A stretch of 64,000 bases of DNA from Adhaeribacter swui (GTDB lineage Bacteria > Bacteroidota > Bacteroidia > Cytophagales > Hymenobacteraceae), in assembly GCF_014217805.1 (NCBI RefSeq), contig NZ_CP055156.1, positions 4,842,585 through 4,906,584 of the forward strand, given 5' to 3'. Under the pieces are notes generated by a model. It was not told the DNA's origin, did no database searches, and saw only the letters and a program-made list of their open reading frames with translations. The position numbers were made by a program, and so were the translations under genes. This document shows, piece after piece, positions 1 to 64,000 of the stretch; position 1 is the first letter of the stretch, and every line of letters begins with the position of its first letter.

Positions 1-729
1 CGGTGTAAAAAGCAAGGCCTGGTGGTTTATGGGGTTAGGCCGCATAAGCTGTAACGCGTTGCTGGTGGCGGTAAGGCCCGGCACCGTGTATTGGCTGCCA
101 TTCATCACCGCGCCGACCAGCGTGCGTTCTACCGTTTTTTCGGGCCAGAAATGACTTCCTGGAATTAAACCTAAAGACGATAGCTCGTTACTGCCTACTA
201 CCGGCAAATATAAATTTAAACAATGTTTCAGTTCGGGGTGCCAGGCATCGCGGTGCAAAGGGTTAAAATCCGACAATCCGGGGCGCACAATGCGGTAACT
301 AAAATGATATTCCTGGGTGTTTGGGTTTAAAACTGTTAATGGAATTTTAACTTCCTGCTCAATCCGTTCGATTAATGTTTGAATGGGAACGGGAAAGTTC
401 TGGTAATCGACTTGCTTTGCTTCGTTGGTTATGGCCAGGTGCAAGGCTTGGTTTCCGGCAATGAGCGTGTGGTATTTTTCGATGGTGAAATCAGGCGGCA
501 AGTTGCTGGCGTATTTACCAATTATATGCGTTAAATAGCTTTGCAAACCAGCATTCAAAGCGGCGAACTCCACTGGCTTTAATAGCGGAATTAAACTAAA
601 TCCTTGTTTTTTCCAGGTAGTATGCGCAATTAAATTATCATCTTCTAAAAAAAGTACGGCATCTTCTCCAAAGGAACGCGCGCCGTTTACTTCCATTTGT
701 ACATCCTGATTATCAATCCGGTATTTCAT
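1..729 (-). CDS. Phytanoyl-CoA dioxygenase (PhyH)-like 2OG-Fe(II) oxygenase, C-terminus outside window
   Basis: The minus-strand frame opens with ATG at 729 and runs without a stop to the window edge (243 codons seen). The translation contains LHRDAWHPE about 60 codons before the edge, the HxD iron-ligand pair of 2-oxoglutarate/Fe(II) oxygenases, followed by NLYLPV and LIPGSHFWPE, which match the PhyH-type core. The distal iron-binding histidine and the 2OG-binding arginine are not identifiable and probably lie beyond the edge. Members hydroxylate small molecules or sugar/lipid intermediates and often sit in surface-glycan gene groups; the next two genes fit that setting but the substrate is unknown. 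It is divergent from the gene at 903, with 173 bp between them for both promoters. Confidence 0.72.
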   Translation of the reverse strand, partial: MKYRIDNQDVQMEVNGARSFGEDAVLFLEDDNLIAHTTWKKQGFSLIPLLKPVEFAALNAGLQSYLTHIIGKYASNLPPDFTIEKYHTLIAGNQALHLAITNEAKQVDYQNFPVPIQTLIERIEQEVKIPLTVLNPNTQEYHFSYRIVRPGLSDFNPLHRDAWHPELKHCLNLYLPVVGSNELSSLGLIPGSHFWPEKTVERTLVGAVMNGSQYTVPGLTATSNALQLMRPNPINHQALLFTP

Positions 730-902
730 TTTTTAAAAATTAATGCTTTCGCTTAAGCTATTGGTATAACTATACGGAATAAAAAGTTTAAAATAATTCT
801 TCGCTGCTAGTTTTAATTTATACCAAATGTAGCTCGGCTTACGCTATAAACCGTTTAATTTTACGAAACGATTTTTTAATAATTAGCAGAATACGTTAGC
901 TA

Positions 903-1841
903 ATGATTCAAGTACAAAGGTACCATCGGGGATTAAAAGAAATATGGAATGCGTTTAATAGCCAAGCGGTAAACGGCACTTTCTTCTTCAATCGTACTTT
1001 TATCGAATATCATGGCTCCCGTTTCACAGATCATTCCCTGCTATTTTATCATAAAAATTCGTTAATTGCCTTGCTGCCTTTACACGAGGATAACACGGTA
1101 ATTTCGTCGCACCAAGGGCTGAGTTTTGGCGGATTTATCATTTCGGCCAAGGTAGATGTGCTTTTGATGTTGCAGCTTTTTGAAAATCTAAAAATTTATG
1201 CGGTGCAACACGGCTTTACTACTTTAATTTATAAAGCGCCACCCTCCGTATATCTGGGCCAACCTACTCAGGACGATTTATTTGCTTTGTACCAGCACCA
1301 GGCAGTACTCCAGCACCGGAATTTAATTTCGGTGTTAAATTTAAAGGAACCAATTGCTTATTCTAAATTGCGTCAACGGTGTTTAAAGCGAGCTAAAGAA
1401 TTAAATTTAACTATTTGTTTTTCAGAAGATATTGAAGCATTCATGCACTTAGTGCAGCAAGTTCACAAACGGTCTAAACTTAAATCACCTACGCACTCGG
1501 TTGCCGAAATCAAATATTTAATGCAGGCTTTTCCGGAAAACATAGGTTTAATGGCGGCCTACGCAGAGCAGGAATTGGTAGGAGGGGTGTTGCTCTTTAA
1601 GCACCGGCAGGTAGTAAATTTACAATACATTGCTTCGTCGGCAGTGGGTAAACAAAAACACGCTTTAGATTTACTGGTACATGCCGTTATTACCAAATAC
1701 CAGAACCAAGTAAAATACCTTAGCTTTGGCTCTTCGCACGATGAAAGAGAACCATATCATTTAAATACAAGCTTAGTACAAAATAAAAGCAGTTACGGAG
1801 CCAGGGGCGTAGTACAGGATACGTATCAGCTAAATTTTTAA
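903..1841 (+). CDS. FemAB/GNAT-like acyltransferase-fold protein
   Basis: 312 residues without signal peptide or membrane segment. The sequence has the character of the GNAT-like double-domain proteins (Acetyltransf_6/FemAB type) found in exopolysaccharide and peptidoglycan-bridge loci: an N-terminal half with FFFNRTFIEYHG and a C-terminal half with the strand/turn LMAAYAEQELVGGVLLFKHRQVVNLQY, then ALDLLVHAVI and SFGSSH, the usual order in this family. It starts with ATG at 903, with no clear Shine-Dalgarno, as is normal here. The following membrane-protein gene begins 28 bp downstream and is probably co-transcribed. The likely role is transfer of an acyl or aminoacyl group onto a cell-surface glycan or lipid; the donor and acceptor cannot be told from sequence. 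Confidence 0.6.
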   Translation: MIQVQRYHRGLKEIWNAFNSQAVNGTFFFNRTFIEYHGSRFTDHSLLFYHKNSLIALLPLHEDNTVISSHQGLSFGGFIISAKVDVLLMLQLFENLKIYAVQHGFTTLIYKAPPSVYLGQPTQDDLFALYQHQAVLQHRNLISVLNLKEPIAYSKLRQRCLKRAKELNLTICFSEDIEAFMHLVQQVHKRSKLKSPTHSVAEIKYLMQAFPENIGLMAAYAEQELVGGVLLFKHRQVVNLQYIASSAVGKQKHALDLLVHAVITKYQNQVKYLSFGSSHDEREPYHLNTSLVQNKSSYGARGVVQDTYQLNF

Positions 1842-1869
1842 AAATTTTACTTTTATAAGCAGGGGCACT

Positions 1870-3507
1870 TTGAATCATCAGGATCAATCTGGTTTTTTAT
1901 TTATTCTACTTTTCAGCCTGGCAATTTTTGCTTTTACTTTTCTGGCGCTTGGTTGTTACTACGAAACCAACGACGATGTTATTCTTACCTTTTTGCTTAA
2001 AGGTGTATTTAACAAAACCCCCATCCTGAACCTTACCTTGTATCTGCACGGCTTTGGTTCTTTAATTACTTTGCTTTATCAAAACTTGCCGCAGGCACCC
2101 TGGTACGGATTGGTGATGTACAGTATCTTGTTTCTAGCTACGGTTCTGGCATTTTGGCTCATCTATAAACAGCTTCATAATAAATTAAGTATGGTCATAA
2201 CAGGGGGGCTGCTTCTCTTATTTTATTTAGCTACCTGGTACGAGCATATTTTTTGGTTTAACTATTCCCGCCTTCCTATTTTATTAGCGGGCATGGCTGG
2301 TTTATGGGCCAACCGGATTTTCCGGGTAAATGCCGCAAAAAAGAAAATGTACTTTCTTTTCCCGGCCTTCTTGTTTTTAATTGCTTTGTGTGTACGACCC
2401 AGTTTGGCTTTATTTGGTTTAGCCCTGGTGCTGCCCAATCTCTTAATATCTTTGCAGCTTAAAACAACTAAGGTTAAGTTGCTCCTGTTGGTACTAACGG
2501 GTATTTTGTTTTTTGCTGCCTTAACCATAACTACTCTACCCGAGCAGTTACAATACCGTCGCTACGACGTTTTAAAATCGCAGATTCTGGATTATAGCTG
2601 GTATTGCCCACCCGCCGAAACGTTACCAGCTACCTTGCAGCAAGAAGCCATAGCGCAGTGGTTTTTAGCCGACACATTTACTTTACAGTATCTGGACGAG
2701 CAAGTACCGGATTGGCAATATTTTTGGCAAAACGTGGCTCAAGCTAAATTAATCCAGTTGGGCAAATACCTTGTTCTGGATCATTTTCTGACGCTTTTTC
2801 TGGTTTTTGTTTTTTTTATTTGGTTTGTTGTCCATCAGAGTAAGCGCCAGGTATTCTTTTTTTGTTGGTATCACCTTTACTTCTGGAGTATTATCCTGGT
2901 CACGGGTTTATTTTTAAAAATTCCACCCCGAATCTTAACGCCGGCTATGAGTTTGTATCTCTTAAGCCATTTGGCCTGGCTACCAGAAAATCTTAAAATT
3001 ACTCCTTGGCGCCGCTGGCCAGTTTATGTTCAAACGCTGGCTTTAGGGTTACTGTTAGTGCAAGTTTATAAAATAAACCACCGCGTAGCCTCGCAGCAAC
3101 AACGGCAAAAACAATCCGAAGCCGTTTGGACCAAAATCCAAAATAATTATCCGGGTTATGTGGTGTTAGCGGCCGGGTTAGAGAATGAACTACGGGCAAT
3201 GTCGCCGTTTAAAAATTATGACCTGCATAACCAACGGTTAATTGCGCTTACGAGCTGGCAAACCCTGGATCCGCAGTATCAACGCAACTGGCAAAAGCTC
3301 ACGTCTGCAACCAGCTTAGGGCAAGCTATAATCCAATTAAGTCAGCTACCAAATGTGGTATGGGTAAGTAACCCCGAATATTTAATTTTTTTAAAAAAAT
3401 ACTTCGGGGCTTTTTATCATATAACCTTAGAATATAAATTTATCGCACATATTTCGGCGCCAAACGCACCAGAAAAATTAGGCTATTACCAAGTCCGTTT
3501 CAAATAA
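1870..3507 (+). CDS. Polytopic membrane protein, possibly GT-C-like glycosyltransferase
   Basis: 545 residues with about ten hydrophobic segments, the first directly at the N-terminus (residues about 8-28), followed by CYYETNDDVIL. An acidic pair just after the first membrane helix is where GT-C glycosyltransferases carry a catalytic or metal-binding acidic residue, so a lipid-linked sugar transferase is possible. A soluble C-terminal tail of about 150 residues follows the last helix. I do not recognise the family. The best start is TTG at 1870: no ATG lies near the N-terminus, and the first membrane segment begins just after it. It lies 28 bp after the GNAT-like gene and likely forms a unit with it. 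Confidence 0.55.
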   Translation: MNHQDQSGFLFILLFSLAIFAFTFLALGCYYETNDDVILTFLLKGVFNKTPILNLTLYLHGFGSLITLLYQNLPQAPWYGLVMYSILFLATVLAFWLIYKQLHNKLSMVITGGLLLLFYLATWYEHIFWFNYSRLPILLAGMAGLWANRIFRVNAAKKKMYFLFPAFLFLIALCVRPSLALFGLALVLPNLLISLQLKTTKVKLLLLVLTGILFFAALTITTLPEQLQYRRYDVLKSQILDYSWYCPPAETLPATLQQEAIAQWFLADTFTLQYLDEQVPDWQYFWQNVAQAKLIQLGKYLVLDHFLTLFLVFVFFIWFVVHQSKRQVFFFCWYHLYFWSIILVTGLFLKIPPRILTPAMSLYLLSHLAWLPENLKITPWRRWPVYVQTLALGLLLVQVYKINHRVASQQQRQKQSEAVWTKIQNNYPGYVVLAAGLENELRAMSPFKNYDLHNQRLIALTSWQTLDPQYQRNWQKLTSATSLGQAIIQLSQLPNVVWVSNPEYLIFLKKYFGAFYHITLEYKFIAHISAPNAPEKLGYYQVRFK

Positions 3508-3727
3508 TTAAATGGTATTATTTTAATATAGATCTGTTATTTCTGGATAATTATAAATAATGGCAAAAACATTTTAACCGTTCTGCGTACAATATATAAA
3601 TACAAGCTATTTTTATTAGTTATTAGATTTGTCTAAAAACGAGGTAATTACAAGAGGTTACCTAAAGAAAAATGTGGTATTAAATTTTATTTCAGATATT
3701 TGTAGTTAAAATAATAAAGTTACCAAA

Positions 3728-4705
3728 ATGATTGCATCTCTTGCTTCTAAAGTTGAAGTTTTAAAATACCTGGAATCTTTCGTTGCGGAAAGCATTGAAA
3801 CCCTGTTAAAAAAGGTGGAAGACTCTTGGCAGCCGGCTGATTTTTTGCCCGATGCCAGTATGGAATCTTTTTTCGAAGAAGTTAAAAATCTGCAGGAAAG
3901 AGCCAAAGAATTGTCCTATGACTTGTTAGCCGTTCTTATTGGCGATACCATTACCGAAGAAGCTTTACCTACCTACGAAAGCTGGCTTTTTGCGATTAGC
4001 GACATTAACACCGCCGAAGATAGCCCCTGGACCAAATGGAACCGGAGCTGGACCGCCGAAGAAAACCGCCACGGTGATTTACTAAATCGTTACTTATATT
4101 TAAGTGGCCGCATAAACATGCGCGAAATGGAAGCTTCTACCCAGTACTTAATTGCCGACGGGTTTGATTTACAAACCGGCCACGATCCGTACCGGGCGTT
4201 TGTGTATACCAGCTACCAGGAAACTGCTACTAATATTTCGCACCGCCGGGTAGCGCAATTAGCTAAAAAAGAAGGAGATACCTTGCTGGCCAAAATTTGC
4301 GGACACATTGCATCGGATGAGGCGCGCCACGCCAAAGCTTATAAATCGTTTGTAAGCCAGATTTTTGAAGTAGACCCTAACAACATGATGCTGGCTTTTG
4401 AAGATATGATGCGGAAAAAGATTGTAATGCCAGCCCATTACATGCGGGAACTTGGCGTGGAAATGGGCAAAACCTTTGGCCACTTTACCGATGCTGCTCA
4501 GCGCATTGGCGTTTATACCGCCCGCGATTATACCGATATTCTGGAATCTTTACTCGCAGATTGGAAAATTGCCAGTATTACCGGCCTGAATGAAGCCGGC
4601 GAAAAAGCCCGGGATTACGTAATGGCCCTACCGGATCGTTTAAAGCGGGTAGCCGATCGCATGAAAGTGCCGCAACTCGAATATAAATTCCGCTGGATTA
4701 AATAA
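3728..4705 (+). CDS. Acyl-ACP desaturase (soluble di-iron, FA_desaturase_2)
   Basis: 325 residues. Both di-iron signatures of the plant-type stearoyl-ACP desaturase family are present: EENRHG at residues 111-116 and DEARH at 197-201, with additional carboxylate ligands near E78/E79 (ITEEALPTY) and E165 (SYQETAT). The enzyme introduces a cis double bond into an acyl chain bound to acyl carrier protein in the cytoplasm, using O2 and reduced ferredoxin, and so adjusts membrane fluidity. Length is usual for bacterial members. It appears monocistronic: 220 bp of A/T-rich leader upstream and a strong terminator at 4749. A GATATTTG string at about 3695 could be a -7 element one base away from consensus. 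Confidence 0.9.
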   Translation: MIASLASKVEVLKYLESFVAESIETLLKKVEDSWQPADFLPDASMESFFEEVKNLQERAKELSYDLLAVLIGDTITEEALPTYESWLFAISDINTAEDSPWTKWNRSWTAEENRHGDLLNRYLYLSGRINMREMEASTQYLIADGFDLQTGHDPYRAFVYTSYQETATNISHRRVAQLAKKEGDTLLAKICGHIASDEARHAKAYKSFVSQIFEVDPNNMMLAFEDMMRKKIVMPAHYMRELGVEMGKTFGHFTDAAQRIGVYTARDYTDILESLLADWKIASITGLNEAGEKARDYVMALPDRLKRVADRMKVPQLEYKFRWIK

Positions 4706-4748
4706 TCTGGATTAAATAATTTAGTTGTAATACTTAGCCAATAGTTTT

Positions 4749-4784
4749 AAAAACGCTCCGTTTTACTTAAACGGAGCGTTTTTC
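4749..4784 (+). terminator. Intrinsic terminator of the desaturase gene
   Basis: A perfect 15-bp stem (AAAAACGCTCCGTTT with AAACGGAGCGTTTTT) encloses a 5-nt loop and runs straight into T-rich sequence, about 45 bp after the stop codon. Confidence 0.9.
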
Positions 4785-4878
4785 TTTCTTCATAAATTAA
4801 ATTTTTAAATCGTAACTTTAATTTAAGAACAAGCCGCTCGAGTTTGTTGTTATTACATAACATTAAAGTATACCGTTT

Positions 4879-5976
4879 ATGGCAGTTGGCTTTCGATTTA
4901 CAGATTATATACCACCCCAATCCCAAAATCCTAATTTTGATTCGCTGTTAAAGATTTTTCTGCAGCTTTTAACCATTACTTCCGGCGATGCGGGCGAAGC
5001 GCTCTCGTGGCTAAGTTCTTTGGATAAGCAATATAAAATAACTTCCGATGATTATGGTATTGGCGATTTTATACAGGACTTAAAAGATAAAGGTTATTTA
5101 AGCGAAGATGCGGGAAGTGGGGAAATTAAGATTACGCCCAAAACCGAGCAAAATATCCGGAAAAGTGCGCTGGAAGAAATCTTCGGAAAATTAAAAAAAT
5201 CCAGCAAAGGTAATCACAATACGCCGCATACCGGCATCGGCGACGAATCATCCACTGATCGCCGGGAATTTCGCTTTGGCGACTCCGTAGAACAAATTGC
5301 CATGACCGATTCTATCCGGAATGCCCAGGTAAACCACGGTTTAGGGGAGTTTTATTTAACCGAGAAAGATTTAGAAGTAACCGAAAACGAACATAAAACC
5401 CAAAGCTCCACGGTTTTAATGATCGATATTTCGCACTCCATGATTTTGTACGGCGAAGACCGGATTACTCCCGCCAAAAAAGTTGCCATGGCCTTAGCCG
5501 AGCTGGTAACGCAAAAGTACCCGAAAGATACCCTGGATATTATTGTTTTTGGGAACGATGCCTGGCAGATAAACGTGAAAGACTTGCCGTACTTAAACGT
5601 GGGGCCTTACCACACCAACACCGTAGCCGGCCTGGAATTAGCCATGGATATTCTGCGAAAACGCAAAACGCCGAACAAGCAAATATTTATGATTACCGAC
5701 GGTAAGCCCACTTGCTTAAAAGAAGGAACCAAGTACTATAAAAATTCTTTTGGCCTAGACCGGAAAGTGGTGAACAAAACTTTAAACCTGGCGGCGCAAT
5801 GCCGGCGGCTTAAAATACCCGTTACTACCTTTATGATTGCTTCGGACCCGTACTTAAAACAATTCGTGGAAGAATTTACCGCTGTAAATCAAGGCAAAGC
5901 GTATTTCAGCAGTCTGCAAGGTTTGGGTCACTTAATTTTTGAAGACTATAAACAAAACCGGCGCAAAAATTTATAA
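4879..5976 (+). CDS. VWA-domain protein, partner of a MoxR/Mg-chelatase-like ATPase
   Basis: 365 residues. The C-terminal half (about 175-360) is a von Willebrand A domain with an intact MIDAS: DISHS at 183-187, a threonine in HTNT near 245-248, and TDGKP near 273-277. The N-terminal part (about 1-110) is helical and contains a winged-helix-like stretch (SDDYGIGDFIQDLKDKGYL); a charged linker follows. The next gene encodes an AAA+ ATPase of the magnesium-chelatase/MoxR kind; such VWA-ATPase pairs act as metal-insertion or protein-remodelling chaperones, the VWA subunit holding substrate through the metal site. The target here is unknown. No signal peptide, so it is cytoplasmic. Confidence 0.8.
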   Translation: MAVGFRFTDYIPPQSQNPNFDSLLKIFLQLLTITSGDAGEALSWLSSLDKQYKITSDDYGIGDFIQDLKDKGYLSEDAGSGEIKITPKTEQNIRKSALEEIFGKLKKSSKGNHNTPHTGIGDESSTDRREFRFGDSVEQIAMTDSIRNAQVNHGLGEFYLTEKDLEVTENEHKTQSSTVLMIDISHSMILYGEDRITPAKKVAMALAELVTQKYPKDTLDIIVFGNDAWQINVKDLPYLNVGPYHTNTVAGLELAMDILRKRKTPNKQIFMITDGKPTCLKEGTKYYKNSFGLDRKVVNKTLNLAAQCRRLKIPVTTFMIASDPYLKQFVEEFTAVNQGKAYFSSLQGLGHLIFEDYKQNRRKNL

Positions 5977-6199
5977 AATTTAAAAATTTCAAACCCAAGG
6001 CTTTTTATTTTCAGTCCTTGATCGTTTTACTTTTTTGTATCACTGGAAAAATTATTAACCACTGAATACTCTGCTTTTTGAAGAAATAAACCGTTAATCC
6101 TTTTCAGAGAAATCTAATTTTTAAAAAATTTAACAATCCAAACATTCCATCTTTAAAAACAACTTGCCACCAGCAACTTGTAACTTGAAATTACATAAA

Positions 6200-7726
6200 A
6201 TGAACTATCATACTATTTCGTCAACGGATTTACTAAAAATATCCACGTTAGGTCAGTTAAAAGCAGCTGGCTACGAACCGCGTTCTGTAAAACAAGAACT
6301 GCGGGACAATCTGATTCAGAAACTGCGGCGCAACGAAAATGTGTTTCCGGGCATTTATGGCTACGAAGAAACCGTTATTCCTGAATTACAGCAAGCTATT
6401 TTGGCTATGCACCACATTAACTTATTAGGTTTAAGAGGTCAGGCTAAAACCCGCATTGCCCGTTTACTGGTAGAGTTGCTGGACGAATACATTCCGGTGG
6501 TAAAAGGCTCTGAGTTGAACGATGATCCATTGCAGCCATTATCGGTTTACGCCAAGGATTCAATTGCCTCTCATGGGCTGGATACTCCCGTAACCTGGTT
6601 ACACCGCTCGGAGCGTTATACCGAAAAATTAGCTACTCCGGACGTATCGGTAGCCGATTTAATCGGCGATGCCGACCCTATAAAAGCCGCCACTTTAAAA
6701 TTGCCTTATTCCGACGAACGGGTTATTCACTTTGGTTTAATTCCGCGTTCGCACCGGGGTATTTTTGTTATTAACGAATTGCCCGATTTGCAGGCCCGCA
6801 TTCAGGTTTCTTTGTTTAATATTTTACAGGAAGGTGATATTCAAATCCGGGGTTTTAAAGTACGGTTACCCCTGGATATTCAGTTTGTGTTTACGGCTAA
6901 CCCCGAGGATTATACCAACCGCGGTTCGATTGTAACGCCGTTAAAAGACCGGATTGATTCGCAAATTATCACCCATTATCCTAAAACTTTAGAAATTGGC
7001 AAGCAAATTACCTTGCAGGAAGCCAAAATTAAACCGGAGCAAAAGCAATTGGTAAAAGTAAACCAGTTGGTAAACGATTTAATTGAACAGGTAGCCATTG
7101 AAGCCCGGGACAGTGAATACGTAGATGCGAAAAGCGGGGTATCGGCGCGTTTAACCATTGCGGCTTACGAAAACGTAGTGAGTGCGGCCGAACGGCGGGT
7201 GTTAATTAACAACGAAAGCAAAACCTACGTGCGCGTATCTGATTTTCTGGCGGCGGTGCCCGCTATTACCGGTAAAGTAGAGTTGGTATACGAAGGCGAG
7301 CAGGAGGGAGCTGCTATTGTGGCGCAGAACTTAATGGGCAAAGCCATCCGTAGTCAATTTTTAAATTATTTCCCCGACCCGGATAAGCAGAAAAAGCAAA
7401 AAGATAAAAACCCGTACAAACCTGTTACCGATTGGTTTGGCGAAGGCCATACCTTGGACGTATTAAGCAACATGACTACTGCCGAGTACAAAAAAGCGCT
7501 CAACAGCGTGCCCGGTCTGGCAAACTTAATTCAGAAATTTCATCCGGAAAAAGACGAAGCAGAAAAGCTATTCCTGATGGAATTTTGCCTCCACGGTTTA
7601 GCCGAGCACAGTTTAATTAGTCGCAACAAATTAACTGCCGGCACCCAGTTTAAAGATTTGCTTAGCAGTATGTTTACCATGCCCAGCTTTGGCTCCGACG
7701 ATGACGATGAAGATAACTATAAATGA
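6200..7726 (+). CDS. AAA+ ATPase, magnesium chelatase/MoxR-like
   Basis: 508 residues from ATG at 6200; an in-frame TTG at 6164 would add 12 residues of low-complexity leader and is rejected. The P-loop is GLRGQAKT (77-84), with Ala in place of the usual second Gly. A Walker B-type strand FVINELPDL (189-197) is followed by LFNILQEGDIQIRGF and FTANPEDYTNRG (about 228), the characteristic insert and sensor region of Mg-chelatase I-type ATPases. The C-terminus ends in a run of acidic residues. It pairs with the VWA protein directly upstream (223-bp gap) and a terminator follows, so the two genes probably form one functional unit that uses ATP to remodel a client. Confidence 0.85.
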   Translation: MNYHTISSTDLLKISTLGQLKAAGYEPRSVKQELRDNLIQKLRRNENVFPGIYGYEETVIPELQQAILAMHHINLLGLRGQAKTRIARLLVELLDEYIPVVKGSELNDDPLQPLSVYAKDSIASHGLDTPVTWLHRSERYTEKLATPDVSVADLIGDADPIKAATLKLPYSDERVIHFGLIPRSHRGIFVINELPDLQARIQVSLFNILQEGDIQIRGFKVRLPLDIQFVFTANPEDYTNRGSIVTPLKDRIDSQIITHYPKTLEIGKQITLQEAKIKPEQKQLVKVNQLVNDLIEQVAIEARDSEYVDAKSGVSARLTIAAYENVVSAAERRVLINNESKTYVRVSDFLAAVPAITGKVELVYEGEQEGAAIVAQNLMGKAIRSQFLNYFPDPDKQKKQKDKNPYKPVTDWFGEGHTLDVLSNMTTAEYKKALNSVPGLANLIQKFHPEKDEAEKLFLMEFCLHGLAEHSLISRNKLTAGTQFKDLLSSMFTMPSFGSDDDDEDNYK

Positions 7727-7749
7727 TTTTTAAAATTTTCTTGAAAATC

Positions 7750-7778
7750 AAAAGCCGCTTACTAAAAGCGGCTTTTTT
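7750..7778 (+). terminator. Intrinsic terminator of the AAA+ ATPase gene
   Basis: Stem AAAAGCCGCTT/AAGCGGCTTTT (11 bp) with a 5-nt loop and a T-run, 24 bp after the stop codon. Confidence 0.88.
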
Positions 7779-7858
7779 GTTTTGTATGGAGATAGCTGAA
7801 TTAAAAAACTAAACAAGTGCAATAGCGTACGCTACACCAACAACTTAGGTACAAAAAA

Positions 7859-8629
7859 ATGATGGAGATAGCGCCCTGGCTTAAAGCTGGATTATGGGGT
7901 TTGTTGGCTGGTTCGGCGTTATTGTTGGGCGCGGCCATTGGTTATTTTGCTCCTATCCGGCAGCGGTTGGTAGCAGGCATTATGGCTTTTGGCAGTGGGG
8001 TATTAATTTCGGCTTTATCGTTTGACTTAATGGACGAAGCCTTTGAGCAAGGCGGGTTTACTGCAACGGGCCTGGGCTTTTTAGGGGGAGCTGCCATCTA
8101 CACTTTCGCCAATTGGTTACTCAACCAACGGGGCGCTAAACACCGGAAACGCTCAGGAAACCAGCAAGCCAACGAGCAGGAAAATTCGGGTAGTGGCACC
8201 GCTTTAGCTATTGGCGCTTTAATCGACGGTATCCCCGAATCCATTGTTATTGGCATTAGCATGATTAAAGGAGGTACGGTAAGTTTAGTAGCCGTTATCG
8301 CCATTTTTCTTTCGAACTTACCCGAAGGATTGTCCAGTTCGGCGGGCATGAAAAAAGCGGGGCGTTCCGTAAATTATGTAATTGGCGTTTGGGGCTTTAT
8401 AGCGCTGGCTTCCGGGTTAGCTTCTATTGCGGGTTATTCTGTTTTCGGCCAGTTTTCCGATGAGGTTATTGCTTCTATTACGGCTTTAGCCGCCGGCGCT
8501 ATTCTGGCCATGCTCGCCGATACCATGATACCGGAAGCTTTTGAAGAAGCGCATGATTTTACTGGTTTGATTACTGTTATTGGTTTTTTAACAGCCTTTT
8601 TATTAAGTCGTTTAACCGAAGGTGCTTAA
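7859..8629 (+). CDS. ZIP-family metal transporter
   Basis: 256 residues with about eight hydrophobic helices. Helix 4 carries IGALIDGIPESIVIG and helix 5 carries SNLPEGLSSSAGMKKAG, the conserved polar/PE motifs of ZIP permeases, which move Zn(II) or related divalent metals into the cytosol. The usual histidine of helix 4 (HxxP) is replaced by Asp in DGIP, seen in the large ZIP-like subgroup of bacteria whose substrate is often unassigned. A charged, cytoplasmic loop with HRKRSGNQQANEQE separates helices 3 and 4. Two ATGs stand in tandem at 7859 and 7862; either may be used. Its 3' side is the convergent space holding repeat copy A. Confidence 0.82.
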   Translation: MMEIAPWLKAGLWGLLAGSALLLGAAIGYFAPIRQRLVAGIMAFGSGVLISALSFDLMDEAFEQGGFTATGLGFLGGAAIYTFANWLLNQRGAKHRKRSGNQQANEQENSGSGTALAIGALIDGIPESIVIGISMIKGGTVSLVAVIAIFLSNLPEGLSSSAGMKKAGRSVNYVIGVWGFIALASGLASIAGYSVFGQFSDEVIASITALAAGAILAMLADTMIPEAFEEAHDFTGLITVIGFLTAFLLSRLTEGA

Positions 8630-8759
8630 TAGAAGAGCTATAAAGTAATTTTTAAAAATTTTAATTTGGAAGGCTGTTGCTCATTTAATTACTGATGAAT
8701 ACTGTCGCTAGTTGCGTTGTCCTCACCACCTGTACCAGATTTTGTCTCTATGACGCCTA

Positions 8760-8992
8760 CTATGGCGCGGAAGTTACTTCCGTGACTTAATGATCAAGAT
8801 GGTCAAAAGTTCTCGTTCGCATAGCCACTGTTCTAGCTTTTATTTCTACTTGGAGTTGTTTCATAGCTGAGGTTCTGTTCTTTTTGTCTTGACACAAAAA
8901 GAACCAAAAAAGTCAAGACGCTAAAAACTCGCTGACCGCTTAGACAGTTTAGCGTCATCTTTTGCACCTGGTTAAGGCTATTTATTGCATAG
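8760..8992 (+). repeat. Dispersed structured repeat, copy A
   Basis: A non-coding element of about 233 bp that recurs in inverted orientation at 59436-59671. Shared landmarks in order: a palindrome CGGAAGTTACTTCCG (8768-8782); TCGTTCGCATAGCC; a hairpin GTTCTTTTTGT/ACAAAAAGAAC (8877-8887 with 8894-8904); an overlapping inverted repeat GTCTTGAC/GTCAAGAC (8886-8893 with 8912-8919); GACGCTAAA/TTTAGCGTC (8917-8925 with 8948-8956); and a tail with GCACCTG and GGCTAT...GCATAG. It lies between the convergent ZIP and cyclophilin genes and has no open frame of note. See findings for the base-pair covariation. Confidence 0.85.
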
Positions 8993-9044
8993 CAACTAAG
9001 GTAAATTTTTAAAATTACCTACTATTTTTAAACTTGGATTAAAC

Positions 9045-9078
9045 AAAAATGCCCGTTTTTACAACGGGCATTTTTTTT
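9045..9078 (-). terminator. Terminator of the cyclophilin gene
   Basis: Stem AAAAATGCCCGTT/AACGGGCATTTTT (13 bp, 5-nt loop), 15 bp past the cyclophilin stop on the minus strand. A/T tracts on both sides make it usable in both directions. Confidence 0.88.
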
Positions 9079-9091
9079 GTTAAGGGTTTAA

Positions 9092-9553
9092 TTAGGCAGT
9101 TTCCTGAATTTCAATTTTCTCGATGCGGTCACCGGCTTTGATTTGGTCAATTACTTCCAGGCCTTCTACCACTTTACCAAAGCAAGTATGGTTTCGGTCT
9201 AAGTGAGCCGTGTTGTTGCGGCTGTGGCAGATAAAAAATTGAGAACCTCCGGTATTGCGGCCGGCGTGCGCCATTGATAAAACGCCGCGATCGTGGTATT
9301 GATTATCGCCGGTTAATTCGCAATCAATTTTGTAGCCAGGTCCGCCAGTACCGGGCATGCCTTTTGCCCCTTCGCGGGAATTAGGGCAACCACCCTGAAT
9401 TACAAAATCCGGAATAACGCGGTGAAAGGTTAAACCATCATAAAAGCCTTTTTGCGCTAAGTCAATAAAGTTCTTAACTGTTTTGGGTGCATCCTTTTCG
9501 TAGAATTCCACTTTCATCACCCCTTTTGCAGTTTTTATTTCCGCCGTTTTCAT
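9092..9553 (-). CDS. Cyclophilin-type peptidyl-prolyl cis-trans isomerase
   Basis: 153 residues, the length of the minimal single-domain cytosolic cyclophilin. Catalytic and binding motifs are intact: [13 protein letters not shown] near residues 43-55 (catalytic Arg), GGSQFFICH near 102-110, and [14 protein letters not shown] near 117-130. It catalyses isomerisation of X-Pro peptide bonds during folding. No signal peptide, so it acts in the cytoplasm. It starts at ATG 9553, about 26 bp from a TAATTTTG promoter element, and is followed by its own terminator, so it is probably monocistronic. Confidence 0.93.
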
Positions 9554-9578
9554 GGTATTTACTTTTAGTTTAGAAATG

Positions 9579-9586
9579 CAAAATTA
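9579..9586 (-). promoter_or_regulatory. Candidate -7 element of the cyclophilin promoter
   Basis: The minus strand reads TAATTTTG, an exact match to the Bacteroidota -7 consensus TAnnTTTG, which would place the transcript start about 20 nt before the ATG. The -33 TTTG is not clear. Confidence 0.45.
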
Positions 9587-9726
9587 TGCATAATTATCGA
9601 GGTCGAAAATAATGCGCTTATTTATCTTACTCTTATCTTACCCGTAGCTAAAATTAATTTTTTAAAAAATTGCATTTAGCCCTAACCCCATACTGCTCTT
9701 GCTTAAGAAAGTTTGCTTATTAGATC

Positions 9727-10650
9727 CTAGCGCCGGTTATCGGTTTCGGCAATAATACCGCGGTAGCTTTCGTAGCGGGTAAGCGAAATTTTGCCGGCTT
9801 TTAAGTCCTGCAAAACCGCGCACCCCGGCTCGTTAATGTGCAAGCAATTGTAGTATTTACATTGATTAAGCCGTTCCCGGATTTCCGGAAAAAAGTAACC
9901 GAGTTCTTCTTTTTCAATGTCTACCAAACCTAATTCTTTAATACCGGGCGTATCAATAATAAACGTTTCTGGTGATATCTCAAACATTTCGGCGTAGGTA
10001 GTGGTATGTTTGCCCTTATCTGAATAATCAGAAATTTCGGTAGTTTTCAGCTCTAAGCCCGGAGCCAGGTGGTTGATTAAAGTAGATTTACCAACGCCGG
10101 AATGGCCCGAGAACAATATTTTTTGCCCCGCCAGCAAATCTTTAATTTCCGGAATTCCCTGCCCTGAAACCGTAGAGCAAATAACGCCGGGATAATTAAT
10201 TTGTTCGTACATGCGCAATACCTGTTGCTGGTACTGCGCTGTTTCGGCATCGTATAAATCAGATTTATTGTAAATAATGGTAACCGGAATATCGTAAGCT
10301 TCGGCGGTTATTAAAAAACGGTCGATAAACCCAAAAGAAGTACGCGGCGACACCAACGTTACCACCAAAAAAGCGCGGTCGATGTTGGCGGCAATAATGT
10401 GCGAGTGAGCCGTTTTGTGGGTAGATTTCCGGATAATGTAGTTTTCGCGTTCCGCAATATGGTGAATGGTACCTGTATTTTCACCGGCGTCTTCCAAATC
10501 AAATTCTACTTTATCGCCCACCGCTACCGGGTTGCTTACTTTTAAATCTTTTAATTTTATCTTACCCCGTAAGCGGCAGCGGTACAGGGTACCATCTTCG
10601 GTGCGCACCTGGTACCACGAACCCGTCGATTTCATTACTAATCCTTTCAT
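9727..10650 (-). CDS. rsgA: Ribosome small-subunit maturation GTPase RsgA
   Basis: 307 residues from ATG 10650. An earlier in-frame ATG at 10668 is possible, but 10650 gives an ATGA overlap with the stop codon of the preceding KDO-transferase gene and starts MKGLVMKSTGSWY as the family does. An OB fold (about 1-70) is followed by a circularly permuted GTPase: NKSDL (G4) comes before GHSGVGKSTL (G1) and DTPGIKELGL (G3). The C-terminal zinc knuckle is CKYYNCLHINEPGC. RsgA checks late 30S subunit assembly in the cytoplasm and releases on GTP hydrolysis. The ATGA overlap implies translational coupling. Confidence 0.95.
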   Translation of the reverse strand: MKGLVMKSTGSWYQVRTEDGTLYRCRLRGKIKLKDLKVSNPVAVGDKVEFDLEDAGENTGTIHHIAERENYIIRKSTHKTAHSHIIAANIDRAFLVVTLVSPRTSFGFIDRFLITAEAYDIPVTIIYNKSDLYDAETAQYQQQVLRMYEQINYPGVICSTVSGQGIPEIKDLLAGQKILFSGHSGVGKSTLINHLAPGLELKTTEISDYSDKGKHTTTYAEMFEISPETFIIDTPGIKELGLVDIEKEELGYFFPEIRERLNQCKYYNCLHINEPGCAVLQDLKAGKISLTRYESYRGIIAETDNRR

Positions 10651-11900
10651 GCTGTTTGGGGTAACCATTGTTTACAAGCCGCCACTATTGTAGCAGTAGC
10701 GCCGGCTTGTTGCGTTACGTAATTTTTATTTTTTTCGCTTAGCTGTTTTTGCTTTTGTTCATCGGCCTGAATTTGGTTAAACCGGGCTTGTAGCTCGGCG
10801 GTATTTTGCACCGGAAACGCGCCATGTAAGGCTACTAAATCTACAGCTTCCTTAAACTTGGTATAGGCCGGCCCAAAAAATAAAGGCAAACCAAATACGG
10901 CCGCTTCTAAGGTATTATGCAATCCTTTCCCGAAAGCGCCGCCAATATAAGCATAAGACCCGTAGCGGTACAAAGAAGATAATAAACCAATATTATCGAT
11001 AATCATAATCCGGTAATCGGCAACGTGCGTTGGTGTTGCAGTAGAGTAGGTAGTGGCAATTTCGGGAAATTGGCTCAGCATTTCGGCAATTTGAGCCGGA
11101 TGAATTTCGTGTGGCGCAATAACAAACTTAAGGGTAGTTAAATTTTCCTGAATAAAAGGCATTAGTACCCGCATATCGGCGGGCCAACTGCTGCCAATTA
11201 CCATCATGGGCTCCTTATTTTTAAAATTTTCGATTATCGGAATGTTTTTAGCCGCGGCAGCGGTTTGTAAAACCCGGTCGAAGCGCGTGTCGCCGGCTAC
11301 CGTAACCTGGCTTATGCCTTGTTGTGCTAGTAATTGTGCCGAAGCCTGATCCTGGGTAAACAGATGCGTAAAAAATTTTAAAATATTCCGGTAAAAACTG
11401 CCGTACGGTTTAAAAAACACCTGGTTTTCCCGGAAAATAGCCGAAATAGAAATTACCGGAATTTGCCGGGTATGCAGCTCCCGTAAATAATAATACCAAA
11501 ATTCGTACTTCACAAAAACTGCCAAAACCGGTTTTACGAGCGCTACAAATTGCCGGGCATGGGCAGCAGTATCCAGCGGTAAATAAAAGATGTAATCGGC
11601 GCCCGCGTAATTTTTACGCACTTCGTAGCCCGAAGGCGAGAAAAAAGTTAAAGCAATTTTTACGTGCGGATATTCTTGTTTGATTTGCTCCATTACCGGT
11701 CGGCCTTGCTCAAACTCGCCCAGCGAAGCACAATGAAACCAAATTACCGGCGCCGCATTGCCCGCCATTTTTAGAGAAATAGTCTGAAAAATGTTTTTAC
11801 GGCCATCTACCCATTGTTTCGCTTTATCGTGAAAAGGCGCACTGGACCGCAGTAACAAACCATAAAATTGAACTCCCAGCTTGTAAAGAAATGCGGCCAT
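10647..11900 (-). CDS. waaA: 3-deoxy-D-manno-octulosonic acid (KDO) transferase
   Basis: 417 residues from ATG 11900 (MAAFLYKLGVQFYGLLLR); a start at 11945 would prepend a Cys-rich stretch not typical of the family. The N-terminal membrane anchor is followed by the catalytic motif ASLGEFEQGRP near residue 60 and by the GT-B C-terminal part with YIGGAFGKGLHNTLEAAVFGLP, which binds CMP-KDO. The enzyme adds KDO to lipid A precursor at the inner face of the cytoplasmic membrane. It overlaps rsgA by 4 nt (ATGA) and both are probably transcribed together. Confidence 0.93.
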   Translation of the reverse strand: MAAFLYKLGVQFYGLLLRSSAPFHDKAKQWVDGRKNIFQTISLKMAGNAAPVIWFHCASLGEFEQGRPVMEQIKQEYPHVKIALTFFSPSGYEVRKNYAGADYIFYLPLDTAAHARQFVALVKPVLAVFVKYEFWYYYLRELHTRQIPVISISAIFRENQVFFKPYGSFYRNILKFFTHLFTQDQASAQLLAQQGISQVTVAGDTRFDRVLQTAAAAKNIPIIENFKNKEPMMVIGSSWPADMRVLMPFIQENLTTLKFVIAPHEIHPAQIAEMLSQFPEIATTYSTATPTHVADYRIMIIDNIGLLSSLYRYGSYAYIGGAFGKGLHNTLEAAVFGLPLFFGPAYTKFKEAVDLVALHGAFPVQNTAELQARFNQIQADEQKQKQLSEKNKNYVTQQAGATATIVAACKQWLPQTA

Positions 11901-12102
11901 CCGGTAATTAATTAAAAAATTGAAGCAAATATCCCGGCAAAACATACCGTTTTATTTGCCGGCAAAAATAACGTTAATATCGATAAAAGGGTAACAGCAA
12001 AGTTTAACTTACTTTAACGGTATCTATCTGCCAAAAAAATATAAAAAAGTAATTACCTGAAATTTTAAAATTTTAAAAATAAAGACTGTACCAAACGCCT
12101 CA

Positions 12103-13386
12103 TTAACTACTGGTAAGTACCGGCTCGGCTTTGCTTACAAACTGAAAAGTAGTGCGCGACCGTTGTTCCAGCAGCATGGTTTTGTTTTGGGTTAAAAAGT
12201 TTACACTGGCTTCGTCGTAGTTTTTAATGGTAAATAAAGTTAAGCCGGTATTGTAATGAATATGAAATTGTTCCTGCAACGATTGCCTAAATAGCTGCAA
12301 GCGGGTTTCGTCGTAGTCGGTGCAAATCGAAAAAGAAATGGCTGAGTTTTGCATCAGGTTTATCTTAAACCGGAAATTGGCTAAGGCCGCAAAAATGTGG
12401 CTTAAATTATTTTCATTAATAAAAGCATAATCTTTCTCCTGAAAAGAAATCAGACATTGATTTTGCTTTAAGATATAAGCCGGCGCTATTTTTTCGTGGC
12501 GGCAATCGTGAATAATGGTACCGGGCGCCTCCGGATTTAAAAAAGATTTTACAAGTAAAGGGATATGGCTGGTGGCTAAAGGTTTAATGGTTTTTGGATG
12601 AATAACGCTGGCACCGTAATAGGCCATTTCTACTGTTTCCTGGTAAGATATTTCTTCGTACAAAACCGTGTTCGGGAACAATTTCGGATCGGCATTTAAT
12701 AAACCGGCTACGTCTTTCCAGATGGTAACAGACTCGGCCGCGAGGCTGTGCGCAAAAATAGCCGCCGAGTAATCCGAACCTTCCCGGCCCAGCGTGGTGG
12801 TTAATCCTTCGGCGGTGCCTCCTAAAAAGCCTTGGGTAATAACGTGCGCATTTTGCAATAAGGGCTTTACTACCTCTTGGATTTTAGTTTGAGTAGCGCC
12901 CCAATCTACCCGGCCTTCCCGCCAAAGGTTGTCGGTCCGGATAATCGAACGGCAATCTAACCAAGTGGTGGGTAAGGCTAAATCCTGTAAATAATGTTGC
13001 AAAATTATAGAAGCCAGCAGCTCGCCGTAGCTAACTACCTGGTCGTACTGAAAATCAAATAAGGTAGTTGGGTCAATAATCGCCAGGTATTCTTCTAATT
13101 GCCGGAATAATTCCTGCAAAGACGCATGTACGGGATGCTCTGTAGAAAATAAATCCTTGGCAATGTTTACATGATAGGCTTTCAGGTTGTTTAATTCGGG
13201 CCGGAAGTCTTGTTGCTGATAAGCTTTTTCGATTACTTTTTCTAAAGCGTTGGTGGTTTTACCCATAGCCGAAACCACCACCAGAATATAGTGGCCGTTT
13301 ACCAGCTGCGCCTGCATAATAGAACCCACGTTCCGAACGGAAGCGGCATCCTTCACGGAGGCTCCCCCAAATTTAAAAACTTTCAT
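12103..13386 (-). CDS. Aspartate kinase (monofunctional)
   Basis: 427 residues. The N-terminus MKVFKFGGASVKD holds the KFGGAS nucleotide-binding signature; LGREGSDYSAAIFA near 220 and GASVIHPKTI near 265 are the substrate-binding and ACT-linker motifs. The C-terminal third is an ACT-type regulatory region. The enzyme phosphorylates L-aspartate, the first step toward lysine, methionine, threonine and diaminopimelate. It stands alone, not fused to homoserine dehydrogenase. I see no lysine riboswitch in the short leader; allosteric control through the ACT domains is expected from the family. Confidence 0.93.
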   Translation of the reverse strand: MKVFKFGGASVKDAASVRNVGSIMQAQLVNGHYILVVVSAMGKTTNALEKVIEKAYQQQDFRPELNNLKAYHVNIAKDLFSTEHPVHASLQELFRQLEEYLAIIDPTTLFDFQYDQVVSYGELLASIILQHYLQDLALPTTWLDCRSIIRTDNLWREGRVDWGATQTKIQEVVKPLLQNAHVITQGFLGGTAEGLTTTLGREGSDYSAAIFAHSLAAESVTIWKDVAGLLNADPKLFPNTVLYEEISYQETVEMAYYGASVIHPKTIKPLATSHIPLLVKSFLNPEAPGTIIHDCRHEKIAPAYILKQNQCLISFQEKDYAFINENNLSHIFAALANFRFKINLMQNSAISFSICTDYDETRLQLFRQSLQEQFHIHYNTGLTLFTIKNYDEASVNFLTQNKTMLLEQRSRTTFQFVSKAEPVLTSS

Positions 13387-13470
13387 GCTTTATGTTCCGA
13401 TACCTTATATACTAAACCCAGGATTAGCGTGCTTACCTTTTAGGTTAAATTTTAAAAAAAACTTTATGTA

Positions 13471-13494
13471 AAAAAAAATCCTCCAACCGGAGGA
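13471..13494 (-). terminator. Terminator after the DUF5606 gene
   Basis: A 6-bp stem TCCTCC/GGAGGA with loop AACC is followed on the minus strand by eight T residues, about 17 bp beyond the DUF5606 stop. Confidence 0.8.
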
Positions 13495-13510
13495 CTTCAT
13501 TTTAAGATTT

Positions 13511-13975
13511 TTACTTTTCTGAATCTACTTCCGCCGATTCGGCTGGTTCTGCTTCGGCCGCCTCCGGGGCAGCTTCGGTTTCTGTAAAAGGTACGTACTT
13601 GCTTACAATGCTGTACCAGCTTACCAGTTTTTTAATATCCGACACGTATACTCGCGACCGGTCGTAATCCGGAATTATTTCTTCGATAAAAGCGTACAAG
13701 GCATCGTTGTTGGATTTGCTGTTAACCGGAATGTCCTGGCCGTGTTGCTGGCGAATCCGCTCAAATACCTCTGCTAATGGAACCGTAACTTCGGCATCTT
13801 CGGTATAAATAGATATTTCGTGCAGCAAAGAAATCCGATGCTTTGACTGCGCTACCATGCGGCTGGCTTTATCGTCCAGGGTTTCCACGATGACACCGCT
13901 ACGGGTTGGACTAACAATCCGGTATAAGCCGCTCATGCCAGCGATGGAAGCAATGTCTTTTAAATTAACAGGCAT
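13511..13975 (-). CDS. DUF5606 protein
   Basis: 154 residues matching the Bacteroidota-restricted DUF5606 pattern: an N-terminal beta-rich part (MPVNLKDIASIAGMSGLYRIVSPTR start, described here only in outline), then ALYAFIEEIIPDYDRSRVY and KKLVSWYSIVSKY, then an acidic Ala/Glu-rich tail (about 130-154). The function is unknown. It has no signal peptide or membrane segment, so it is cytoplasmic. It lies 14 bp after the TonB C-terminal-domain gene, in the same direction, and is the last gene before a terminator, so the two are likely co-transcribed. Confidence 0.82.
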   Translation of the reverse strand: MPVNLKDIASIAGMSGLYRIVSPTRSGVIVETLDDKASRMVAQSKHRISLLHEISIYTEDAEVTVPLAEVFERIRQQHGQDIPVNSKSNNDALYAFIEEIIPDYDRSRVYVSDIKKLVSWYSIVSKYVPFTETEAAPEAAEAEPAESAEVDSEK

Positions 13976-13989
13976 AAATCTAGTTTTAA

Positions 13990-14409
13990 TTAAAGTTTAA
14001 AATTAATCGGAATGCTGTAATTAGAAGCAAAACCGGGAGCATTAAATTTTAGTAATTTTACTACGCGCAAGGCCTCGTCGCCGCAGCCGCCGCCAATATT
14101 TTTTAAAATTTTAGCATTAGCCACTGTGCCGTCGTCGTTCATGGTAAAGCCAATAATTACCTGGCCCATAATACGGTTACGTTTGGCTAATGCCGGATAC
14201 TGCATTTCTTTGGCAATAAAGTCGTACATCGCCGTTTGACCACCTTCGTAAAATTGCGCAAAAGGCAAAGCTTTATCTACCCCAACTTTATTTTTAGGCG
14301 CCTCGGTAGTTTGAGGGGCTTCTGTTGCGGGGGTGGTTTGGGCATTAACCGCGTTAGCGGCTGCAAAGAAAGCAAAACTTAAAATAGAAATCGATAATTT
14401 TAAACGCAT
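13990..14409 (-). CDS. Secreted protein with TonB C-terminal domain
   Basis: 139 residues. A signal peptide (about 1-23, ending VNAQ) is followed by a Thr/Pro/Glu-rich linker and a TonB C-terminal fold (about 58-139): MQYPALAKRNRIMGQVIIGFTMNDDG is the usual opening of this domain, and GCGDEALRVVKLL follows. A real TonB needs an N-terminal membrane anchor and a Pro-rich spanner; here the anchor looks cleavable and the spanner is short, so it is more likely a periplasmic or surface stand-alone domain than an energy transducer. It lies between engB and the DUF5606 gene. Confidence 0.75.
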   Translation of the reverse strand: MRLKLSISILSFAFFAAANAVNAQTTPATEAPQTTEAPKNKVGVDKALPFAQFYEGGQTAMYDFIAKEMQYPALAKRNRIMGQVIIGFTMNDDGTVANAKILKNIGGGCGDEALRVVKLLKFNAPGFASNYSIPINFKL

Positions 14410-14473
14410 AATAATTTAATCGCTAAAGGTTGATTGCAGAACGTCGGGAAAGCCAAGATTAGTGCCAATTTTT

Positions 14474-15082
14474 TTAATTTTTCAGCAGTTCTTCGTTGGT
14501 TTCGGCGATAAAATCCAGGATTTCGTCGCGGCCTTTTTTCTCGGTTGAAGAAGTAATAAACAGGCGCGGCAGCTCTTCCCAAGTTTGCAGCAAAGTGCGT
14601 TTAAACGTAGCAATATTCATTTGCGTTTTCTGAACCGATTGCTTATCGGTTTTGGTAAAAACCAAAACAAACGGCACACCCATTTCGCCCAATACCTGAA
14701 TAAATTCCAAATCGGTTTTTTGCGGCTCCAGCCGCGAATCGATGAGTAAAAAAACGCAGGCTAAATTTTCACGTTTTCCCAAATAAGCCTTCACCATTTT
14801 CGACCACTTTTCGCGGGAAGTCTGGCTTACGCGGGCCCAACCATAACCCGGTAAATCAACCAGATACCAGGAGTCGTTAATTAAAAAGTGGTTAATTAAC
14901 TGGGTTTTGCCGGGCAAAGAAGAAGTTTTGGCTAACTTGGTCCGTTCGGTAAGCATGTTTATTAACGACGATTTACCCACGTTAGACCGGCCAATAAAAG
15001 CGTATTCGGGCAATTTTGTTTCCGGACATTTGGCTACCTCGGTGTTGCTACTAATAAATTTAGCTTCTTTTATAACCATCAT
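14474..15082 (-). CDS. engB: Ribosome biogenesis GTP-binding protein EngB/YsxC
   Basis: 202 residues from ATG 15082 (a second ATG follows at 15079); extending to an upstream start at 15196 adds 38 residues unlike the family. The GTPase motifs are complete: GRSNVGKSSLIN (G1), a PGKTQ switch I (G2), DLPGYGWA (G3), and TKTDK (G4). The protein binds GTP and helps assemble the large ribosomal subunit in the cytoplasm. It is the first gene of a minus-strand run leading into the TonB-domain and DUF5606 genes (64-bp gap). Confidence 0.94.
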   Translation of the reverse strand: MMVIKEAKFISSNTEVAKCPETKLPEYAFIGRSNVGKSSLINMLTERTKLAKTSSLPGKTQLINHFLINDSWYLVDLPGYGWARVSQTSREKWSKMVKAYLGKRENLACVFLLIDSRLEPQKTDLEFIQVLGEMGVPFVLVFTKTDKQSVQKTQMNIATFKRTLLQTWEELPRLFITSSTEKKGRDEILDFIAETNEELLKN

Positions 15083-15585
15083 AATTCCTTCAAATTCCGG
15101 TAAATAAGTTTTAACTGTTTCTGCAGCGTTGCCTACAGGATTTACAAATATAAGAAATTCTCGGGCAAAGGTTGGCAGGCAGTCCAGGATAACCAAAACC
15201 GATAGGCTGATTACATCTTTAAAAATTAAAATTTTTAAAATTTTTCACAATTTTAAATGTATTCAGGAACGCAGCACACGAATTGGATTGTTGCCTGTAA
15301 AATTATTTTTAGTGCTAAACTTTTATATAGGCACAAAACTTGTGTTTAAAGCTTTTAAGCTTATATAGCTGTTTTATTTTACTCAGTGCCCTTTAATGCA
15401 AAAATTAGGTTTATGATTTGTTAAATATTAATATCTTTATAAAACCTTTTTATTTAATTTATTAAAATCATTAAAACTGCTTAAAGTTAGTTCCAGGAAA
15501 ATACATAAATTATATTGGCGCCATAATTAAAACTAACAGCAACAAACTTTTTTAAAATTTTTGCCTATCATCTTAATTTCTACTC
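15083..15585 (+). other. Divergent intergenic region, engB / PD40 protein
   Basis: About 500 bp of A/T-rich DNA between the engB start and the start of the PD40 gene. I see several TTTTAAAATTT-type strings (15220-15245, 15548-15560) and a TTGGCGCC motif with weak flanking symmetry near 15510-15530. No RNA gene, repeat or convincing reading frame. Confidence 0.5.
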
Positions 15586-17181
15586 ATGATTTTTTACCCT
15601 GGCAGACACATTCGCCTCTTATTTTTAGGATTAGTTTGTTTTTGTAGTGCGCCGGTGCACGCGCAAAAAGAGCGTTCTTTTTTAAAAACTGCCGATTCTT
15701 ATTTTATGGTAGGTAATTACCGCGCCGCTATTCCGTATTATGAGCAGGTTTTAAACAGCGATAAAGCGCAACCGCTTGCTTTATACCGGGCCGGCGTAAG
15801 TTATTTAGCTTACGATAAAGACCGGGCCAGTGATTATTTATATAAAGCGCAACGGCTAAATCCCAATGTGGCGCCGGATATTGAGTACTGGCTAGGGCGG
15901 GCCGATCACGTAAATTACCGCTTCGACGACGCCGTGGAGCACTATAAGTTGTACGCCAATACTTTACCTAAAAACGCGCAAGCCCGGAAAGAAGTAGATT
16001 TACTTATTCAGCAAAGCCGCACTGCGCAAAAATTTGTGCAAAAACCCAAAGATTTGTTTGTCCGGAACCTGGGCCCAACCATTAACTCGCCTTTTTCGGA
16101 CCATAGCCCGGTTATTTCCCGCGATAACAAAACCTTAATTTACACTACCCGCAACCGGACTGCCGTGCACGAAAAAGTAAACACCGATGGCGAATATACC
16201 GAAGAAATAGTGGAAGCAGTGCGTTTAGATGCGGATACCTGGTCCGAACCGCGTTCTTTAAATTTACACCTGAACAGCAAAGGCCACGATGCGTCTATTC
16301 AATTATTCGATAACGATACCAGGTTGCTGATGTACCGCCAATCGCAAAACGGCGACTTTTATGTGGCGCGTAGAAAAGAATCGAACTGGAGCTTACCCGA
16401 AAAACTGAACGGCCACATTAACACCCCCAACTACGAAAGTGATGCTTTTATAACCCACGATAATAACACGTTGTATTTTGCAACTACGCATTTTTCTAAA
16501 AAAGGCGATAAAGATTTATTTATGAGCCGGAAAGATGCCAACGGCGTTTGGGGCAAGCCGGTAAGTTTAGGTAACACTATAAATACTGCTTTCGATGAAG
16601 ATAGTCCGTTTTTAACCCCGGATGGCAAAACACTGTACTTTACTTCGCGGGGGCACAATACCATGGGCGGCTACGACGTATTTGTTTCGCACCTCGATTC
16701 CGTAACCCAAACCTGGTCGGCACCCGAAAATATGGGTTATCCTATTAACTCGCCTGATGATGACACTTACTTCCGGCTGAATGCCGATGGAACTATGGCT
16801 TATTTATCGTCGTACCGGATGGGCGGCTACGGCGAAAAGGATATCTGGTCGATTGATTTAAGTAAAGAAGTAAAGATAAAAGGGCAGGTAGCCAATGCAG
16901 AAAAAGTGGATGCTACCACTTTAGAAATAAACTTTACCAGCCGGCCTAAAAACAACCGGGCTTTACAATATTACGCGCCGGTATTGAGCACCGGCGATTT
17001 TGAAATTCAATTGCAGTCGGGACGCACGTACCAGGTTACGTTTAAGCAAAATGGCCAGGTAATTAGCACCCAGGAGTACGAAGTGCCCGCTACCGCTGCC
17101 CCCGAGGTTGTAAAAACCGCCGCTTTCCGGATTTTGGAAGATAAACTCTCGCAGGCCGCTCCGGTAAAAAGTAAGAAGTAA
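15586..17181 (+). CDS. Exported TPR + PD40 beta-propeller protein
   Basis: 531 residues. A signal peptide (about 1-26, ending VHAQ) is followed by TPR-like helices (about 30-130) and repeated PD40/WD40-like blades (about 145-425) with the recurring pattern SPxxxxDxxTLxFxS, for example near DEDSPFLTPDGKTLYFTSRG. This order is that of the PorE/OmpA-type periplasmic proteins of Bacteroidota, but the carboxypeptidase-regulatory and OmpA peptidoglycan-binding domains normally at the end are absent: the C-terminal 100 residues are a short beta-rich domain. It may bind the cell envelope or type IX machinery; porT lies two genes downstream, but the link is inference. Confidence 0.75.
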   Translation: MIFYPGRHIRLLFLGLVCFCSAPVHAQKERSFLKTADSYFMVGNYRAAIPYYEQVLNSDKAQPLALYRAGVSYLAYDKDRASDYLYKAQRLNPNVAPDIEYWLGRADHVNYRFDDAVEHYKLYANTLPKNAQARKEVDLLIQQSRTAQKFVQKPKDLFVRNLGPTINSPFSDHSPVISRDNKTLIYTTRNRTAVHEKVNTDGEYTEEIVEAVRLDADTWSEPRSLNLHLNSKGHDASIQLFDNDTRLLMYRQSQNGDFYVARRKESNWSLPEKLNGHINTPNYESDAFITHDNNTLYFATTHFSKKGDKDLFMSRKDANGVWGKPVSLGNTINTAFDEDSPFLTPDGKTLYFTSRGHNTMGGYDVFVSHLDSVTQTWSAPENMGYPINSPDDDTYFRLNADGTMAYLSSYRMGGYGEKDIWSIDLSKEVKIKGQVANAEKVDATTLEINFTSRPKNNRALQYYAPVLSTGDFEIQLQSGRTYQVTFKQNGQVISTQEYEVPATAAPEVVKTAAFRILEDKLSQAAPVKSKK

Positions 17182-17299
17182 AGCTAATTTTTAAATTTTT
17201 AAAATTTTGTTCGGCCAATAAGCGCCATTTTTAGCATTCCGAATTCAATAAACAAAATACTGCAGAGGGTTTTGTAATTTAATACAACATTGCTCGTTT

Positions 17300-17333
17300 A
17301 ATAGGCTAAACTCCGGTTTAGCCTATTTTTTTT
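17300..17333 (+). terminator. Terminator upstream of menG
   Basis: Perfect 12-bp stem AATAGGCTAAAC/GTTTAGCCTATT with loop TCCG and a T-run to 17333. It ends the PD40 gene transcript about 120 bp after its stop. Confidence 0.9.
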
Positions 17334-17363
17334 AAAAAGCTACGTATTACAGGTATTCCATTG

Positions 17364-17371
17364 TACTTTTG
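17364..17371 (+). promoter_or_regulatory. Candidate -7 element of the menG-porT promoter
   Basis: TACTTTTG matches TAnnTTTG exactly and lies 23 bp before the menG ATG, just after a terminator. No clear -33 TTTG at the right distance. Confidence 0.45.
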
Positions 17372-17393
17372 ACCCCGGATGTAAATACAAGTT

Positions 17394-18116
17394 ATGAGCG
17401 TAGTTCCCTATAAAGATACCGCCGACAACAAAAAATCGCAAGTGGCGCACATGTTTAACAGCATTGCGGGTAAATACGATTTTCTAAATCATTTTTTAAG
17501 TGCCGGTATTGATATTATCTGGCGAAAAAAAGCCATTGATTTAGTAGCCCGAAATAAACCCCAGTACATTTTAGATATTGCCACCGGCACCGGCGATTTT
17601 GCTATCGAAGCCCAACGGCTTAAACCTAAAAAAATTATTGGGGTAGATATTTCGGAAGGCATGTTGGCCGTGGGCCGCGAAAAAATCCAGAAAAAGCAAC
17701 TCAGCCATTTAATCGAGTTAAAATCCGGCGATTCGGAAAATCTGGAATTTAACGCCAACGAGTTTGACGCCGTGATGGCCGCTTTTGGCGTGCGCAATTT
17801 TGAAAATCTGGAAAAAGGATTATCAGAAATGTACCGCGTTTTAAAACCCGGTGGCCAGGTGGTTATTCTGGAGTTTTCGAAACCCAAGGCTTTCCCGTTT
17901 AAGCAAGGTTATAATTTTTATTTTAAACATATTTTACCGGTTTTTGGTAAGCTAATCTCGAAAGACCGGGCGGCTTATACGTATTTGCCCGAATCAGTGC
18001 AGGCATTTCCGGACGGCCCGGATTTTACTACCATATTATCGCAAGTCGGATTTAAATCTACAGCATGGCATCCTCTTACCTTTGGCATCAGTTCTATTTA
18101 CGTGGGCACCAAGTAA
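17394..18116 (+). CDS. ubiE: Demethylmenaquinone methyltransferase MenG/UbiE
   Basis: 240 residues, class I SAM methyltransferase. [20 protein letters not shown] near residues 19-38 is the UbiE/MenG N-terminal signature, [13 protein letters not shown] near 62 is SAM motif I, and [19 protein letters not shown] near 145 is the family's motif III region. It performs the last step of menaquinone synthesis, C-methylation of demethylmenaquinone, at the membrane surface. In Bacteroidota menaquinone is the respiratory quinone, which agrees with the quinone-type pyrD later in the window. Its 3' end overlaps porT by 52 nt. Confidence 0.94.
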
Positions 18117-18811
18117 TTTGGGGTATTTTATTTTTTGTGTTGGTAACGGGTTTACCAAACGCGCAGGCGCAGCAAAAAATTAAAAAAATAAACCTTTCTA
18201 ACCACGATGACAAATCCATGCACTACGGCTTTCATTTAAGCCTGAACATGGCCAAATTCAGACTGGAACATTCGCAGTATTACCGGGATAGCGTTTACCG
18301 GCCCGATGGCAGCACCATTTTCTCGAAAGGCACGCCGGGCTTTAACATTGGCTTTGTTTTAAATAAAAAAATTACCGACTACGTAGATTTGCGCTTTTTG
18401 CCGGGCGTAGGGTTTTATTCCCGCACGCTCACTTACAAAGATTTTGAAGGCGTAGAAAGTACCCAGGAGTTTGGCATTACGGCCGCCGAATTTCCGTTAT
18501 TGTTTAAATTAAAATCGGAACGGCGTAAAAATGTGCGCATGTACGTAGTGGGCGGAGCCAAAGCATCCGTAAACGTGGGCAACAAGAAAAAAGGCGATGC
18601 CGTAACTTCCCTGGAAATAAACGCCAACGATTTTGCCATTGAGTACGGTGTAGGAGTTGATTTATTTTATCCATTTTTTAAGTTTGCTCCCGAAATCCGG
18701 TTTTCTAATGGCTTAACTAATTTACGGTCGCCCGGAAATAGTTTGGGGGCTCGCAGCCTGGACCGGGTTACTACCAATACCGTTACCTTGTACTTATTTT
18801 TCGAAAACTAA
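18065..18811 (+). CDS. porT: PorT-like outer-membrane beta-barrel (type IX secretion)
   Basis: 248 residues, with a hydrophobic export segment (about 19-36, ending AQAQ) and then alternating amphipathic strands ending in an aromatic residue (TLYLFFEN), as in an eight-stranded outer-membrane barrel. The sequence [30 protein letters not shown] is typical of the PorT family, needed for type IX protein secretion and gliding in many Bacteroidota. The ATG at 18065 lies inside ubiE in another frame (52-nt overlap); no later ATG precedes the signal peptide. Adjacency of porT to ubiE is, to my knowledge, a recurrent arrangement in the phylum and supports the call. Confidence 0.85.
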
Positions 18812-18814
18812 ACT

Positions 18815-19561
18815 ATGAATAAAATTGCCTTAGTTACCGGCGCTACTTCCGGAATTGGTTGGGCTACGGCCGTTTCTTTAGCCAAAGCAGGTTACCGGAT
18901 TATTGCTACAGGCCGCCGGGCCGAGCGTTTAACGGCTTTGCAACAAGAAATTGACCAGCCTATATTGCCTTTACAATTTGATGTTCGAGATAAGCAGGCA
19001 GTAAAAAAGGCTATTGCCAGTATACCAGCAGAATGGCAACAAATTGCGGTTTTAGTGAATAATGCCGGTAACGCCCACGGTTTGTCGCCCATTCAGGACG
19101 GTGATGAATTAGACTGGGAAATGATGATCGATATTAATGTAAAAGGTTTGTTGTACGTTTCCAAAGAAATCATTCCTTTCATGATTAAACAACAAGCCGG
19201 GCACATTATTAACATTGGCTCCGTGGCCGGCAAAGAAGTTTACCTGAATGGCAACGTATACTGCGCTTCTAAATTTGCCGTAGATGCGCTTAGCCAAGGC
19301 ATGCGCCTGGATTTAAACAAAGAAGGCATAAAAGTTTCGGAAGTAAACCCGGGCTTAGTACAAACCGAGTTTTCGGAAGTACGGTTTAAAGGCGATACCG
19401 AACGGGCCGAAAACGTGTACAAAGGGTTTCAACCATTGGTAGCACAGGATATTGCCGATTTAATTGTATTTATGGTTACCCGGCCCCCGCACGTAAACCT
19501 GGCTGAAATTCTTATTTTACCAACGGCTCAGGCCAGCGCCACGCTCGTTAAAAAAGCTTAA
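18815..19561 (+). CDS. SDR-family NAD(P)-dependent oxidoreductase (YdfG-like)
   Basis: 248 residues, classical short-chain dehydrogenase. TGATSGIG (residues 8-15) binds the dinucleotide, RRAER after strand 2 suggests NADP preference, NNAG is near 87, and the catalytic Ser-Tyr-Lys set is visible as NIGSVAG and YCASK. YdfG-type enzymes oxidise 3-hydroxy acids such as serine or 3-hydroxypropionate, or reduce the semialdehydes; the substrate here is not known. It starts 3 bp after porT, so it is likely in the ubiE-porT transcript. Confidence 0.88.
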   Translation: MNKIALVTGATSGIGWATAVSLAKAGYRIIATGRRAERLTALQQEIDQPILPLQFDVRDKQAVKKAIASIPAEWQQIAVLVNNAGNAHGLSPIQDGDELDWEMMIDINVKGLLYVSKEIIPFMIKQQAGHIINIGSVAGKEVYLNGNVYCASKFAVDALSQGMRLDLNKEGIKVSEVNPGLVQTEFSEVRFKGDTERAENVYKGFQPLVAQDIADLIVFMVTRPPHVNLAEILILPTAQASATLVKKA

Positions 19562-19606
19562 ATTTTAATATAATTTATTGTAGGGCTCATTTTAAAAAAC
19601 GGCCGC

Positions 19607-20017
19607 ATGGAGTTTGCAAAAATCAAAGAAACCTGCCTCTATGTGTCGGATTTAGCGAAGAGCAAATATTTATACCACCAACAATTAGGCTTACCCTTGA
19701 TAAGTGAAGTACCCGGTCGGCATTTGTTTTTGCGGGCGGGTAGTTCGGTGTTGCTTTGCTTTATCGCCGATGCCGCCAAACAATCCACGGAAGTACCGCC
19801 GCATTTTGGTTCCGGACACCTGCATCTGGCTTTTGAAACATCACCGGCAGAATACCCGCTTTGGAAAGCTAAACTACAAGCAATGCAAATCCCGATAGAA
19901 TAGGAACACCACTGGGGCAACGGTTTTTACTCTTTGTACTTTCGCGATCCGGACCAGCATTGCCTCGAAATCGTCATGACGGGTATGTGGGAGAGAAGCA
20001 AGCTGGTTAGATGCTAG
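19607..20017 (+). pseudogene. VOC/glyoxalase-family gene interrupted by an in-frame TAG
   Basis: The frame from ATG 19607 encodes a vicinal oxygen chelate fold (FAKIKETCLYVSDLAKSKYLY, then FGSGHLHLAFE) but stops at TAG 19901-19903 after 98 residues. The same frame then continues for 37 codons with EHHWGNGFYSLYFRDPDQH and CLEIV, the expected C-terminal strand pair including the metal-binding Glu, to a stop at 20015. A single base change (for example CAG to TAG) therefore removes the last metal ligand. No frameshift is needed. Either it is a recent pseudogene, a sequencing error, or the TAG is read through. Intact relatives are lactoylglutathione lyase-like or fosfomycin-resistance-like proteins. 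Confidence 0.82.
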
Positions 20018-20187
20018 ACAATAGATATTAAACGCTAGATGTTCGATATTGATGAATGAGGAGATTGGAGAAAAATAGCTTGGCCAAGCACTTATTCAAA
20101 ATGATCAAATTTTAAAAATCTGCCTTTTACTAGCAAATCTTACATAGTTTTAGATAATTAGCGCTTGGTGTTTAGATTTAGGTAATT

Positions 20188-21528
20188 ATGAAGCATATTT
20201 TACTGCTGGGTGCGGGCCGCTCCTCGGTTTACCTAATTGATTATTTAATTAGTCAGGCTCCTCTTCAAGATTGGCACCTAACCATTGCTGATTTAGATAC
20301 CCAACCTTTACAAAGCCGCTTCGCTGGTTCTCCCCAACTTACTTTAGTAAATTTTAATATTCACAATCCGGAAAATTTAAAAAATTGGGTACCCGCCGCT
20401 GATTTAGTAATTTCCATGTTGCCCGCTGCTTTTCATTTGGCGGTGGCAAAAGCATGTCTAGAATTTAAAAAACATTTTCTTACGGCCTCGTACATTACGC
20501 CCGAAATCCAGAACTTACACGGAGAAGCGCAACAAAATAAATTGTTGTTTTTGATGGAAACCGGTTTAGATCCGGGCATCGACCATCTTTCGGCCATGGA
20601 AACAATCTCCCGGATTCAGGCGCCGGGAGGGGAATTATTGGCTTTTAAATCATACACGGGTGGTTTGGTGGCACCTGAGTCAGATAATAATCCCTGGCAT
20701 TACAAAATATCCTGGAACCCGCGCAATGTAGTGCTGGCCGGTAAGGGCACTGCCACGTTCCTGCAAAATAATAAACCCAAGTACATCCCGTACCCGCAAT
20801 TATTCCGCCGCACCGAAATAATAACTGTTCCGGGTTTGGGGCCATTAGAAGGGTACGCCAACCGCGATTCGCTGCTCTATCGGAAAGCCTATAACTTAGA
20901 TACCATACCAACTTTGCTGCGGGGCACCTTGCGCTGGCCGGGTTTCTGCAGCGCCTGGCACCAGTTAGTTACATTGGGTTTAACAGATGATCATTATACT
21001 GTACCAAATTCCGACAACATCACTTACGCCCAGTGGCTGGAGTATTATTTACCCGAAACAGCAGGAGCAGACTCCATCTTAGCTAAACGCCTGGCCGATT
21101 TTTTAAAAATTCAGGAAGATAGCCCGGAGTTGGAAGCCATCCGGTATTTAGGTTTACTGGGCGACCGAATAATAGGGCTGAAGGAAGCAAGCCCGGCCCA
21201 GATTTTAGAACAATGTTTGGTGCAGAAACTAAAACTACAACCCACCGACCGGGACTTAGTTGTAATGCAGCACGAGTTCCAGTATAGGTTGGCGGGAATA
21301 AAAAAACGCCTGAAATCGTCTTTGGTGCTGGAAGGTAAAGATGCCACTTACACCGCCATGGCAAAAACGGTAGGTATGCCGCTGGCTTTTGCTGCCGAAT
21401 TAATTTTGCAAGAAAAAATAACCCTTACAGGCGTGCACCTGCCCATTTACCCGGAACTGTACCAGCCCATACTGGCCCGTTTAAAATCAATCGGCATTGG
21501 CTTTACAGAGCAGGAAGAAATTTTTTAA
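20188..21528 (+). CDS. Saccharopine dehydrogenase-family protein
   Basis: 446 residues. An N-terminal Rossmann fold begins MKHILLLGAGRSSVYLIDYL, with an acidic residue at the end of strand 2 (IADLD). The middle part contains LMETGLDPGIDHLSAMETI, a strong match to the saccharopine dehydrogenase (L-glutamate forming, LYS9-type) catalytic/dimer domain (about 125-440). The enzyme class interconverts saccharopine and aminoadipate semialdehyde plus glutamate; related bacterial enzymes act in lysine degradation or in carboxynorspermidine synthesis. No lysine-ketoglutarate reductase partner is visible nearby. Its stop overlaps that of the convergent trmN6-like gene by 4 bp. Confidence 0.85.
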   Translation: MKHILLLGAGRSSVYLIDYLISQAPLQDWHLTIADLDTQPLQSRFAGSPQLTLVNFNIHNPENLKNWVPAADLVISMLPAAFHLAVAKACLEFKKHFLTASYITPEIQNLHGEAQQNKLLFLMETGLDPGIDHLSAMETISRIQAPGGELLAFKSYTGGLVAPESDNNPWHYKISWNPRNVVLAGKGTATFLQNNKPKYIPYPQLFRRTEIITVPGLGPLEGYANRDSLLYRKAYNLDTIPTLLRGTLRWPGFCSAWHQLVTLGLTDDHYTVPNSDNITYAQWLEYYLPETAGADSILAKRLADFLKIQEDSPELEAIRYLGLLGDRIIGLKEASPAQILEQCLVQKLKLQPTDRDLVVMQHEFQYRLAGIKKRLKSSLVLEGKDATYTAMAKTVGMPLAFAAELILQEKITLTGVHLPIYPELYQPILARLKSIGIGFTEQEEIF

Positions 21529-22238
21529 AAAATCAGGTAGTAAAGTTGAAGTAAATTTTTAAATTCCGGGGTATATGCTTCTGTTTCGGTGCGGATAAAG
21601 AGCGCCGTTGTTTTTACCTCGGGCGGCGTCTGAAAGCGAAATTGTAAAATGCTCCGGATATGTTTGCCGTTTATTTTGGTATACATTTTAACTTCCTGCT
21701 GCAGAAACAAGCCAAAGGTATTTGCCAAATCAATCACCAGTCCGGCTTCGTACGGCGGTAACAACAAATAAACCGCTCCTTGGGCATTCAAATTTTTTTT
21801 ACAAAACCGAAGCAGATCCAAAAAAGGCAAGTCTATGGTGTGCATGGCCTGGTTGCGGGCCTTGTTCCCGGATTTAAGCGAACTTTGGTAAAACGGCGGA
21901 TTACTAATGATTACATCATAAGTAGTAGTATTTACCTGCTCATACTCCTGCAACGAACCTTTAAATAACTGCAACCGATCTGACCAGGAACTATTTTTAA
22001 AATTTCCCCGGGCTTGCTCTGCGGCCGGTTCGTCAATTTCTACAGCTTGTATGGTAGCGGCGGACCGTTGAGCCGCCATAAGGGCCAGCAAACCCGTACC
22101 GGTGCCAATATCCAGAATAGAAGCGGCATTTTCCACGGGTACCCAGGCCCCGAATAAACAAGAATCGGTGCAAACTTTCATGGCACATTGGTCTTGTTCT
22201 ATCCGGAACCGCTTAAACTGAAAATAAGAGTTAGCCAC
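21525..22238 (-). CDS. tRNA1(Val) (adenine-N6)-methyltransferase, TrmN6/YfiC-like
   Basis: 237 residues. N-terminal FQFKRFRIEQDQCAMKVCTD is the family's opening, DIGTGTGLLALMAAQRS is SAM motif I, and IISNPPFYQSS is the NPPF motif of N6-adenine methyltransferases. It modifies A37 of a tRNA anticodon loop (tRNA-Val in the E. coli homologue). It lies 9 bp after rnhA and is probably co-transcribed with it; the 3' end overlaps the convergent saccharopine dehydrogenase gene by 4 bp. Confidence 0.88.
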   Translation of the reverse strand: MANSYFQFKRFRIEQDQCAMKVCTDSCLFGAWVPVENAASILDIGTGTGLLALMAAQRSAATIQAVEIDEPAAEQARGNFKNSSWSDRLQLFKGSLQEYEQVNTTTYDVIISNPPFYQSSLKSGNKARNQAMHTIDLPFLDLLRFCKKNLNAQGAVYLLLPPYEAGLVIDLANTFGLFLQQEVKMYTKINGKHIRSILQFRFQTPPEVKTTALFIRTETEAYTPEFKNLLQLYYLIF

Positions 22239-22247
22239 TTGAATTCC

Positions 22248-22712
22248 TTACTTCAAAGACTTTTCGGCCGCTTCGTACCCGTGATCGATGAGCAGATTCG
22301 GGCTTAAGGCGCTGGCAACTGCTAATTGGTCGCAGCGTTCATTTTCCGGGTGTCCGGCGTGCCCTTTGAGCCACACGAAGCTAACTTTAAATTTACGATA
22401 AACTGCCAGAAAGCGGGCCCATAAATCGGCATTTGCTTTACCGGCAAAGCCTTTTTTCTGCCAGCCAAATACCCACTTTTTCTCCACGGCATCTACCACG
22501 TATTTAGAGTCGGAGTAAATGGTTACCGGAATATCCGGGGTTTTCAGGGCTTCGAGGCCCACAATAACGGCAAGTAACTCCATGCGGTTATTGGTGGTTC
22601 GGCGGTAACCTGCCGTTAGTTCTTTCTCGAACTGTTTAAATCGTAAAATGGTACCGTACCCGCCAGGTCCCGGATTACCCCGCGAAGAACCGTCGGTGAA
22701 TATCTGAATCAA
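22248..22712 (-). CDS. rnhA: Ribonuclease HI
   Basis: 154 residues, the length of classical RNase HI. The catalytic carboxylates appear in order: IFTDGSSRGNPGPGG (Asp), NNRMELLAV (Glu), YSDSKYVVD (Asp) and ERCDQLA (Asp), with the basic handle around WQKKGFAGKANADLW. It removes the RNA strand of RNA-DNA hybrids in the cytoplasm during replication. Upstream is the inverted-repeat region at 22762-22917. Confidence 0.95.
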   Translation of the reverse strand: MIQIFTDGSSRGNPGPGGYGTILRFKQFEKELTAGYRRTTNNRMELLAVIVGLEALKTPDIPVTIYSDSKYVVDAVEKKWVFGWQKKGFAGKANADLWARFLAVYRKFKVSFVWLKGHAGHPENERCDQLAVASALSPNLLIDHGYEAAEKSLK

Positions 22713-22761
22713 GAGAAATTATATTTAGTTAGAAGGTTGGAAGGTTGTTTTTAGTTAAAAA

Positions 22762-22917
22762 GTTGAAAGGTTGGAAAGTTTGAAGGTTGTGTTGGTTTGT
22801 AGATTGAATTGATAATGAGTGAAATTTTTAAAGTTAATTTTTATACTAACTTTAGTTAGGCTTAAAACTTAAGAATGTAAAATTTTTAAATTTTTCAACT
22901 TTCCAACCTTTCAACTT
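22762..22917. repeat. Intergenic inverted repeat between marC-like gene and rnhA
   Basis: The arms at 22762-22782 and 22897-22917 are exact 21-nt reverse complements built on GTTGAAAGGTTGGAAAG. The surroundings hold more degenerate copies of GTTGGAAGGTTG, so it is part of a low-complexity family. A long-range stem with a loop of about 114 nt is possible. Confidence 0.75.
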
Positions 22918-22937
22918 CCCAACCTTTCAACCAAATT

Positions 22938-23507
22938 TCAAGACAAGTGAATGTTGCTTTTGAATAGTTTGATGGCAATGGCCAGTAAAATTACCCCGAA
23001 TACTTTCCGCAGAATATCGGAGCCGGTGTCGCCGAGTTTTTGTTCAATCCAGCTGGACGATTTTAGAACGGTGTACACAAAAATTAAATTTAATATAATA
23101 CCAACTAAGATATTGACCAAAGCATAAGCTGCCCTTAAAGACAGGAGGGTAGTTAATGTACCGGCCCCTACAATTAAAGGAAAAGCCAAAGGCACGATGG
23201 AGCCACTTTTCGAATTTGGGTTAGATTGGAACAAGTGAATGCCCAGCACCATTTCCATCCCGATTAAGAACAAAATAATAGCACCGGCCAGAGCAAAAGA
23301 TTCAAAGTCTAAACCAAATAATTTTAAAATTTCCTGGCCCAAAAACAAAAACAAGATCATGAGCACGCCGGCTACCAACGTGGCTTTTTCGGATTGAATA
23401 ACGCCTTCCCGCTTGCGTAACTCAATAATAATCGGGATAGACCCAATAATGTCGATGATGGCGAATAAAATTAACGTGACGGATAGTATTTCTTTAAAGT
23501 TAAGCAT
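22938..23507 (-). CDS. MarC-family integral membrane protein (UPF0056)
   Basis: 189 residues with six hydrophobic helices. FAIIDIIGSIPIIIELRKREG near 17-37 and PLAFPLIVGAGTLTTLLSL near 126-144 are the two conserved MarC-family repeats. Despite the name, no drug-resistance function is established for the family; it is regarded as a membrane protein of unknown transport role. It lies 39 bp after the class V aminotransferase gene on the same strand. Confidence 0.88.
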   Translation of the reverse strand: MLNFKEILSVTLILFAIIDIIGSIPIIIELRKREGVIQSEKATLVAGVLMILFLFLGQEILKLFGLDFESFALAGAIILFLIGMEMVLGIHLFQSNPNSKSGSIVPLAFPLIVGAGTLTTLLSLRAAYALVNILVGIILNLIFVYTVLKSSSWIEQKLGDTGSDILRKVFGVILLAIAIKLFKSNIHLS

Positions 23508-23546
23508 ATAGCACCAAAAGCGGGTTTAAACGGGAAGGCGGCAAAT

Positions 23547-24626
23547 TTAAGCGTAATTTTTTAAAAAAAAGTTTTTCAGCACCTCGTATTCTGCATCCGG
23601 AATAGCCGGGAAGTTGGCAATCCGGAAAGTGTTTTTGGCCCAGGCGCCGTAGCCATTACCTAATGTAATGCCTTGTAAAGCGGCTTTTTTCTTTACTTCT
23701 TCTACCAGTTTAGGTTCGCCTTTTACGGCCAGCACCGTGTAAGACCGAACTTCCGGATTTTCGATTAACAAAGACAAGTTACCCGTAATCTGCTCCTGAA
23801 AAAAATCGTACAGCTGGTGCGCCCGCTGGGTGATGTCTTTATCGGTTAGTTTAATTAAAGGCCGTTGTTCCAGTACTTTGTTCAGCAGGTATATATTAAG
23901 AACGTTGGGGGTGTGCGTGGTTTGGTAGTTCAGCATTTTTTCATACATCATTACCAGGCTGTTATAGTACCTTCTTTCATTTATTTGTTTAGCCCGGAAA
24001 ATGGTGCGGGGCGAGCATACCAACACCGCCAAACCGGCGGGTAAGCCAAAACATTTTTGCACCGAAGCGTACCAGATATCGGCTTTAATATATTTTAAAT
24101 TAATGCCCGCCATAGAAGAGGTGGCATCAACGGCAATCAACGGATCGGGGAAGCGGTTAAATAAATTTAAGATGGTAGGTTCTTTTACTTGCGTTCCGTT
24201 AGAAGTTTCGTTTTGCGTTATGCAAAGCAAATCAACATCCGTAGGCACTTGCAAATCAGCCACGTTTATCTCCGCGTTCACATCAAAGGCTACGCCCGTA
24301 GATTCCGGCCGTATCTTACGGGCGTACTCCAGCCATTTCTGCCCGAAGGCGCCGTTATAAAGGTGAAAGCTTTTTTGCTTAACTAAGCTCTGGGTTAAAA
24401 TTTCCCAGCACTCGGTAGCCGACGAGGTAAAAAACACATAATAATCCTGCGGAATGTTAAGCTTCTTTTTTAAAAGGGCTACCGTGTTTTTAGAAATTTC
24501 GACAAACTTTTCGCTGCGGTGCTGAATCCCCAGAATGCCTTCGTCGAAAGCCATATTTAAATAATCTTTTACCTGGTCGTACACGCGCGACGGGCCAGGA
24601 TAAAAGTTTAGTGCGGTATCAGGCAT
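23547..24626 (-). CDS. Class V aminotransferase, phosphoserine aminotransferase-like
   Basis: 359 residues, fold-type I PLP enzyme. NFYPGPSRV at the N-terminus and GIQHRSEKF near 33-41 fit the phosphoserine/alanine-glyoxylate aminotransferase group; FTSSATECWE binds the cofactor phosphate; AVDATSSMAG holds the PLP Asp; and SVQKCFGLPAGL near 198-209 holds the Schiff-base lysine. The SerC reaction makes phosphoserine from 3-phosphohydroxypyruvate and glutamate, but the divergent motifs leave SerC unproven. It lies 60 bp downstream of aroQ on the same strand. Confidence 0.78.
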   Translation of the reverse strand: MPDTALNFYPGPSRVYDQVKDYLNMAFDEGILGIQHRSEKFVEISKNTVALLKKKLNIPQDYYVFFTSSATECWEILTQSLVKQKSFHLYNGAFGQKWLEYARKIRPESTGVAFDVNAEINVADLQVPTDVDLLCITQNETSNGTQVKEPTILNLFNRFPDPLIAVDATSSMAGINLKYIKADIWYASVQKCFGLPAGLAVLVCSPRTIFRAKQINERRYYNSLVMMYEKMLNYQTTHTPNVLNIYLLNKVLEQRPLIKLTDKDITQRAHQLYDFFQEQITGNLSLLIENPEVRSYTVLAVKGEPKLVEEVKKKAALQGITLGNGYGAWAKNTFRIANFPAIPDAEYEVLKNFFLKNYA

Positions 24627-24686
24627 AAAACTGCTATTTTGTAGTTAAAGTAATAAATGATGGTTGCTGATAAAATCCCTTATTTA

Positions 24687-25142
24687 TCAGGCGTTTTTAA
24701 ACTCAAAACCTAGTTTTTTAGGTTTTAAATTATTTAAGTACATTAACCCTAACCGGTAACCATCCAGGCCAAAGCCAACAATGCAGCCTTTGCAGTTTTT
24801 ACTGATATAGCTGTGGTGCCGGAACTCTTCGCGCGCGTACACATTAGAAATATGCACTTCAATTACCGGGGTTTCTATGGCCGCAATCGCATCGGCCAAG
24901 GCAATGGAAGTATGCGTGTAGGCGCCCGCGTTCAATAAAATACCTTTGTAAGTAAAACCTACTTCGTGGATTTTGTTAATTAACTCGCCTTCGATGTTAC
25001 TTTGGTAGTATTCCAGTTCTAAATCCGGAAAGCTGGTTTTTAGTTCTTCGAAATAATGCTCGAACGAACGGCTGCCGTACACCGATTTTTCCCGGACTCC
25101 CAGCAGGTTTAAATTAGGGCCATTTATAATTAAAATTTTCAT
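24687..25142 (-). CDS. aroQ: 3-dehydroquinate dehydratase, type II
   Basis: 151 residues, typical for the type II enzyme. NGPNLNLLGVREKSVYG at residues 7-23 carries the catalytic Arg and Tyr; NAGAYTHTSIALADA and VIEVHISNVYAREEFRHHS carry the substrate-binding Asn, His and Arg. It removes water from 3-dehydroquinate in the shikimate pathway as a cytosolic dodecamer. Divergent from xerD with 160 bp between. Confidence 0.96.
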   Translation of the reverse strand: MKILIINGPNLNLLGVREKSVYGSRSFEHYFEELKTSFPDLELEYYQSNIEGELINKIHEVGFTYKGILLNAGAYTHTSIALADAIAAIETPVIEVHISNVYAREEFRHHSYISKNCKGCIVGFGLDGYRLGLMYLNNLKPKKLGFEFKNA

Positions 25143-25302
25143 GATCTTTTCTAAAGGTTTTGCCGCAAAGGTATTGAAAATATTAACCCTAAAGATGCCA
25201 GCACCACGCTTAGATTTTCCGGATTTTTAAAAAATTATGTATTGGGCTAAATTTGTTTCTTAAAAGTATCTGGTGCTAATTTGATTTTTTATGTAAAGTA
25301 GT

Positions 25303-26202
25303 ATGAACTGGAACTCGGCCTTGCAACAATTTAAAGCGTACCTGCAACTCGAAAAGTCGTTATCGGGTAATTCCGTAGAAGCTTATTTACGCGATGTGAG
25401 CAAACTCCGGCAATACCTGGAGGCCAATAATTTAAAAGTTAACCCCCTGGAAGTTAGCTCTACGCACTTGCAAGGTTTGTTGGGTTGGGTAAATGAATTG
25501 GGCATGACCCCGCATTCGCAGGCCCGTACGCTCTCGGGCATCCGGGCATTTTATAAGTTCCTGATTATGGAAGATTTGCTGGGCGCCGACCCAACGGAAA
25601 ATATTGAAGCGCCCAAGCTGAACCGCAAATTACCCGATACTTTAAACTACGAAGAAATAGCCCAGTTACTTGAAGCCATTGACGTGTCTACGCCCGAAGG
25701 AGCCCGCAACAAGGCCATGCTCGAAACCCTGTATAGTTCCGGGTTGCGGGTATCGGAGTTGGTAGAGCTGCGCCTTAGTAATGTATACGCCGATATGGGC
25801 TTTTTACGGGTAACCGGCAAAGGCAACAAAGAACGCTTAGTACCTATTGGCCGCGATGCTTTAAAATATTTAAAAATTTACCTCGAAGAAATCCGGTGCC
25901 ATATTCCCATAAAAAAAGGGCAGGAGGACTTTGTATTTCTAAACCGGCGGGGAGCGGCATTAACCCGGGTAATGGTGTTTACTATTATAAAACTGCTGGC
26001 CCAAAAAGTTGGCCTGAATAAAACCATTAGTCCGCACACTTTCCGGCATTCTTTTGCTACGCATTTAATTGAAGGCGGCGCCGACTTGCGGGCGGTGCAG
26101 GAAATGCTGGGGCACGAATCCATTACCACCACCGAAATTTACACCCACCTGGACCGTGATTATTTAAAGCAGGTTATTCAGGAATTTCATCCGCGCAGCT
26201 AA
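25303..26202 (+). CDS. xerD: Tyrosine recombinase XerD/XerC type
   Basis: 299 residues, the standard Xer length. N-terminal SAM-like core-binding domain (about 1-90) and C-terminal catalytic domain. Catalytic residues are visible in SGLRVSELVELR (Arg), TGKGNKERLVPIG (Lys), HTFRHSFATHL (His, Arg), LGHESITTTEIYTHL (His and nucleophilic Tyr). It resolves chromosome dimers at dif together with FtsK, which lies 8 kb downstream. No integron or island features are next to it, so it is the housekeeping enzyme. A TAAATTTG (-7-like) string lies about 55 bp upstream. Confidence 0.92.
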   Translation: MNWNSALQQFKAYLQLEKSLSGNSVEAYLRDVSKLRQYLEANNLKVNPLEVSSTHLQGLLGWVNELGMTPHSQARTLSGIRAFYKFLIMEDLLGADPTENIEAPKLNRKLPDTLNYEEIAQLLEAIDVSTPEGARNKAMLETLYSSGLRVSELVELRLSNVYADMGFLRVTGKGNKERLVPIGRDALKYLKIYLEEIRCHIPIKKGQEDFVFLNRRGAALTRVMVFTIIKLLAQKVGLNKTISPHTFRHSFATHLIEGGADLRAVQEMLGHESITTTEIYTHLDRDYLKQVIQEFHPRS

Positions 26203-26320
26203 AATCCTTGAATAAGAAGCTTATATTTTCGGGTATTGTTTAATAATTTATAAAATTTTGCTATTATGCCGTACCATATAACTGGCTCTATTCCAAGTCA
26301 GGAAAAGTAAATTTTCGTTA

Positions 26321-29053
26321 ATGAAATTGGCCCGACTTCTACTTATTTTAAATTTTTTATTTTTAGTACCTGCTCTTACCCAAGGCCAGTCCACTAACCC
26401 CCGGAATCAGGTAGCCGATACTACCACCTTCATCTCCCTACAAGCCAGCCAGCAGCCTTTAGCTCAGGTATTGGTGTCGTTACAAAATCAATATAAAATA
26501 AACTTTTTCTACCGCCCGGAGTGGTTAGAAAATAAACAAGTAACCATTACTTTAAATCAGGTACCACTGCGCCAGGCCCTGCCGCGCATACTGGAAGGGC
26601 AAGCCCTGGATTTTATTATTTACCATCCGAAGGCTGTAGTTATTATACCAAACGAGTCAAATCTGGCTAACTCTTCAACGGACATACAGGAAGACGAAAG
26701 TTTAGTGCAAAGCGATAAAGTAGTAATTGGCGATAGGCGGTTGGCGCGGGCAAATAAAAAATTAACCTTAAAAGGCTACGTAAAAGATAAGGCTACCGGC
26801 GAGCCGGTAATCGGGGCCAACGTAGTAGAGAAAAACCAGGGCATCGGGGCGGCCACCGATAAAAACGGTTTTTATTCCTTGGTTTTAACCACAGGGCACC
26901 ACCAGCTTACTTTTAGCTCGATTGGTTACGACAACGCCGAACAGGTAATTGCATTGTACAGCAATGGCACTTACGACCAAACTTTAGTTAAATCGGCGGT
27001 ACAGTTATCTGAAGTAGAAATTAAAAGTCAGCAAAACAAACTCGATAACCTGGCCGCTATTCAGGCCGGGGTTAGTAAAGTGGATTTAAGCCAGATAAAA
27101 AAGCTGCCGGCTTTTATGGGCGAAATAGACGTGGTAAAAACCTTGAAATTAATGCCGGGTGTAAGCTCCATTGGCGAAGCCGCGAGTGGTTTTAACGTGC
27201 GGGGCGGTAACGTAGACCAGAATTTAATTTTAATGGACGAAGCGCCTATTTTTAATTCGTCGCATTTATTTGGTTTTTTCTCGGTTTTTAACCCCGATGC
27301 CTTGCAGGATATTACCTTATACCGCGGCGGCATTCCGGCACAATACGGTGGGCGCATTTCGTCGGTGCTGGAGGTAAAGCAAAAAGAAGGAAACTTTGAA
27401 AAATGGCAAGGCAACGGGGGCGTGGGGCCCATTACCGGTAGGTTAGCTTTACAAGGACCAATCATAAAAAATAAAACCTCGGTTTTAATAGCCGGGCGCA
27501 GTTCTTACTCCGATTGGCTGTTGCACCGTATGCGCGATCCGGAATTAAAACAAAGCAGCGCTTCTTTCTATGATGTGTCGGCCAAAGTCAGCCATAAACT
27601 TTCCAGCAAAGACAAAATTTCGTTAACCGCTTATTCCAGCCAGGATAAATTCGGTTTTGCCCGCGATACCATTTACAACTGGCGCAACCAGGCGGCGAGT
27701 TTATTATATGGCCATAATTTTACTGACAAGTTTTTTCTGGATGTAGCGGCCGTTTATTCCAACTATGATTTCCGGATTAACATTGACGAAGTAAACAACG
27801 CTTCGGTTTATAAAAACGGCATCCGGCACCAAAGTTTAAAAGCTAATTTTACGTACTTAACCGGCGAACACGAAATGCAGTTTGGCGGTACGCTGGTAGA
27901 TTATTTGTTTTCGCCGGGCAGCATTAAACCCAACTCTAGTTTCTCGCAGATTATTCCCATTAACCTGGCTAAGAAAAACGCCCGCGAAGGCGGTATTTTT
28001 ATAAACGATGAATTTAATGTTACGCCGCGCTTATCTGTGATGGCGGGTTTGCGTTTTTCTATTTACCAGCAGCTGGGGCCGGGTCAGGTCTACAACTACG
28101 CGCCGGACCAAGCGCCTTCCGAAGAAACCATTACCGATACTTTGCAATATAACTCCGGCCAGGTAATGAAAACCTACGGCGGCCTGGAACCCCGGCTTTC
28201 GGTGCGTTACCGCATTAACGAAAATGCTTCTTTTAAAGCAGGGTATAACCGCATCCGGCAGTACATTCACTTAGTATCCAATACGGCCGCCGCCTCGCCC
28301 GTAGATACCTGGACTACCAGCAGCGCCGCCATTCGGCCGCAAATTGGCGATCAGATTAGTTTAGGCTTTTTCCAGAACCTGGCTCAGAATGTTTTTGAAA
28401 CTTCTGCTGAAATTTATTACAAAGACATTCAAAATATTCTGGATTATAAAAACGGCGCCACTATATACCTGAACCAAAACCTGGAAGCCGATTTACTGCA
28501 AGGCAAAGGCCGGGCTTACGGTGCCGAATTTACTTTAAACAAGAAATCGGGGCGTTTATCCGGTTGGGCTAATTATACTTACAGCCGCATTCAGTTAAAA
28601 ATGCAAGGCCAGACCACCGAAACCACCATTAACAAAGGCCAGTATTACCCGGCAAATTACGAAAAGCCGCATACGGTAAATGTGGTAAGTAATTACCAGT
28701 TTAATAAACGGGTAAACTTTGGCGCTAACTTTACTTACAGTACCGGCCGGCCAATTTCGGCGCCCGTATCCTTTTTTCAATACGATGTATTTTCGGTGCC
28801 TAACTACGCTTTGCGCAACCAATACCGCATTCCCGATTACCACCGCTTAGATTTATCCATTGCGGTACAAACGGGTTATAAAAAAGACAAGAAATGGGAA
28901 GGTTCCTGGAATTTTAGCATCTATAATGTGTACGGCCGAAAAAACGCTTACTCCGTATTTTTTAAAAAAGTATATGGTTCGCCGGCCCAACCTTATCGTT
29001 TGGCAGTAGTGGGTACCATTCTGCCGTCGGTTACTTACGATTTTAAATTTTAG
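26321..29053 (+). CDS. TonB-dependent receptor with STN and carboxypeptidase-regulatory domains
   Basis: 910 residues. A signal peptide (about 1-23, ending TQGQ) precedes an STN domain (about 42-108, QQPLAQVLVSLQNQYKINFF), a CarboxypepD_reg-like domain (about 148-235, GYVKDKATGEPVIGANV), the plug (about 245-350, GFNVRGGNVDQNLILMDEAP) and a 22-strand-type barrel to the C-terminus ending in a Phe (YDFKF). It imports a ligand across the outer membrane using TonB energy. STN domains often signal to a FecR/sigma pair, but none is present. Two bp separate it from the DUF4249 gene, so they are one operon with the gene at 30116. The ligand is unknown. Confidence 0.93.
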   Translation: MKLARLLLILNFLFLVPALTQGQSTNPRNQVADTTTFISLQASQQPLAQVLVSLQNQYKINFFYRPEWLENKQVTITLNQVPLRQALPRILEGQALDFIIYHPKAVVIIPNESNLANSSTDIQEDESLVQSDKVVIGDRRLARANKKLTLKGYVKDKATGEPVIGANVVEKNQGIGAATDKNGFYSLVLTTGHHQLTFSSIGYDNAEQVIALYSNGTYDQTLVKSAVQLSEVEIKSQQNKLDNLAAIQAGVSKVDLSQIKKLPAFMGEIDVVKTLKLMPGVSSIGEAASGFNVRGGNVDQNLILMDEAPIFNSSHLFGFFSVFNPDALQDITLYRGGIPAQYGGRISSVLEVKQKEGNFEKWQGNGGVGPITGRLALQGPIIKNKTSVLIAGRSSYSDWLLHRMRDPELKQSSASFYDVSAKVSHKLSSKDKISLTAYSSQDKFGFARDTIYNWRNQAASLLYGHNFTDKFFLDVAAVYSNYDFRINIDEVNNASVYKNGIRHQSLKANFTYLTGEHEMQFGGTLVDYLFSPGSIKPNSSFSQIIPINLAKKNAREGGIFINDEFNVTPRLSVMAGLRFSIYQQLGPGQVYNYAPDQAPSEETITDTLQYNSGQVMKTYGGLEPRLSVRYRINENASFKAGYNRIRQYIHLVSNTAAASPVDTWTTSSAAIRPQIGDQISLGFFQNLAQNVFETSAEIYYKDIQNILDYKNGATIYLNQNLEADLLQGKGRAYGAEFTLNKKSGRLSGWANYTYSRIQLKMQGQTTETTINKGQYYPANYEKPHTVNVVSNYQFNKRVNFGANFTYSTGRPISAPVSFFQYDVFSVPNYALRNQYRIPDYHRLDLSIAVQTGYKKDKKWEGSWNFSIYNVYGRKNAYSVFFKKVYGSPAQPYRLAVVGTILPSVTYDFKF

Positions 29054-29055
29054 TT

Positions 29056-30105
29056 ATGTTGATTAAAAATTCCAGGATATATTTTTGGATTTTATTAGCT
29101 TTTACCAGCTGCATCGATCCGGTTGAAATGCATTTAGAGCCGCAGCCCGAACAGTTGGTGGTAGAAGGCTTGCTCACCAACGAGGCGGTGCAGGCGCCTA
29201 TTAAGTTATCGTATACCCAGCGTTATACCAAAGAAATTGGCAACGTGGCTCGAAAAGCCCGGTACGCTACCGTTTACGTTACCGACCAGAATAATACCCG
29301 CTACAATTACTACGAAAACGAACCCGGCAATTACATTCCGGAATCCTTTACTGGAACCATAGGCAATACTTACACTTTACATATAATTACCGAAGACAAA
29401 AAAGAATACCTATCGGCACCCGAAAAAATGTTACCCACTAGCCCGGTAGATGGTCTTTCGGCGGAACTGCGCAGCCGGCAGGTAATAAACCCTGCGGGCA
29501 TTGAAGTAACGGAGTATGCTTTTCAGACTTTTGTGAATACCAGCGATCCGGCCGATGAGAAGAATTTTTATATGTGGCGGTGGATTGGTACCTACGAAGT
29601 GCACACCCAACCCCAGGATCATACGAGAGATGTACAAGGAACGCCCGTGCCTGATCCTTTACCTTGCTGTGCCATTTGCTGGGTTACCGAAGGTCATCAA
29701 AATATTTCAGTGCGCAACGATGCCTTGGTGAACGGCAACAAAATTATTAAGCAACCCATTGCTTACTTACCTGTTCTGCCGGAAAATTTTAATTTTAAGT
29801 ACCATTTGCAGGTAAAACAATATTCGTTATCCGAGTCGGCGTTTAATTTCTGGCGCATTCTTACCTCGCAGGTTACCGGGGTGGGTTCCGTACAAGATCC
29901 GCCGCCAGCTTCTATACCGGGTAATATCCGCAACATCAACGACGAAAATGAAACCGTAATGGGTTATTTTGGGGCATCGGCCGTTTCTACGAATACCTTG
30001 TTTATTAACCGGACAGAATTTCCGTTTGCCATATCGCGCTACATTTACGCCGACGATTGTCGCACTTTAAAAAACAGTACTGCTACCAAACCCGATTTTT
30101 GGTAA
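29056..30105 (+). CDS. DUF4249 surface lipoprotein
   Basis: 349 residues. A short signal peptide ends in a lipobox with Cys19 (AFTSC). The sequence then follows the DUF4249 pattern: LVVEGLLTNEAVQAPIKLSYTQ, a beta-sandwich of about 100 residues, and a long C-terminal part with four Cys in CCAICW and DDCRTL. DUF4249 proteins are almost always encoded beside TonB-dependent receptors in Bacteroidota and are thought to serve as the ligand-binding lipoprotein partner; function is otherwise unknown. It directly follows the receptor (2-bp gap) and precedes the secreted protein at 30116 by 10 bp. Confidence 0.85.
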   Translation: MLIKNSRIYFWILLAFTSCIDPVEMHLEPQPEQLVVEGLLTNEAVQAPIKLSYTQRYTKEIGNVARKARYATVYVTDQNNTRYNYYENEPGNYIPESFTGTIGNTYTLHIITEDKKEYLSAPEKMLPTSPVDGLSAELRSRQVINPAGIEVTEYAFQTFVNTSDPADEKNFYMWRWIGTYEVHTQPQDHTRDVQGTPVPDPLPCCAICWVTEGHQNISVRNDALVNGNKIIKQPIAYLPVLPENFNFKYHLQVKQYSLSESAFNFWRILTSQVTGVGSVQDPPPASIPGNIRNINDENETVMGYFGASAVSTNTLFINRTEFPFAISRYIYADDCRTLKNSTATKPDFW

Positions 30106-30115
30106 AATTTAAAAA

Positions 30116-32107
30116 ATGGGCATGTTACATACCTTCCGAGTTAGTTTGCTAATTTTAATTACGGGGCTGGGCTTTATTCCGGCGGTGCTGGGGCAATCCT
30201 TACCAGAAAAATTAAATGCTTTTTTGCAAAAACAGGCGGCCGGAAAAATTACCTTAAGCACGAACAAACCTTACTATGCCGCCGGCGATACTGTTTTCTT
30301 TCGGGTGAGTAACTGGCAACAAAATGCGGATGATTTACTGGAAGTGCAGCTAATAACCCCCGACCCAAAGCTTTCTCAAACCACCCAGGTTTTACTTACC
30401 AACGGTTACCAGCTGAGTTATCTTATATTACCCAAAGAAGCCATCAGCGGCGATTATATTGTGCGGGCTTTTAGTCCGGTTGGCTGGGAAGCTTCGACAG
30501 TAGTTCAGGTGTATAATCCCGATCAAAAAACAACGGAGTACCACGCTTGTAACTGGATAAATGCTGTCTCGGAGCCGAAACTTAACTTAACCAAACAAGT
30601 GAACGACTGGGAAATAACCTGGGACCAAAAGCCTAGCAACGCGGATGGCAAAGGCTGGCTTTTTATTACCGGCGCGAACCAACTTTACCATTCCGCGGAA
30701 GTAGATTTATCCCTTGCCCAAAATAAAATCAGCGTTCCCTTAACGGCGTTTCCGGGTAACCAGGCGCAGGTAATGCTGGCCACGGCTTCCGGCGAAATCA
30801 TTAGCAACTATACGTTTCGTTTAAAACAAAGCCCGGATGCCTGGTTGCAACTTAACCTGAACAAAACAAATTTTGTTACCCGCGAACCGGCCCAACTCCA
30901 ACTAACCGCTAATACCAATAATTTAGCGAATGCGCAGATTATGGTTCGGGTAGTAGAACTAACCGATACTTTAAGTAATAATATTAATCTTGTTAATAAT
31001 CAAAGTTATAATTATAGTTTTGAGAAAACATTTCCGCAGGTAAATTTAAAAAAAATCTTTTCCAGCACTTCCCATAATCCGGATTACCCGTTTGTTTTAC
31101 AAGGCCAGCTTATTTCGGCAATAGATAAAAAGCCGTTGGTTAATAGTTTAATTCATTTGGTAGTGCCGGCTACCAGCCAAACCGAAATTTTTTATTCTGA
31201 TAAACTAGGCCGCATAAAAGTAGAACTGGATCCTTTTGCCGGTACAAAGCCTATTATTTTCAGAGCCATTCAGGATGGGGAAGAAGTAAAAAATATTGCT
31301 TTTGTGCCGGACTCCAACCAATACATAACCTCGTGGCAGCCGGTTTTTACGGCCGGTACTTTCTCGCCAACGCAGCAGGAATTTTTTAAAAAAATTAAAA
31401 TTTTGAACCGCGTTAATCAGGCATTTTACGCTGGATATAGCCCGGAAAATTTAAATCGAAGGGACCATTTTAAACCCGCGGCTTTTCAGGAAAGCCGGTT
31501 AAAACCCACTACCAGCTACGATTTAAGTAAATACGAAAAGTTTAGCAACGTAACCGAAATTTTCCGGGAACTGATACCCGCTATAGAAGTAGTAAAAAGA
31601 AAAGACGGTATGCGGGCCCGCTTATATGCCCGTTTGCAAAAGAAGTTTTACAACTTCTATCCTTTGTTTTTGATTGATGGCATACCTACCTACGACGTAG
31701 AAACGATTTTGAATCTTCCTACGAATCAACTGGCCAAAATAGATGTATTTAATACATCAGCGGCTTTAGCCCCTTTTGAAGTATTAGGCGCCGGGGGCGT
31801 AATTGCCCTATACACCCAAAACCGCAACTTTAACCCATCCTTGCTGCACGACAATATGCTGGAATTTGCCGGAACTACCCCTGCTTACAAACCTAAATTT
31901 TTAAAAAATACCGAATCCACCATTCCTAATTTCAACCCATTGGTATACTGGAACCCGCAGGTAAAGCCGGAGGCAAATGGCAGCGTAAACCTGTCGTTTT
32001 TCACCAACGATCAAATAGGACGCTTTTTAGTGGAGGTAACCACCTGGAACGAGCAAGGCGAAGAGATTATCACTTCCAAAAGCTTTACTGTAGAAGCCCC
32101 CAGGTAA
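30116..32107 (+). CDS. Secreted MG2/plug-like protein of the TonB receptor operon
   Basis: 663 residues with a signal peptide (about 1-27, ending VLGQ). Residues about 40-135 resemble the MG2 macroglobulin domain (ITLSTNKPYYAAGDTVFFRV, then DYIVRAFSP), and about 230-400 is a further beta-sandwich region. Residues about 480-565 look like the plug of a TonB receptor without a barrel (FYPLFLIDGIPTYDV, then VLGAGGVIALYTQ). Such barrel-less proteins occur beside DUF4249 operons. It may be an accessory surface or periplasmic partner of the receptor. ATG 30116 and ATG 30122 are both possible starts. The operon ends here; the next gene is convergent. Confidence 0.7.
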   Translation: MGMLHTFRVSLLILITGLGFIPAVLGQSLPEKLNAFLQKQAAGKITLSTNKPYYAAGDTVFFRVSNWQQNADDLLEVQLITPDPKLSQTTQVLLTNGYQLSYLILPKEAISGDYIVRAFSPVGWEASTVVQVYNPDQKTTEYHACNWINAVSEPKLNLTKQVNDWEITWDQKPSNADGKGWLFITGANQLYHSAEVDLSLAQNKISVPLTAFPGNQAQVMLATASGEIISNYTFRLKQSPDAWLQLNLNKTNFVTREPAQLQLTANTNNLANAQIMVRVVELTDTLSNNINLVNNQSYNYSFEKTFPQVNLKKIFSSTSHNPDYPFVLQGQLISAIDKKPLVNSLIHLVVPATSQTEIFYSDKLGRIKVELDPFAGTKPIIFRAIQDGEEVKNIAFVPDSNQYITSWQPVFTAGTFSPTQQEFFKKIKILNRVNQAFYAGYSPENLNRRDHFKPAAFQESRLKPTTSYDLSKYEKFSNVTEIFRELIPAIEVVKRKDGMRARLYARLQKKFYNFYPLFLIDGIPTYDVETILNLPTNQLAKIDVFNTSAALAPFEVLGAGGVIALYTQNRNFNPSLLHDNMLEFAGTTPAYKPKFLKNTESTIPNFNPLVYWNPQVKPEANGSVNLSFFTNDQIGRFLVEVTTWNEQGEEIITSKSFTVEAPR

Positions 32108-32144
32108 ACTATTGCAGCACAATAATTAAAAACAAAAATTACGC

Positions 32145-32861
32145 TTAGCGAATCTCCGTATTTGCCACCGCCGAGGCAGAATCAGCAGGTGAGCCATAGC
32201 CGCCAAAATTTTGCACCAAACGGGCAAAAGGCACTTTTTTCTGCTGATACGGATTTTTAGAAATTCTAGCGGAACAACCAATATACTGATAATTTAAACT
32301 TAACAAACTTTTACGATGCGACGGCGAGTGCAGCCAGCCATTTACCACCCTTTCGGCGTAAGCTAAATACGTATAGGGCCGGTAAGGCTTTTTCGTATCG
32401 CAGTTTAAATAAATAAAAGAACCATTCTTTTCCCGAAAAGGGCAGTATTCCAAATCGGTATTCACAATATCGTATTGGGCAATGTTTTCAGCGGTGTAGT
32501 TAAATACTCCGCCAAAAGCCGCAATGCGTTTGTCGGGCGTTAAATAAGTTAGCTGTTGGTAGTTTAAATGATTGTAAAAGTCCAGCTCAATCATGGTTTG
32601 GGCATGGTAGGTAGCCGTGCGGTGCAGTAAACCCGAATACTTTAAAGGCGGTTTATTTTCGGTGGCGCGAATTTTATTGGTTACGTGGTAAATGGCGGCA
32701 TCCAATAAATTATAATTGGGCTGGAGTAGCGGTATAACTTGCCGGGCGGCGGGAAGTTGCTCAAATTCCTGCCAGCTTAAATCGTAATAATCCGGCTCTG
32801 GCAATTCTTGCGGAAAAACCGAGGAGACAACGAAGCACCAAAATACCAGCAGCAAAAACAT
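32145..32861 (-). CDS. Exported CAP (SCP/PR1)-domain protein
   Basis: 238 residues with an N-terminal signal (about 1-17). The CAP fold spans about 58-230: LHRTATYHAQTMIELDFYNH carries the first conserved His, ENIAQYDI the Glu, and VNGWLHSPSHRKSLLSLNYQYIGCSARI the second His and the CAP1 motif. CAP proteins are secreted, of mixed or unknown function (lipid binding, adhesion). An insert with NGSFIYLNCDTKKPYRPY separates the two halves. It stands alone between convergent and divergent neighbours. Confidence 0.82.
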   Translation of the reverse strand: MFLLLVFWCFVVSSVFPQELPEPDYYDLSWQEFEQLPAARQVIPLLQPNYNLLDAAIYHVTNKIRATENKPPLKYSGLLHRTATYHAQTMIELDFYNHLNYQQLTYLTPDKRIAAFGGVFNYTAENIAQYDIVNTDLEYCPFREKNGSFIYLNCDTKKPYRPYTYLAYAERVVNGWLHSPSHRKSLLSLNYQYIGCSARISKNPYQQKKVPFARLVQNFGGYGSPADSASAVANTEIR

Positions 32862-32984
32862 TAAAATTTTAAAAAAATGACTAATAAGTTATAAATGAAC
32901 CATATAAAACCAGGATTCAGAATTCCGGCGCAATAAGTAAAGCCAGTTCTTACATTTTTAAAGGCAGAGTCTTACCTTTACATT

Positions 32985-34028
32985 ATGTATAAACCACTGA
33001 TTCGTCCTTTATTATTTCAGATTGATCCGGAAGAAATACACGATTTTTCGTTCCCGAGTATTAAAACTGCATTTAAATTACCGCTGGCCAGTCAGCTCAG
33101 TAAAAAAATGTTTCGGGTAGATGATCCGGCTCTAGAACGCGAAGTATTCGGGTTAAAGTTTCCGAACCCGGTTGGCTTAGCGGCCGGATTTGATAAAGAC
33201 GCCCGGCTGGTAGATGAATTTGAAAATTTTGGTTTTGGCTTTCTGGAAATCGGCACCTTAACGCCCATGCCCCAACCCGGCAACGACAAGCCCCGCTTGT
33301 TCCGGCTGCCCCAGGACCAGGGCCTGATTAACCGCATGGGATTTAACAACCGGGGAGTAGAAGTAGCTGCGCATCGGCTTAAAAACCGTAAAGGCTCTAT
33401 CATCATTGGGGGCAACATCGGCAAGAATAAAGTTACCCCCAACGACCAGGCCTTAAAAGATTATATTTATTGCTATGATGCGTTATACGAGGTGGTCGAT
33501 TACTTTGTGGTAAACGTGAGTTCGCCGAATACCCCCAACCTGCGCGAGTTGCAGGACAAAGAACCTTTGCAGCATTTACTTTCGGAATTACAAAACCGGA
33601 ACCAGGCCCAGCGCAAGCCCAAACCTATACTTTTAAAAATTGCCCCGGACTTAAACCAGGAACAATTAAACGATATTGTTGAAATAGCTACCAAAACGCA
33701 GTTAAGCGGACTGATTGCCACCAACACCACCATTAGCCGCGATAATTTACTGACAGCCAGCCAGCAAGTGGCCGCTATGGGAGCCGGAGGTTTAAGTGGT
33801 AAACCGCTTACGCAACGGTCCACCGAAATAATCCGATACCTGCGGCAATGTTTGCCCGAAAATATTCGCTTAATTGGGGTAGGAGGGATCATGAATGCCG
33901 CTGACGCTTTAGAAAAGCTGGATGCGGGTGCCGATTTAATTCAATTATACACCGGGTTTATTTACGAAGGCCCGGGCCTGGTCCGAAAAATTAACGAAGC
34001 CTTACTCCGCAGAAAAAAGGCAGATTGA
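32985..34028 (+). CDS. pyrD: Dihydroorotate dehydrogenase (quinone), class 2
   Basis: 347 residues. The class 2 N-terminal amphipathic extension ([22 protein letters not shown]) is present, then [30 protein letters not shown] with the catalytic Ser, and [28 protein letters not shown] for FMN phosphate binding. It oxidises dihydroorotate to orotate at the cytoplasmic membrane, passing electrons to menaquinone. It is 56 bp upstream of ftsK in the same direction. A TACCTTTA string ends only about 10 bp before the ATG and is a weak promoter candidate. Confidence 0.95.
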
Positions 34029-34084
34029 TTATTTTTGTTCCGGTGAATTAAGATAAAATTTTAAATTAGGGGTTTCTATAAAGC

Positions 34085-36808
34085 ATGGCTACGAATACTT
34101 TTAAACGTGAAGCAGGAAATGTGCCCAAAGCTAAAAACAGCCCAAAGGCCATTAATGAGCCGGTGAGTCGCACCAGTAACGCTCCTAAAACCAACAAGGC
34201 AACTTCCGGGCGCTGGTCGATGCCCAAGTTTTCATTTATCAGCTTTAATTTTCTGCGCGACCGGCGGTTTCACTTACTTATTGGGTTTACCTTATTGTTA
34301 TCGGCGCTGTACCTGTTAATTGCTTTTGTATCTTACTTGTTTACTGGTCCTGCTGATCAAAGCGTAGTGGAATCTTTAAAAACCAGCGACATAAAAAACT
34401 CCGGCTTAGAATCAGAAAACTGGCTGGGTTTGTTTGGCGCCTGGATCTCGAATTACTTTATTTATGAATGGCTGGGAGTTGCTTCGTTTTTTGTGATTCC
34501 TATCATCTTTTTCACCGGTTACAAAATCTTATTCCGGCGCACGCAGGTTTCATTATCGTATACCTACACCATTTGCATGTTTGCTATGCTTTGGTGCAGT
34601 TTGTTGCTGGGGTACGTGGTTTTGCGCTTAAACCGGGTAGAAGATTTGTCTTTTTTGAGCGGCGGCATTGGTTACGAAACAGCGCTCTGGTTCGAGAGTT
34701 TAATTGGGATGGGCACCGCTTTTTTGCTGGCGTTTTTGCTTATCATCTTCGTAGTTTTCTTCTTTAACATTACCAGCCTATCAGTTAAAAAACCCGTTGT
34801 TTCAACTGCTGCGGGCAACAGCGGTAAAAATTCGGATAATCGTACGGCCGTAAACGCGTACAATGCCGACACTTACGAGCAGCAATCTACCGGGGTAAAC
34901 CAATATACTAACCCAACAGCCGAAATAGAAGCGGAAGAAGCGGAGGAACCCGAGGAAGAACTTGCCGCTGCAGAGCCCGAATTAAAATTAACTGTTAATA
35001 ACCTGCCCGATGCCGACGAAGATAACCTGGAGCTAAGCGTTGCACCCGCCCCTGTTTTTACCGTGGCTACTAAACCTGCTTCTGCTGCTATTTCAAATCT
35101 AGCAACTAAGCCTTTATCCGGCGGTATTCAGTTAGATATTGAACCGGGCTACGATACCGAAACCGATTTCTTTGACGACGAAGATTTATTTTTAGACGAA
35201 GAAGAACCAATAAAAGCCCCGGCTGCGCCGCTAAGCACCCCTGCGCCGGATTTTAAAATTTCGGAAATTCCGGTAGAGCCGCTGGGTAAAGATATGGAGA
35301 ACTACGATCCAACCCTGGATTTAGCCCGTTATCAATACCCGAACATCGACCTGCTGAACGATTATAACCTGGGCAAAATTCAGGTAACCAAAGAAGAACT
35401 GGAAGCTAATAAAGATAAAATTGTGGAAACGCTGGCCAATTACGCCATTGGTATTGCCAGCATTAAAGCTACTATTGGGCCTACTGTAACCCTGTACGAA
35501 ATTGTGCCGGACGCCGGCGTCCGGATTTCTAAAATTAAAAATCTGGAGGACGATATTGCTTTGAGCTTAGCCGCTTTAGGTATTCGTATTATTGCGCCTA
35601 TTCCGGGCAAAGGAACCATCGGGATTGAAGTGCCCAACAAGAAAAAAGAAATGGTTTCTATAAAATCCATCCTCTCTACCGAGAAATTTTTAAAAAGTGA
35701 GATGGATTTGCCGATTGCTTTCGGGAAAACCATTACCAACGAAGTTTTTATTACCGATTTAGCGAAGATGCCGCACTTACTTATGGCTGGGGCAACCGGA
35801 CAAGGTAAATCCGTGGGGTTAAATGCGATTCTTACTTCTTTAATCTATAAGAAGCATCCGAGCCAATTAAAATTTGTGTTGGTCGACCCGAAGAAAGTAG
35901 AATTATCCTTATTTAATAAAATTGAACGTCACTTCTTGGCTAAACTACCGGACAGCGATGAACCGATTATAACGGATACTAAAAAGGTTATCAATACGCT
36001 CAACTCGTTGTGTATGGAAATGGACATGCGCTACGATTTGTTAAAAGATGCCGGTTGCCGGAATTTAAAAGAATATAACCAAAAGTTTGTGGAGCGGCGC
36101 TTAAACCCGAAAAAAGGCCACCGCTTTATGCCTTTTATTGTGTTGGTGATAGATGAGTTGGCCGATTTAATGATGACCGCCGGTAAAGAAGTAGAAACGC
36201 CCATTGCCCGTTTAGCGCAGTTAGCCCGCGCCATTGGCATACACCTGGTAGTGGCTACCCAGCGCCCATCCGTTAACGTAATTACGGGTATTATTAAAGC
36301 CAACTTCCCGTGCCGGATTTCTTTTAAAGTTACTTCCAAAATCGATTCACGTACTATTCTGGATACCGGCGGGGCCGAACAGCTAGTAGGGCAGGGTGAT
36401 ATGTTATTCTCCGTAGGCTCTGATTTAATCCGGTTGCAGTGTGCTTTTGTGGATACCCCGGAGGTAGACCGGATTTGTGATTTTATTGGGGAGCAGCAAG
36501 GCTACAACGACGCTTATTTGTTGCCGGAATTTGTTGGCGATGATAGTGGCAATGATAAAGCCGATTTTGACCCCAGTACCCGCGACTCTTTATTTGAAGA
36601 AGCCGCTCGAATTATTGTTACGCACCAGCAAGGCAGCACGTCTTTACTGCAAAGGCGCTTAAAACTAGGCTATAACCGCGCCGGCCGCTTAATCGACCAA
36701 TTAGAAGCCGCCGGGGTGGTGGGGCCTTTTGAAGGAAGCAAAGCCCGCGATGTTCTTATTCCGGATGAATACAGTTTGGAACAATTATTGAACACTATAG
36801 AAAAATAA
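34085..36808 (+). CDS. ftsK: DNA translocase FtsK
   Basis: 907 residues. A basic Lys/Asn/Pro-rich N-terminal tail (1-55) is followed by four membrane helices (about 58-80, 120-145, 157-180, 205-233), an acidic Glu/Pro-rich linker (about 250-440), and the motor. The P-loop GATGQGKSVGLN is near 566-577 and Walker B LVIDELADLMM near 684-694. The winged-helix gamma domain for KOPS recognition is at about 845-905 (RRLKLGYNRAGRLIDQLEAAGVVG, seen as conserved). It pumps DNA at the septum and activates XerD. A TATTTTTG at 34030 could be a -7 element. lolA follows by 31 bp. Confidence 0.95.
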   Translation: MATNTFKREAGNVPKAKNSPKAINEPVSRTSNAPKTNKATSGRWSMPKFSFISFNFLRDRRFHLLIGFTLLLSALYLLIAFVSYLFTGPADQSVVESLKTSDIKNSGLESENWLGLFGAWISNYFIYEWLGVASFFVIPIIFFTGYKILFRRTQVSLSYTYTICMFAMLWCSLLLGYVVLRLNRVEDLSFLSGGIGYETALWFESLIGMGTAFLLAFLLIIFVVFFFNITSLSVKKPVVSTAAGNSGKNSDNRTAVNAYNADTYEQQSTGVNQYTNPTAEIEAEEAEEPEEELAAAEPELKLTVNNLPDADEDNLELSVAPAPVFTVATKPASAAISNLATKPLSGGIQLDIEPGYDTETDFFDDEDLFLDEEEPIKAPAAPLSTPAPDFKISEIPVEPLGKDMENYDPTLDLARYQYPNIDLLNDYNLGKIQVTKEELEANKDKIVETLANYAIGIASIKATIGPTVTLYEIVPDAGVRISKIKNLEDDIALSLAALGIRIIAPIPGKGTIGIEVPNKKKEMVSIKSILSTEKFLKSEMDLPIAFGKTITNEVFITDLAKMPHLLMAGATGQGKSVGLNAILTSLIYKKHPSQLKFVLVDPKKVELSLFNKIERHFLAKLPDSDEPIITDTKKVINTLNSLCMEMDMRYDLLKDAGCRNLKEYNQKFVERRLNPKKGHRFMPFIVLVIDELADLMMTAGKEVETPIARLAQLARAIGIHLVVATQRPSVNVITGIIKANFPCRISFKVTSKIDSRTILDTGGAEQLVGQGDMLFSVGSDLIRLQCAFVDTPEVDRICDFIGEQQGYNDAYLLPEFVGDDSGNDKADFDPSTRDSLFEEAARIIVTHQQGSTSLLQRRLKLGYNRAGRLIDQLEAAGVVGPFEGSKARDVLIPDEYSLEQLLNTIEK

Positions 36809-36839
36809 GAAGAACATTCAGGTAATCCTTAAAAATTGT

Positions 36840-37490
36840 ATGATAAAAAGAATAATCTTTTTCGTGTTTGTTTTAATGGGCACGGTTGCTCAAGTTACCC
36901 AGGCACAGGACCAAAAGGCCCGGCAGATTTTGGATGCCATGAGTAAGAAGTACCAGGCCTACAAAGTATTTCGCGCCAACTTCAATCAAACTTTGGAAAA
37001 CACCAGCAGTAAGATGAAAGAAAATGTAGAAGGCGAAATTACCGTAATGGGCAACAAGTTCCGTCTGAAAACCGAAGATCAGGAAATCATTAACAATGGC
37101 AATACCATCTGGACGTACATTAAATCGGAAAATGAGGTAAACATATCGGAGAATGATCCGGATGACGAAGGCATGACCCCGAACAAAATATTTACCATGT
37201 ACAAAAAAGGTTATAAATCGGCCTACGTAGAAGAAGCAAAAGTTGATGGCGAGCTGTGCGATGTAATTGAATTAGCTCCCGAAGACCGTAACGACCCGGT
37301 TTTTAAAGTACGGTTAAACATCAGCAAAAAAGATAAATCTTTAAAAAGCTGGACCATGTTCCGGAATAACGGTAACCGGTATACTTATACCATTACCAAT
37401 TTCAATCCTAACCCGGCAAGTGTAGACAACAACTATTTTGCTTTTGATAAATCTAAATTTAAAGGCGTTAAAGTAATTGATTTACGTTAA
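36840..37490 (+). CDS. lolA: Outer-membrane lipoprotein carrier protein LolA
   Basis: 216 residues. A signal peptide (about 1-22, ending TQAQ) is followed by an incomplete beta-barrel typical of LolA: FRANFNQTLEN near 37-47, EGEITVMGNKFRLK near 60-73, NGNTIWTYI and VNISEND. LolA ferries lipoproteins from the inner to the outer membrane through the periplasm. Placement directly after ftsK is common in several phyla and supports the call. A terminator follows at 37514. Confidence 0.88.
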   Translation: MIKRIIFFVFVLMGTVAQVTQAQDQKARQILDAMSKKYQAYKVFRANFNQTLENTSSKMKENVEGEITVMGNKFRLKTEDQEIINNGNTIWTYIKSENEVNISENDPDDEGMTPNKIFTMYKKGYKSAYVEEAKVDGELCDVIELAPEDRNDPVFKVRLNISKKDKSLKSWTMFRNNGNRYTYTITNFNPNPASVDNNYFAFDKSKFKGVKVIDLR

Positions 37491-37513
37491 AATTTTAAAA
37501 ATTTAAAAACTAG

Positions 37514-37540
37514 AAAGCTGCTCCACCGGGGCAGCTTTTT
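37514..37540 (+). terminator. Bidirectional terminator between lolA and GNAT gene
   Basis: Stem AAAGCTGCTCC/GGGGCAGCTTT (11 bp, one G-T pair) with a 3-nt loop and a T-run. It separates lolA from the convergent acetyltransferase gene. Confidence 0.85.
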
Positions 37541-38068
37541 TTATGCGCCGGTAATACTTCTTACTTTGGCGTAAAGCAAGGAATCAATTAACTGCTTATT
37601 TTTATAGACGGAGTTTTTTAATTTTCCTTCCAGGTGATAACCGGCTTTTTCCAATACTCTGGCAGATTTAGGATTCCAAGCAAAAACGCCGGCATAGATT
37701 CTTTCGAGTTCCAGCGTGTTAAAACCAAAATCAGTAATTGCCTGGAGTGCTTCGGTTATAATCCCTTGGTTCCAGTACTGCTCACTCAGCCAGTAGCCAA
37801 TTTCAGCGCTTTTGCGGTACACGTCCGGTTGTAAAACTAACCCAATACCGCCTACAGGTTCATTGTTTACGATAATGGCAAAGTTGGTGATGGGTTTTGT
37901 AGCATTAGCCAGCATAATCCAGGTTTGCGCGTCCTGTAACGTATACGGGTGCGGAAAAGAATCACGAAGGTTTATCCAGATATGATAATTGTTGGCGTGT
38001 TTGGCCAAAGCTAACTCATCACCGGTTTGCCAGTAGCGCAGAGTACAAGTTTTCAGAGAAAATTGCAT
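37541..38068 (-). CDS. GNAT N-acetyltransferase, RimJ/RimL-like
   Basis: 175 residues. SAEIGYWLSEQYWNQGIITEAL near 88-109 holds the acetyl-CoA pyrophosphate loop, followed by LERIYAGVFAWNPKSARVLEKAGY near 124-147, the two motifs shared by the RimJ/RimL/Acetyltransf_3 group. It acetylates either a protein N-terminus or a small amine in the cytoplasm; the acceptor is unknown. It is the only gene on this strand here. Confidence 0.88.
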   Translation of the reverse strand: MQFSLKTCTLRYWQTGDELALAKHANNYHIWINLRDSFPHPYTLQDAQTWIMLANATKPITNFAIIVNNEPVGGIGLVLQPDVYRKSAEIGYWLSEQYWNQGIITEALQAITDFGFNTLELERIYAGVFAWNPKSARVLEKAGYHLEGKLKNSVYKNKQLIDSLLYAKVRSITGA

Positions 38069-38282
38069 GTAAGCGTTTTTATTGAGTTAATTTTAGGCTT
38101 CATTAAACAACTAAAGATAGGCGAATAAGGAAAACATGAAATGTAAAAATTTTAAATTTTTTAAATTTACACGTCTTCACTTCAAACTTGTGTCATTAGC
38201 CAATATATTAGCGTTCTAATTCAGGCAATCATTTTTTGTTTTCCGGAATAACTTACGCCGGTGAATTGCCTAAAATTTAAAA

Positions 38283-41225
38283 ATGAATACAGATAAACTC
38301 GTTCAACTTGCCAAACAATTAACCGGCGAACTCCACTTTGATTCTACCATGCGCACGCTGTATGCCACCGATGCATCGGCGTACCGCGAAATGCCTTTAG
38401 CCGTGGCTTTCCCGGCAAATAAAGAGGACATAAAAACATTAATCCAGTTTGCCCGGCGGGAGGGTACTTCGCTTATTCCGCGCACGGCGGGTACTTCTTT
38501 AGCTGGCCAAGTGGTAGGCAACGGCATTGTGGTGGATGTTTCGCGCACCTTTACGCAAATTTTAGAAATTAACCCGGAAGAACGTTGGGTACGCGTACAG
38601 CCCGGCGTTATCCGCGATGAATTAAATTTATTTTTAAAACCCTACGGCTTATACTTTGGTCCGGAAACTTCTACGGCCAACCGGGCCATGGTAGGCGGTA
38701 TGGTAGGTAATAATTCCTGCGGATCGAACTCGGTGGTTTACCGCAGCACCCGCGAACACTTGTTATCGGTTAAAGCTATTTTAAGCGACGGCACCGAAAC
38801 AGAATTTTCGAGCTTAACTTCGGCCCAGTTTGAAGCCAAATGTTTAGGCGAGAATACCTCCGGCCCTTTGGAAACTAAAATTTACCAGGCTACCAAAGCC
38901 ATGTTGAGCCACCCGGCCACTCAAGAAGAAATCCGCCGCGAGTTTCCAAAACCTACCGTGGAGCGCCGCAACACGGGTTACGCCGTAGATTTATTACTGG
39001 AAACCGAGCCGTTTACGCCGGGTGCCAGCGCTTTTAATTTCTGTAAGCTTATTGCAGGCTCCGAAGGCACGCTGGCCTTTTTAACCGAAATTAAATTAAA
39101 TGTAGTGCCATTGCCCCCCAAAGAAATCGGGCTGTTGTGTATCCATTGCCATACCATCGATGAATCTTTACGGGCAAATTTAGTGGCTCTACAATACCAG
39201 CCCAGCGCCAGTGAGCTCATGGACCATTACGTGCTGGAATGTACCAAAGCGAATATTGAACAAAGCCAAAACCGCTTTTTTGTGCAAGGCGATCCAGGGG
39301 CCATTTTGGTAGTAGAAATTTCAAAAAATACCCGCGCCGAAATAGAAGCCGTGGCTAAGGCCTTAATCGCCGATTTGCAACAGCAAGGTTTAGGTTACCA
39401 TTATCCGTTAGTGATGGGGCCGGACACCAAAAAAGTCTGGACTTTGAGAAAAGCCGGCTTGGGATTACTCTCTAATATTCCGGGCGATGCGAAACCTGTA
39501 GCGGTAATTGAAGATACTGCCGTAGATGCCAATGACTTGCCCGCTTTTATTGCTGAATTTAATGAGATTTTAAAACAGAATGATTTGTTCTGCGTGCATT
39601 ACGCGCATGCAGGCTCCGGCGAACTACACCTTCGGCCGATCATTAATTTAAAAACGGCCGCCGGTAACAAGTTATTCCGGCTGATTGCCGAAGAAATTGC
39701 CCGATTAGTTAAGAAATACCGGGGTTCTTTAAGTGGGGAACACGGCGATGGCCGTTTACGCGGGGAATTTATAAAATGGATGGTAGGCGAAAAAAACTAT
39801 CAACTGCTGGAAGAAGTAAAACGCACCTGGGACCCAGACAATATTTTTAATCCGGGCAAAATAGTAAACACCCCGGCCATGGATACGTTTTTACGCTACA
39901 AGCCTGGCCAGGAAACGCCCGATTTTAATACTGTTTTTAAATTTAAAGATGCCCAGGGAATTTTACGGGCTGCGGAATTGTGCAACGGTTCCGGCGATTG
40001 CCGCAAAACGCATTTAACCGGCGGCACCATGTGCCCGAGCTACATGGTAACCCGCAACGAAAAAGACACTACCCGCGGCCGGGCCAACATGCTCCGCGAG
40101 TTTTTAACCCGCTCCCCCAAAGAAAACCGGTTCGACCACCACGAAATCAAAGAAGCCATGGAACTTTGCATTTCGTGCAAAGGCTGCAAATCAGAGTGCC
40201 CCTCTAATGTGGACGTGGCCAAGTTAAAAGCCGAGTTTCTGCAACATTACTACGATGCCAACGGCATTCCGCTCCGTACGCGTTTGGTGGGTAATTTTAC
40301 GAACTTAAACAATTTGGCTTCGATTGCCCCAAGCATTTACAACTTTGTGTTTACGAATAAAACTACTTCCAGTCTGGCTAAGAAAGTAGTTGGCTTTGCC
40401 CCAGAGCGTCCTTTGCCTTTATTACATAAAACCACCCTGCGGCAATGGTTTAAGAAACACCAGAAACAAAATAATTTAAAATATGCGGTTTCTAAAGGTA
40501 AAGTAAATTTGTTTTGCGACGAGTTTACCAATTTTAATGACGTAGAGATTGGCCAGAAAGCCGTGTTATTGCTAGAGCGCTTAGGCTACGAAGTACACAT
40601 TCCGGAGCACGAAGAAAGCGGCCGGACGTATTTATCGAAGGGTTTGGTGCGGGAAGCAAAAAAATTAGCGGTAAAAAACGTAGCCAAGTTAAGTAAAGTG
40701 GTTTCCGGTAATGCCCCGCTAATAGGAGTGGAGCCGTCGGCTATTTTAACGTTCCGCGATGAATACTTGGATTTAGTGGACGAAGATCAATTTGCCGATG
40801 CGCAAAAAATTGCGCAGAATAGCTTTTTAATCGATGAGTTTATCTTTGCCGAAATAGGTAAAGGCAACATTACCCCGGATCAGTTTACCCAGGAAAAACG
40901 GTTGATTAAATTGCACGGGCATTGCCATCAAAAAGCTTTATCGTCAGTAGCGTACACGCAAAAAATGCTTTCGTTGCCCGAAAATTATACTGTAGAAGTA
41001 ATTCCGTCAGGTTGTTGCGGCATGGCGGGTTCGTTTGGCTACGAATCAGAACATTACGAGGTATCGATGAAAATAGGGGAACTGGTGTTATTTCCTACGG
41101 TTCGGAAGCAACCCGAAGAGGTAATTATTGCGGCCCCCGGTACCAGTTGCCGTCACCAAATTAAAGATGGCACTGGCCGCCAGGCTTTACACACTTTAGA
41201 AGTTTTATACAACGCCTTAAAGTAA
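38283..41225 (+). CDS. FAD-linked D-2-hydroxyacid (lactate/glycolate) dehydrogenase fused to Fe-S/CCG subunit
   Basis: 980 residues. FAD-binding type 4 domain (about 20-240, RTAGTSLAGQVVG and GGMVGNNSCGSNS), FAD-oxidase C-terminal domain (about 270-545, ending GEHGDGRLRGEF and DPDNIFNPGK), a two-cluster ferredoxin domain (CNGSGDC near 566; CISCKGCKSECP near 627) and CCG domains (HGHCHQ near 877; SGCCGMAGSFGYE near 910). This is the GlcD-GlcF type fusion that oxidises D-lactate, glycolate or a related 2-hydroxyacid and passes electrons to the respiratory chain. The second CCG domain has CCG intact, while the expected first one reads ILLERLGYEVHIPEHEESG and lacks the double Cys. Confidence 0.9.
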   Translation: MNTDKLVQLAKQLTGELHFDSTMRTLYATDASAYREMPLAVAFPANKEDIKTLIQFARREGTSLIPRTAGTSLAGQVVGNGIVVDVSRTFTQILEINPEERWVRVQPGVIRDELNLFLKPYGLYFGPETSTANRAMVGGMVGNNSCGSNSVVYRSTREHLLSVKAILSDGTETEFSSLTSAQFEAKCLGENTSGPLETKIYQATKAMLSHPATQEEIRREFPKPTVERRNTGYAVDLLLETEPFTPGASAFNFCKLIAGSEGTLAFLTEIKLNVVPLPPKEIGLLCIHCHTIDESLRANLVALQYQPSASELMDHYVLECTKANIEQSQNRFFVQGDPGAILVVEISKNTRAEIEAVAKALIADLQQQGLGYHYPLVMGPDTKKVWTLRKAGLGLLSNIPGDAKPVAVIEDTAVDANDLPAFIAEFNEILKQNDLFCVHYAHAGSGELHLRPIINLKTAAGNKLFRLIAEEIARLVKKYRGSLSGEHGDGRLRGEFIKWMVGEKNYQLLEEVKRTWDPDNIFNPGKIVNTPAMDTFLRYKPGQETPDFNTVFKFKDAQGILRAAELCNGSGDCRKTHLTGGTMCPSYMVTRNEKDTTRGRANMLREFLTRSPKENRFDHHEIKEAMELCISCKGCKSECPSNVDVAKLKAEFLQHYYDANGIPLRTRLVGNFTNLNNLASIAPSIYNFVFTNKTTSSLAKKVVGFAPERPLPLLHKTTLRQWFKKHQKQNNLKYAVSKGKVNLFCDEFTNFNDVEIGQKAVLLLERLGYEVHIPEHEESGRTYLSKGLVREAKKLAVKNVAKLSKVVSGNAPLIGVEPSAILTFRDEYLDLVDEDQFADAQKIAQNSFLIDEFIFAEIGKGNITPDQFTQEKRLIKLHGHCHQKALSSVAYTQKMLSLPENYTVEVIPSGCCGMAGSFGYESEHYEVSMKIGELVLFPTVRKQPEEVIIAAPGTSCRHQIKDGTGRQALHTLEVLYNALK

Positions 41226-41255
41226 ATTTTTAAAAATTTACGTTTTTACCAATAC

Positions 41256-41292
41256 CAACAAGGGTCTGATTCTATTATCAGACCCTTGTTGC
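41256..41292 (+). terminator. Hairpin terminator of the FAD/Fe-S dehydrogenase gene
   Basis: Perfect 15-bp stem CAACAAGGGTCTGAT/ATCAGACCCTTGTTG with a 6-nt loop, 30 bp after the stop. The following T-tract is short. Confidence 0.8.
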
Positions 41293-41428
41293 TTTATCTA
41301 ATTATATATCCAGTAATTATATATCCAGAATTCTAATTAAAATGAATCTATAATACAATCAAATCCATTTCTAAAAACCTTAAAAAATATCCAAGTAAAA
41401 ATCTAACATCTAGTATCTAGCATCTGAG

Positions 41429-42532
41429 TTATTGATATTGGATGTAATACGGCTTCGGATTTAAGGCTAAAATTTCATGAGGTTTCATTAAGCGCCAGCC
41501 TTTTTTCCGGATATCATTTCTGTAGAAAATCTTAATGCCCGCATATTGCACCGGTTCCTCTTTGATGTATTTTAAATAACTACTTTTCTTTATTGCCGGG
41601 TTACCCCAACCATCCATGTGCATGACTATCTGACAATAAGGATCCAGGTTAATTTTTTTATAGTTCGTTATCATGGGCTTAGTAAACCGATGAACAATTA
41701 ATAATTTTGGTGGTAGTTGGTTTTGCCTGGCAATATCTGCTAAATACTGGCTCGCAAAATTGATATCTTCGGCATCGTAAGTGCCAATGTTACGGCCCGG
41801 AATTTTTCCCGGTTTTAAAGCAAATTCAGCATCAATACCCAGATGTACATTAGGTAATTTTAAATAATTTTCCAGGACAGGTAATTCTTCCTGCAGGGTA
41901 CTGGTTCCTAACTGAATATCTAAAAATACCAGCGCGTTTCGGGTTTGCGCGTAGTGCAGCACCGAATCAATGACGGAATTAGCCACGCGCAGGCGGTATT
42001 TGCCACTTCTGCCTGGTTCGTTTTGGGCAGTAACAGCTATTAAATGCAAGGCGGGTTGTACCGGCGTTTTTGGGTCAGCTTGTTGCCATTTGCTTACTTC
42101 CAGGTCTAATTTATCTAACATTTCGGTTGGCGGCAGTTCACCCAAAATACCCATGCGTTTAGATAAAGGCGTACCGTAAAAAGCCACAATGCGCTTTGCC
42201 GGCAGAATAGAACCTGGCAACGTATCTGGCCCTACAACCGTTGTTTTTAAATTTTTGTTAGCGCTCGGAAGCCGTTTTGAAGCTTTGATGGTAGAATCAT
42301 TCGTGATTTTTTTAATTGTATCCGGTAGAATGGCCGCAGTTTGTTTATCCTTTACCGGAGTAAGAGTGGGTTTACTTGGCTCTGCCGGAGTTTCGAGGGA
42401 TGGATTTTTGGCCTGTACTTGAAATGTAAAAGACGTAGATTCTTTATTGTTTTTACACGAACTATAACTTAACAGCAACAATAAAAATCCGTATTGCAAA
42501 AACTTTCTATTCAAAATAATTCGGGAGAGCAC
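41429..42532 (-). CDS. Lipoprotein of unknown function, possibly TIM-barrel
   Basis: 367 residues. A lipobox with Cys26 (LSYSSC) follows a hydrophobic signal; residues about 30-110 are a Pro/Thr/Lys-rich tether. The C-terminal domain (about 110-367) has alternating strand/helix character with acidic motifs LVFLDIQLG, HLGIDAEFALKPG and IVMHMDGWGNP at strand ends, which suggests an (alpha/beta)8 barrel with carboxylates at the rim, as in glycoside hydrolases. I do not recognise a named family. No operon partner: it is followed by the convergent dehydrogenase and is divergent from smpB. Confidence 0.65.
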   Translation of the reverse strand: MLSRIILNRKFLQYGFLLLLLSYSSCKNNKESTSFTFQVQAKNPSLETPAEPSKPTLTPVKDKQTAAILPDTIKKITNDSTIKASKRLPSANKNLKTTVVGPDTLPGSILPAKRIVAFYGTPLSKRMGILGELPPTEMLDKLDLEVSKWQQADPKTPVQPALHLIAVTAQNEPGRSGKYRLRVANSVIDSVLHYAQTRNALVFLDIQLGTSTLQEELPVLENYLKLPNVHLGIDAEFALKPGKIPGRNIGTYDAEDINFASQYLADIARQNQLPPKLLIVHRFTKPMITNYKKINLDPYCQIVMHMDGWGNPAIKKSSYLKYIKEEPVQYAGIKIFYRNDIRKKGWRLMKPHEILALNPKPYYIQYQ

Positions 42533-42792
42533 GTTGTTTGTAATTTAAGCCTTCGGGTAAAAATAATTAGAAGAAAGATAAATTCAGAAATTAATATTAA
42601 TCGTTTACCTTTTAATCTGATAACCAATACAGATTGATTACTTTCTAATCAAGCTATTTTAATAAAGCCAGCTGGATTTTATTGGAAATAGTAAAAAGGC
42701 TATTACATCACCTAAAAGATTACCGAAACAATCTTTTATTATTTTGATTTTATTTAAAAAATAAGGAAAATTTGAGTTTTACTCTACAATAA

Positions 42793-43260
42793 ATGGCGAA
42801 AGATAAAGACCGGATAAAGAAGAACGTTAATATTGTTAACCGACGGGCCTCCTACGAATACGAATTTTTAAGTAAATACATTGCCGGTATCATGCTGCAA
42901 GGCACCGAAATAAAATCTATCCGGGAAGGAAACGTAAATTTGCAAGATGGATTTTGCACCTTTATGCCGGATGGTCTGTGGCTTATTCAGGTAACCATTG
43001 CCAAATACACCGAAGGCACCTACTACAACCACGAACCTACCCGGCCGCGCAAGTTGCTACTCAACAAAAAAGAACTTAACCAGCTAAGTAAAAAATCGGA
43101 GGAGCAAGGTTTAACCATTATTCCCATCCGGGTATTTATTAACGAACGCGGTTTCGCCAAAGTAGAAATAGCTTTAGCCCGGGGTAAAAAATTGTATGAT
43201 AAGCGGGAAGATATTAAAGAACGTGATATAAAAAGGGAACTGCAACGTGAACGTTTCTAA
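42793..43260 (+). CDS. smpB: SsrA-binding protein SmpB
   Basis: 155 residues. NRRASYEYEFLSKYIAGIMLQGTEIKSIREG carries the OB-fold tmRNA-binding core, GKKLYDKREDIKERD the C-terminal helix that enters the mRNA channel. It delivers tmRNA to stalled ribosomes in trans-translation. No tmRNA gene lies in the window. It starts at ATG 42793 after 260 bp of A/T-rich leader without a recognisable RNA element. Confidence 0.95.
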   Translation: MAKDKDRIKKNVNIVNRRASYEYEFLSKYIAGIMLQGTEIKSIREGNVNLQDGFCTFMPDGLWLIQVTIAKYTEGTYYNHEPTRPRKLLLNKKELNQLSKKSEEQGLTIIPIRVFINERGFAKVEIALARGKKLYDKREDIKERDIKRELQRERF

Positions 43261-43374
43261 AATATACAATAGACACTAAATTCTAGACCAAATCCCTTAA
43301 TATGGTTAAATTTGAATTTAATTTTAAAATTTATCATTTTCATTCATAGTCTAGCATTTTAAATCTAAATTATA

Positions 43375-44160
43375 GTGGATAACGGAATATGTAGCTTAAG
43401 TTTGGTGCCGGTGCGCGCAGAACCTTCGGATAAAAGCGAGTTGGTGACGCAGCTTTTGTACGGGGAGTGTTACCAGATTATGGGTTCGCAGGGCAACTGG
43501 CATCAGATAAAGATTGCCGCCGACGATTATACCGGTTGGATTGATTTTAAGCAACATTGCCCGGTAACGCCGGAGTATTTTACCGAATGGAAAGCAACCG
43601 CACACCCGCGGGCCGTCGATTTGGTGCAAACCATAAGCAGCGAGAATACCCGCATACCTATTATGATCGGCAGTACTTTGCCTTTTTTCGATGGCATTAA
43701 CATCCGGATAAACAACCAGAAATACGTGTATAGTGGCCGGGCTACCAATAACTCGCTGCCTTTTAAAATTAACTTTTTCACCAAGGTGGCGCACAGTTAT
43801 TTAAAAGCGCCTTACCTCTGGGGCGGTAAATCAATTTTCGGTATTGATTGTTCCGGTTTTGTGCAGCAGGTATTTGGTATTTGCGGTTATAACTTTCCCC
43901 GGGATGCCTGGCAGCAGGTTTCGGTGGGCATCGAAGTACATTTTGCCAATTTAACCCAGCCTGGCGACTTAGCTTTTTTCGATAATGACGAAGGACGGAT
44001 AATTCACGTGGGTATTTTGCTCGAAAACCAGCAAATTATTCACGCGCACGGCGAAGTCCGGATTGACATGCTCGACCATTACGGCATTTTTAATCATCAA
44101 AGAAAAAAGTACACCCACCGCTTACGCATTATTAAAAGAATTTTTCCGGTAGCAAAATAA
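43375..44160 (+). CDS. NlpC/P60 (C40) peptidase with N-terminal SH3 domain
   Basis: 261 residues from GTG 43375; the next residues (ICSLSLVPVRAEPSDKSELVTQLLYGE) are the standard opening of these proteins in Bacteroidota, so the rare GTG start is accepted. SH3-like domains occupy about 1-125. The catalytic C40 domain has Cys in FGIDCSGFVQ near 160, His in IIHVGILLE near 208 and a third polar residue in IIHAHGEVR near 220. It cleaves D-Glu-mDAP linkages of peptidoglycan stem peptides. No signal peptide is present, which suggests cytosolic recycling of muropeptides as in YkfC, but export by another route cannot be excluded. Confidence 0.86.
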   Translation: MDNGICSLSLVPVRAEPSDKSELVTQLLYGECYQIMGSQGNWHQIKIAADDYTGWIDFKQHCPVTPEYFTEWKATAHPRAVDLVQTISSENTRIPIMIGSTLPFFDGINIRINNQKYVYSGRATNNSLPFKINFFTKVAHSYLKAPYLWGGKSIFGIDCSGFVQQVFGICGYNFPRDAWQQVSVGIEVHFANLTQPGDLAFFDNDEGRIIHVGILLENQQIIHAHGEVRIDMLDHYGIFNHQRKKYTHRLRIIKRIFPVAK

Positions 44161-44249
44161 ACTGCCCTGCTTTTTTGTTTTAAACTGTGGGGTTTGGTAT
44201 TGCTTAGCACTTGATTATTACGTATGTTAGGCAAGTATCTTAGAAGTTT

Positions 44250-44750
44250 ATGGACCAGAAAGTACTTATATTAAATCAGGATTATTCGGCTATTTCGCTT
44301 TGCAGCATTCATAAAGCTTTTATTTTATTGTTTCTTGATAAAGCCGAATTAGTAGAAAAGCGAAACGGCGTTTTAAGAACTATCAGCAAGTCTTTTCCGG
44401 TTCCTTCCATTATCCGTTTGCAGCGCTACGTAAATGTGCCCTACAAAGGCATTGCCCTAAGCCGGCAGAATATTATGCGCCGCGATCAGTTCCGGTGTTT
44501 ATACTGTGACTCCACCAAAAACCTGACCATCGATCATATCATTCCCCGGTCGCGGGGGGGCGAATCGAACTGGACTAATCTGGGAACGGCCTGTATGCGG
44601 TGCAATACCCGCAAAGGCGACCGCACGCCCGAGGAAGCCAACATGCAGTTAAAGCAAAAGCCCAAAAAACCCAGTTTAACTTCTTTTCTGGTTCTCCATT
44701 CCGATACCATTGATACGAGCTGGCACACGTATTTGCGAACCAAGAATTAA
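44250..44750 (+). CDS. HNH endonuclease-family protein
   Basis: 166 residues. The C-terminal half has RDQFRCLYCDSTKNLTIDHIIPRSRGG followed by NLGTACMRCNTRKGDRTPEEA, an HNH core with two CxxC zinc pairs (CLYC, CMRC) and the DH of the catalytic site. The N-terminal 70 residues (LILNQDYSAISLCSIHKAF) are typical of the stand-alone bacterial HNH proteins common in Cyanobacteria and Bacteroidota. It probably binds or cuts nucleic acid; its cellular role is unknown. No restriction, phage or toxin gene is near. Confidence 0.88.
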   Translation: MDQKVLILNQDYSAISLCSIHKAFILLFLDKAELVEKRNGVLRTISKSFPVPSIIRLQRYVNVPYKGIALSRQNIMRRDQFRCLYCDSTKNLTIDHIIPRSRGGESNWTNLGTACMRCNTRKGDRTPEEANMQLKQKPKKPSLTSFLVLHSDTIDTSWHTYLRTKN

Positions 44751-44819
44751 AAGTAATTTTTTAAATTTTTTCTTTTTTGCAAGTCCTTATTCCTAACCTG
44801 CCTGTACTCAAAAACTTAA

Positions 44820-44850
44820 TTGCTATTTCGGTTAAATTTTACTACTTTTG
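44820..44850 (+). promoter_or_regulatory. rpsA promoter (TTG-N20-TACTTTTG)
   Basis: TTG at 44820-44822 and TACTTTTG at 44843-44850 are spaced by 20 nt, matching the Bacteroidota primary sigma consensus. Transcription would start near 44855, leaving a leader of about 100 nt before the rpsA ATG. Confidence 0.65.
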
Positions 44851-44853
44851 CCA

Positions 44854-44891
44854 TTCCGTTCAAAATGGGCGGTTCCGGCATTTTGTCGGAA
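44854..44891 (+). promoter_or_regulatory. Hairpin at the predicted 5' end of the rpsA mRNA
   Basis: TTCCG (44854-44858) and CAAAATG (44861-44867) pair with CATTTTG (44879-44885) and CGGAA (44887-44891), giving a 12-bp stem with a small internal bulge and an 11-nt GC-rich loop. It sits at the expected transcript start, 64 nt before the ATG. Possible roles are mRNA stability or S1 autoregulation; this is inference. Confidence 0.5.
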
Positions 44892-44954
44892 ATTATTTAA
44901 CCAAATTACCAGCAGAACGCTCGGCTGTTGGTTAGTACCAAAGAGCAAAGTGGT

Positions 44955-46853
44955 ATGAGTACAAATATTGATGATTTTGACTGGGATAAATTTGAATCTC
45001 AGAAGTTTGGCGGCGCTTATTCTAAAGATGAGCGGGCCCAACTGGAACAAATGTATTCCGAAACCCTGAATACCGTTCAGGAAGAAGAAGTAATTAAAGG
45101 TACCATCGTGGGTATTACCGACCGGGACGTTATCCTGAACATCGGTTTTAAATCTGATGGTTTGGTGCCTCTGTCCGAATTCCGCGATCAGCCGGACATT
45201 AAAATTGGCGATGAAGTAGAAGTATTCATCGAAGATCAGGAAGATCCCAACGGTCAGTTAATTTTATCCCGTAAAAAAGCTAAAATTGTTAAAGCCTGGG
45301 ATAACATTTACAGCGCCTTAGAAAACGATACTATTTTGGAAGGTATGGTTAAACGCCGCACCAAAGGTGGTTTAATCATTGACTTATACGGCGTAGAAGC
45401 TTTCTTACCAGGTTCGCAAATCGACGTGAAACCAATCCGCGATTTCGATATTTTCGTGGGTAAGAAAATGGAAGTGAAAGTAGTAAAAATCAATGCTGCT
45501 TTCGACAACGTGGTAGTTTCGCACAAAGTCCTGATCGAGAAAGATCTGGAGCAGCAACGCCAGGGCATCCTGAACAACCTGGAAAAAGGTCAGGTACTCG
45601 AAGGTGTAATCAAAAACATGACCAACTTCGGTGTATTCATCGATTTAGGTGGCGTAGATGGTTTACTGCACATTACCGATATTTCATGGGGACGGATCAA
45701 CCACCCGCAGGAAGTGTTGGAATTAGACCAGAAAGTAAACGTAGTAGTTCTGGACTTCGACGAAGACAAGAAGCGTATCTCTTTAGGTATGAAGCAATTA
45801 ACGCCTCATCCATGGGATGCTTTATCGGCTGACATTGAAGTTGGTTCGCGCATTAAAGGTAAAATTGTGAACGTGGCCGATTACGGCGCATTCCTGGAAA
45901 TTTTACCGGGCGTAGAAGGCTTAATCCACGTTTCTGAAATGAGCTGGTCGCAGCACCTGCGTAACCCGCAAGATTTCATTAAACAAGGCGATGAAATTGA
46001 AGCTGTTGTTTTAACCCTGGACCGGGATGAGCGCAAAATGTCGTTAGGCATTAAGCAGTTAACCGAAGATCCATGGACGAAACAAGATGTGTTGCAGAAA
46101 TACGCCGTGGGCACCCGCCACACTGGTGTAGTTCGTAACTTAACCAATTTTGGTTTATTCATCGAGCTGGAAGAAGGCGTTGATGGTTTAGTACACGTTT
46201 CTGACCTGTCCTGGACCAAGAAAATCAAACATCCTTCAGAATTCGTTAAAGTGGGCGAAACGTTAGATGTAGTAGTTCTGGAATTAGACGTGCCTAACCG
46301 CCGTTTAGCTTTAGGCCATAAGCAACTGGAAGAAAACCCATGGGATACTTTCGCTACGGTGTTCCACGTAGGTTCTATTCACCGGGCAACCATCCTGGAG
46401 AAAAACGACCGTGGTGCCGTATTAGAGTTACCTTACGGTATCGAAGGTTTTGCTTATCCTAAAAACCTGGTTAAAGAAGATGGAACTACTGCTGAGGCAG
46501 GCGAATCATTAGACTTTAAAGTAATGGAATTCTCGAAAGATGACCGCAAAATTGTATTGTCTCACTCGAACGTATATACTGATGCGAAAGATGAGGCTGC
46601 TAAAGCGGAAAAATTCTTGAAGAAAAAACCAGGTACGCCAGGTGCTGCTCCGCAAGCGGCTAAGTCATCAGACAACAAGAAGAAAGAGGAAGTTAAATCT
46701 ACTTTAGGCGATTTAGAAGCTCTTTCGGCTTTGCGGGAACAAATGCAGAACAACGAAAAAGAAGTTGGTACCCGTAAGTTGCAAGCAGCTGCTGACGCCA
46801 GAGCTGCCGCAGAAAATGCACCGGCCGGCGAAGACGAAACTCCTGCAGAATAA
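44955..46853 (+). CDS. rpsA: 30S ribosomal protein S1
   Basis: 632 residues from ATG 44955; an in-frame TTG at 44928 is rejected. Six S1/OB repeats can be followed, each with the pattern GxVxxxxxxGxFVxLxxGVxGLxHxSxxSW, for example GVIKNMTNFGVFIDLGGVDG near residue 215. After the sixth repeat comes an Ala/Lys/Glu-rich tail (about 545-632), with a helical stretch containing LGDLEALSALREQM. S1 binds mRNA on the 30S platform and matters for initiation; Bacteroidota rarely use Shine-Dalgarno pairing. Codon usage looks more biased to preferred codons than in neighbours, as expected for high expression. Confidence 0.95.
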   Translation: MSTNIDDFDWDKFESQKFGGAYSKDERAQLEQMYSETLNTVQEEEVIKGTIVGITDRDVILNIGFKSDGLVPLSEFRDQPDIKIGDEVEVFIEDQEDPNGQLILSRKKAKIVKAWDNIYSALENDTILEGMVKRRTKGGLIIDLYGVEAFLPGSQIDVKPIRDFDIFVGKKMEVKVVKINAAFDNVVVSHKVLIEKDLEQQRQGILNNLEKGQVLEGVIKNMTNFGVFIDLGGVDGLLHITDISWGRINHPQEVLELDQKVNVVVLDFDEDKKRISLGMKQLTPHPWDALSADIEVGSRIKGKIVNVADYGAFLEILPGVEGLIHVSEMSWSQHLRNPQDFIKQGDEIEAVVLTLDRDERKMSLGIKQLTEDPWTKQDVLQKYAVGTRHTGVVRNLTNFGLFIELEEGVDGLVHVSDLSWTKKIKHPSEFVKVGETLDVVVLELDVPNRRLALGHKQLEENPWDTFATVFHVGSIHRATILEKNDRGAVLELPYGIEGFAYPKNLVKEDGTTAEAGESLDFKVMEFSKDDRKIVLSHSNVYTDAKDEAAKAEKFLKKKPGTPGAAPQAAKSSDNKKKEEVKSTLGDLEALSALREQMQNNEKEVGTRKLQAAADARAAAENAPAGEDETPAE

Positions 46854-46876
46854 GTTTTATTCTTCTATATTTTTAA

Positions 46877-46911
46877 AAAAGCGTCTGGATTATTCCAGAC
46901 GCTTTTGTTTT
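46877..46911 (+). terminator. rpsA terminator
   Basis: 13-bp stem AAAAGCGTCTGGA/TCCAGACGCTTTT with a 4-nt loop and a T-rich tail, 23 bp after the rpsA stop. Confidence 0.92.
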
Positions 46912-46975
46912 TAGCCAGGGAAAGCCCCGGAGAAATTAAAAATTTAAAATAAATTATATTTTCTTTTTGCTGATG

Positions 46976-47006
46976 TTTGATTAAAACAGAAAAGTGTGTA
47001 TGTTTG
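46976..47006 (+). promoter_or_regulatory. Promoter of tRNA-Cys, exact Bacteroidota consensus
   Basis: TTTG (46976-46979), a 19-nt spacer, and TATGTTTG (46999-47006) agree fully with TTTG-N19-TAnnTTTG. The mature tRNA begins 17 nt downstream. Confidence 0.88.
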
Positions 47007-47022
47007 CACTCGCAAATAGCCC

Positions 47023-47093
47023 GGTAACGTGGCCGAGTGGCTAGGCTCAGCTCTGCAAAAGCTGCTACAGCGGTTCGAATCCGCTCGTTACCT
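47023..47093 (+). tRNA. tRNA-Cys (anticodon GCA)
   Basis: 71-nt cloverleaf. The acceptor stem GGTAACG pairs with CGTTACC, the anticodon arm CAGCT-CTGCAAA-AGCTG exposes GCA, and the T arm AGCGG-TTCGAAT-CCGCT is intact. The discriminator base is U (T93), an identity element of tRNA-Cys. CCA is not encoded. A promoter and a terminator frame it, so it is a single-gene unit. Confidence 0.96.
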
Positions 47094-47105
47094 CTTCTTA
47101 AACTA

Positions 47106-47140
47106 AAAAAAGCCTGATTAATTAATCAGGCTTTTCTTTT
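47106..47140 (+). terminator. Terminator of tRNA-Cys
   Basis: Stem AAGCCTGATT/AATCAGGCTT with a 4-nt AATT loop and a T-rich tail, 13 nt after the tRNA. Confidence 0.88.
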
Positions 47141-47238
47141 TTACATCTCTTGACAATTATGCGGCAAGAAACGCAACTAGATTTCTACGCTTCTGTCCAG
47201 CAGAATCAAGCTAGTCGATAAAAATTTTAAAATATATC

Positions 47239-47889
47239 TTAATCGATAATACCTTTTTCCAAAGCAAATTTAACGAGCGCTGCTGTGTTTTTAGCTTGCG
47301 TTTTCTCGATTAAGTGTTGCCGGTGCGATTCTATGGTGCGTTTGCTGGTAAACAGTTTATCCGCGATCTCGGCATTGGTAAGTCCTTCGGCAATGAGCCG
47401 TAAAACTTCTATCTCCCGTTTAGATAAATCACCGGGCTGCCGGCTGCCATTAGTTTCTACTTTAGTGGCCGAAGATTGAACCCGTTTTAAAAGATTTAGG
47501 GCAATTTCGGTACAAATAAAATAATTACCCGCAGCTACCGTAGTTATAGCGTAAATCATTTCTTCGCGGCCGGTATTTTTTAAAATATAGCCCGAAGCTC
47601 CCGCATCCATTACTTTAGAAATGTAATTCTCGTTATCCAACATAGACAGTACCAGTACTTTCTTATCCGGATAATTATCTTTCACGAATTTGGTACCCTC
47701 AAACCCATCCATAACGGGCATATTCAGGTCCATTAAAATAACATCAACGTCCTTGTCGGGTAAAATTTCGATTAACTCTTGCGCGTTAGAAGCTTCACCC
47801 ACTACCTCTATGGTAGATTCATCCTTTAACAAAGATCTAATTCCATCCCGGATTATTTTATGGTCATCTACCAGTAATATGTTTATCAT
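47239..47889 (-). CDS. NarL/FixJ-type response regulator
   Basis: 216 residues from ATG 47889; a TTG six bases upstream is less likely. Receiver domain (about 1-120): LLVDDHKIIRDG with the acidic pair, LMDLNMPVMDGFEG with the phosphoacceptor Asp, LVLSMLD (Ser) and YILKNTG (Lys). The C-terminal LuxR-type HTH (about 150-212) reads DLSKREIEVLRLIAEGLTNAEIA then SKRTIESHRQHL. It binds DNA when phosphorylated. No histidine kinase gene is adjacent, so its partner is elsewhere. Upstream 390 bp are non-coding. Confidence 0.92.
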   Translation of the reverse strand: MINILLVDDHKIIRDGIRSLLKDESTIEVVGEASNAQELIEILPDKDVDVILMDLNMPVMDGFEGTKFVKDNYPDKKVLVLSMLDNENYISKVMDAGASGYILKNTGREEMIYAITTVAAGNYFICTEIALNLLKRVQSSATKVETNGSRQPGDLSKREIEVLRLIAEGLTNAEIADKLFTSKRTIESHRQHLIEKTQAKNTAALVKFALEKGIID

Positions 47890-48277
47890 ACTCAAAAGGT
47901 ATTTAGAGGAAATTTTAAAAATTTATTTATTCCGCAATTAACAGAAGTGTGGCTTTTTCAGGAGCTGGTTTTAAATATAAGATTGCTTCTTACAAAAATA
48001 TTCTTTCCAATCAATCTGCTTAATGTATAAATACGGATTTAAAATGTACAAGTACTGTTTTTATTTAGGCAAATTGATGAAAACCGCGATTATGGAGATT
48101 GTAATCTTTCTATTAATTGGTTACTAAACTAATACGTGCGTTCAGGCTTTACGTTGGCGAGGAAGGCCATTAGAGGAGATTACAATAGATGTAACTACTT
48201 GGTAGAATTCTCTTAAAGCAAAGTTGCAATTGTAAGATCCAACAATACTGGCGGGAGGTAGACAGAATGGTTGCGCC
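47890..48277. other. Intergenic region upstream of the response regulator
   Basis: About 390 bp between two minus-strand genes. A short palindromic AGATTGTAATCT lies near 48095. I see no RNA gene, clear terminator or open frame of note. Confidence 0.4.
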
Positions 48278-49159
48278 TTAATTTTTAGGTGCCAAATTAA
48301 TACTCTCGTGCAGCAATTGCCAGCCTTTTTGGGCATCTTTTCGCCAAACGTGCATATAAGCGCCTTGTTGCGGTGCCGTATCGGAGTTGGGTTCTAACAG
48401 CGTGCAGCTTCCGTAAACCACACCTAAATCGTTAGACGAGGCAATTCTATAGCCTTCGGGCTTAAACTGGAGCGTGACTTTTTGTGCGAATAAAGTTTCT
48501 TTCTCAGCCGTAGTAGTGTAAGGAGGCTTTCCGGTACGTAATAGGCGGGCGGAAGGGTGCAATACTTTTACATACGCTGAAGCTAAGCCCAACTGGATTT
48601 GGGCGTTCAGGTTTTGATCAATTTTTAATAAATCTGTACTACTATTTTTTAAATTTTTAGAATTTGCCGGATTAATTTTCTCTATTTTACCCGGCGGGCT
48701 TTGCTCTTTAATGGGTTCGTAGGAGTTACCCAAATCAATGACGAAGGTCCATTTTTGGTTAGTATGCTTTTCCCAGACCGTAGCAAAATCGCCAAAGGCT
48801 ACGGCTTTGCCTTTAACCTGGTAAGAGTAAGGCCCGGAAGTATAACCTAAATCGCCGGCTGCCGAGCTGGTGGCAATAGTGGGGTACCAGATGAGCTTGC
48901 CGCTGGTATCAGGAGGCAATTGCAGGTAAACCGGGCGGCCTTTAATGAGTTTGCCTTGTCTTTCCAGCAGCGAATTATCCGACATATAAGCTAAAAAAGC
49001 GGCCCTGGTATCCTGATCGACTGCTAACTTCGCAAAGGCCAGTTCGGTGGTAATTACTTCTTCTACGGGAGTTTGGGCGGTAGCCGAAATACCAAAACTT
49101 AAGCAGGAAGTTAAAAGAAGTAAAACATACCGGATTTTTAAATTTTCGTAAATGCTCAT
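48278..49159 (-). CDS. Exported NTF2-like (DUF4440/SnoaL-type) protein
   Basis: 293 residues with a signal peptide (about 1-29, ending ATAQ). Two NTF2-like cone folds can be read: the first about 34-145 (VITTELAFAKLAVDQDTRAAFLAYMSDN, then TSGPYSYQ and FATVWEKHTNQKWTFVIDLG), the second about 175-290 (LGVVYGSCTL, then AYMHVWRKDAQKGWQLLHESI). Such proteins bind small hydrophobic ligands or act as simple enzymes; here a periplasmic or secreted role with unknown ligand. It follows the AraC-type regulator gene by 71 bp on the same strand. Confidence 0.75.
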   Translation of the reverse strand: MSIYENLKIRYVLLLLTSCLSFGISATAQTPVEEVITTELAFAKLAVDQDTRAAFLAYMSDNSLLERQGKLIKGRPVYLQLPPDTSGKLIWYPTIATSSAAGDLGYTSGPYSYQVKGKAVAFGDFATVWEKHTNQKWTFVIDLGNSYEPIKEQSPPGKIEKINPANSKNLKNSSTDLLKIDQNLNAQIQLGLASAYVKVLHPSARLLRTGKPPYTTTAEKETLFAQKVTLQFKPEGYRIASSNDLGVVYGSCTLLEPNSDTAPQQGAYMHVWRKDAQKGWQLLHESINLAPKN

Positions 49160-49230
49160 GTTTGGAGTTGATTAAAAATTTAAAAAATTTATTGTTGCCG
49201 CTCTTACTATGAATCTAATTCCTGATCTTT

Positions 49231-50439
49231 TTAGTACTCGGTGGCGCTTTTGCCGGTTAATTGCATAAAGACGGCTTCCATGGCTGCTTCGGAAGTAAAG
49301 CCGGCACTTTGGGCAAGTTCCTGTTTTGTTAAAGAATGCTCTTTAGATTCGGCAAGGAACGCCTGCACTTCGGCAATGCGGTACTGGTTAATAAAATCGT
49401 AAAAAGATTTACCTAACTGCTCATGTATTAAATATAATAAATATTGCCGGGGCATTTGCAACATATCGGCAAGTTCCTGAATTGTTAGGTTGCTTTGCCG
49501 GTAAGGCTTTTGCGTTTCCATGATAGCATTCAGGCGTTCGTAATATTTCTGGAGGGCGGCCGGTTTTAGAGTGTACTTGCGGTATTTTTTCGGCAATCCC
49601 GGTACGCCCATCGGTTCTGTTACCGGACCATCCGGAATAATTAAATCTTTTTCAAACTCGTTTAAATAGGTTTCACCATCCTGGCTTAATGTTGCATGGG
49701 CCTTATTTTTTAAAAAAATCTGTTTTTGATATAAAGTTTTAAAGCCAATCCAGAAAACTAAAATAATGACTATTAAAAAATGTAGGTAATAATGGTACAG
49801 CTCCGTTAAAACCGGTAAATACCAGTTATTAAGGGTAACCGCTAGTACGGCGGCTAAAAAAATAGCCAGTAACACATAAACCACTTTTTTAAGCCATATC
49901 AGCTTTTTGTTTTCCAGATTAGAAAATGTATTTACAATGCGTTTGTCGTACTGCGCTAAGGTTTTTAATGAATATACCAGGTAAAATAAAACCTGAAAAA
50001 GCGTTACTTGCCGGATTAAATTAAAGTCGTTGTGCCGGCTGGCGTCCAGGTTACTTAAAAATGCAATGGTTTTTTCCTGGCTTTGAATAAAATAAGGCAA
50101 CAGGTAAAACAGCGCCACTACTACCGGAATAAAATGAATAATTTCGATGGGAAAAAGCCGGGGATTACGAGCAATTAATTTACGAATAAACAAATACAAC
50201 ATCGGGCCAAATACCATAGGCAAGAGCCAGCTGATGCGGCTTAACTGCGGCCTTTGTTCCAGGAATTCCTGGGTATCAAATGCAATTAAAAAAGATTGCA
50301 GGGCCAGGCACAAAATCAATAAGCTCAATAGCCGGTTAGCTAATTGATTCGGCTTCCGGATAAATAACAAAATAGCTAAAACTAAACCCAGCAGGGCACC
50401 TGCCGCTAAAATTATTTGCAGCAATGTAATTAAATTCAT
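49231..50439 (-). CDS. Membrane-anchored AraC-family regulator
   Basis: 402 residues. Seven hydrophobic segments (about 1-240) are followed by a cytoplasmic linker and a C-terminal AraC-type double helix-turn-helix (about 300-402): SNLTIQELADMLQMPRQYLLYLIHEQLGKSFYDFINQYRI and LAQSAGFTSEAAMEAVFMQLTGKS are clear, though shown here only as landmarks. The seven-helix plus HTH_18 plan is common in Bacteroidota and presumably senses a membrane or periplasmic signal. Target genes are unknown; the NTF2-like gene downstream is one candidate. Confidence 0.88.
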   Translation of the reverse strand: MNLITLLQIILAAGALLGLVLAILLFIRKPNQLANRLLSLLILCLALQSFLIAFDTQEFLEQRPQLSRISWLLPMVFGPMLYLFIRKLIARNPRLFPIEIIHFIPVVVALFYLLPYFIQSQEKTIAFLSNLDASRHNDFNLIRQVTLFQVLFYLVYSLKTLAQYDKRIVNTFSNLENKKLIWLKKVVYVLLAIFLAAVLAVTLNNWYLPVLTELYHYYLHFLIVIILVFWIGFKTLYQKQIFLKNKAHATLSQDGETYLNEFEKDLIIPDGPVTEPMGVPGLPKKYRKYTLKPAALQKYYERLNAIMETQKPYRQSNLTIQELADMLQMPRQYLLYLIHEQLGKSFYDFINQYRIAEVQAFLAESKEHSLTKQELAQSAGFTSEAAMEAVFMQLTGKSATEY

Positions 50440-50744
50440 AATAAATCTACCGGTAATACCGCAAAAGTAAGTAAAACTACAACGAAATAAAGAGGACGAT
50501 TTTTAAAAAATCATAGTTTTTCTTTTTAATTTTTCAACCAACAAGCAGGTAAGCTTCAAGTATTTAATATAATGGGGCAGCTATTCGGATTTTTGTTTAT
50601 TTAGGGCGAATATAAACCAACTAAACGTAATTATTTTTCCGTTAGGAACTAAAGTTTCGATTTATTTATATTGCCCGCGAATTAATTACAGTTCGCTAAA
50701 ATAATAACTTAAAAAGCTGGTATATATTTCGTTCGTTTACTTTT
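50440..50744. other. Divergent intergenic region
   Basis: 305 bp, very A/T rich, between the AraC-type regulator and the sulfotransferase-like gene. It must hold both promoters, but I cannot point to convincing elements, and there is no RNA or repeat that I can see. Confidence 0.4.
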
Positions 50745-51458
50745 ATGGTCATTCATTTAATTTCCGGTCCGCGTAATGTTTCTACGGCTTTAATGTATTC
50801 TTTTGCGCAACGGCCCGACACCCAGGTAATGGATGAACCTTTTTACGCCGTTTATTTAAAAATTACGGGTTTACGGCATCCCGGCCGCGAACAGGTACTC
50901 CAATCTTTATCTCAAGACCCAAACCAGGTTTTTAATTTAATAAACAAGCAGGAACTGTCTGCCGGTAATGTATTTGTAAAAAACATGGGGCACCATTTGC
51001 AAGGCTTCGATTATCAGAAAATTACTAATTACCAGAATGTTTTCTTGATCCGGGAGCCTGGCCAGATGTTGTACTCCTACGCCAAAGTGCGGGAAAAACC
51101 TACTTTAAACGATATTGGCTTAAAGCACCAGGCCGAACTGTTTAGCTGGCTGCAAAGCCAAGGGCAGCAACCTTTGGTGCTCGATGGAAATGAACTGCGC
51201 CAAAACCCCCGGAAAATTTTAGCGGCCCTTTGTGCCCGTTTGCATTTGCCGTTTACCGAATCGATGCTTCATTGGGAACCAGGACCGCGGGCCGAAGATG
51301 GTTGCTGGGCCCCGTATTGGTACGCCAACGTGCACCAGTCCACGGGGTTTCTGCCGCCCGATACTACCGAAAATCAGTTACCTCGAGATCTGGAAGAAAT
51401 TAAACAAGCATCCTTACCATATTACCAATTTTTAAAAAAACACGCGATTTCAGCTTAA
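50745..51458 (+). CDS. Sulfotransferase-like P-loop protein
   Basis: 237 residues. The N-terminus MVIHLISGPRNVSTALMYSFA has the strand-loop-helix of the sulfotransferase-like P-loop fold (SGPRNVST in place of the PAPS-binding KSGTTW), and VFLIREPGQMLYSYAKV matches the RxPxxxxxS strand of the family. Without a typical 5'-phosphosulfate loop, true sulfotransferase activity is uncertain. Two bp separate it from the class IV aminotransferase, so the pair is almost certainly translated together. I recall plant BCAT-like proteins of about 555 residues that join these two domain types; unverified. Confidence 0.7.
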   Translation: MVIHLISGPRNVSTALMYSFAQRPDTQVMDEPFYAVYLKITGLRHPGREQVLQSLSQDPNQVFNLINKQELSAGNVFVKNMGHHLQGFDYQKITNYQNVFLIREPGQMLYSYAKVREKPTLNDIGLKHQAELFSWLQSQGQQPLVLDGNELRQNPRKILAALCARLHLPFTESMLHWEPGPRAEDGCWAPYWYANVHQSTGFLPPDTTENQLPRDLEEIKQASLPYYQFLKKHAISA

Positions 51459-51460
51459 CT

Positions 51461-52363
51461 ATGCAGCAACAATACGACCCCCGCAATGCCGATATTAAAG
51501 TTTGGGTAAATGGTTTACGCGACCGGCAGCAAGCCCGGGTTTCGGTTTTTGATAGTGCCGTGCAGGGCGGCGATGCCGTATGGGAAGGCATCCGGATTTA
51601 CCAGGGATATGCTTTTTTATTAGAACAACACCTCGATCGCTTGTTAGAATCGGCGCACGCGTTGGCATTTGCCCAGGTACCCGACCGCCAAACCATTAAA
51701 GAAGCTATTTTTGCCACCTTGCAAGCCAATAGCATGACCGACAATGCGCACATCCGGCTAACGCTTACCCGGGGCGAAAAAATTACTTCGGGCATGGACC
51801 CGCGCTTAAACCAGGCCGGCTGCACCTTAATTGTGTTGGCCGAACACAAACCGCCGGTTTACGACAACGCAGCGGGCATTAAATTAATTACCAGCGCCAT
51901 CCGGCGAAACAGTCCGCAATTTCTGGATTCTAAAATCCACCATAATAATTTACTTAATAACATTCTGGCCAAAATAGAAGCCAATGTAGCCGGTGCCGAT
52001 GATGCCGTAATGCTGGATAATCAAGGATTTGTGGCCGAAACCAATGCTACTAATTTGTTTATGGTAAAGAAAGGAACCTTATACACGCCACTTCCGGACG
52101 CGTGTTTGCCCGGCCTCACGCGTAAGCTGGTACTGGAATTAGCGCAGGAACTTCATATTACGAGTAAAGAAAAAAATATTTCCCTCACCGAATTTTATAA
52201 CGCCGACGAAGCTTTTGCCACCGGCACCATGGGCGAATTAACACCCATTCAGGAAATAGACGGCCGCCAAATCAGAAATCAACAAGAAGGCTCGGTACTA
52301 AATCAACTCCAAAATCATTTCCGTACCAAAATACCGGTTTACGGGGTTAAGCTGCCGTTTTAA
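51461..52363 (+). CDS. Class IV (branched-chain/D-amino-acid type) aminotransferase
   Basis: 300 residues, fold-type IV PLP enzyme. FDSAVQGGDAVWEGIRIYQG near 26-45 is the family's opening with the substrate-side loop; FLDSKIHHNNLLNNILAK near 151-168 holds the PLP lysine; and VAETNATNLFMVKKGTLYTP near 191-210 holds the conserved Glu and cofactor loop. It could act on branched-chain amino acids, D-amino acids or aminodeoxychorismate. The tight link to the sulfotransferase-like gene points to a specialised substrate rather than the housekeeping IlvE role. Confidence 0.86.
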   Translation: MQQQYDPRNADIKVWVNGLRDRQQARVSVFDSAVQGGDAVWEGIRIYQGYAFLLEQHLDRLLESAHALAFAQVPDRQTIKEAIFATLQANSMTDNAHIRLTLTRGEKITSGMDPRLNQAGCTLIVLAEHKPPVYDNAAGIKLITSAIRRNSPQFLDSKIHHNNLLNNILAKIEANVAGADDAVMLDNQGFVAETNATNLFMVKKGTLYTPLPDACLPGLTRKLVLELAQELHITSKEKNISLTEFYNADEAFATGTMGELTPIQEIDGRQIRNQQEGSVLNQLQNHFRTKIPVYGVKLPF

Positions 52364-52439
52364 AGTAAAAAGGTGGTTTAAAATGTTAATACTTCCAGCA
52401 ATAAATCTGGGGTAGTTATGATGCCTTTAAGATGTAAAA

Positions 52440-52925
52440 ATGGCGATTGATCAAAACGAATTTTGGGATGAAAACTATTATAATCACCCCAGCTTAACAG
52501 AAGACATGCTTAGTGCCGCCGAAACAATATTGAATGTTAAATTACCAAAGTTATTGATTGATTTATTAAGAATTCAGAACGGCGGATATACTAAAGGGTT
52601 TGCTTTTCCGATGGCTGAAAAAACAACTTGGGCACCGAACCACGTGCCCTTAACCAACTTGTTTGGAATTGTAGCTGATAAAAGCATAGAAACAGCGCAA
52701 AATATTCTAGCTACTCCTTATATGATTAAGGAGTGGGGTTTACCCGAAAAACAAGTATTACTTACCGGCGACGGACCTTGGTGGATTACTCTGGATTATC
52801 GCAACAGTGATGTTCCTACTGTGAGGTGGATTGATGTAGATTGTGGAGAAGATATTCATGTAGCCGATTCGTTTGATGATTTTATAAATGGCTTATTACC
52901 TGTTATTTCCTTTATTGAAAAATAA
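52440..52925 (+). CDS. SMI1/KNR4 (SUKH)-family protein
   Basis: 161 residues. LTEDMLSAAETILNVKLPKLLIDLLRIQNGGY near 20-50 and a C-terminal WIDVDCGEDIHVADSFDDFINGLL are the two ends of the SUKH fold (PxxLxxLLxxxNGG). Many SUKH proteins are immunity factors against polymorphic toxins, but no toxin gene lies nearby, so it is an orphan here. It begins 76 bp after the aminotransferase gene. Confidence 0.82.
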   Translation: MAIDQNEFWDENYYNHPSLTEDMLSAAETILNVKLPKLLIDLLRIQNGGYTKGFAFPMAEKTTWAPNHVPLTNLFGIVADKSIETAQNILATPYMIKEWGLPEKQVLLTGDGPWWITLDYRNSDVPTVRWIDVDCGEDIHVADSFDDFINGLLPVISFIEK

Positions 52926-53117
52926 ACCTGTTGCCCGTAACGGTAAAGCTTTGCTTATTCTGCATCTTAGCTGAAATGCCATAATGTTCTGAATTTTTAA
53001 AATTTTCAGGGATTTGAACAGGATTAGCATTTTTAAATTTTAAATTTTCTATTTTAACAGCTTGTAAATTATTGCTTCAACTGGCAGGTTGCTGCTAAAC
53101 CCTAAACGCCTTTGTTT

Positions 53118-53834
53118 ATGAAACCCATTGTGCAAATTTCTTTGGATCTGACCAATTTAGCGGAAGCTTTAGATACGGCGGCAATGGCCTTACGGGCTGG
53201 TGTAGATTGGCTGGAAGCCGGCACTCCTTTTATTCTGGCCGAAGGCTTGCACGGGGTGCGCCACTTAGCCGAAGCTTTCCCGGGGGTACCTTTAGTTGCC
53301 GATTTAAAGACCATGGATGGCGGTTACCTGGAAGCCGAAATGATGGCGAAAGCCGGTGCCACGCACGTGGTAGTCATGGCCCGGGCGCACGCCGAAACTA
53401 TTAAGTGCGTGGTAAAAGCCGGCCGAGATTTTGGCGTAAAAGTAATGGGCGACAACATGGTTTGCGAAGATATGGTGGCCGGAGCAAAATGGCTCGAAGA
53501 TTTAGGCTGCGATTACATCATTCATCATATTGGTTACGACGAACGCCGGGGTATTGCGGCGCAAGGAAAACGCATGCCCAGCCCTTTAGATCAGTTGCGG
53601 GAAGTAGTGCAGGCGGTGCAGGTGCCCGTGCAAGCGGTGGGCGGACTCTCGCTGGAACAAGCTATTCAGTGTCCGGCGTATGGCGCTCCTTTAGTGGTGC
53701 TGGGTGCTCCTTTAACCATCGATGCCGATGCTTTTAAAACCGCCGATGGTAACCTGGAAGAATCGCTCCGGCTGATTTGCGAAAAAATCCACGCTTACGG
53801 CGATGTACCGGTGGGCCCAACTGCCACTATATAA
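53118..53834 (+). CDS. OMPDC/HUMPS-superfamily sugar-phosphate enzyme (HPS or keto-gulonate-P decarboxylase-like)
   Basis: 238 residues from ATG 53118; an in-frame TTG at 53112 is less likely. The (beta/alpha)8 fold of the OMP decarboxylase superfamily is shown by VADLKTMDGG near 58-67, the DxKxxD metal/proton site, and by HHIGYDERRG near 138-147. DLKTMDGG resembles 3-hexulose-6-phosphate synthase more than 3-keto-L-gulonate-6-phosphate decarboxylase. No 6-phospho-3-hexuloisomerase is near, so formaldehyde fixation is not supported. It opens the run of carbohydrate genes 53-62 kb, 170 bp before the MDR dehydrogenase. Confidence 0.8.
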   Translation: MKPIVQISLDLTNLAEALDTAAMALRAGVDWLEAGTPFILAEGLHGVRHLAEAFPGVPLVADLKTMDGGYLEAEMMAKAGATHVVVMARAHAETIKCVVKAGRDFGVKVMGDNMVCEDMVAGAKWLEDLGCDYIIHHIGYDERRGIAAQGKRMPSPLDQLREVVQAVQVPVQAVGGLSLEQAIQCPAYGAPLVVLGAPLTIDADAFKTADGNLEESLRLICEKIHAYGDVPVGPTATI

Positions 53835-53841
53835 CATCAGC

Positions 53842-53867
53842 AATTTAATTTTTTAAAAAATTAAATT
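53842..53867. repeat. 26-bp perfect A/T palindrome
   Basis: AATTTAATTTTTT followed directly by its reverse complement, 8 bp after the HUMPS gene. It may act as a weak terminator or protein site; it is an extreme case of the A/T motif seen across the window. Confidence 0.6.
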
Positions 53868-54003
53868 ACTGAGAATAATTGGTTTTAAAACCCAAAGCAA
53901 CTAATTATCAAAATATTAAATTTTAAAAATCTAGCATCTTTTACTTTACTACTTGTATCGTTTTACTTATCAATTTTGCGTTATTCTTAATCTTACATAA
54001 AAT

Positions 54004-55029
54004 ATGAAATCGGCTGCCGTTGTTAATTATTCCCCGGAAAAAGGATCCGTAGAAATCCGAGAAATTAGTAAACCCGCAATTGGCGACGACGATGTGTTGC
54101 TGGAAGTAGCCAATGTGGGAGTTTGCGGCAGCGATTTGCACCAATGGACCTCCGACCATAGTTGGCCGGTAAATTACCCGGTAGTACTGGGTCATGAGTT
54201 TGGCGGCCACATTGTAGAATTAGGTAGCCGGGTTACCGGCTGGCAAGAAGGCGACCGGGTAGTAAGCGAAACCGCTGCCGTCATTGATCAGAACAATCCG
54301 ATGAGCCGGCGCGGCCTGTATAACCTCGATCCAACCCGCAAAGGTTTTGGCTACGGTGTAGATGGCGCCATGACCCGTTTTGTGCGGGTACCGGCCCGTT
54401 GTCTGCACCGCGTACCCGAAAATTTACCTTTCGAACAAGCCTGTCTAACCGAGCCGTGCAGCGTAGCCTTTAACGCCGTAGTAGAAAACTCCCGGATAAA
54501 ACCCGGCGACCGGGTAATTGTGCTGGGGCCTGGTACCATCGGCATTTTATGTGCGGCAGTGGCCCGGCTTTGCGGCGCTGAAGTGGCCATGGTGGGTTTA
54601 GAAGCTGACCGTCATCGCTTAAGCATTGCCGCCGAATACGGCTGCGACACCATTGTGGGCGATGCAACCGCCTGGGCGCAACAGCGCGATGGTTTAGGCG
54701 CTGATTGTATTATTGATGCCGCCGGAGTGAGCGCTACTTTAAAATCAGCTTTACAGTTAGTGCGCCCGAATGGCCACATTACCAAAGTAGGCTGGGGGCC
54801 GCAACCCATCCAGTTCTCCCTGGATCCTTTGGTGCAGAAAAACGTGACTTTACAAGGAAGTTTCAGTCATAATTGGCCTATCTGGGAAAGGGTAATTGCC
54901 TTGTTAGCCAGTGGTCAGTTAAACGTTAAACCTATTATTGGTGGCGTTTGGGCAGTTACGGATTGGCACGAAGCATTTGAAAAAATGCACCGCGGTGAAG
55001 TAGTTAAAAGCGTTTTAAAACCGGTTTAA
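54004..55029 (+). CDS. Zinc-type (MDR) alcohol/polyol dehydrogenase lacking the structural zinc site
   Basis: 341 residues. The catalytic zinc ligands are in place: Cys41 (GVCGSD), His64 and Glu65 (LGHEFGG), and Glu150 (TEPC). VLGPGTIGILCAA near 170-182 binds NAD(P). The lobe that normally carries four structural-zinc cysteines (about residues 89-110) has none: SETAAVIDQNNPMSRRGLYN. Sorbitol, threonine and galactitol dehydrogenases are the nearest groups. The following SDR starts 3 bp after its stop, so they form one unit and may oxidise the same polyol or sugar acid in sequence. Confidence 0.87.
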   Translation: MKSAAVVNYSPEKGSVEIREISKPAIGDDDVLLEVANVGVCGSDLHQWTSDHSWPVNYPVVLGHEFGGHIVELGSRVTGWQEGDRVVSETAAVIDQNNPMSRRGLYNLDPTRKGFGYGVDGAMTRFVRVPARCLHRVPENLPFEQACLTEPCSVAFNAVVENSRIKPGDRVIVLGPGTIGILCAAVARLCGAEVAMVGLEADRHRLSIAAEYGCDTIVGDATAWAQQRDGLGADCIIDAAGVSATLKSALQLVRPNGHITKVGWGPQPIQFSLDPLVQKNVTLQGSFSHNWPIWERVIALLASGQLNVKPIIGGVWAVTDWHEAFEKMHRGEVVKSVLKPV

Positions 55030-55032
55030 TTC

Positions 55033-55827
55033 ATGCGGCTGCAAAATAAAGTAATTATTGTAACGGGCAGTTGCACCGGCATTGGCAAAGCCATTGCCGA
55101 ACGTTGTGTGGCCGAAGGCGCTCAAGTTGTTATTCATGGTTTAGAGCCGGAATGGGGCGAACAAGTAGTAGCTAAATTGGGAACTCAAAACGCGGTATTA
55201 CACATCGAGGATTTAACCCTCCCCGAAGCGCCGCAGCGATTAGTAGAAATAGCCATACAAACTTTTGGCCGTTTAGATGCCCTTGTAAATAACGCTGCTT
55301 TAGTAATTTCGTCTAATATCCAAACCACCGACGAGGCTTTTCTCCGGAAGGTTTTGGAAGTAAATACGGTAGCGCCGCTGGCCTTAATTAAAGCGGCATT
55401 GCCACAGCTATCGCAAAATCGTGGCAGCGTGTTAAACATTGGTTCGGTAAATGCCTGGAGCGGCGAGCCTAATCTGCTGGCTTATAGCATTTCTAAAGGT
55501 GCCCTCATGACCATGACCCGTAATTTGGGCGATACTTTGCACCGCGAAAATAACGTTCGGGTTAACCAGATTAATCCGGGTTGGGTGTTAACCGAAAACG
55601 AAGCCCAGCGCAAACACGAGCAAGGTTTACCCGAAGATTGGTACAAAGCTATTCCGAACGTATTTGCCCCGGCCGGTCGCATTTTGTGGCCCTCCGAAAT
55701 AGCCGCCGCCGCTATTTACTGGCTCGCCGATGAAAGCGGCCCTATTAGCGGCCAGGTGGTAGATCTGGAGCAACATCCTTTCCTGGGTCGCAACCCACCC
55801 AAAGATGCTTCTACATTATCTACTTAA
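55033..55827 (+). CDS. SDR-family oxidoreductase of the sugar cluster
   Basis: 264 residues, classical SDR. TGSCTGIGKAIAE near 11-23 is the dinucleotide loop, NNAA replaces NNAG near 86-89, and the catalytic Ser, Tyr and Lys are in NIGSVNAW, LLAYSISKGAL. The acidic/neutral residues after strand 2 (HGLEPEWGE) point to NAD. The likely substrate is a sugar or sugar acid, judged by the MDR gene immediately upstream (3-bp gap) and the isomerase gene downstream. Confidence 0.87.
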   Translation: MRLQNKVIIVTGSCTGIGKAIAERCVAEGAQVVIHGLEPEWGEQVVAKLGTQNAVLHIEDLTLPEAPQRLVEIAIQTFGRLDALVNNAALVISSNIQTTDEAFLRKVLEVNTVAPLALIKAALPQLSQNRGSVLNIGSVNAWSGEPNLLAYSISKGALMTMTRNLGDTLHRENNVRVNQINPGWVLTENEAQRKHEQGLPEDWYKAIPNVFAPAGRILWPSEIAAAAIYWLADESGPISGQVVDLEQHPFLGRNPPKDASTLST

Positions 55828-55885
55828 AAATGCAAATCAAGCAAAAGCTAATCTTTTAAATTATTTTAAATATTTAACAATCTGC

Positions 55886-55919
55886 AACTCATAACTCTTA
55901 ACTTTTAACTCATAACTCT
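55886..55919 (+). repeat. Short direct repeat before the isomerase gene
   Basis: AACTCATAACTCT occurs at 55886-55898 and 55907-55919 (period 21 nt), ending 6 bp before the next ATG. Probably low-complexity filler, possibly in the leader RNA. Confidence 0.5.
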
Positions 55920-55925
55920 CAACAC

Positions 55926-56819
55926 ATGCCCCAGCTAGCGGCCTTCCCGAAAGCTTTTATGCAAGAACTTTGTAAAGACGGTACCATGCAATTAGCCGAA
56001 TGGATCGATTTGGCTTCGGCGTTAGATATTGATGGCCTGGAATGGTATGCGGGGTTTCTGGAAATGGCCGATGAAAAAAACTGGCCAGTATTCCGGCAAA
56101 TGGTAGAAGCTAAAGGCAAAGTTATTCCCATGCTCTGCTGTTCCCCCGATTTTACGCACCCCGAGGCGAGTTTCCGGGAAAACGAAATTAATAAGCAAAA
56201 ACGTTGGATTGATATGGCGCACGCTTTAGGCGCCACCTATTGCCGCGTATTATCCGGCCAACGGCGACCCGAATTAAGCATCGAGGAAGGCGTAAATCTG
56301 GCAGCGGAATGTATCATGGCTAGTTTGCCTTACGCGCAGGAGCGGGGAATTACCCTTATCCTGGAGAATCATTACAAAGATGATTTTTGGGAATATCCGG
56401 AGTTTGCCCAGAAAATGGCGGTTTTTAGCCAACTGGTAAATAAAATACAGCACCCCAACTTTGGCGTAAACTACGACCCGAGTAATACTTACCTGGCCGG
56501 CGAAGATCCGTTAGACTTGCTGTACCAGGTATCCGGGAGAGTAGTTACCATGCACGCCAGCGATCGCTATTTAATAGAAGGCACTATCGAAGATTTGCGG
56601 CGCGAAGAAGGAGGCGCCACCGGTTACGCCCAACGTTTGCGCCACGGCGAAATTGGCAAAGGTTTAAACGATTACGACGCCATATTTACCGAATTAAAGC
56701 GCGTAGGCTTTAACAGTTGGATCAGCATTGAAGACGGCGTGGAAGGCATGGCACAACTCGAAAGAAGCGTAGCTTTCCTGCGCCGGAAAATGGCTCAGTA
56801 TTGGCCGGAGGAAAATTAA
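55926..56819 (+). CDS. Sugar phosphate isomerase/epimerase (AP-endonuclease-2 TIM barrel), cytosolic
   Basis: 297 residues, xylose-isomerase-like barrel. Metal-ligand positions are visible: ILENHYKDD near 142-150 (Glu), NYDPSNTYLAG near 177-187 (Asp), VVTMHASDR near 205-213 (His) and WISIEDGVEG near 260-269 (Glu). No signal sequence. Such enzymes isomerise, epimerise or dehydrate keto sugars. It lies 98 bp after the SDR gene in the same direction. A Tat-exported relative is encoded at 59803. Confidence 0.86.
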   Translation: MPQLAAFPKAFMQELCKDGTMQLAEWIDLASALDIDGLEWYAGFLEMADEKNWPVFRQMVEAKGKVIPMLCCSPDFTHPEASFRENEINKQKRWIDMAHALGATYCRVLSGQRRPELSIEEGVNLAAECIMASLPYAQERGITLILENHYKDDFWEYPEFAQKMAVFSQLVNKIQHPNFGVNYDPSNTYLAGEDPLDLLYQVSGRVVTMHASDRYLIEGTIEDLRREEGGATGYAQRLRHGEIGKGLNDYDAIFTELKRVGFNSWISIEDGVEGMAQLERSVAFLRRKMAQYWPEEN

Positions 56820-56847
56820 AAATTTTAAAAAATTTACTTTCGGGCGA

Positions 56848-57969
56848 TTACACCCGGATGTAGATTTTGCGCTTGTCCAGCAAGTAGCCTACAAGCCAGC
56901 AAATCAGCATAAAGGTAATGGCAAATAAAAAGGATCCTAGGTAGCCTCCAAGAGGGGCAAATACCGCATTATAAATGGCAGAGTAATAACTTTGGTCGCC
57001 GGTCCGGAAGAAGTATAATAAAATAGCCAGCACTTCGGATAGTAAGTAAATAAACAAGGGGTTCCGGCCGAACACTTCAAAAAAATACGTCCAGTTGGTT
57101 TTACGGCGCAAATCAATAACATAAACCAGCATCGCCAAAATAATGCAGTCGATGGCTACGGTTAATACCACAAAAGAACTGGTCCACAGTTTTTTATTTA
57201 TCGGAAAAGCTAAATTCCAGAGATAAGCAATAAACAACAAGGTGCAGCCGGTTAATAGCAGCTTAGCTAAAGCTTCAAAGTTTTTACCTTGTTTTTGCAG
57301 AAAGTAGCCGGCAGCGTAGCCGGCGGTTACATTGGCGATGGCCGGTAAGGTGCTGAGTAAACCTTCCGGATCGAAAGGTACGCCTTCGCCCATGTACAAG
57401 TGTTTTGGGCCAATTAACCAATTATCCAGCTTTAATACGGCATTGCTGTGCAAGGTTAATTGGGCACCGGGTTCGCCGAACAAAAGCAGCAATACCCAAT
57501 ACAACAATAAACCAGCCACAGAAATAATTAAAGCCCGCCGCCAGTCAAAGTAGTAAATTAAAAGTGCCGCTATGCCAAAGACCAAAGCAATCCGTTGCAG
57601 TACGCCAAATACCCGGGTTGATGCAAATTCATTACCTACTAATCTGCCTTCTTCCCAATGCACAAACGGAAACCAGTACATCAGAAAACCCAGGAGAAAA
57701 ATAATAAAAACCCGCTTCAGTATTTTACCCCAAACTTGGCTCTTCGGCATGCTCCGGTACCGGTTCATTACAAAACTAAGTGCATTGCCCACAGCAAATA
57801 AAAACGAAGGAAAAACCAAATCGGTAGGAGTGAAGCCATGCCACTTGGCGTGCAGCAAAGGCGAAAAAGTAGTAGCGCCATTACCCGGTGTGTTTACAAT
57901 AATCATAAAACAAACCGTCATGCCCCGGAATACATCCAGGGCAGTAAAACGCTGCGCGGTTAAAGCCAT
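56848..57969 (-). CDS. DUF5009/NagX-like membrane N-acetyltransferase
   Basis: 373 residues with about ten membrane helices. TALDVFRGMTVCFMIIVNTPG near 8-28 and WHGFTPTDLVFPSFLFAVG near 43-61 are the signatures of the heparan-alpha-glucosaminide N-acetyltransferase (NagX/HGSNAT) group, where a His near the second motif takes part in moving the acetyl group across the membrane. In bacteria it is thought to acetylate amino sugars in the periplasm. It is on the opposite strand within the sugar cluster, convergent with the isomerase gene (28-bp gap). Confidence 0.87.
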   Translation of the reverse strand: MALTAQRFTALDVFRGMTVCFMIIVNTPGNGATTFSPLLHAKWHGFTPTDLVFPSFLFAVGNALSFVMNRYRSMPKSQVWGKILKRVFIIFLLGFLMYWFPFVHWEEGRLVGNEFASTRVFGVLQRIALVFGIAALLIYYFDWRRALIISVAGLLLYWVLLLLFGEPGAQLTLHSNAVLKLDNWLIGPKHLYMGEGVPFDPEGLLSTLPAIANVTAGYAAGYFLQKQGKNFEALAKLLLTGCTLLFIAYLWNLAFPINKKLWTSSFVVLTVAIDCIILAMLVYVIDLRRKTNWTYFFEVFGRNPLFIYLLSEVLAILLYFFRTGDQSYYSAIYNAVFAPLGGYLGSFLFAITFMLICWLVGYLLDKRKIYIRV

Positions 57970-58296
57970 AACTTTAGTAAAGTTTTAGAATATTTTTAAA
58001 TTTTTTAAATTCTGGAAATTACAAAAATGCAGGTTGCTAATTAAAATTGCGGCTGCTACCAACTAACAGGTATTGTTTTTACCTAACCTTCACGCCCTTA
58101 ATATAGGTATTTTAAATAGGATTATTGACTTAATTTTCAGCGTATCTGCTAAGTGATGTTTAATATTGTGGCCTGAATCTTATACTTCAAAGAGAAAGCT
58201 GAAAAACCAGCCGAAACACGTTTAGCGCCTTTATTTTTATTAAATATTTTGCCGGATAGTTAGTAGTTTTGGCAAACGAAAATTTGAAAAAAGTAT
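57970..58296. other. Divergent intergenic region
   Basis: 327 bp between the NagX-like gene and the Gfo/Idh/MocA gene. It contains A/T strings near 57990 and a promoter candidate at 58264; nothing else stands out. Confidence 0.4.
58264..58271 (+). promoter_or_regulatory. Candidate -7 element of the Gfo/Idh/MocA gene
   Basis: TAGTTTTG matches TAnnTTTG exactly, 25 bp before the ATG at 58297. No TTTG is found at the standard -33 distance. Confidence 0.4.
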
Positions 58297-59361
58297 ATGT
58301 CTTCAGTGGTTAAAGTTGGTTTAATTGGCTACGGTATGGCCGGGCAGGTATTTCATGCCCCCATTATTACCAGCGTGCCAAGTTTAGAATTAACAAAAAT
58401 AAGAGCTACCAATCACGAACACCGGAAATTAGCTTTAGAGCGTTACCCCGATGTAGAACTGGTAAACGAATCTAACGAAATAATACAGGATGAAGCCATT
58501 GATTTAATAGTAATAGCTACGCCCAACGACTTACATTATTCTTTAGCCGAGGCAGCTTTGCTGGCCGGTAAACACGTGGTAGTTGATAAACCATTTACAA
58601 TAACTGCTGCCGAAGCCGACAAATTAATTGCCTTGGCCGAAAAGCAAAATAAATTACTTTCGGTGCACCACAACCGGCGTTGGGATAGTAATGCCCGCAC
58701 GCTACGTAAAATTATTGCCGGCAATTTTGTGGGCCGTATTGTGGAATTAGAAATTCATTTCGACCGGTACCGTCCGTATTTACGTCCGGGCGCCTGGCGC
58801 GAAGAAGATACCCCGGGCTCTGGCATATTGTATGATTTAGGCGCGCACCTCCTCGACGAAGCCCAGTGCTTGTTTGGTTTACCCGATTTTATTACCGCCG
58901 ATGAACGCATTCAAAGAACGGGCGGCCAAACCATTGATAATTTTACCGCAGTTTTGGACTATGAAGGTTTAAAAGTTACTTTAAAAGCCGGGATGTTGGT
59001 GCGGGAACTAGGCCCAACTTACGTGTTGCACGGAGAGCAAGGCAGTTTTGTAAAATATGGCACCGATGTGCAGGAAGCCGCTTTAAAAGCCGGACAACAT
59101 CCGAAAAATACACCTTATTGGGGGGTAGAGCCGGAAAGCAACTGGGGATTATTAAATACCGAGTACGAAGGTCAGCATATTACCGGAAAAATTGAAAGCG
59201 AGCCAGGCGATTACCGGGAGTATTTTGTAAATGTATACCAAGCCATAACCGAAGGAGCAGCCCTGGCCGTAACCGCCGAACAAGCCCGCAACACCATCCG
59301 CCTGATTGAACTGGCCCGCCAAAGCAGTGCCGAAAAACGAACGCTGCCTTTTAGCCTTTAA
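58297..59361 (+). CDS. Gfo/Idh/MocA-family oxidoreductase, cytosolic
   Basis: 354 residues. N-terminal Rossmann fold VGLIGYGMAGQVFHAP, then VIATPNDLHYSLAEAAL and VVDKPFTI (the EKP-type motif with Asp in place of Glu), and the alpha/beta domain with LYDLGAHLLDEAQCLFG, where the catalytic His/Asp lie. It uses NAD(P) to oxidise or reduce a sugar or inositol. It has no signal peptide, in contrast to the Tat-bearing homologue at 60828. It is convergent with the Tat isomerase gene, with repeat copy B in between. Confidence 0.88.
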   Translation: MSSVVKVGLIGYGMAGQVFHAPIITSVPSLELTKIRATNHEHRKLALERYPDVELVNESNEIIQDEAIDLIVIATPNDLHYSLAEAALLAGKHVVVDKPFTITAAEADKLIALAEKQNKLLSVHHNRRWDSNARTLRKIIAGNFVGRIVELEIHFDRYRPYLRPGAWREEDTPGSGILYDLGAHLLDEAQCLFGLPDFITADERIQRTGGQTIDNFTAVLDYEGLKVTLKAGMLVRELGPTYVLHGEQGSFVKYGTDVQEAALKAGQHPKNTPYWGVEPESNWGLLNTEYEGQHITGKIESEPGDYREYFVNVYQAITEGAALAVTAEQARNTIRLIELARQSSAEKRTLPFSL

Positions 59362-59435
59362 TTTTAAAATATTAGTATTAGTACTAAGTAGGAATACAAG
59401 GAACCATTTAAAATAGGCAAATTACCCCTAGTGCA

Positions 59436-59671
59436 CTATGCAACAGATAGCCTTAGACAGGTGCAGAGAATGACGCTAAACTGTTCGAGCGGTCAGCGAG
59501 TTTTTAGCGTCTTGATTTTTTTGGTTCTTTTTGTATCAAGACAAAAAGAACAAGACCTAAACTATGAAACAACTTCAATCTGATATAAAGCAACAGCTAA
59601 GGCTATGCGAACGATAGCTTTTATCTTTCAGCCTTAATTTGCAAGTCACGGAAGTAACTTCCGCGCCATAG
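59436..59671 (-). repeat. Dispersed structured repeat, copy B
   Basis: Reverse-oriented relative of 8760-8992; by eye most positions agree, with the inverted repeats best kept. Landmarks: CGGAAGTAACTTCCG (59649-59663); hairpin GTTCTTTTTGT/ACAAAAAGAAC (59524-59534 with 59541-59551); GTCTTGAT/ATCAAGAC (59509-59516 with 59535-59542); GACGCTAAA/TTTAGCGTC (59472-59480 with 59503-59511). A degenerate second copy of the first module follows at 59687-59715. It lies in a convergent intergenic space. Confidence 0.85.
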
Positions 59672-59744
59672 AGTGCTTTATGAATCGCAATTCACGAAAG
59701 TTAATTCGCGCTATAATGGGGCGTTCCCAGAAGTTAGAAGCAGG

Positions 59745-59802
59745 ATTTTAAAATCAACAGAAAACAACAAGAACTGCTGTTGTTTTCTGCTGATTTTAAA
59801 AT
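59745..59802 (-). terminator. Long 3' hairpin of the Tat-isomerase gene
   Basis: A 25-bp stem with a single mismatch (59745-59769 with 59778-59802) and an 8-nt loop begins directly after the stop codon of the minus-strand gene. The base of the stem is A/T only. It probably ends or protects the transcript. Confidence 0.7.
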
Positions 59803-60723
59803 TTAAATAAATTTAAAACCCCACTCTTTCATTATTTCTAAATCTTCTTGTATGCAGGCCAAAGGCGTTTTACCCTGGTAAGATTCCTGTTCAATAATAA
59901 AGTGTTTGGTGCCACCCATTTTACGTCCAAGTTCTACTATTTCTTTTACCGGAACTACTCCTTTACCCAGAATCGTACTTTCGTACCCGCTCATCGAGCC
60001 TTGGTCGCTTTTAATTTCGTCTTTCACGTGCATGGATTCAAAACGCCCGGGGTACTTTTTCATGATGTCCAAAGCCCGGCCGCCAGCACCGTACATGTTA
60101 CCAATATCCAGTTGCTGGGCAACTAGTTTTGCATCGGTGTTCTGCATGATAATGTCAAACATAGTCATGTTGTTGAGCTTGGTGTAAAACTCAAAATCGT
60201 GATTGTGGTAACCAAACTTAACGCCTGATTTTTGACATAATTCCCCGCATTTATTAAAAACCTCCAGAAATCGCTTTAAACCATCTAAATCTTTACGTAA
60301 ACTTTCATCCATCGAGGGGCTAATTACAAACTGCTGCCCAACTTCTGCTGAATCGGCTACCGTTTTTTTCCAATTGTCGGTAAAATCTTTGGTAGCAGCA
60401 TCGTAATGTTGTTTGCCTAAAACAGAGTGACCGGTGGGCATGTTTAAGCCTAAATCAGCTAAAATTTTCTTGAATTCTACTGGAGTAGAGCCGTAAAATT
60501 TACCATTGGCGTATCCGGCGTGTTCTACGTGCTTGTAACCCATTTTGGCAATTTGCTGCAAAGTACCCCGTGGGTCGGCTTTCATTTCGTCCCGCACCGA
60601 ATACAACTGAATGCCCAGTAATTCTTTCGGGGGTTTAGCGGCCAGTAGCTCACGCGCCCATAAACTGGAACCTGCCAGTGCCATAGCACTGGTTTTAAGA
60701 AAAGTTCTGCGGGTAGATTTCAT
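59803..60723 (-). CDS. Tat-exported sugar phosphate isomerase/epimerase-like protein
   Basis: 306 residues. A twin-arginine signal (STRRTFLKTSAMALAGSS, residues 3-20) precedes a TIM barrel of the xylose-isomerase-like superfamily: GIQLYSVRDEMKADPRGTL near 37-55, FGYHNHDFEF near 169-178, QLDIGNMYGAG near 204-214, SMHVKDE and FIIEQES near 270-276 give the metal ligands. Export folded through Tat suggests a bound metal cofactor and periplasmic action on free or oligomeric sugars. It lies downstream of the Tat Gfo/Idh/MocA gene on the same strand. Confidence 0.87.
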   Translation of the reverse strand: MKSTRRTFLKTSAMALAGSSLWARELLAAKPPKELLGIQLYSVRDEMKADPRGTLQQIAKMGYKHVEHAGYANGKFYGSTPVEFKKILADLGLNMPTGHSVLGKQHYDAATKDFTDNWKKTVADSAEVGQQFVISPSMDESLRKDLDGLKRFLEVFNKCGELCQKSGVKFGYHNHDFEFYTKLNNMTMFDIIMQNTDAKLVAQQLDIGNMYGAGGRALDIMKKYPGRFESMHVKDEIKSDQGSMSGYESTILGKGVVPVKEIVELGRKMGGTKHFIIEQESYQGKTPLACIQEDLEIMKEWGFKFI

Positions 60724-60827
60724 GGTTAAATGAATTTTAAAATTTAAATTTATGAACAGGTTTAGTAAGCTGCAATCAATTAGTAATAAACGAAAACTGA
60801 TAGGTGGATAAAAACAATTTTTAAAAA

Positions 60828-62243
60828 TTAGCTCTTTTTACCGGTTTTAGCAATTTTCATGTTTACCGGGTCCCAGTTAATAATCTTCTTTTCGAAGTAG
60901 CTGTCGTTGCAGGCCAGGCTGGGAGCGGCCGCCCGGAAACCGAAAGCGCCATCTTCCTGAATGGGCTTATTGTTGCGTACTGCATCGAAAAAGTTGGTTA
61001 CGTGGGCTAAATGCATATTATGACTATTAGGGGTTTGGTAAACAAAAGACGTTTTAAGGGCCGGACTTTGATCTTCTGCTGAATATTTTTGGTTGTATTG
61101 TTCTTGTATTTTTTGCTGCATGGCCTGCGGGTAAGTCTGCAGGGCATCCCAACCCCCTATACCCGGGGCTTTGCTCATTTTACTATGACTTACTTTAACC
61201 GAATTGCCGCCAATTTCCATTACACCTTCGCTGCCTACAAACCGCGAGGTGCCTCCATCGCCCATGCCGCTCACAAAGTTTACGCGCAGCATTACTTCAA
61301 AGGCCGGATGTTCCGGCGTTTGCGGGTATTCCATAATGGCCGTCATGATATCCGGAACATCGCGCCCGTCTTTCCAGTAAGTTAAGCCCCCGGAAGCAAA
61401 AATGCGGTTAGGCCCCAAAGAACCCGTTACCGTATGAATGGTAGATAATAAATGCACGAATAAATCGCCGGCCATGCCGGTTCCAAAATCGCGGTAGTTA
61501 CGCCACCAAAAGAATTTTTTCGGATCGTAAGGCATTTTACCCATACCGGCAATGTAGCGGTCCCAATCTACGGTTTCGGGCGATGCATCCAAGGGCATGG
61601 TGTATTGCCAGGCACCCAAAGCGCTTTGACGATCGGTGGAGGCCTCTACTACAGTAAGTTGCCCGATTTCGCCGGCTTTGTAATATTCCCGGCCTTTTTG
61701 CACCGACATACCGCTTACCCACTGGCTACCAATTTGCAAGGGCTTGCCACTCTTTTTTTGCGCTTCTATTACCGGTAATCCTTCGCTAATTTTCTGCACC
61801 ATGGGCTTTTCGCAATACACAGCTTTGCCTTTATTTAAAGCATCAATGGTCATGCGGGCGTGCCAGTTATCGCTGGGGGCAATTATTACGGCATCAATGT
61901 CGCTGCGTTCTAAAATTTCCCGATAATCGCGGGTGGTCATTAAATCCGGCCCAAATAATTCTTTGGCTCTTTCTAAACGGCCGGTGTACAAATCGCAGGC
62001 TGCCGCCAACTCTACTCCCGGTACCTGTAAGGCCGAACGGACATCGTTGTATCCCATAATGCCCATGCCAATGCAAGCCACCCGGATTTTGTCGTTTGCC
62101 GAAATTTTCTTTTCCGCAGCTAAAATCCGCTGTTCCCGGCTTTCTTCCGACTCGGCCAAAGCGTGCACCGAACCACCCGCTAACAATAATGAAGACGCTC
62201 CCAGTTGTTGAATAAATTTTCGGCGCGAAGAAAAAACTGACAT
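60828..62243 (-). CDS. Tat-exported Gfo/Idh/MocA-family oxidoreductase
   Basis: 471 residues. A twin-arginine signal (SSRRKFIQQLGASSLLLAGG, residues 5-24) precedes a Rossmann fold (VACIGMGIMGYNDVRSAL) with IIAPSDNWHARMTIDALNKGK and VYCEKPMV (EKP motif), then a large substrate domain with WRNYRDFGTGMAGDLFVHLLSTIH. Proteins of this class carry a tightly bound NAD(P) and act on glycosides in the periplasm. It is 104 bp upstream of the Tat isomerase gene and probably co-transcribed with it; together they suggest periplasmic oxidation followed by rearrangement or elimination. Confidence 0.88.
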   Translation of the reverse strand: MSVFSSRRKFIQQLGASSLLLAGGSVHALAESEESREQRILAAEKKISANDKIRVACIGMGIMGYNDVRSALQVPGVELAAACDLYTGRLERAKELFGPDLMTTRDYREILERSDIDAVIIAPSDNWHARMTIDALNKGKAVYCEKPMVQKISEGLPVIEAQKKSGKPLQIGSQWVSGMSVQKGREYYKAGEIGQLTVVEASTDRQSALGAWQYTMPLDASPETVDWDRYIAGMGKMPYDPKKFFWWRNYRDFGTGMAGDLFVHLLSTIHTVTGSLGPNRIFASGGLTYWKDGRDVPDIMTAIMEYPQTPEHPAFEVMLRVNFVSGMGDGGTSRFVGSEGVMEIGGNSVKVSHSKMSKAPGIGGWDALQTYPQAMQQKIQEQYNQKYSAEDQSPALKTSFVYQTPNSHNMHLAHVTNFFDAVRNNKPIQEDGAFGFRAAAPSLACNDSYFEKKIINWDPVNMKIAKTGKKS

Positions 62244-62835
62244 GCTGTTATTTTTAAATGATGAAACAAGGGCTGTTTAATTTAGAGCCCGCTACGGGCT
62301 TACAACATCCAATATAAAAAGATATTTAAATAAAAGTAAGATTATACCGGGTTTATCTTACCAGTCAACTTTTAAGAAGCAACTTTTCTGGTCGGAAGAA
62401 CAGGAAATAAAAATGAAATACTTGCCATGGCTTAACGCCCTTTAATAGCTTAACAGCCGTAGACTTGCCGGTAAAACCCAGAAATCAACTTAAAAAGAAA
62501 GATGTAGGAAATTGAGTAGCATCTCCCGCCAGCGGGTAGCTGTCGGGCATTAATAGAGGGAAGTTTTCAACTTCTGGTCAGTTGAAAACTGGCCATAATA
62601 AGTAGCTTCAAGATATACTGCGGTAATCTTGAAGCAGGTTTATGGAGTTAATTTACAGCTGGTGACCTTGGGTAAACACCTCATTTTACATGGTTGCCTA
62701 ATCAAACTTTAAAACGATAAATCTCTAAAATTTTAAATTTTAAAATTTAGCATTTGCCAGATTGTCCATATAGGCATTATGCCATTAGGTATTAAGCAAG
62801 ACTTTAGAGTAATTCTAAAACTACACAGCGTTAGG
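62244..62835. other. Non-coding region with three consecutive hairpins
   Basis: About 590 bp between the Tat oxidoreductase start and the AsmA-like stop. Stems can be drawn at 62525-62536 (CCCG/CGGG), 62562-62590 (AGTTTTCAAC/GTTGAAAACT) and 62604-62635 (GCTTCAAGAT/ATCTTGAAGC). A/T palindromic strings lie at 62725-62755. I see no convincing open frame. Confidence 0.5.
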
Positions 62836-64000
62836 TTATTTAGCAGTGAGGGGTTGGTTAAATGTAAACGAGGTATCTAATTGATGCTGGCGAAGGACGT
62901 TGTTAAATTCGCTCAAGAGAGCTTTGTTGTTCGTTATCCGATCTTTTTTGTTGCCCAATTTTACTTTATACTTGTCTTGTTCGCGCGTTAAAATTAAATG
63001 TTGCAGGTTCGAGCTGGACAAAGTAGCCGTAGAATCCTGGATTTTCTCGATGCGTTTTTTATTATTTCCAAAAAGCACATTAAATACATTTATATCCATA
63101 TTTAAATCGGCGCTACCTCCCATTTTGTATTTTCCGCTTAATTCAAAATCGGTTAAATTGCTGTTCATGCGCACCTTTGGCGTAATAAACTGGTTGTTTT
63201 GCATCACAAACCGGGTGGTTACATCGTCGAAGAACAAGTGGCGGGTTCGCTCATTTCTTAAAAAACGAAGGGCATTTTGAATAGGGGCAACTTCAATTAA
63301 CTCCATGCCTCGGAAAGTAGCATTGGCATAAGCAGCCGTTCGCTCAAATGCCGGCGAAAAAGTTTGGTCTAACGCGGTTGTAAGCGAAACTTGACATTCT
63401 GCTTCGCCCCGGATGCTGTTGCTGCTGAGCACATCCATGTTCATTTGGTTTGCTACTGCAAATAGTTGTTGTAAATTAATGCCTTTTACCTGGGCTTGTA
63501 GCCGCAAAGGGTAAATATTATGCGCATTGTTTATTTGTAAATTACCATGGCTGTTAATTTGTCCGCCAAATGCATTTAAAGATAACTGACTAAGCTGCGC
63601 CCGTTCTTTATTTAAATTTACCCGCAAAAGCAAGTTTGACCCATGTAAATACTCGTATTGCACCCGATGGGCAGTTACCTTTAAAGCCGCAAAAAAGCTG
63701 TTTTTTTGCAGATTTGCTTTCCGGCGTTTACTGTTTTGCCGGGTATTACCTTCAGATTGTGGCACTAATTTTTTTAACTCGGCCAGGTGCAGCATAAAAG
63801 TTTGTAAATTTAAAAAATCGTAATGCAGATTTGCTTGCAGGTAAGGCGATCGGATGCCGGCTCTTGTTAACTGAAAACCACCCGTAGCAGTAGCATTACC
63901 ACCTTCGGACGAAGTGAACCGCATGTTTGTTAAAGTAACCCGCTGGCCTAACTGATTTACCTGAAATTTTAAATTCCGGAGCGCTTCTTTGCTGGTTACA
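62836..64000 (-). CDS. AsmA-like protein, C-terminal part (N-terminus outside window)
   Basis: The frame is open from the window edge to a stop at 62836 (388 codons); a Met at 63924 lies inside it and is not the start, because in-frame sequence continues upstream as VTSKEALRNLKFQVNQLG. Residues with GMELIEVAPIQNALRFLRNERTRHLFFDDVTTRFVMQNNQF, given here only as a landmark, match the AsmA C-terminal region, with beta-helical repeats before it. AsmA/TamB-like proteins sit in the periplasm, anchored in the inner membrane, and help lipid transport or outer-membrane biogenesis. Confidence 0.75.
   Translation of the reverse strand, partial: VTSKEALRNLKFQVNQLGQRVTLTNMRFTSSEGGNATATGGFQLTRAGIRSPYLQANLHYDFLNLQTFMLHLAELKKLVPQSEGNTRQNSKRRKANLQKNSFFAALKVTAHRVQYEYLHGSNLLLRVNLNKERAQLSQLSLNAFGGQINSHGNLQINNAHNIYPLRLQAQVKGINLQQLFAVANQMNMDVLSSNSIRGEAECQVSLTTALDQTFSPAFERTAAYANATFRGMELIEVAPIQNALRFLRNERTRHLFFDDVTTRFVMQNNQFITPKVRMNSNLTDFELSGKYKMGGSADLNMDINVFNVLFGNNKKRIEKIQDSTATLSSSNLQHLILTREQDKYKVKLGNKKDRITNNKALLSEFNNVLRQHQLDTSFTFNQPLTAK

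Follow-up and report, generated by a model that had tools for sequence, protein, structure and literature searches.

A dispersed, modular REP-like element with a predicted pseudoknot core in Adhaeribacter swui and its recurrence in Bacteroidota

The locus and the make-up of the element

The window, i.e., the whole stretch of 64,000 nucleotides of Adhaeribacter swui DNA analyzed here, contains two copies of a short non-coding element in opposite orientation. Copy A (8760-8992, + strand) lies between the convergent open reading frames (ORFs) 7859-8629 (+) and 9092-9553 (−), and copy B (59436-59671, − strand) lies between 58297-59361 (+) and 59803-60723 (−); the convergent placement described by the sequence-only reading is therefore correct for both, as is its end-to-end alignment of the two copies, which are 82% identical with the whole query covered. 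Between the − strand gene and the element there is in each case a hairpin resembling a terminator, which was found on the + strand list only and is not beyond chance (0.6 and 0.4 expected).

A BLAST search of the own genome with copy A returned 41 rows, comprising 40 copies of 80-100% identity, which were aligned and are referred to below as the own copies, and one short match to the first 29 nt of copy A alone. As 40 of 104 candidates were scored, the count is a lower bound; with two further motif sites, it rises to at least 42 copies, as the proposal of a many-copy family had anticipated. No ORF of at least 90 aa overlaps any of the 40 own copies, as judged with a simple ORF caller.

In this genus the element is modular, consisting of a REP-like unit, a variable spacer, and a 178-nt core, usually followed by an A/T-rich palindrome and often by another repeat. 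In copy A (+), the REP-like unit ACTATGGCGCGGAAGTTACTTCCGTGACTT, with the hairpin CGGAAG-TTA-CTTCCG, occupies 8759-8788, the spacer 8789-8814, and the core 8815-8992 (GTTCGCATAG ... TTGCATAG; 40 copies aligned, 59 sequences in the genus core alignment), the last part of which, at 8957-8992, was distinguished by eye as a 3′ tail module ending in TTGCATAG. In copy B (−), the core spans 59436-59612 and the REP-like unit 59643-59671, and by our own reading of the sequence a second, diverged REP-like unit stands in tandem at 59689-59716. Inspection by eye also showed the tail module a second time downstream in some loci (L003, L007, and L026) and a dispersed repeat, TGTCATTCAGGAGGAACCTATTTAGCTACG, past the A/T-rich palindrome downstream of several own cores, such as those of L006, L013, L014, L017, L022, and L027.

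Fold of the core

In copy A, stem 1 (8877-8904, +) is an A/T-rich helix of 11 bp formed by 8877-8887 with 8894-8904, which encloses the loop CTTGAC (8888-8893). The A-rich linker CAAAAAA (8905-8911; U-rich on the other strand) leads to GTCAAG (8912-8917), which pairs with the loop as pseudoknot helix 2, and hairpin 3 follows at 8918-8955 (8918-8925 with 8948-8955, apex AACTCGCTGACCGCTTAGACAG). The corresponding parts of copy B, on the − strand, are stem 1 at 59524-59551 (59541-59551 with 59524-59534), the loop CTTGAT at 59535-59540, its partner ATCAAG at 59511-59516, and hairpin 3 at 59472-59511 (59503-59511 with 59472-59480), the first base of which is also part of ATCAAG.

The 8-nt complementarity from which the sequence-only reading had proposed an H-type pseudoknot or a switch between two hairpins is present in both copies, as GTCTTGAC (8886-8893) and GTCAAGAC (8912-8919) in copy A and as GTCTTGAT and ATCAAGAC in copy B. 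However, the pairing stands and its length does not: the bases at either end of an 8-bp helix are already used by stem 1 and by hairpin 3, with both of which it would be in competition, and therefore only 6 bp (8888-8893 with 8912-8917, CTTGAC/GTCAAG) fit the pseudoknot together with both hairpins. The resulting signature is an A/T-rich hairpin of 8-11 bp with a 6-nt loop, CTTGA(T/C), that pairs with (A/G)TCAAG across an A-rich linker as an H-type pseudoknot; a second hairpin with the apex AACTCG/CTC-R-RACAG then follows in the genus and, by eye, in several other genomes. A hairpin 3-like apex, CTCGCTGCGCTCAGACAG, was found again by eye in G024. In two loci of other genomes (L035 and L037, from G001 and G007), a palindromic repeat, CCTTCCGCCCT..AAGGGAAGG, was seen by eye within the 3′ arm of stem 1, where it disrupts the pseudoknot hairpin.

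Folding energy is a poor guide to this structure. As a nested RNA fold, the core of copy A is unremarkable (z −1.38, with 20 of 200 shuffles as good), and the whole copy A element folded as DNA is slightly better (z −2.32, with 5 of 200 as good). The case for the predicted fold lies in the comparison between copies, not in folding energy.

Distribution of the motif

The motif TTTTKBCTTGAYVMAAAAN{4,22}RTCAAG has 2 sites in the window and none in 100 shuffles of it. A pattern combining stem 1 with the loop pairing matched 82 of the 395 genomes sampled from the phylum and, by genus, 40 of 171, the own included; the reversed-pattern control gave 0 for every entry listed. That the core belongs to a pseudoknot family widespread in the phylum had not been foreseen. 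The distribution is patchy, as 313 of the 395 sampled genomes are without the motif, the copy number reaches 48 (G024), and the motif is missing from all three genomes that represent other genera of the family in the sample (G079, G173, and G394). With strict filters, a model of stem 1 and hairpin 3 built from 32 genus sequences recovers at least 41 of the 395 genomes. In three loci of G354 (L336, L337, and L339), the pseudoknots stand in facing inverted pairs approximately 180-440 bp apart, an arrangement that is REPIN-like.

In the named collection, at least 119 stretches match the pattern. Among the 80 matches listed, 75 bear names that we take to be those of Bacteroidota, phyla being presumed from the organism names, and the remaining five listed come from two Balneolaceae, Fodinibius, Propionigenium maris, and a Phycisphaerales MAG. 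Propionigenium maris, presumably a member of Fusobacteriota, has two copies of the motif (L249), in both of which the pairing is complete, and this occurrence suggests transfer between phyla.

At the gathering score, Rfam 15 matched one tRNA only and not the element in the window, and gave no match in 12 loci of other genomes. At E ≤ 1, five genus loci gave 12 sub-threshold matches, one of them, Atu_C9, over the core of copy A (22.6 bits versus a gathering score of 40), which was taken as chance. The plasmid and phage collections contain no match to the core of copy A, and no description of the element was found in the open-access literature, to which the search was confined, subscription papers being outside its scope. 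A published primer downstream of BT1222 of Bacteroides thetaiotaomicron contains TTTTGCCTTGATGCAAAA (PMC12548429). On these comparisons of sequence, the core is a copy of an apparently structured element with wide recurrence in the phylum and without a match to any Rfam family here.

Covariation of the helices

Pairing was counted over 226 loci, with one site per locus, several loci from one genome in some cases, and one locus (L123) from the own genome. The closing pair of stem 1 is T-A in 119, C-G in 53, G-C in 47, and otherwise in 7, the next pair is G-C in 142, T-A in 78, C-G in 2, and otherwise in 4, and the next four outer positions are paired in 200-211 loci against shuffled maxima of 123-153. 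In helix 2, the outermost pair is T-A in 159, C-G in 57, A-T in 2, and otherwise in 8, two of which are T-G. The inner five loop pairs are near-invariant, partly because the search pattern fixes CTTGA and TCAAG, and covariation is thus seen at one of the six pseudoknot pairs only; since the inner five hardly vary, they are conserved but offer no evidence for pairing. The loop CTTGA(C/T) is also kept in 57 of the 59 genus core copies, which come from a whole-element search and not from the pattern. A variant of the downstream strand, CGCAAG, which leaves four of the six loop pairs, recurs in L008, L014, L028, L032, L039, L400, and L420.

An alignment of 60 sequences (the first 60 of 65, of one length class, chosen by the pattern that fixes CTTGA and TCAAG) has 96.6% of its cells paired versus 82.1% in shuffles, and its covariation score is 0.313 versus 0.079 in shuffles and at most 0.062 in slides; the signal is lost when the partners are shifted by one column. 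Two of the five measures are not beyond shuffles: the pairs changed on both sides (8) were reached by 78 of 500 shuffles, and the further pair types (18) by 41 of 500. The core shows covarying helices of the kind that mark structured RNAs, in helix 2 at the outermost pair only. The compensatory C-G to T-A change first noticed between copies A and B is supported, as two-sided changes recur when copies are compared with one another, when orthologous positions are compared, and over the phylum as a whole.

These counts bear on the reading that no single strand folds at all and that the repeats are palindromes bound by protein as double-stranded DNA, or simply a duplicated segment. Covariation can also arise between the half-sites of an inverted repeat, and the minimum free energy of copy A is not exceptional, as such a reading would allow; however, two crossing complementary sets covary, helix 2 only at its outermost pair, and the one-column shift of partners abolishes the signal, which makes this reading very improbable. 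Chance as an explanation is likewise disfavored by the results.

Which strand would fold was approached through G-T pairs and folding energies. Over eight pairs in 206 unique sequences, which include the own-genome locus L123, 21 G-T pairs occur on the given strand and 54 A-C, equivalent to G-T on the other strand. The other strand folds better by 6 kcal/mol on average and is lower in 185 of 228 dissimilar elements, whereas flanking controls lean the opposite way by 2.5; genus loci are included in these energy comparisons by design. Under dinucleotide shuffles, the advantage disappears (z −2.85 versus −3.05, n = 110 of 228, p 0.26), and therefore neither strand is preferred. RNA and single-stranded DNA both stay candidates for the folded molecule, and the early leaning toward RNA is not sustained once composition is controlled.

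The REP-like unit, its transposase, and signs of mobility

The sequence-only reading had treated the first ~30 nt as part of the element at large, without recognizing them as a separate palindrome tied to a REP-associated tyrosine transposase (RAYT). This unit, TATGGCGCGGAAGTTACTTCCGTG, has 38 sites in the own genome at up to 3 mismatches, against 0 for the reversed-pattern control. In 33 of the 40 own copies, a form of it precedes the core by 14-42 nt, as measured from ..CCGTG to the core, and in three sister species 23 of 51 copies have one within 90 nt of the core. In the sister species G004, and likewise in G005, it occurs three times around the gene of a 183-aa protein, which NCBIfam NF047646 identifies as a RAYT in both (bit scores of 113 and 114 against a cut-off of 80). 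The canonical GT(A/G)G tetranucleotide is absent 5′ of the hairpin, where the sequence is ACTATGGCGCGG, and the unit is therefore not classed as a canonical GT(A/G)G REP; as a multicopy extragenic palindrome with copies flanking a RAYT, it is of a known kind, a RAYT-associated REP in the broad sense. The element is thus a composite of a REP-like palindrome of a RAYT family and a structured core.

In the own genome, the Y1 search gave three matches, none of them to the 183-aa RAYT despite the 38 REP-like units, which are possibly orphan repeats there. One match is a 176-aa RAYT of a different type (93 bits), which by eye adjoins another repeat, GGCGCGAGCGTCC..CGCTCGTGTC, and this pattern was also matched beside similar 176-aa proteins in G004 and G005. 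The latter repeats form a second REP-like family with its own 176-aa RAYT (L112, L376, and L377), share the GGCGCG..CGTG frame of the element's own unit, and also occur downstream of cores in L002, L012, L021, and L023.

Among 33 copies, no target-site duplication was detected, as matching flanks at k of 3 to 7 number 4, 2, 1, 0, and 0 versus shuffled means of 5.0, 1.3, 0.4, 0.1, and 0, and the terminal repeat of the genus copies is short and imperfect, ACTATG...CATAGT only; the comparison with MITEs that had been suggested at first is not supported by the target-site result. Nor was a recurrent partner protein found, the largest cluster comprising 9 of 244 loci, with loci lacking the exact motif skipped.

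The nick site of Rep proteins of the phiX174 and pC194 type is CTTG^ATA, which the CTTGA(T/C) loop of the element resembles, a likeness that serves as a lead only. The element may accordingly be imagined as a substrate for single-stranded DNA transposition, with the loop as the nick site of an unlinked HUH endonuclease. Such a role would agree with a loop that is kept while the stems vary over the 226 loci, where the pattern fixes CTTGA, and in the genus copies of the whole-element search, with the lack of a target-site duplication, and with the presence, beside the core, of the RAYT-linked palindrome in 33 of the 40 own copies. Secondary structures described as ‘atypical’ are reported to flank the RAYTs of subclass 2.6 in Bacteroidetes, the repeats of which, too, are reported without GT(A/G)G (PMC6006769). 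However, none of 30 Y1 loci, part of a longer list of Y1 matches, has the pseudoknot within 1.5 kb, and no protein recurs nearby. Moreover, no nick site is known to us with an equivalent of the downstream segment that pairs with the loop, and we consider this role unlikely.

Gene context and history of the copies

The neighbors of the 40 own copies are convergent in 15 cases, (−,−) in 11, (+,+) in 6, and divergent in none, with one side uncalled in 8. For the 32 own copies with both neighbors called, measured against the 29 gaps of the window, divergent contexts are depleted (0/32 versus 7/29, p 0.004) and convergent contexts enriched (15/32 versus 4/29, p 0.006). Across the phylum, 152 sites with both neighbors comprise 56 (−,−), 42 (+,−), 36 (+,+), and 18 (−,+), counted as one site per locus with several loci per genome and the own-genome locus L123 included; this count excludes 70 sites at edges, 19 duplicates, 3 masked sites, 39 that overlap ORFs, and 18 without neighbors. 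The phylum-wide bias is weak (convergent p 0.05).

Linkage to one gene class was rejected as a general rule, since polysaccharide genes adjoin the motif in some genomes and other genes elsewhere. Clusters of same-strand pseudoknots lie amid surface-polysaccharide genes in L167, L170, and L098-L099 (G346, G075, and G278), and in L170, by eye, TAC/TAT microsatellites stand between several of the units, with no intervening ORFs. A Bacteroidota-type promoter pattern matches none of the 40 own copies on either strand.

An H-type pseudoknot with an A-rich linker is what a cis-regulatory leader or riboswitch might contain, and the clusters in polysaccharide gene regions of some genomes would suit one. 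Against this, orientation to the neighbors is mixed over the 152 phylum sites, the divergent context is missing from the 32 own copies with both neighbors called, and Rfam gave no match at the gathering score; we find this reading very improbable.

Of 51 copies in three sister species (G003, G004, and G005), some of them partial, 21 share flanks with an own copy, corresponding to 13 of the 40 own copies, and the orientation is the same in all 21, so that these positions are most simply inherited. At these 21 positions, the outer loop pair is unchanged in 9 comparisons, 5 show a change on both sides, 1 has C-A, and the CGCAAG variant, which breaks the two outer loop pairs, accounts for 5; the two-sided changes become 6 with L402/L013, which reads CTTGAT...ATCAAG and was scored as ‘one not WC’ through an alignment gap. 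In 12 ortholog pairs, identity is 95% in the pseudoknot and 93% in hairpin 3, compared with 70% for the 5′ part and 75% for the tail, and orthologs do not resemble each other more closely (82%) than paralogs do (84%). Taken together, these two results would mean that the fold is under constraint, that the copies date from an old burst, that conversion has acted, or some combination of these. Flank identities of 0.84-0.87 are close to the unrelated baseline of 0.77 and were left out of the argument.

Copy A is absent, by eye and by motif, from all six syntenic loci (G001 and G003-G007; G002 lacks synteny), and on this comparison it is an insertion relative to them or was lost in all of them. 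The interpretation given by the sequence-only reading is supported in part. The neighborhood of copy B is not conserved in the six loci examined, and no inference on its history is drawn.

The shared positions, their uniform orientation, the far better conservation of the pseudoknot and hairpin 3 than of the adjacent parts of the core, and the convergent enrichment in the own genome would all suit a resident functional element, i.e., an RNA or DNA structure beside the 3′ ends of genes that is kept by selection in place and that forms ends, insulates, or binds protein, like the functions of BIMEs, with old copies and negligible mobility now. However, the weak context bias across the phylum, the absence of copy A from six of six syntenic loci, and the patchy distribution count against residence, and the chance-level terminator-like hairpin between the − strand gene and both window copies carries little weight. 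We regard this as a tentative, minority possibility.

Interpretation

The most likely reading, to which we assign a probability of about one half, is a dispersed, non-autonomous, REP-like element, the folded single strand of which is read by a putative factor. The element, probably non-autonomous, would fold when single-stranded, either as a transcript or as single-stranded DNA at replication or transfer, and a putative unlinked factor would read the near-invariant CTTGAY loop displayed by the fold. Copies would arise by copying into intergenic space beside gene 3′ ends. The remaining copies would be under constraint to keep the fold, which implies that the structure acts in place or that selection or conversion keeps it competent; old copies would be kept and others gained or lost.

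Several known systems offer partial parallels. The REP/REPIN (BIME) elements of RAYTs are likewise extragenic, multicopy, and palindromic, and the 5′ ~30 nt are such a unit; however, this unit lacks the canonical foot, the 178-nt core contains a pseudoknot and is not beside Y1 genes, and none of the 40 own copies has an inverted partner REP within 90 nt downstream of the core. Bacterial MITEs are also short, non-coding, and dispersed, and the short, imperfect ACTATG/CATAGT ends of the genus copies might be compared with theirs, whereas the element has no target-site duplication and its fold is conserved at old positions. Telomerase RNA and SAM-II are H-type pseudoknots with a triple helix, and the opposite strand of the element would have a U-rich linker crossing an A-tract helix; this likeness is a lead only, and for the element transcription and a ligand would be hypothetical, with either strand a candidate for the fold. 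The STAXI motif is a repeated pseudoknot for which folding as single-stranded DNA or RNA, also conceivable for our element, has been discussed (PMC2864571). As described there, it occurs in other taxa, has UUCG loops, and lies near DNA-handling genes (PMC2864571). Our element differs in that it has no Rfam match at the gathering score and no recurring gene family of that sort nearby.

A bolder and rather improbable extension is that these are small mobile elements spread through the phylum, in which the pseudoknot is the unit of selection and the folded strand is copied in trans by a putative unlinked enzyme. By analogy with telomerase RNA, the folded strand would perhaps be the opposite one, with its U-rich linker in the groove of the A-tract helix. 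If true, the element would be a bacterial analog of SINEs or a single-stranded DNA transposon that presents its recognition site in the loop of a knot.

Extragenic dispersed repeats are common; a conserved pseudoknot in approximately one-fifth of the sampled Bacteroidota without an Rfam match is unusual. The CTTGAY loop and its partner offer a concrete target for asking whether a repeat family spreads and persists via a single-strand fold, and intergenic sequence that at present has no label in these genomes would gain one.
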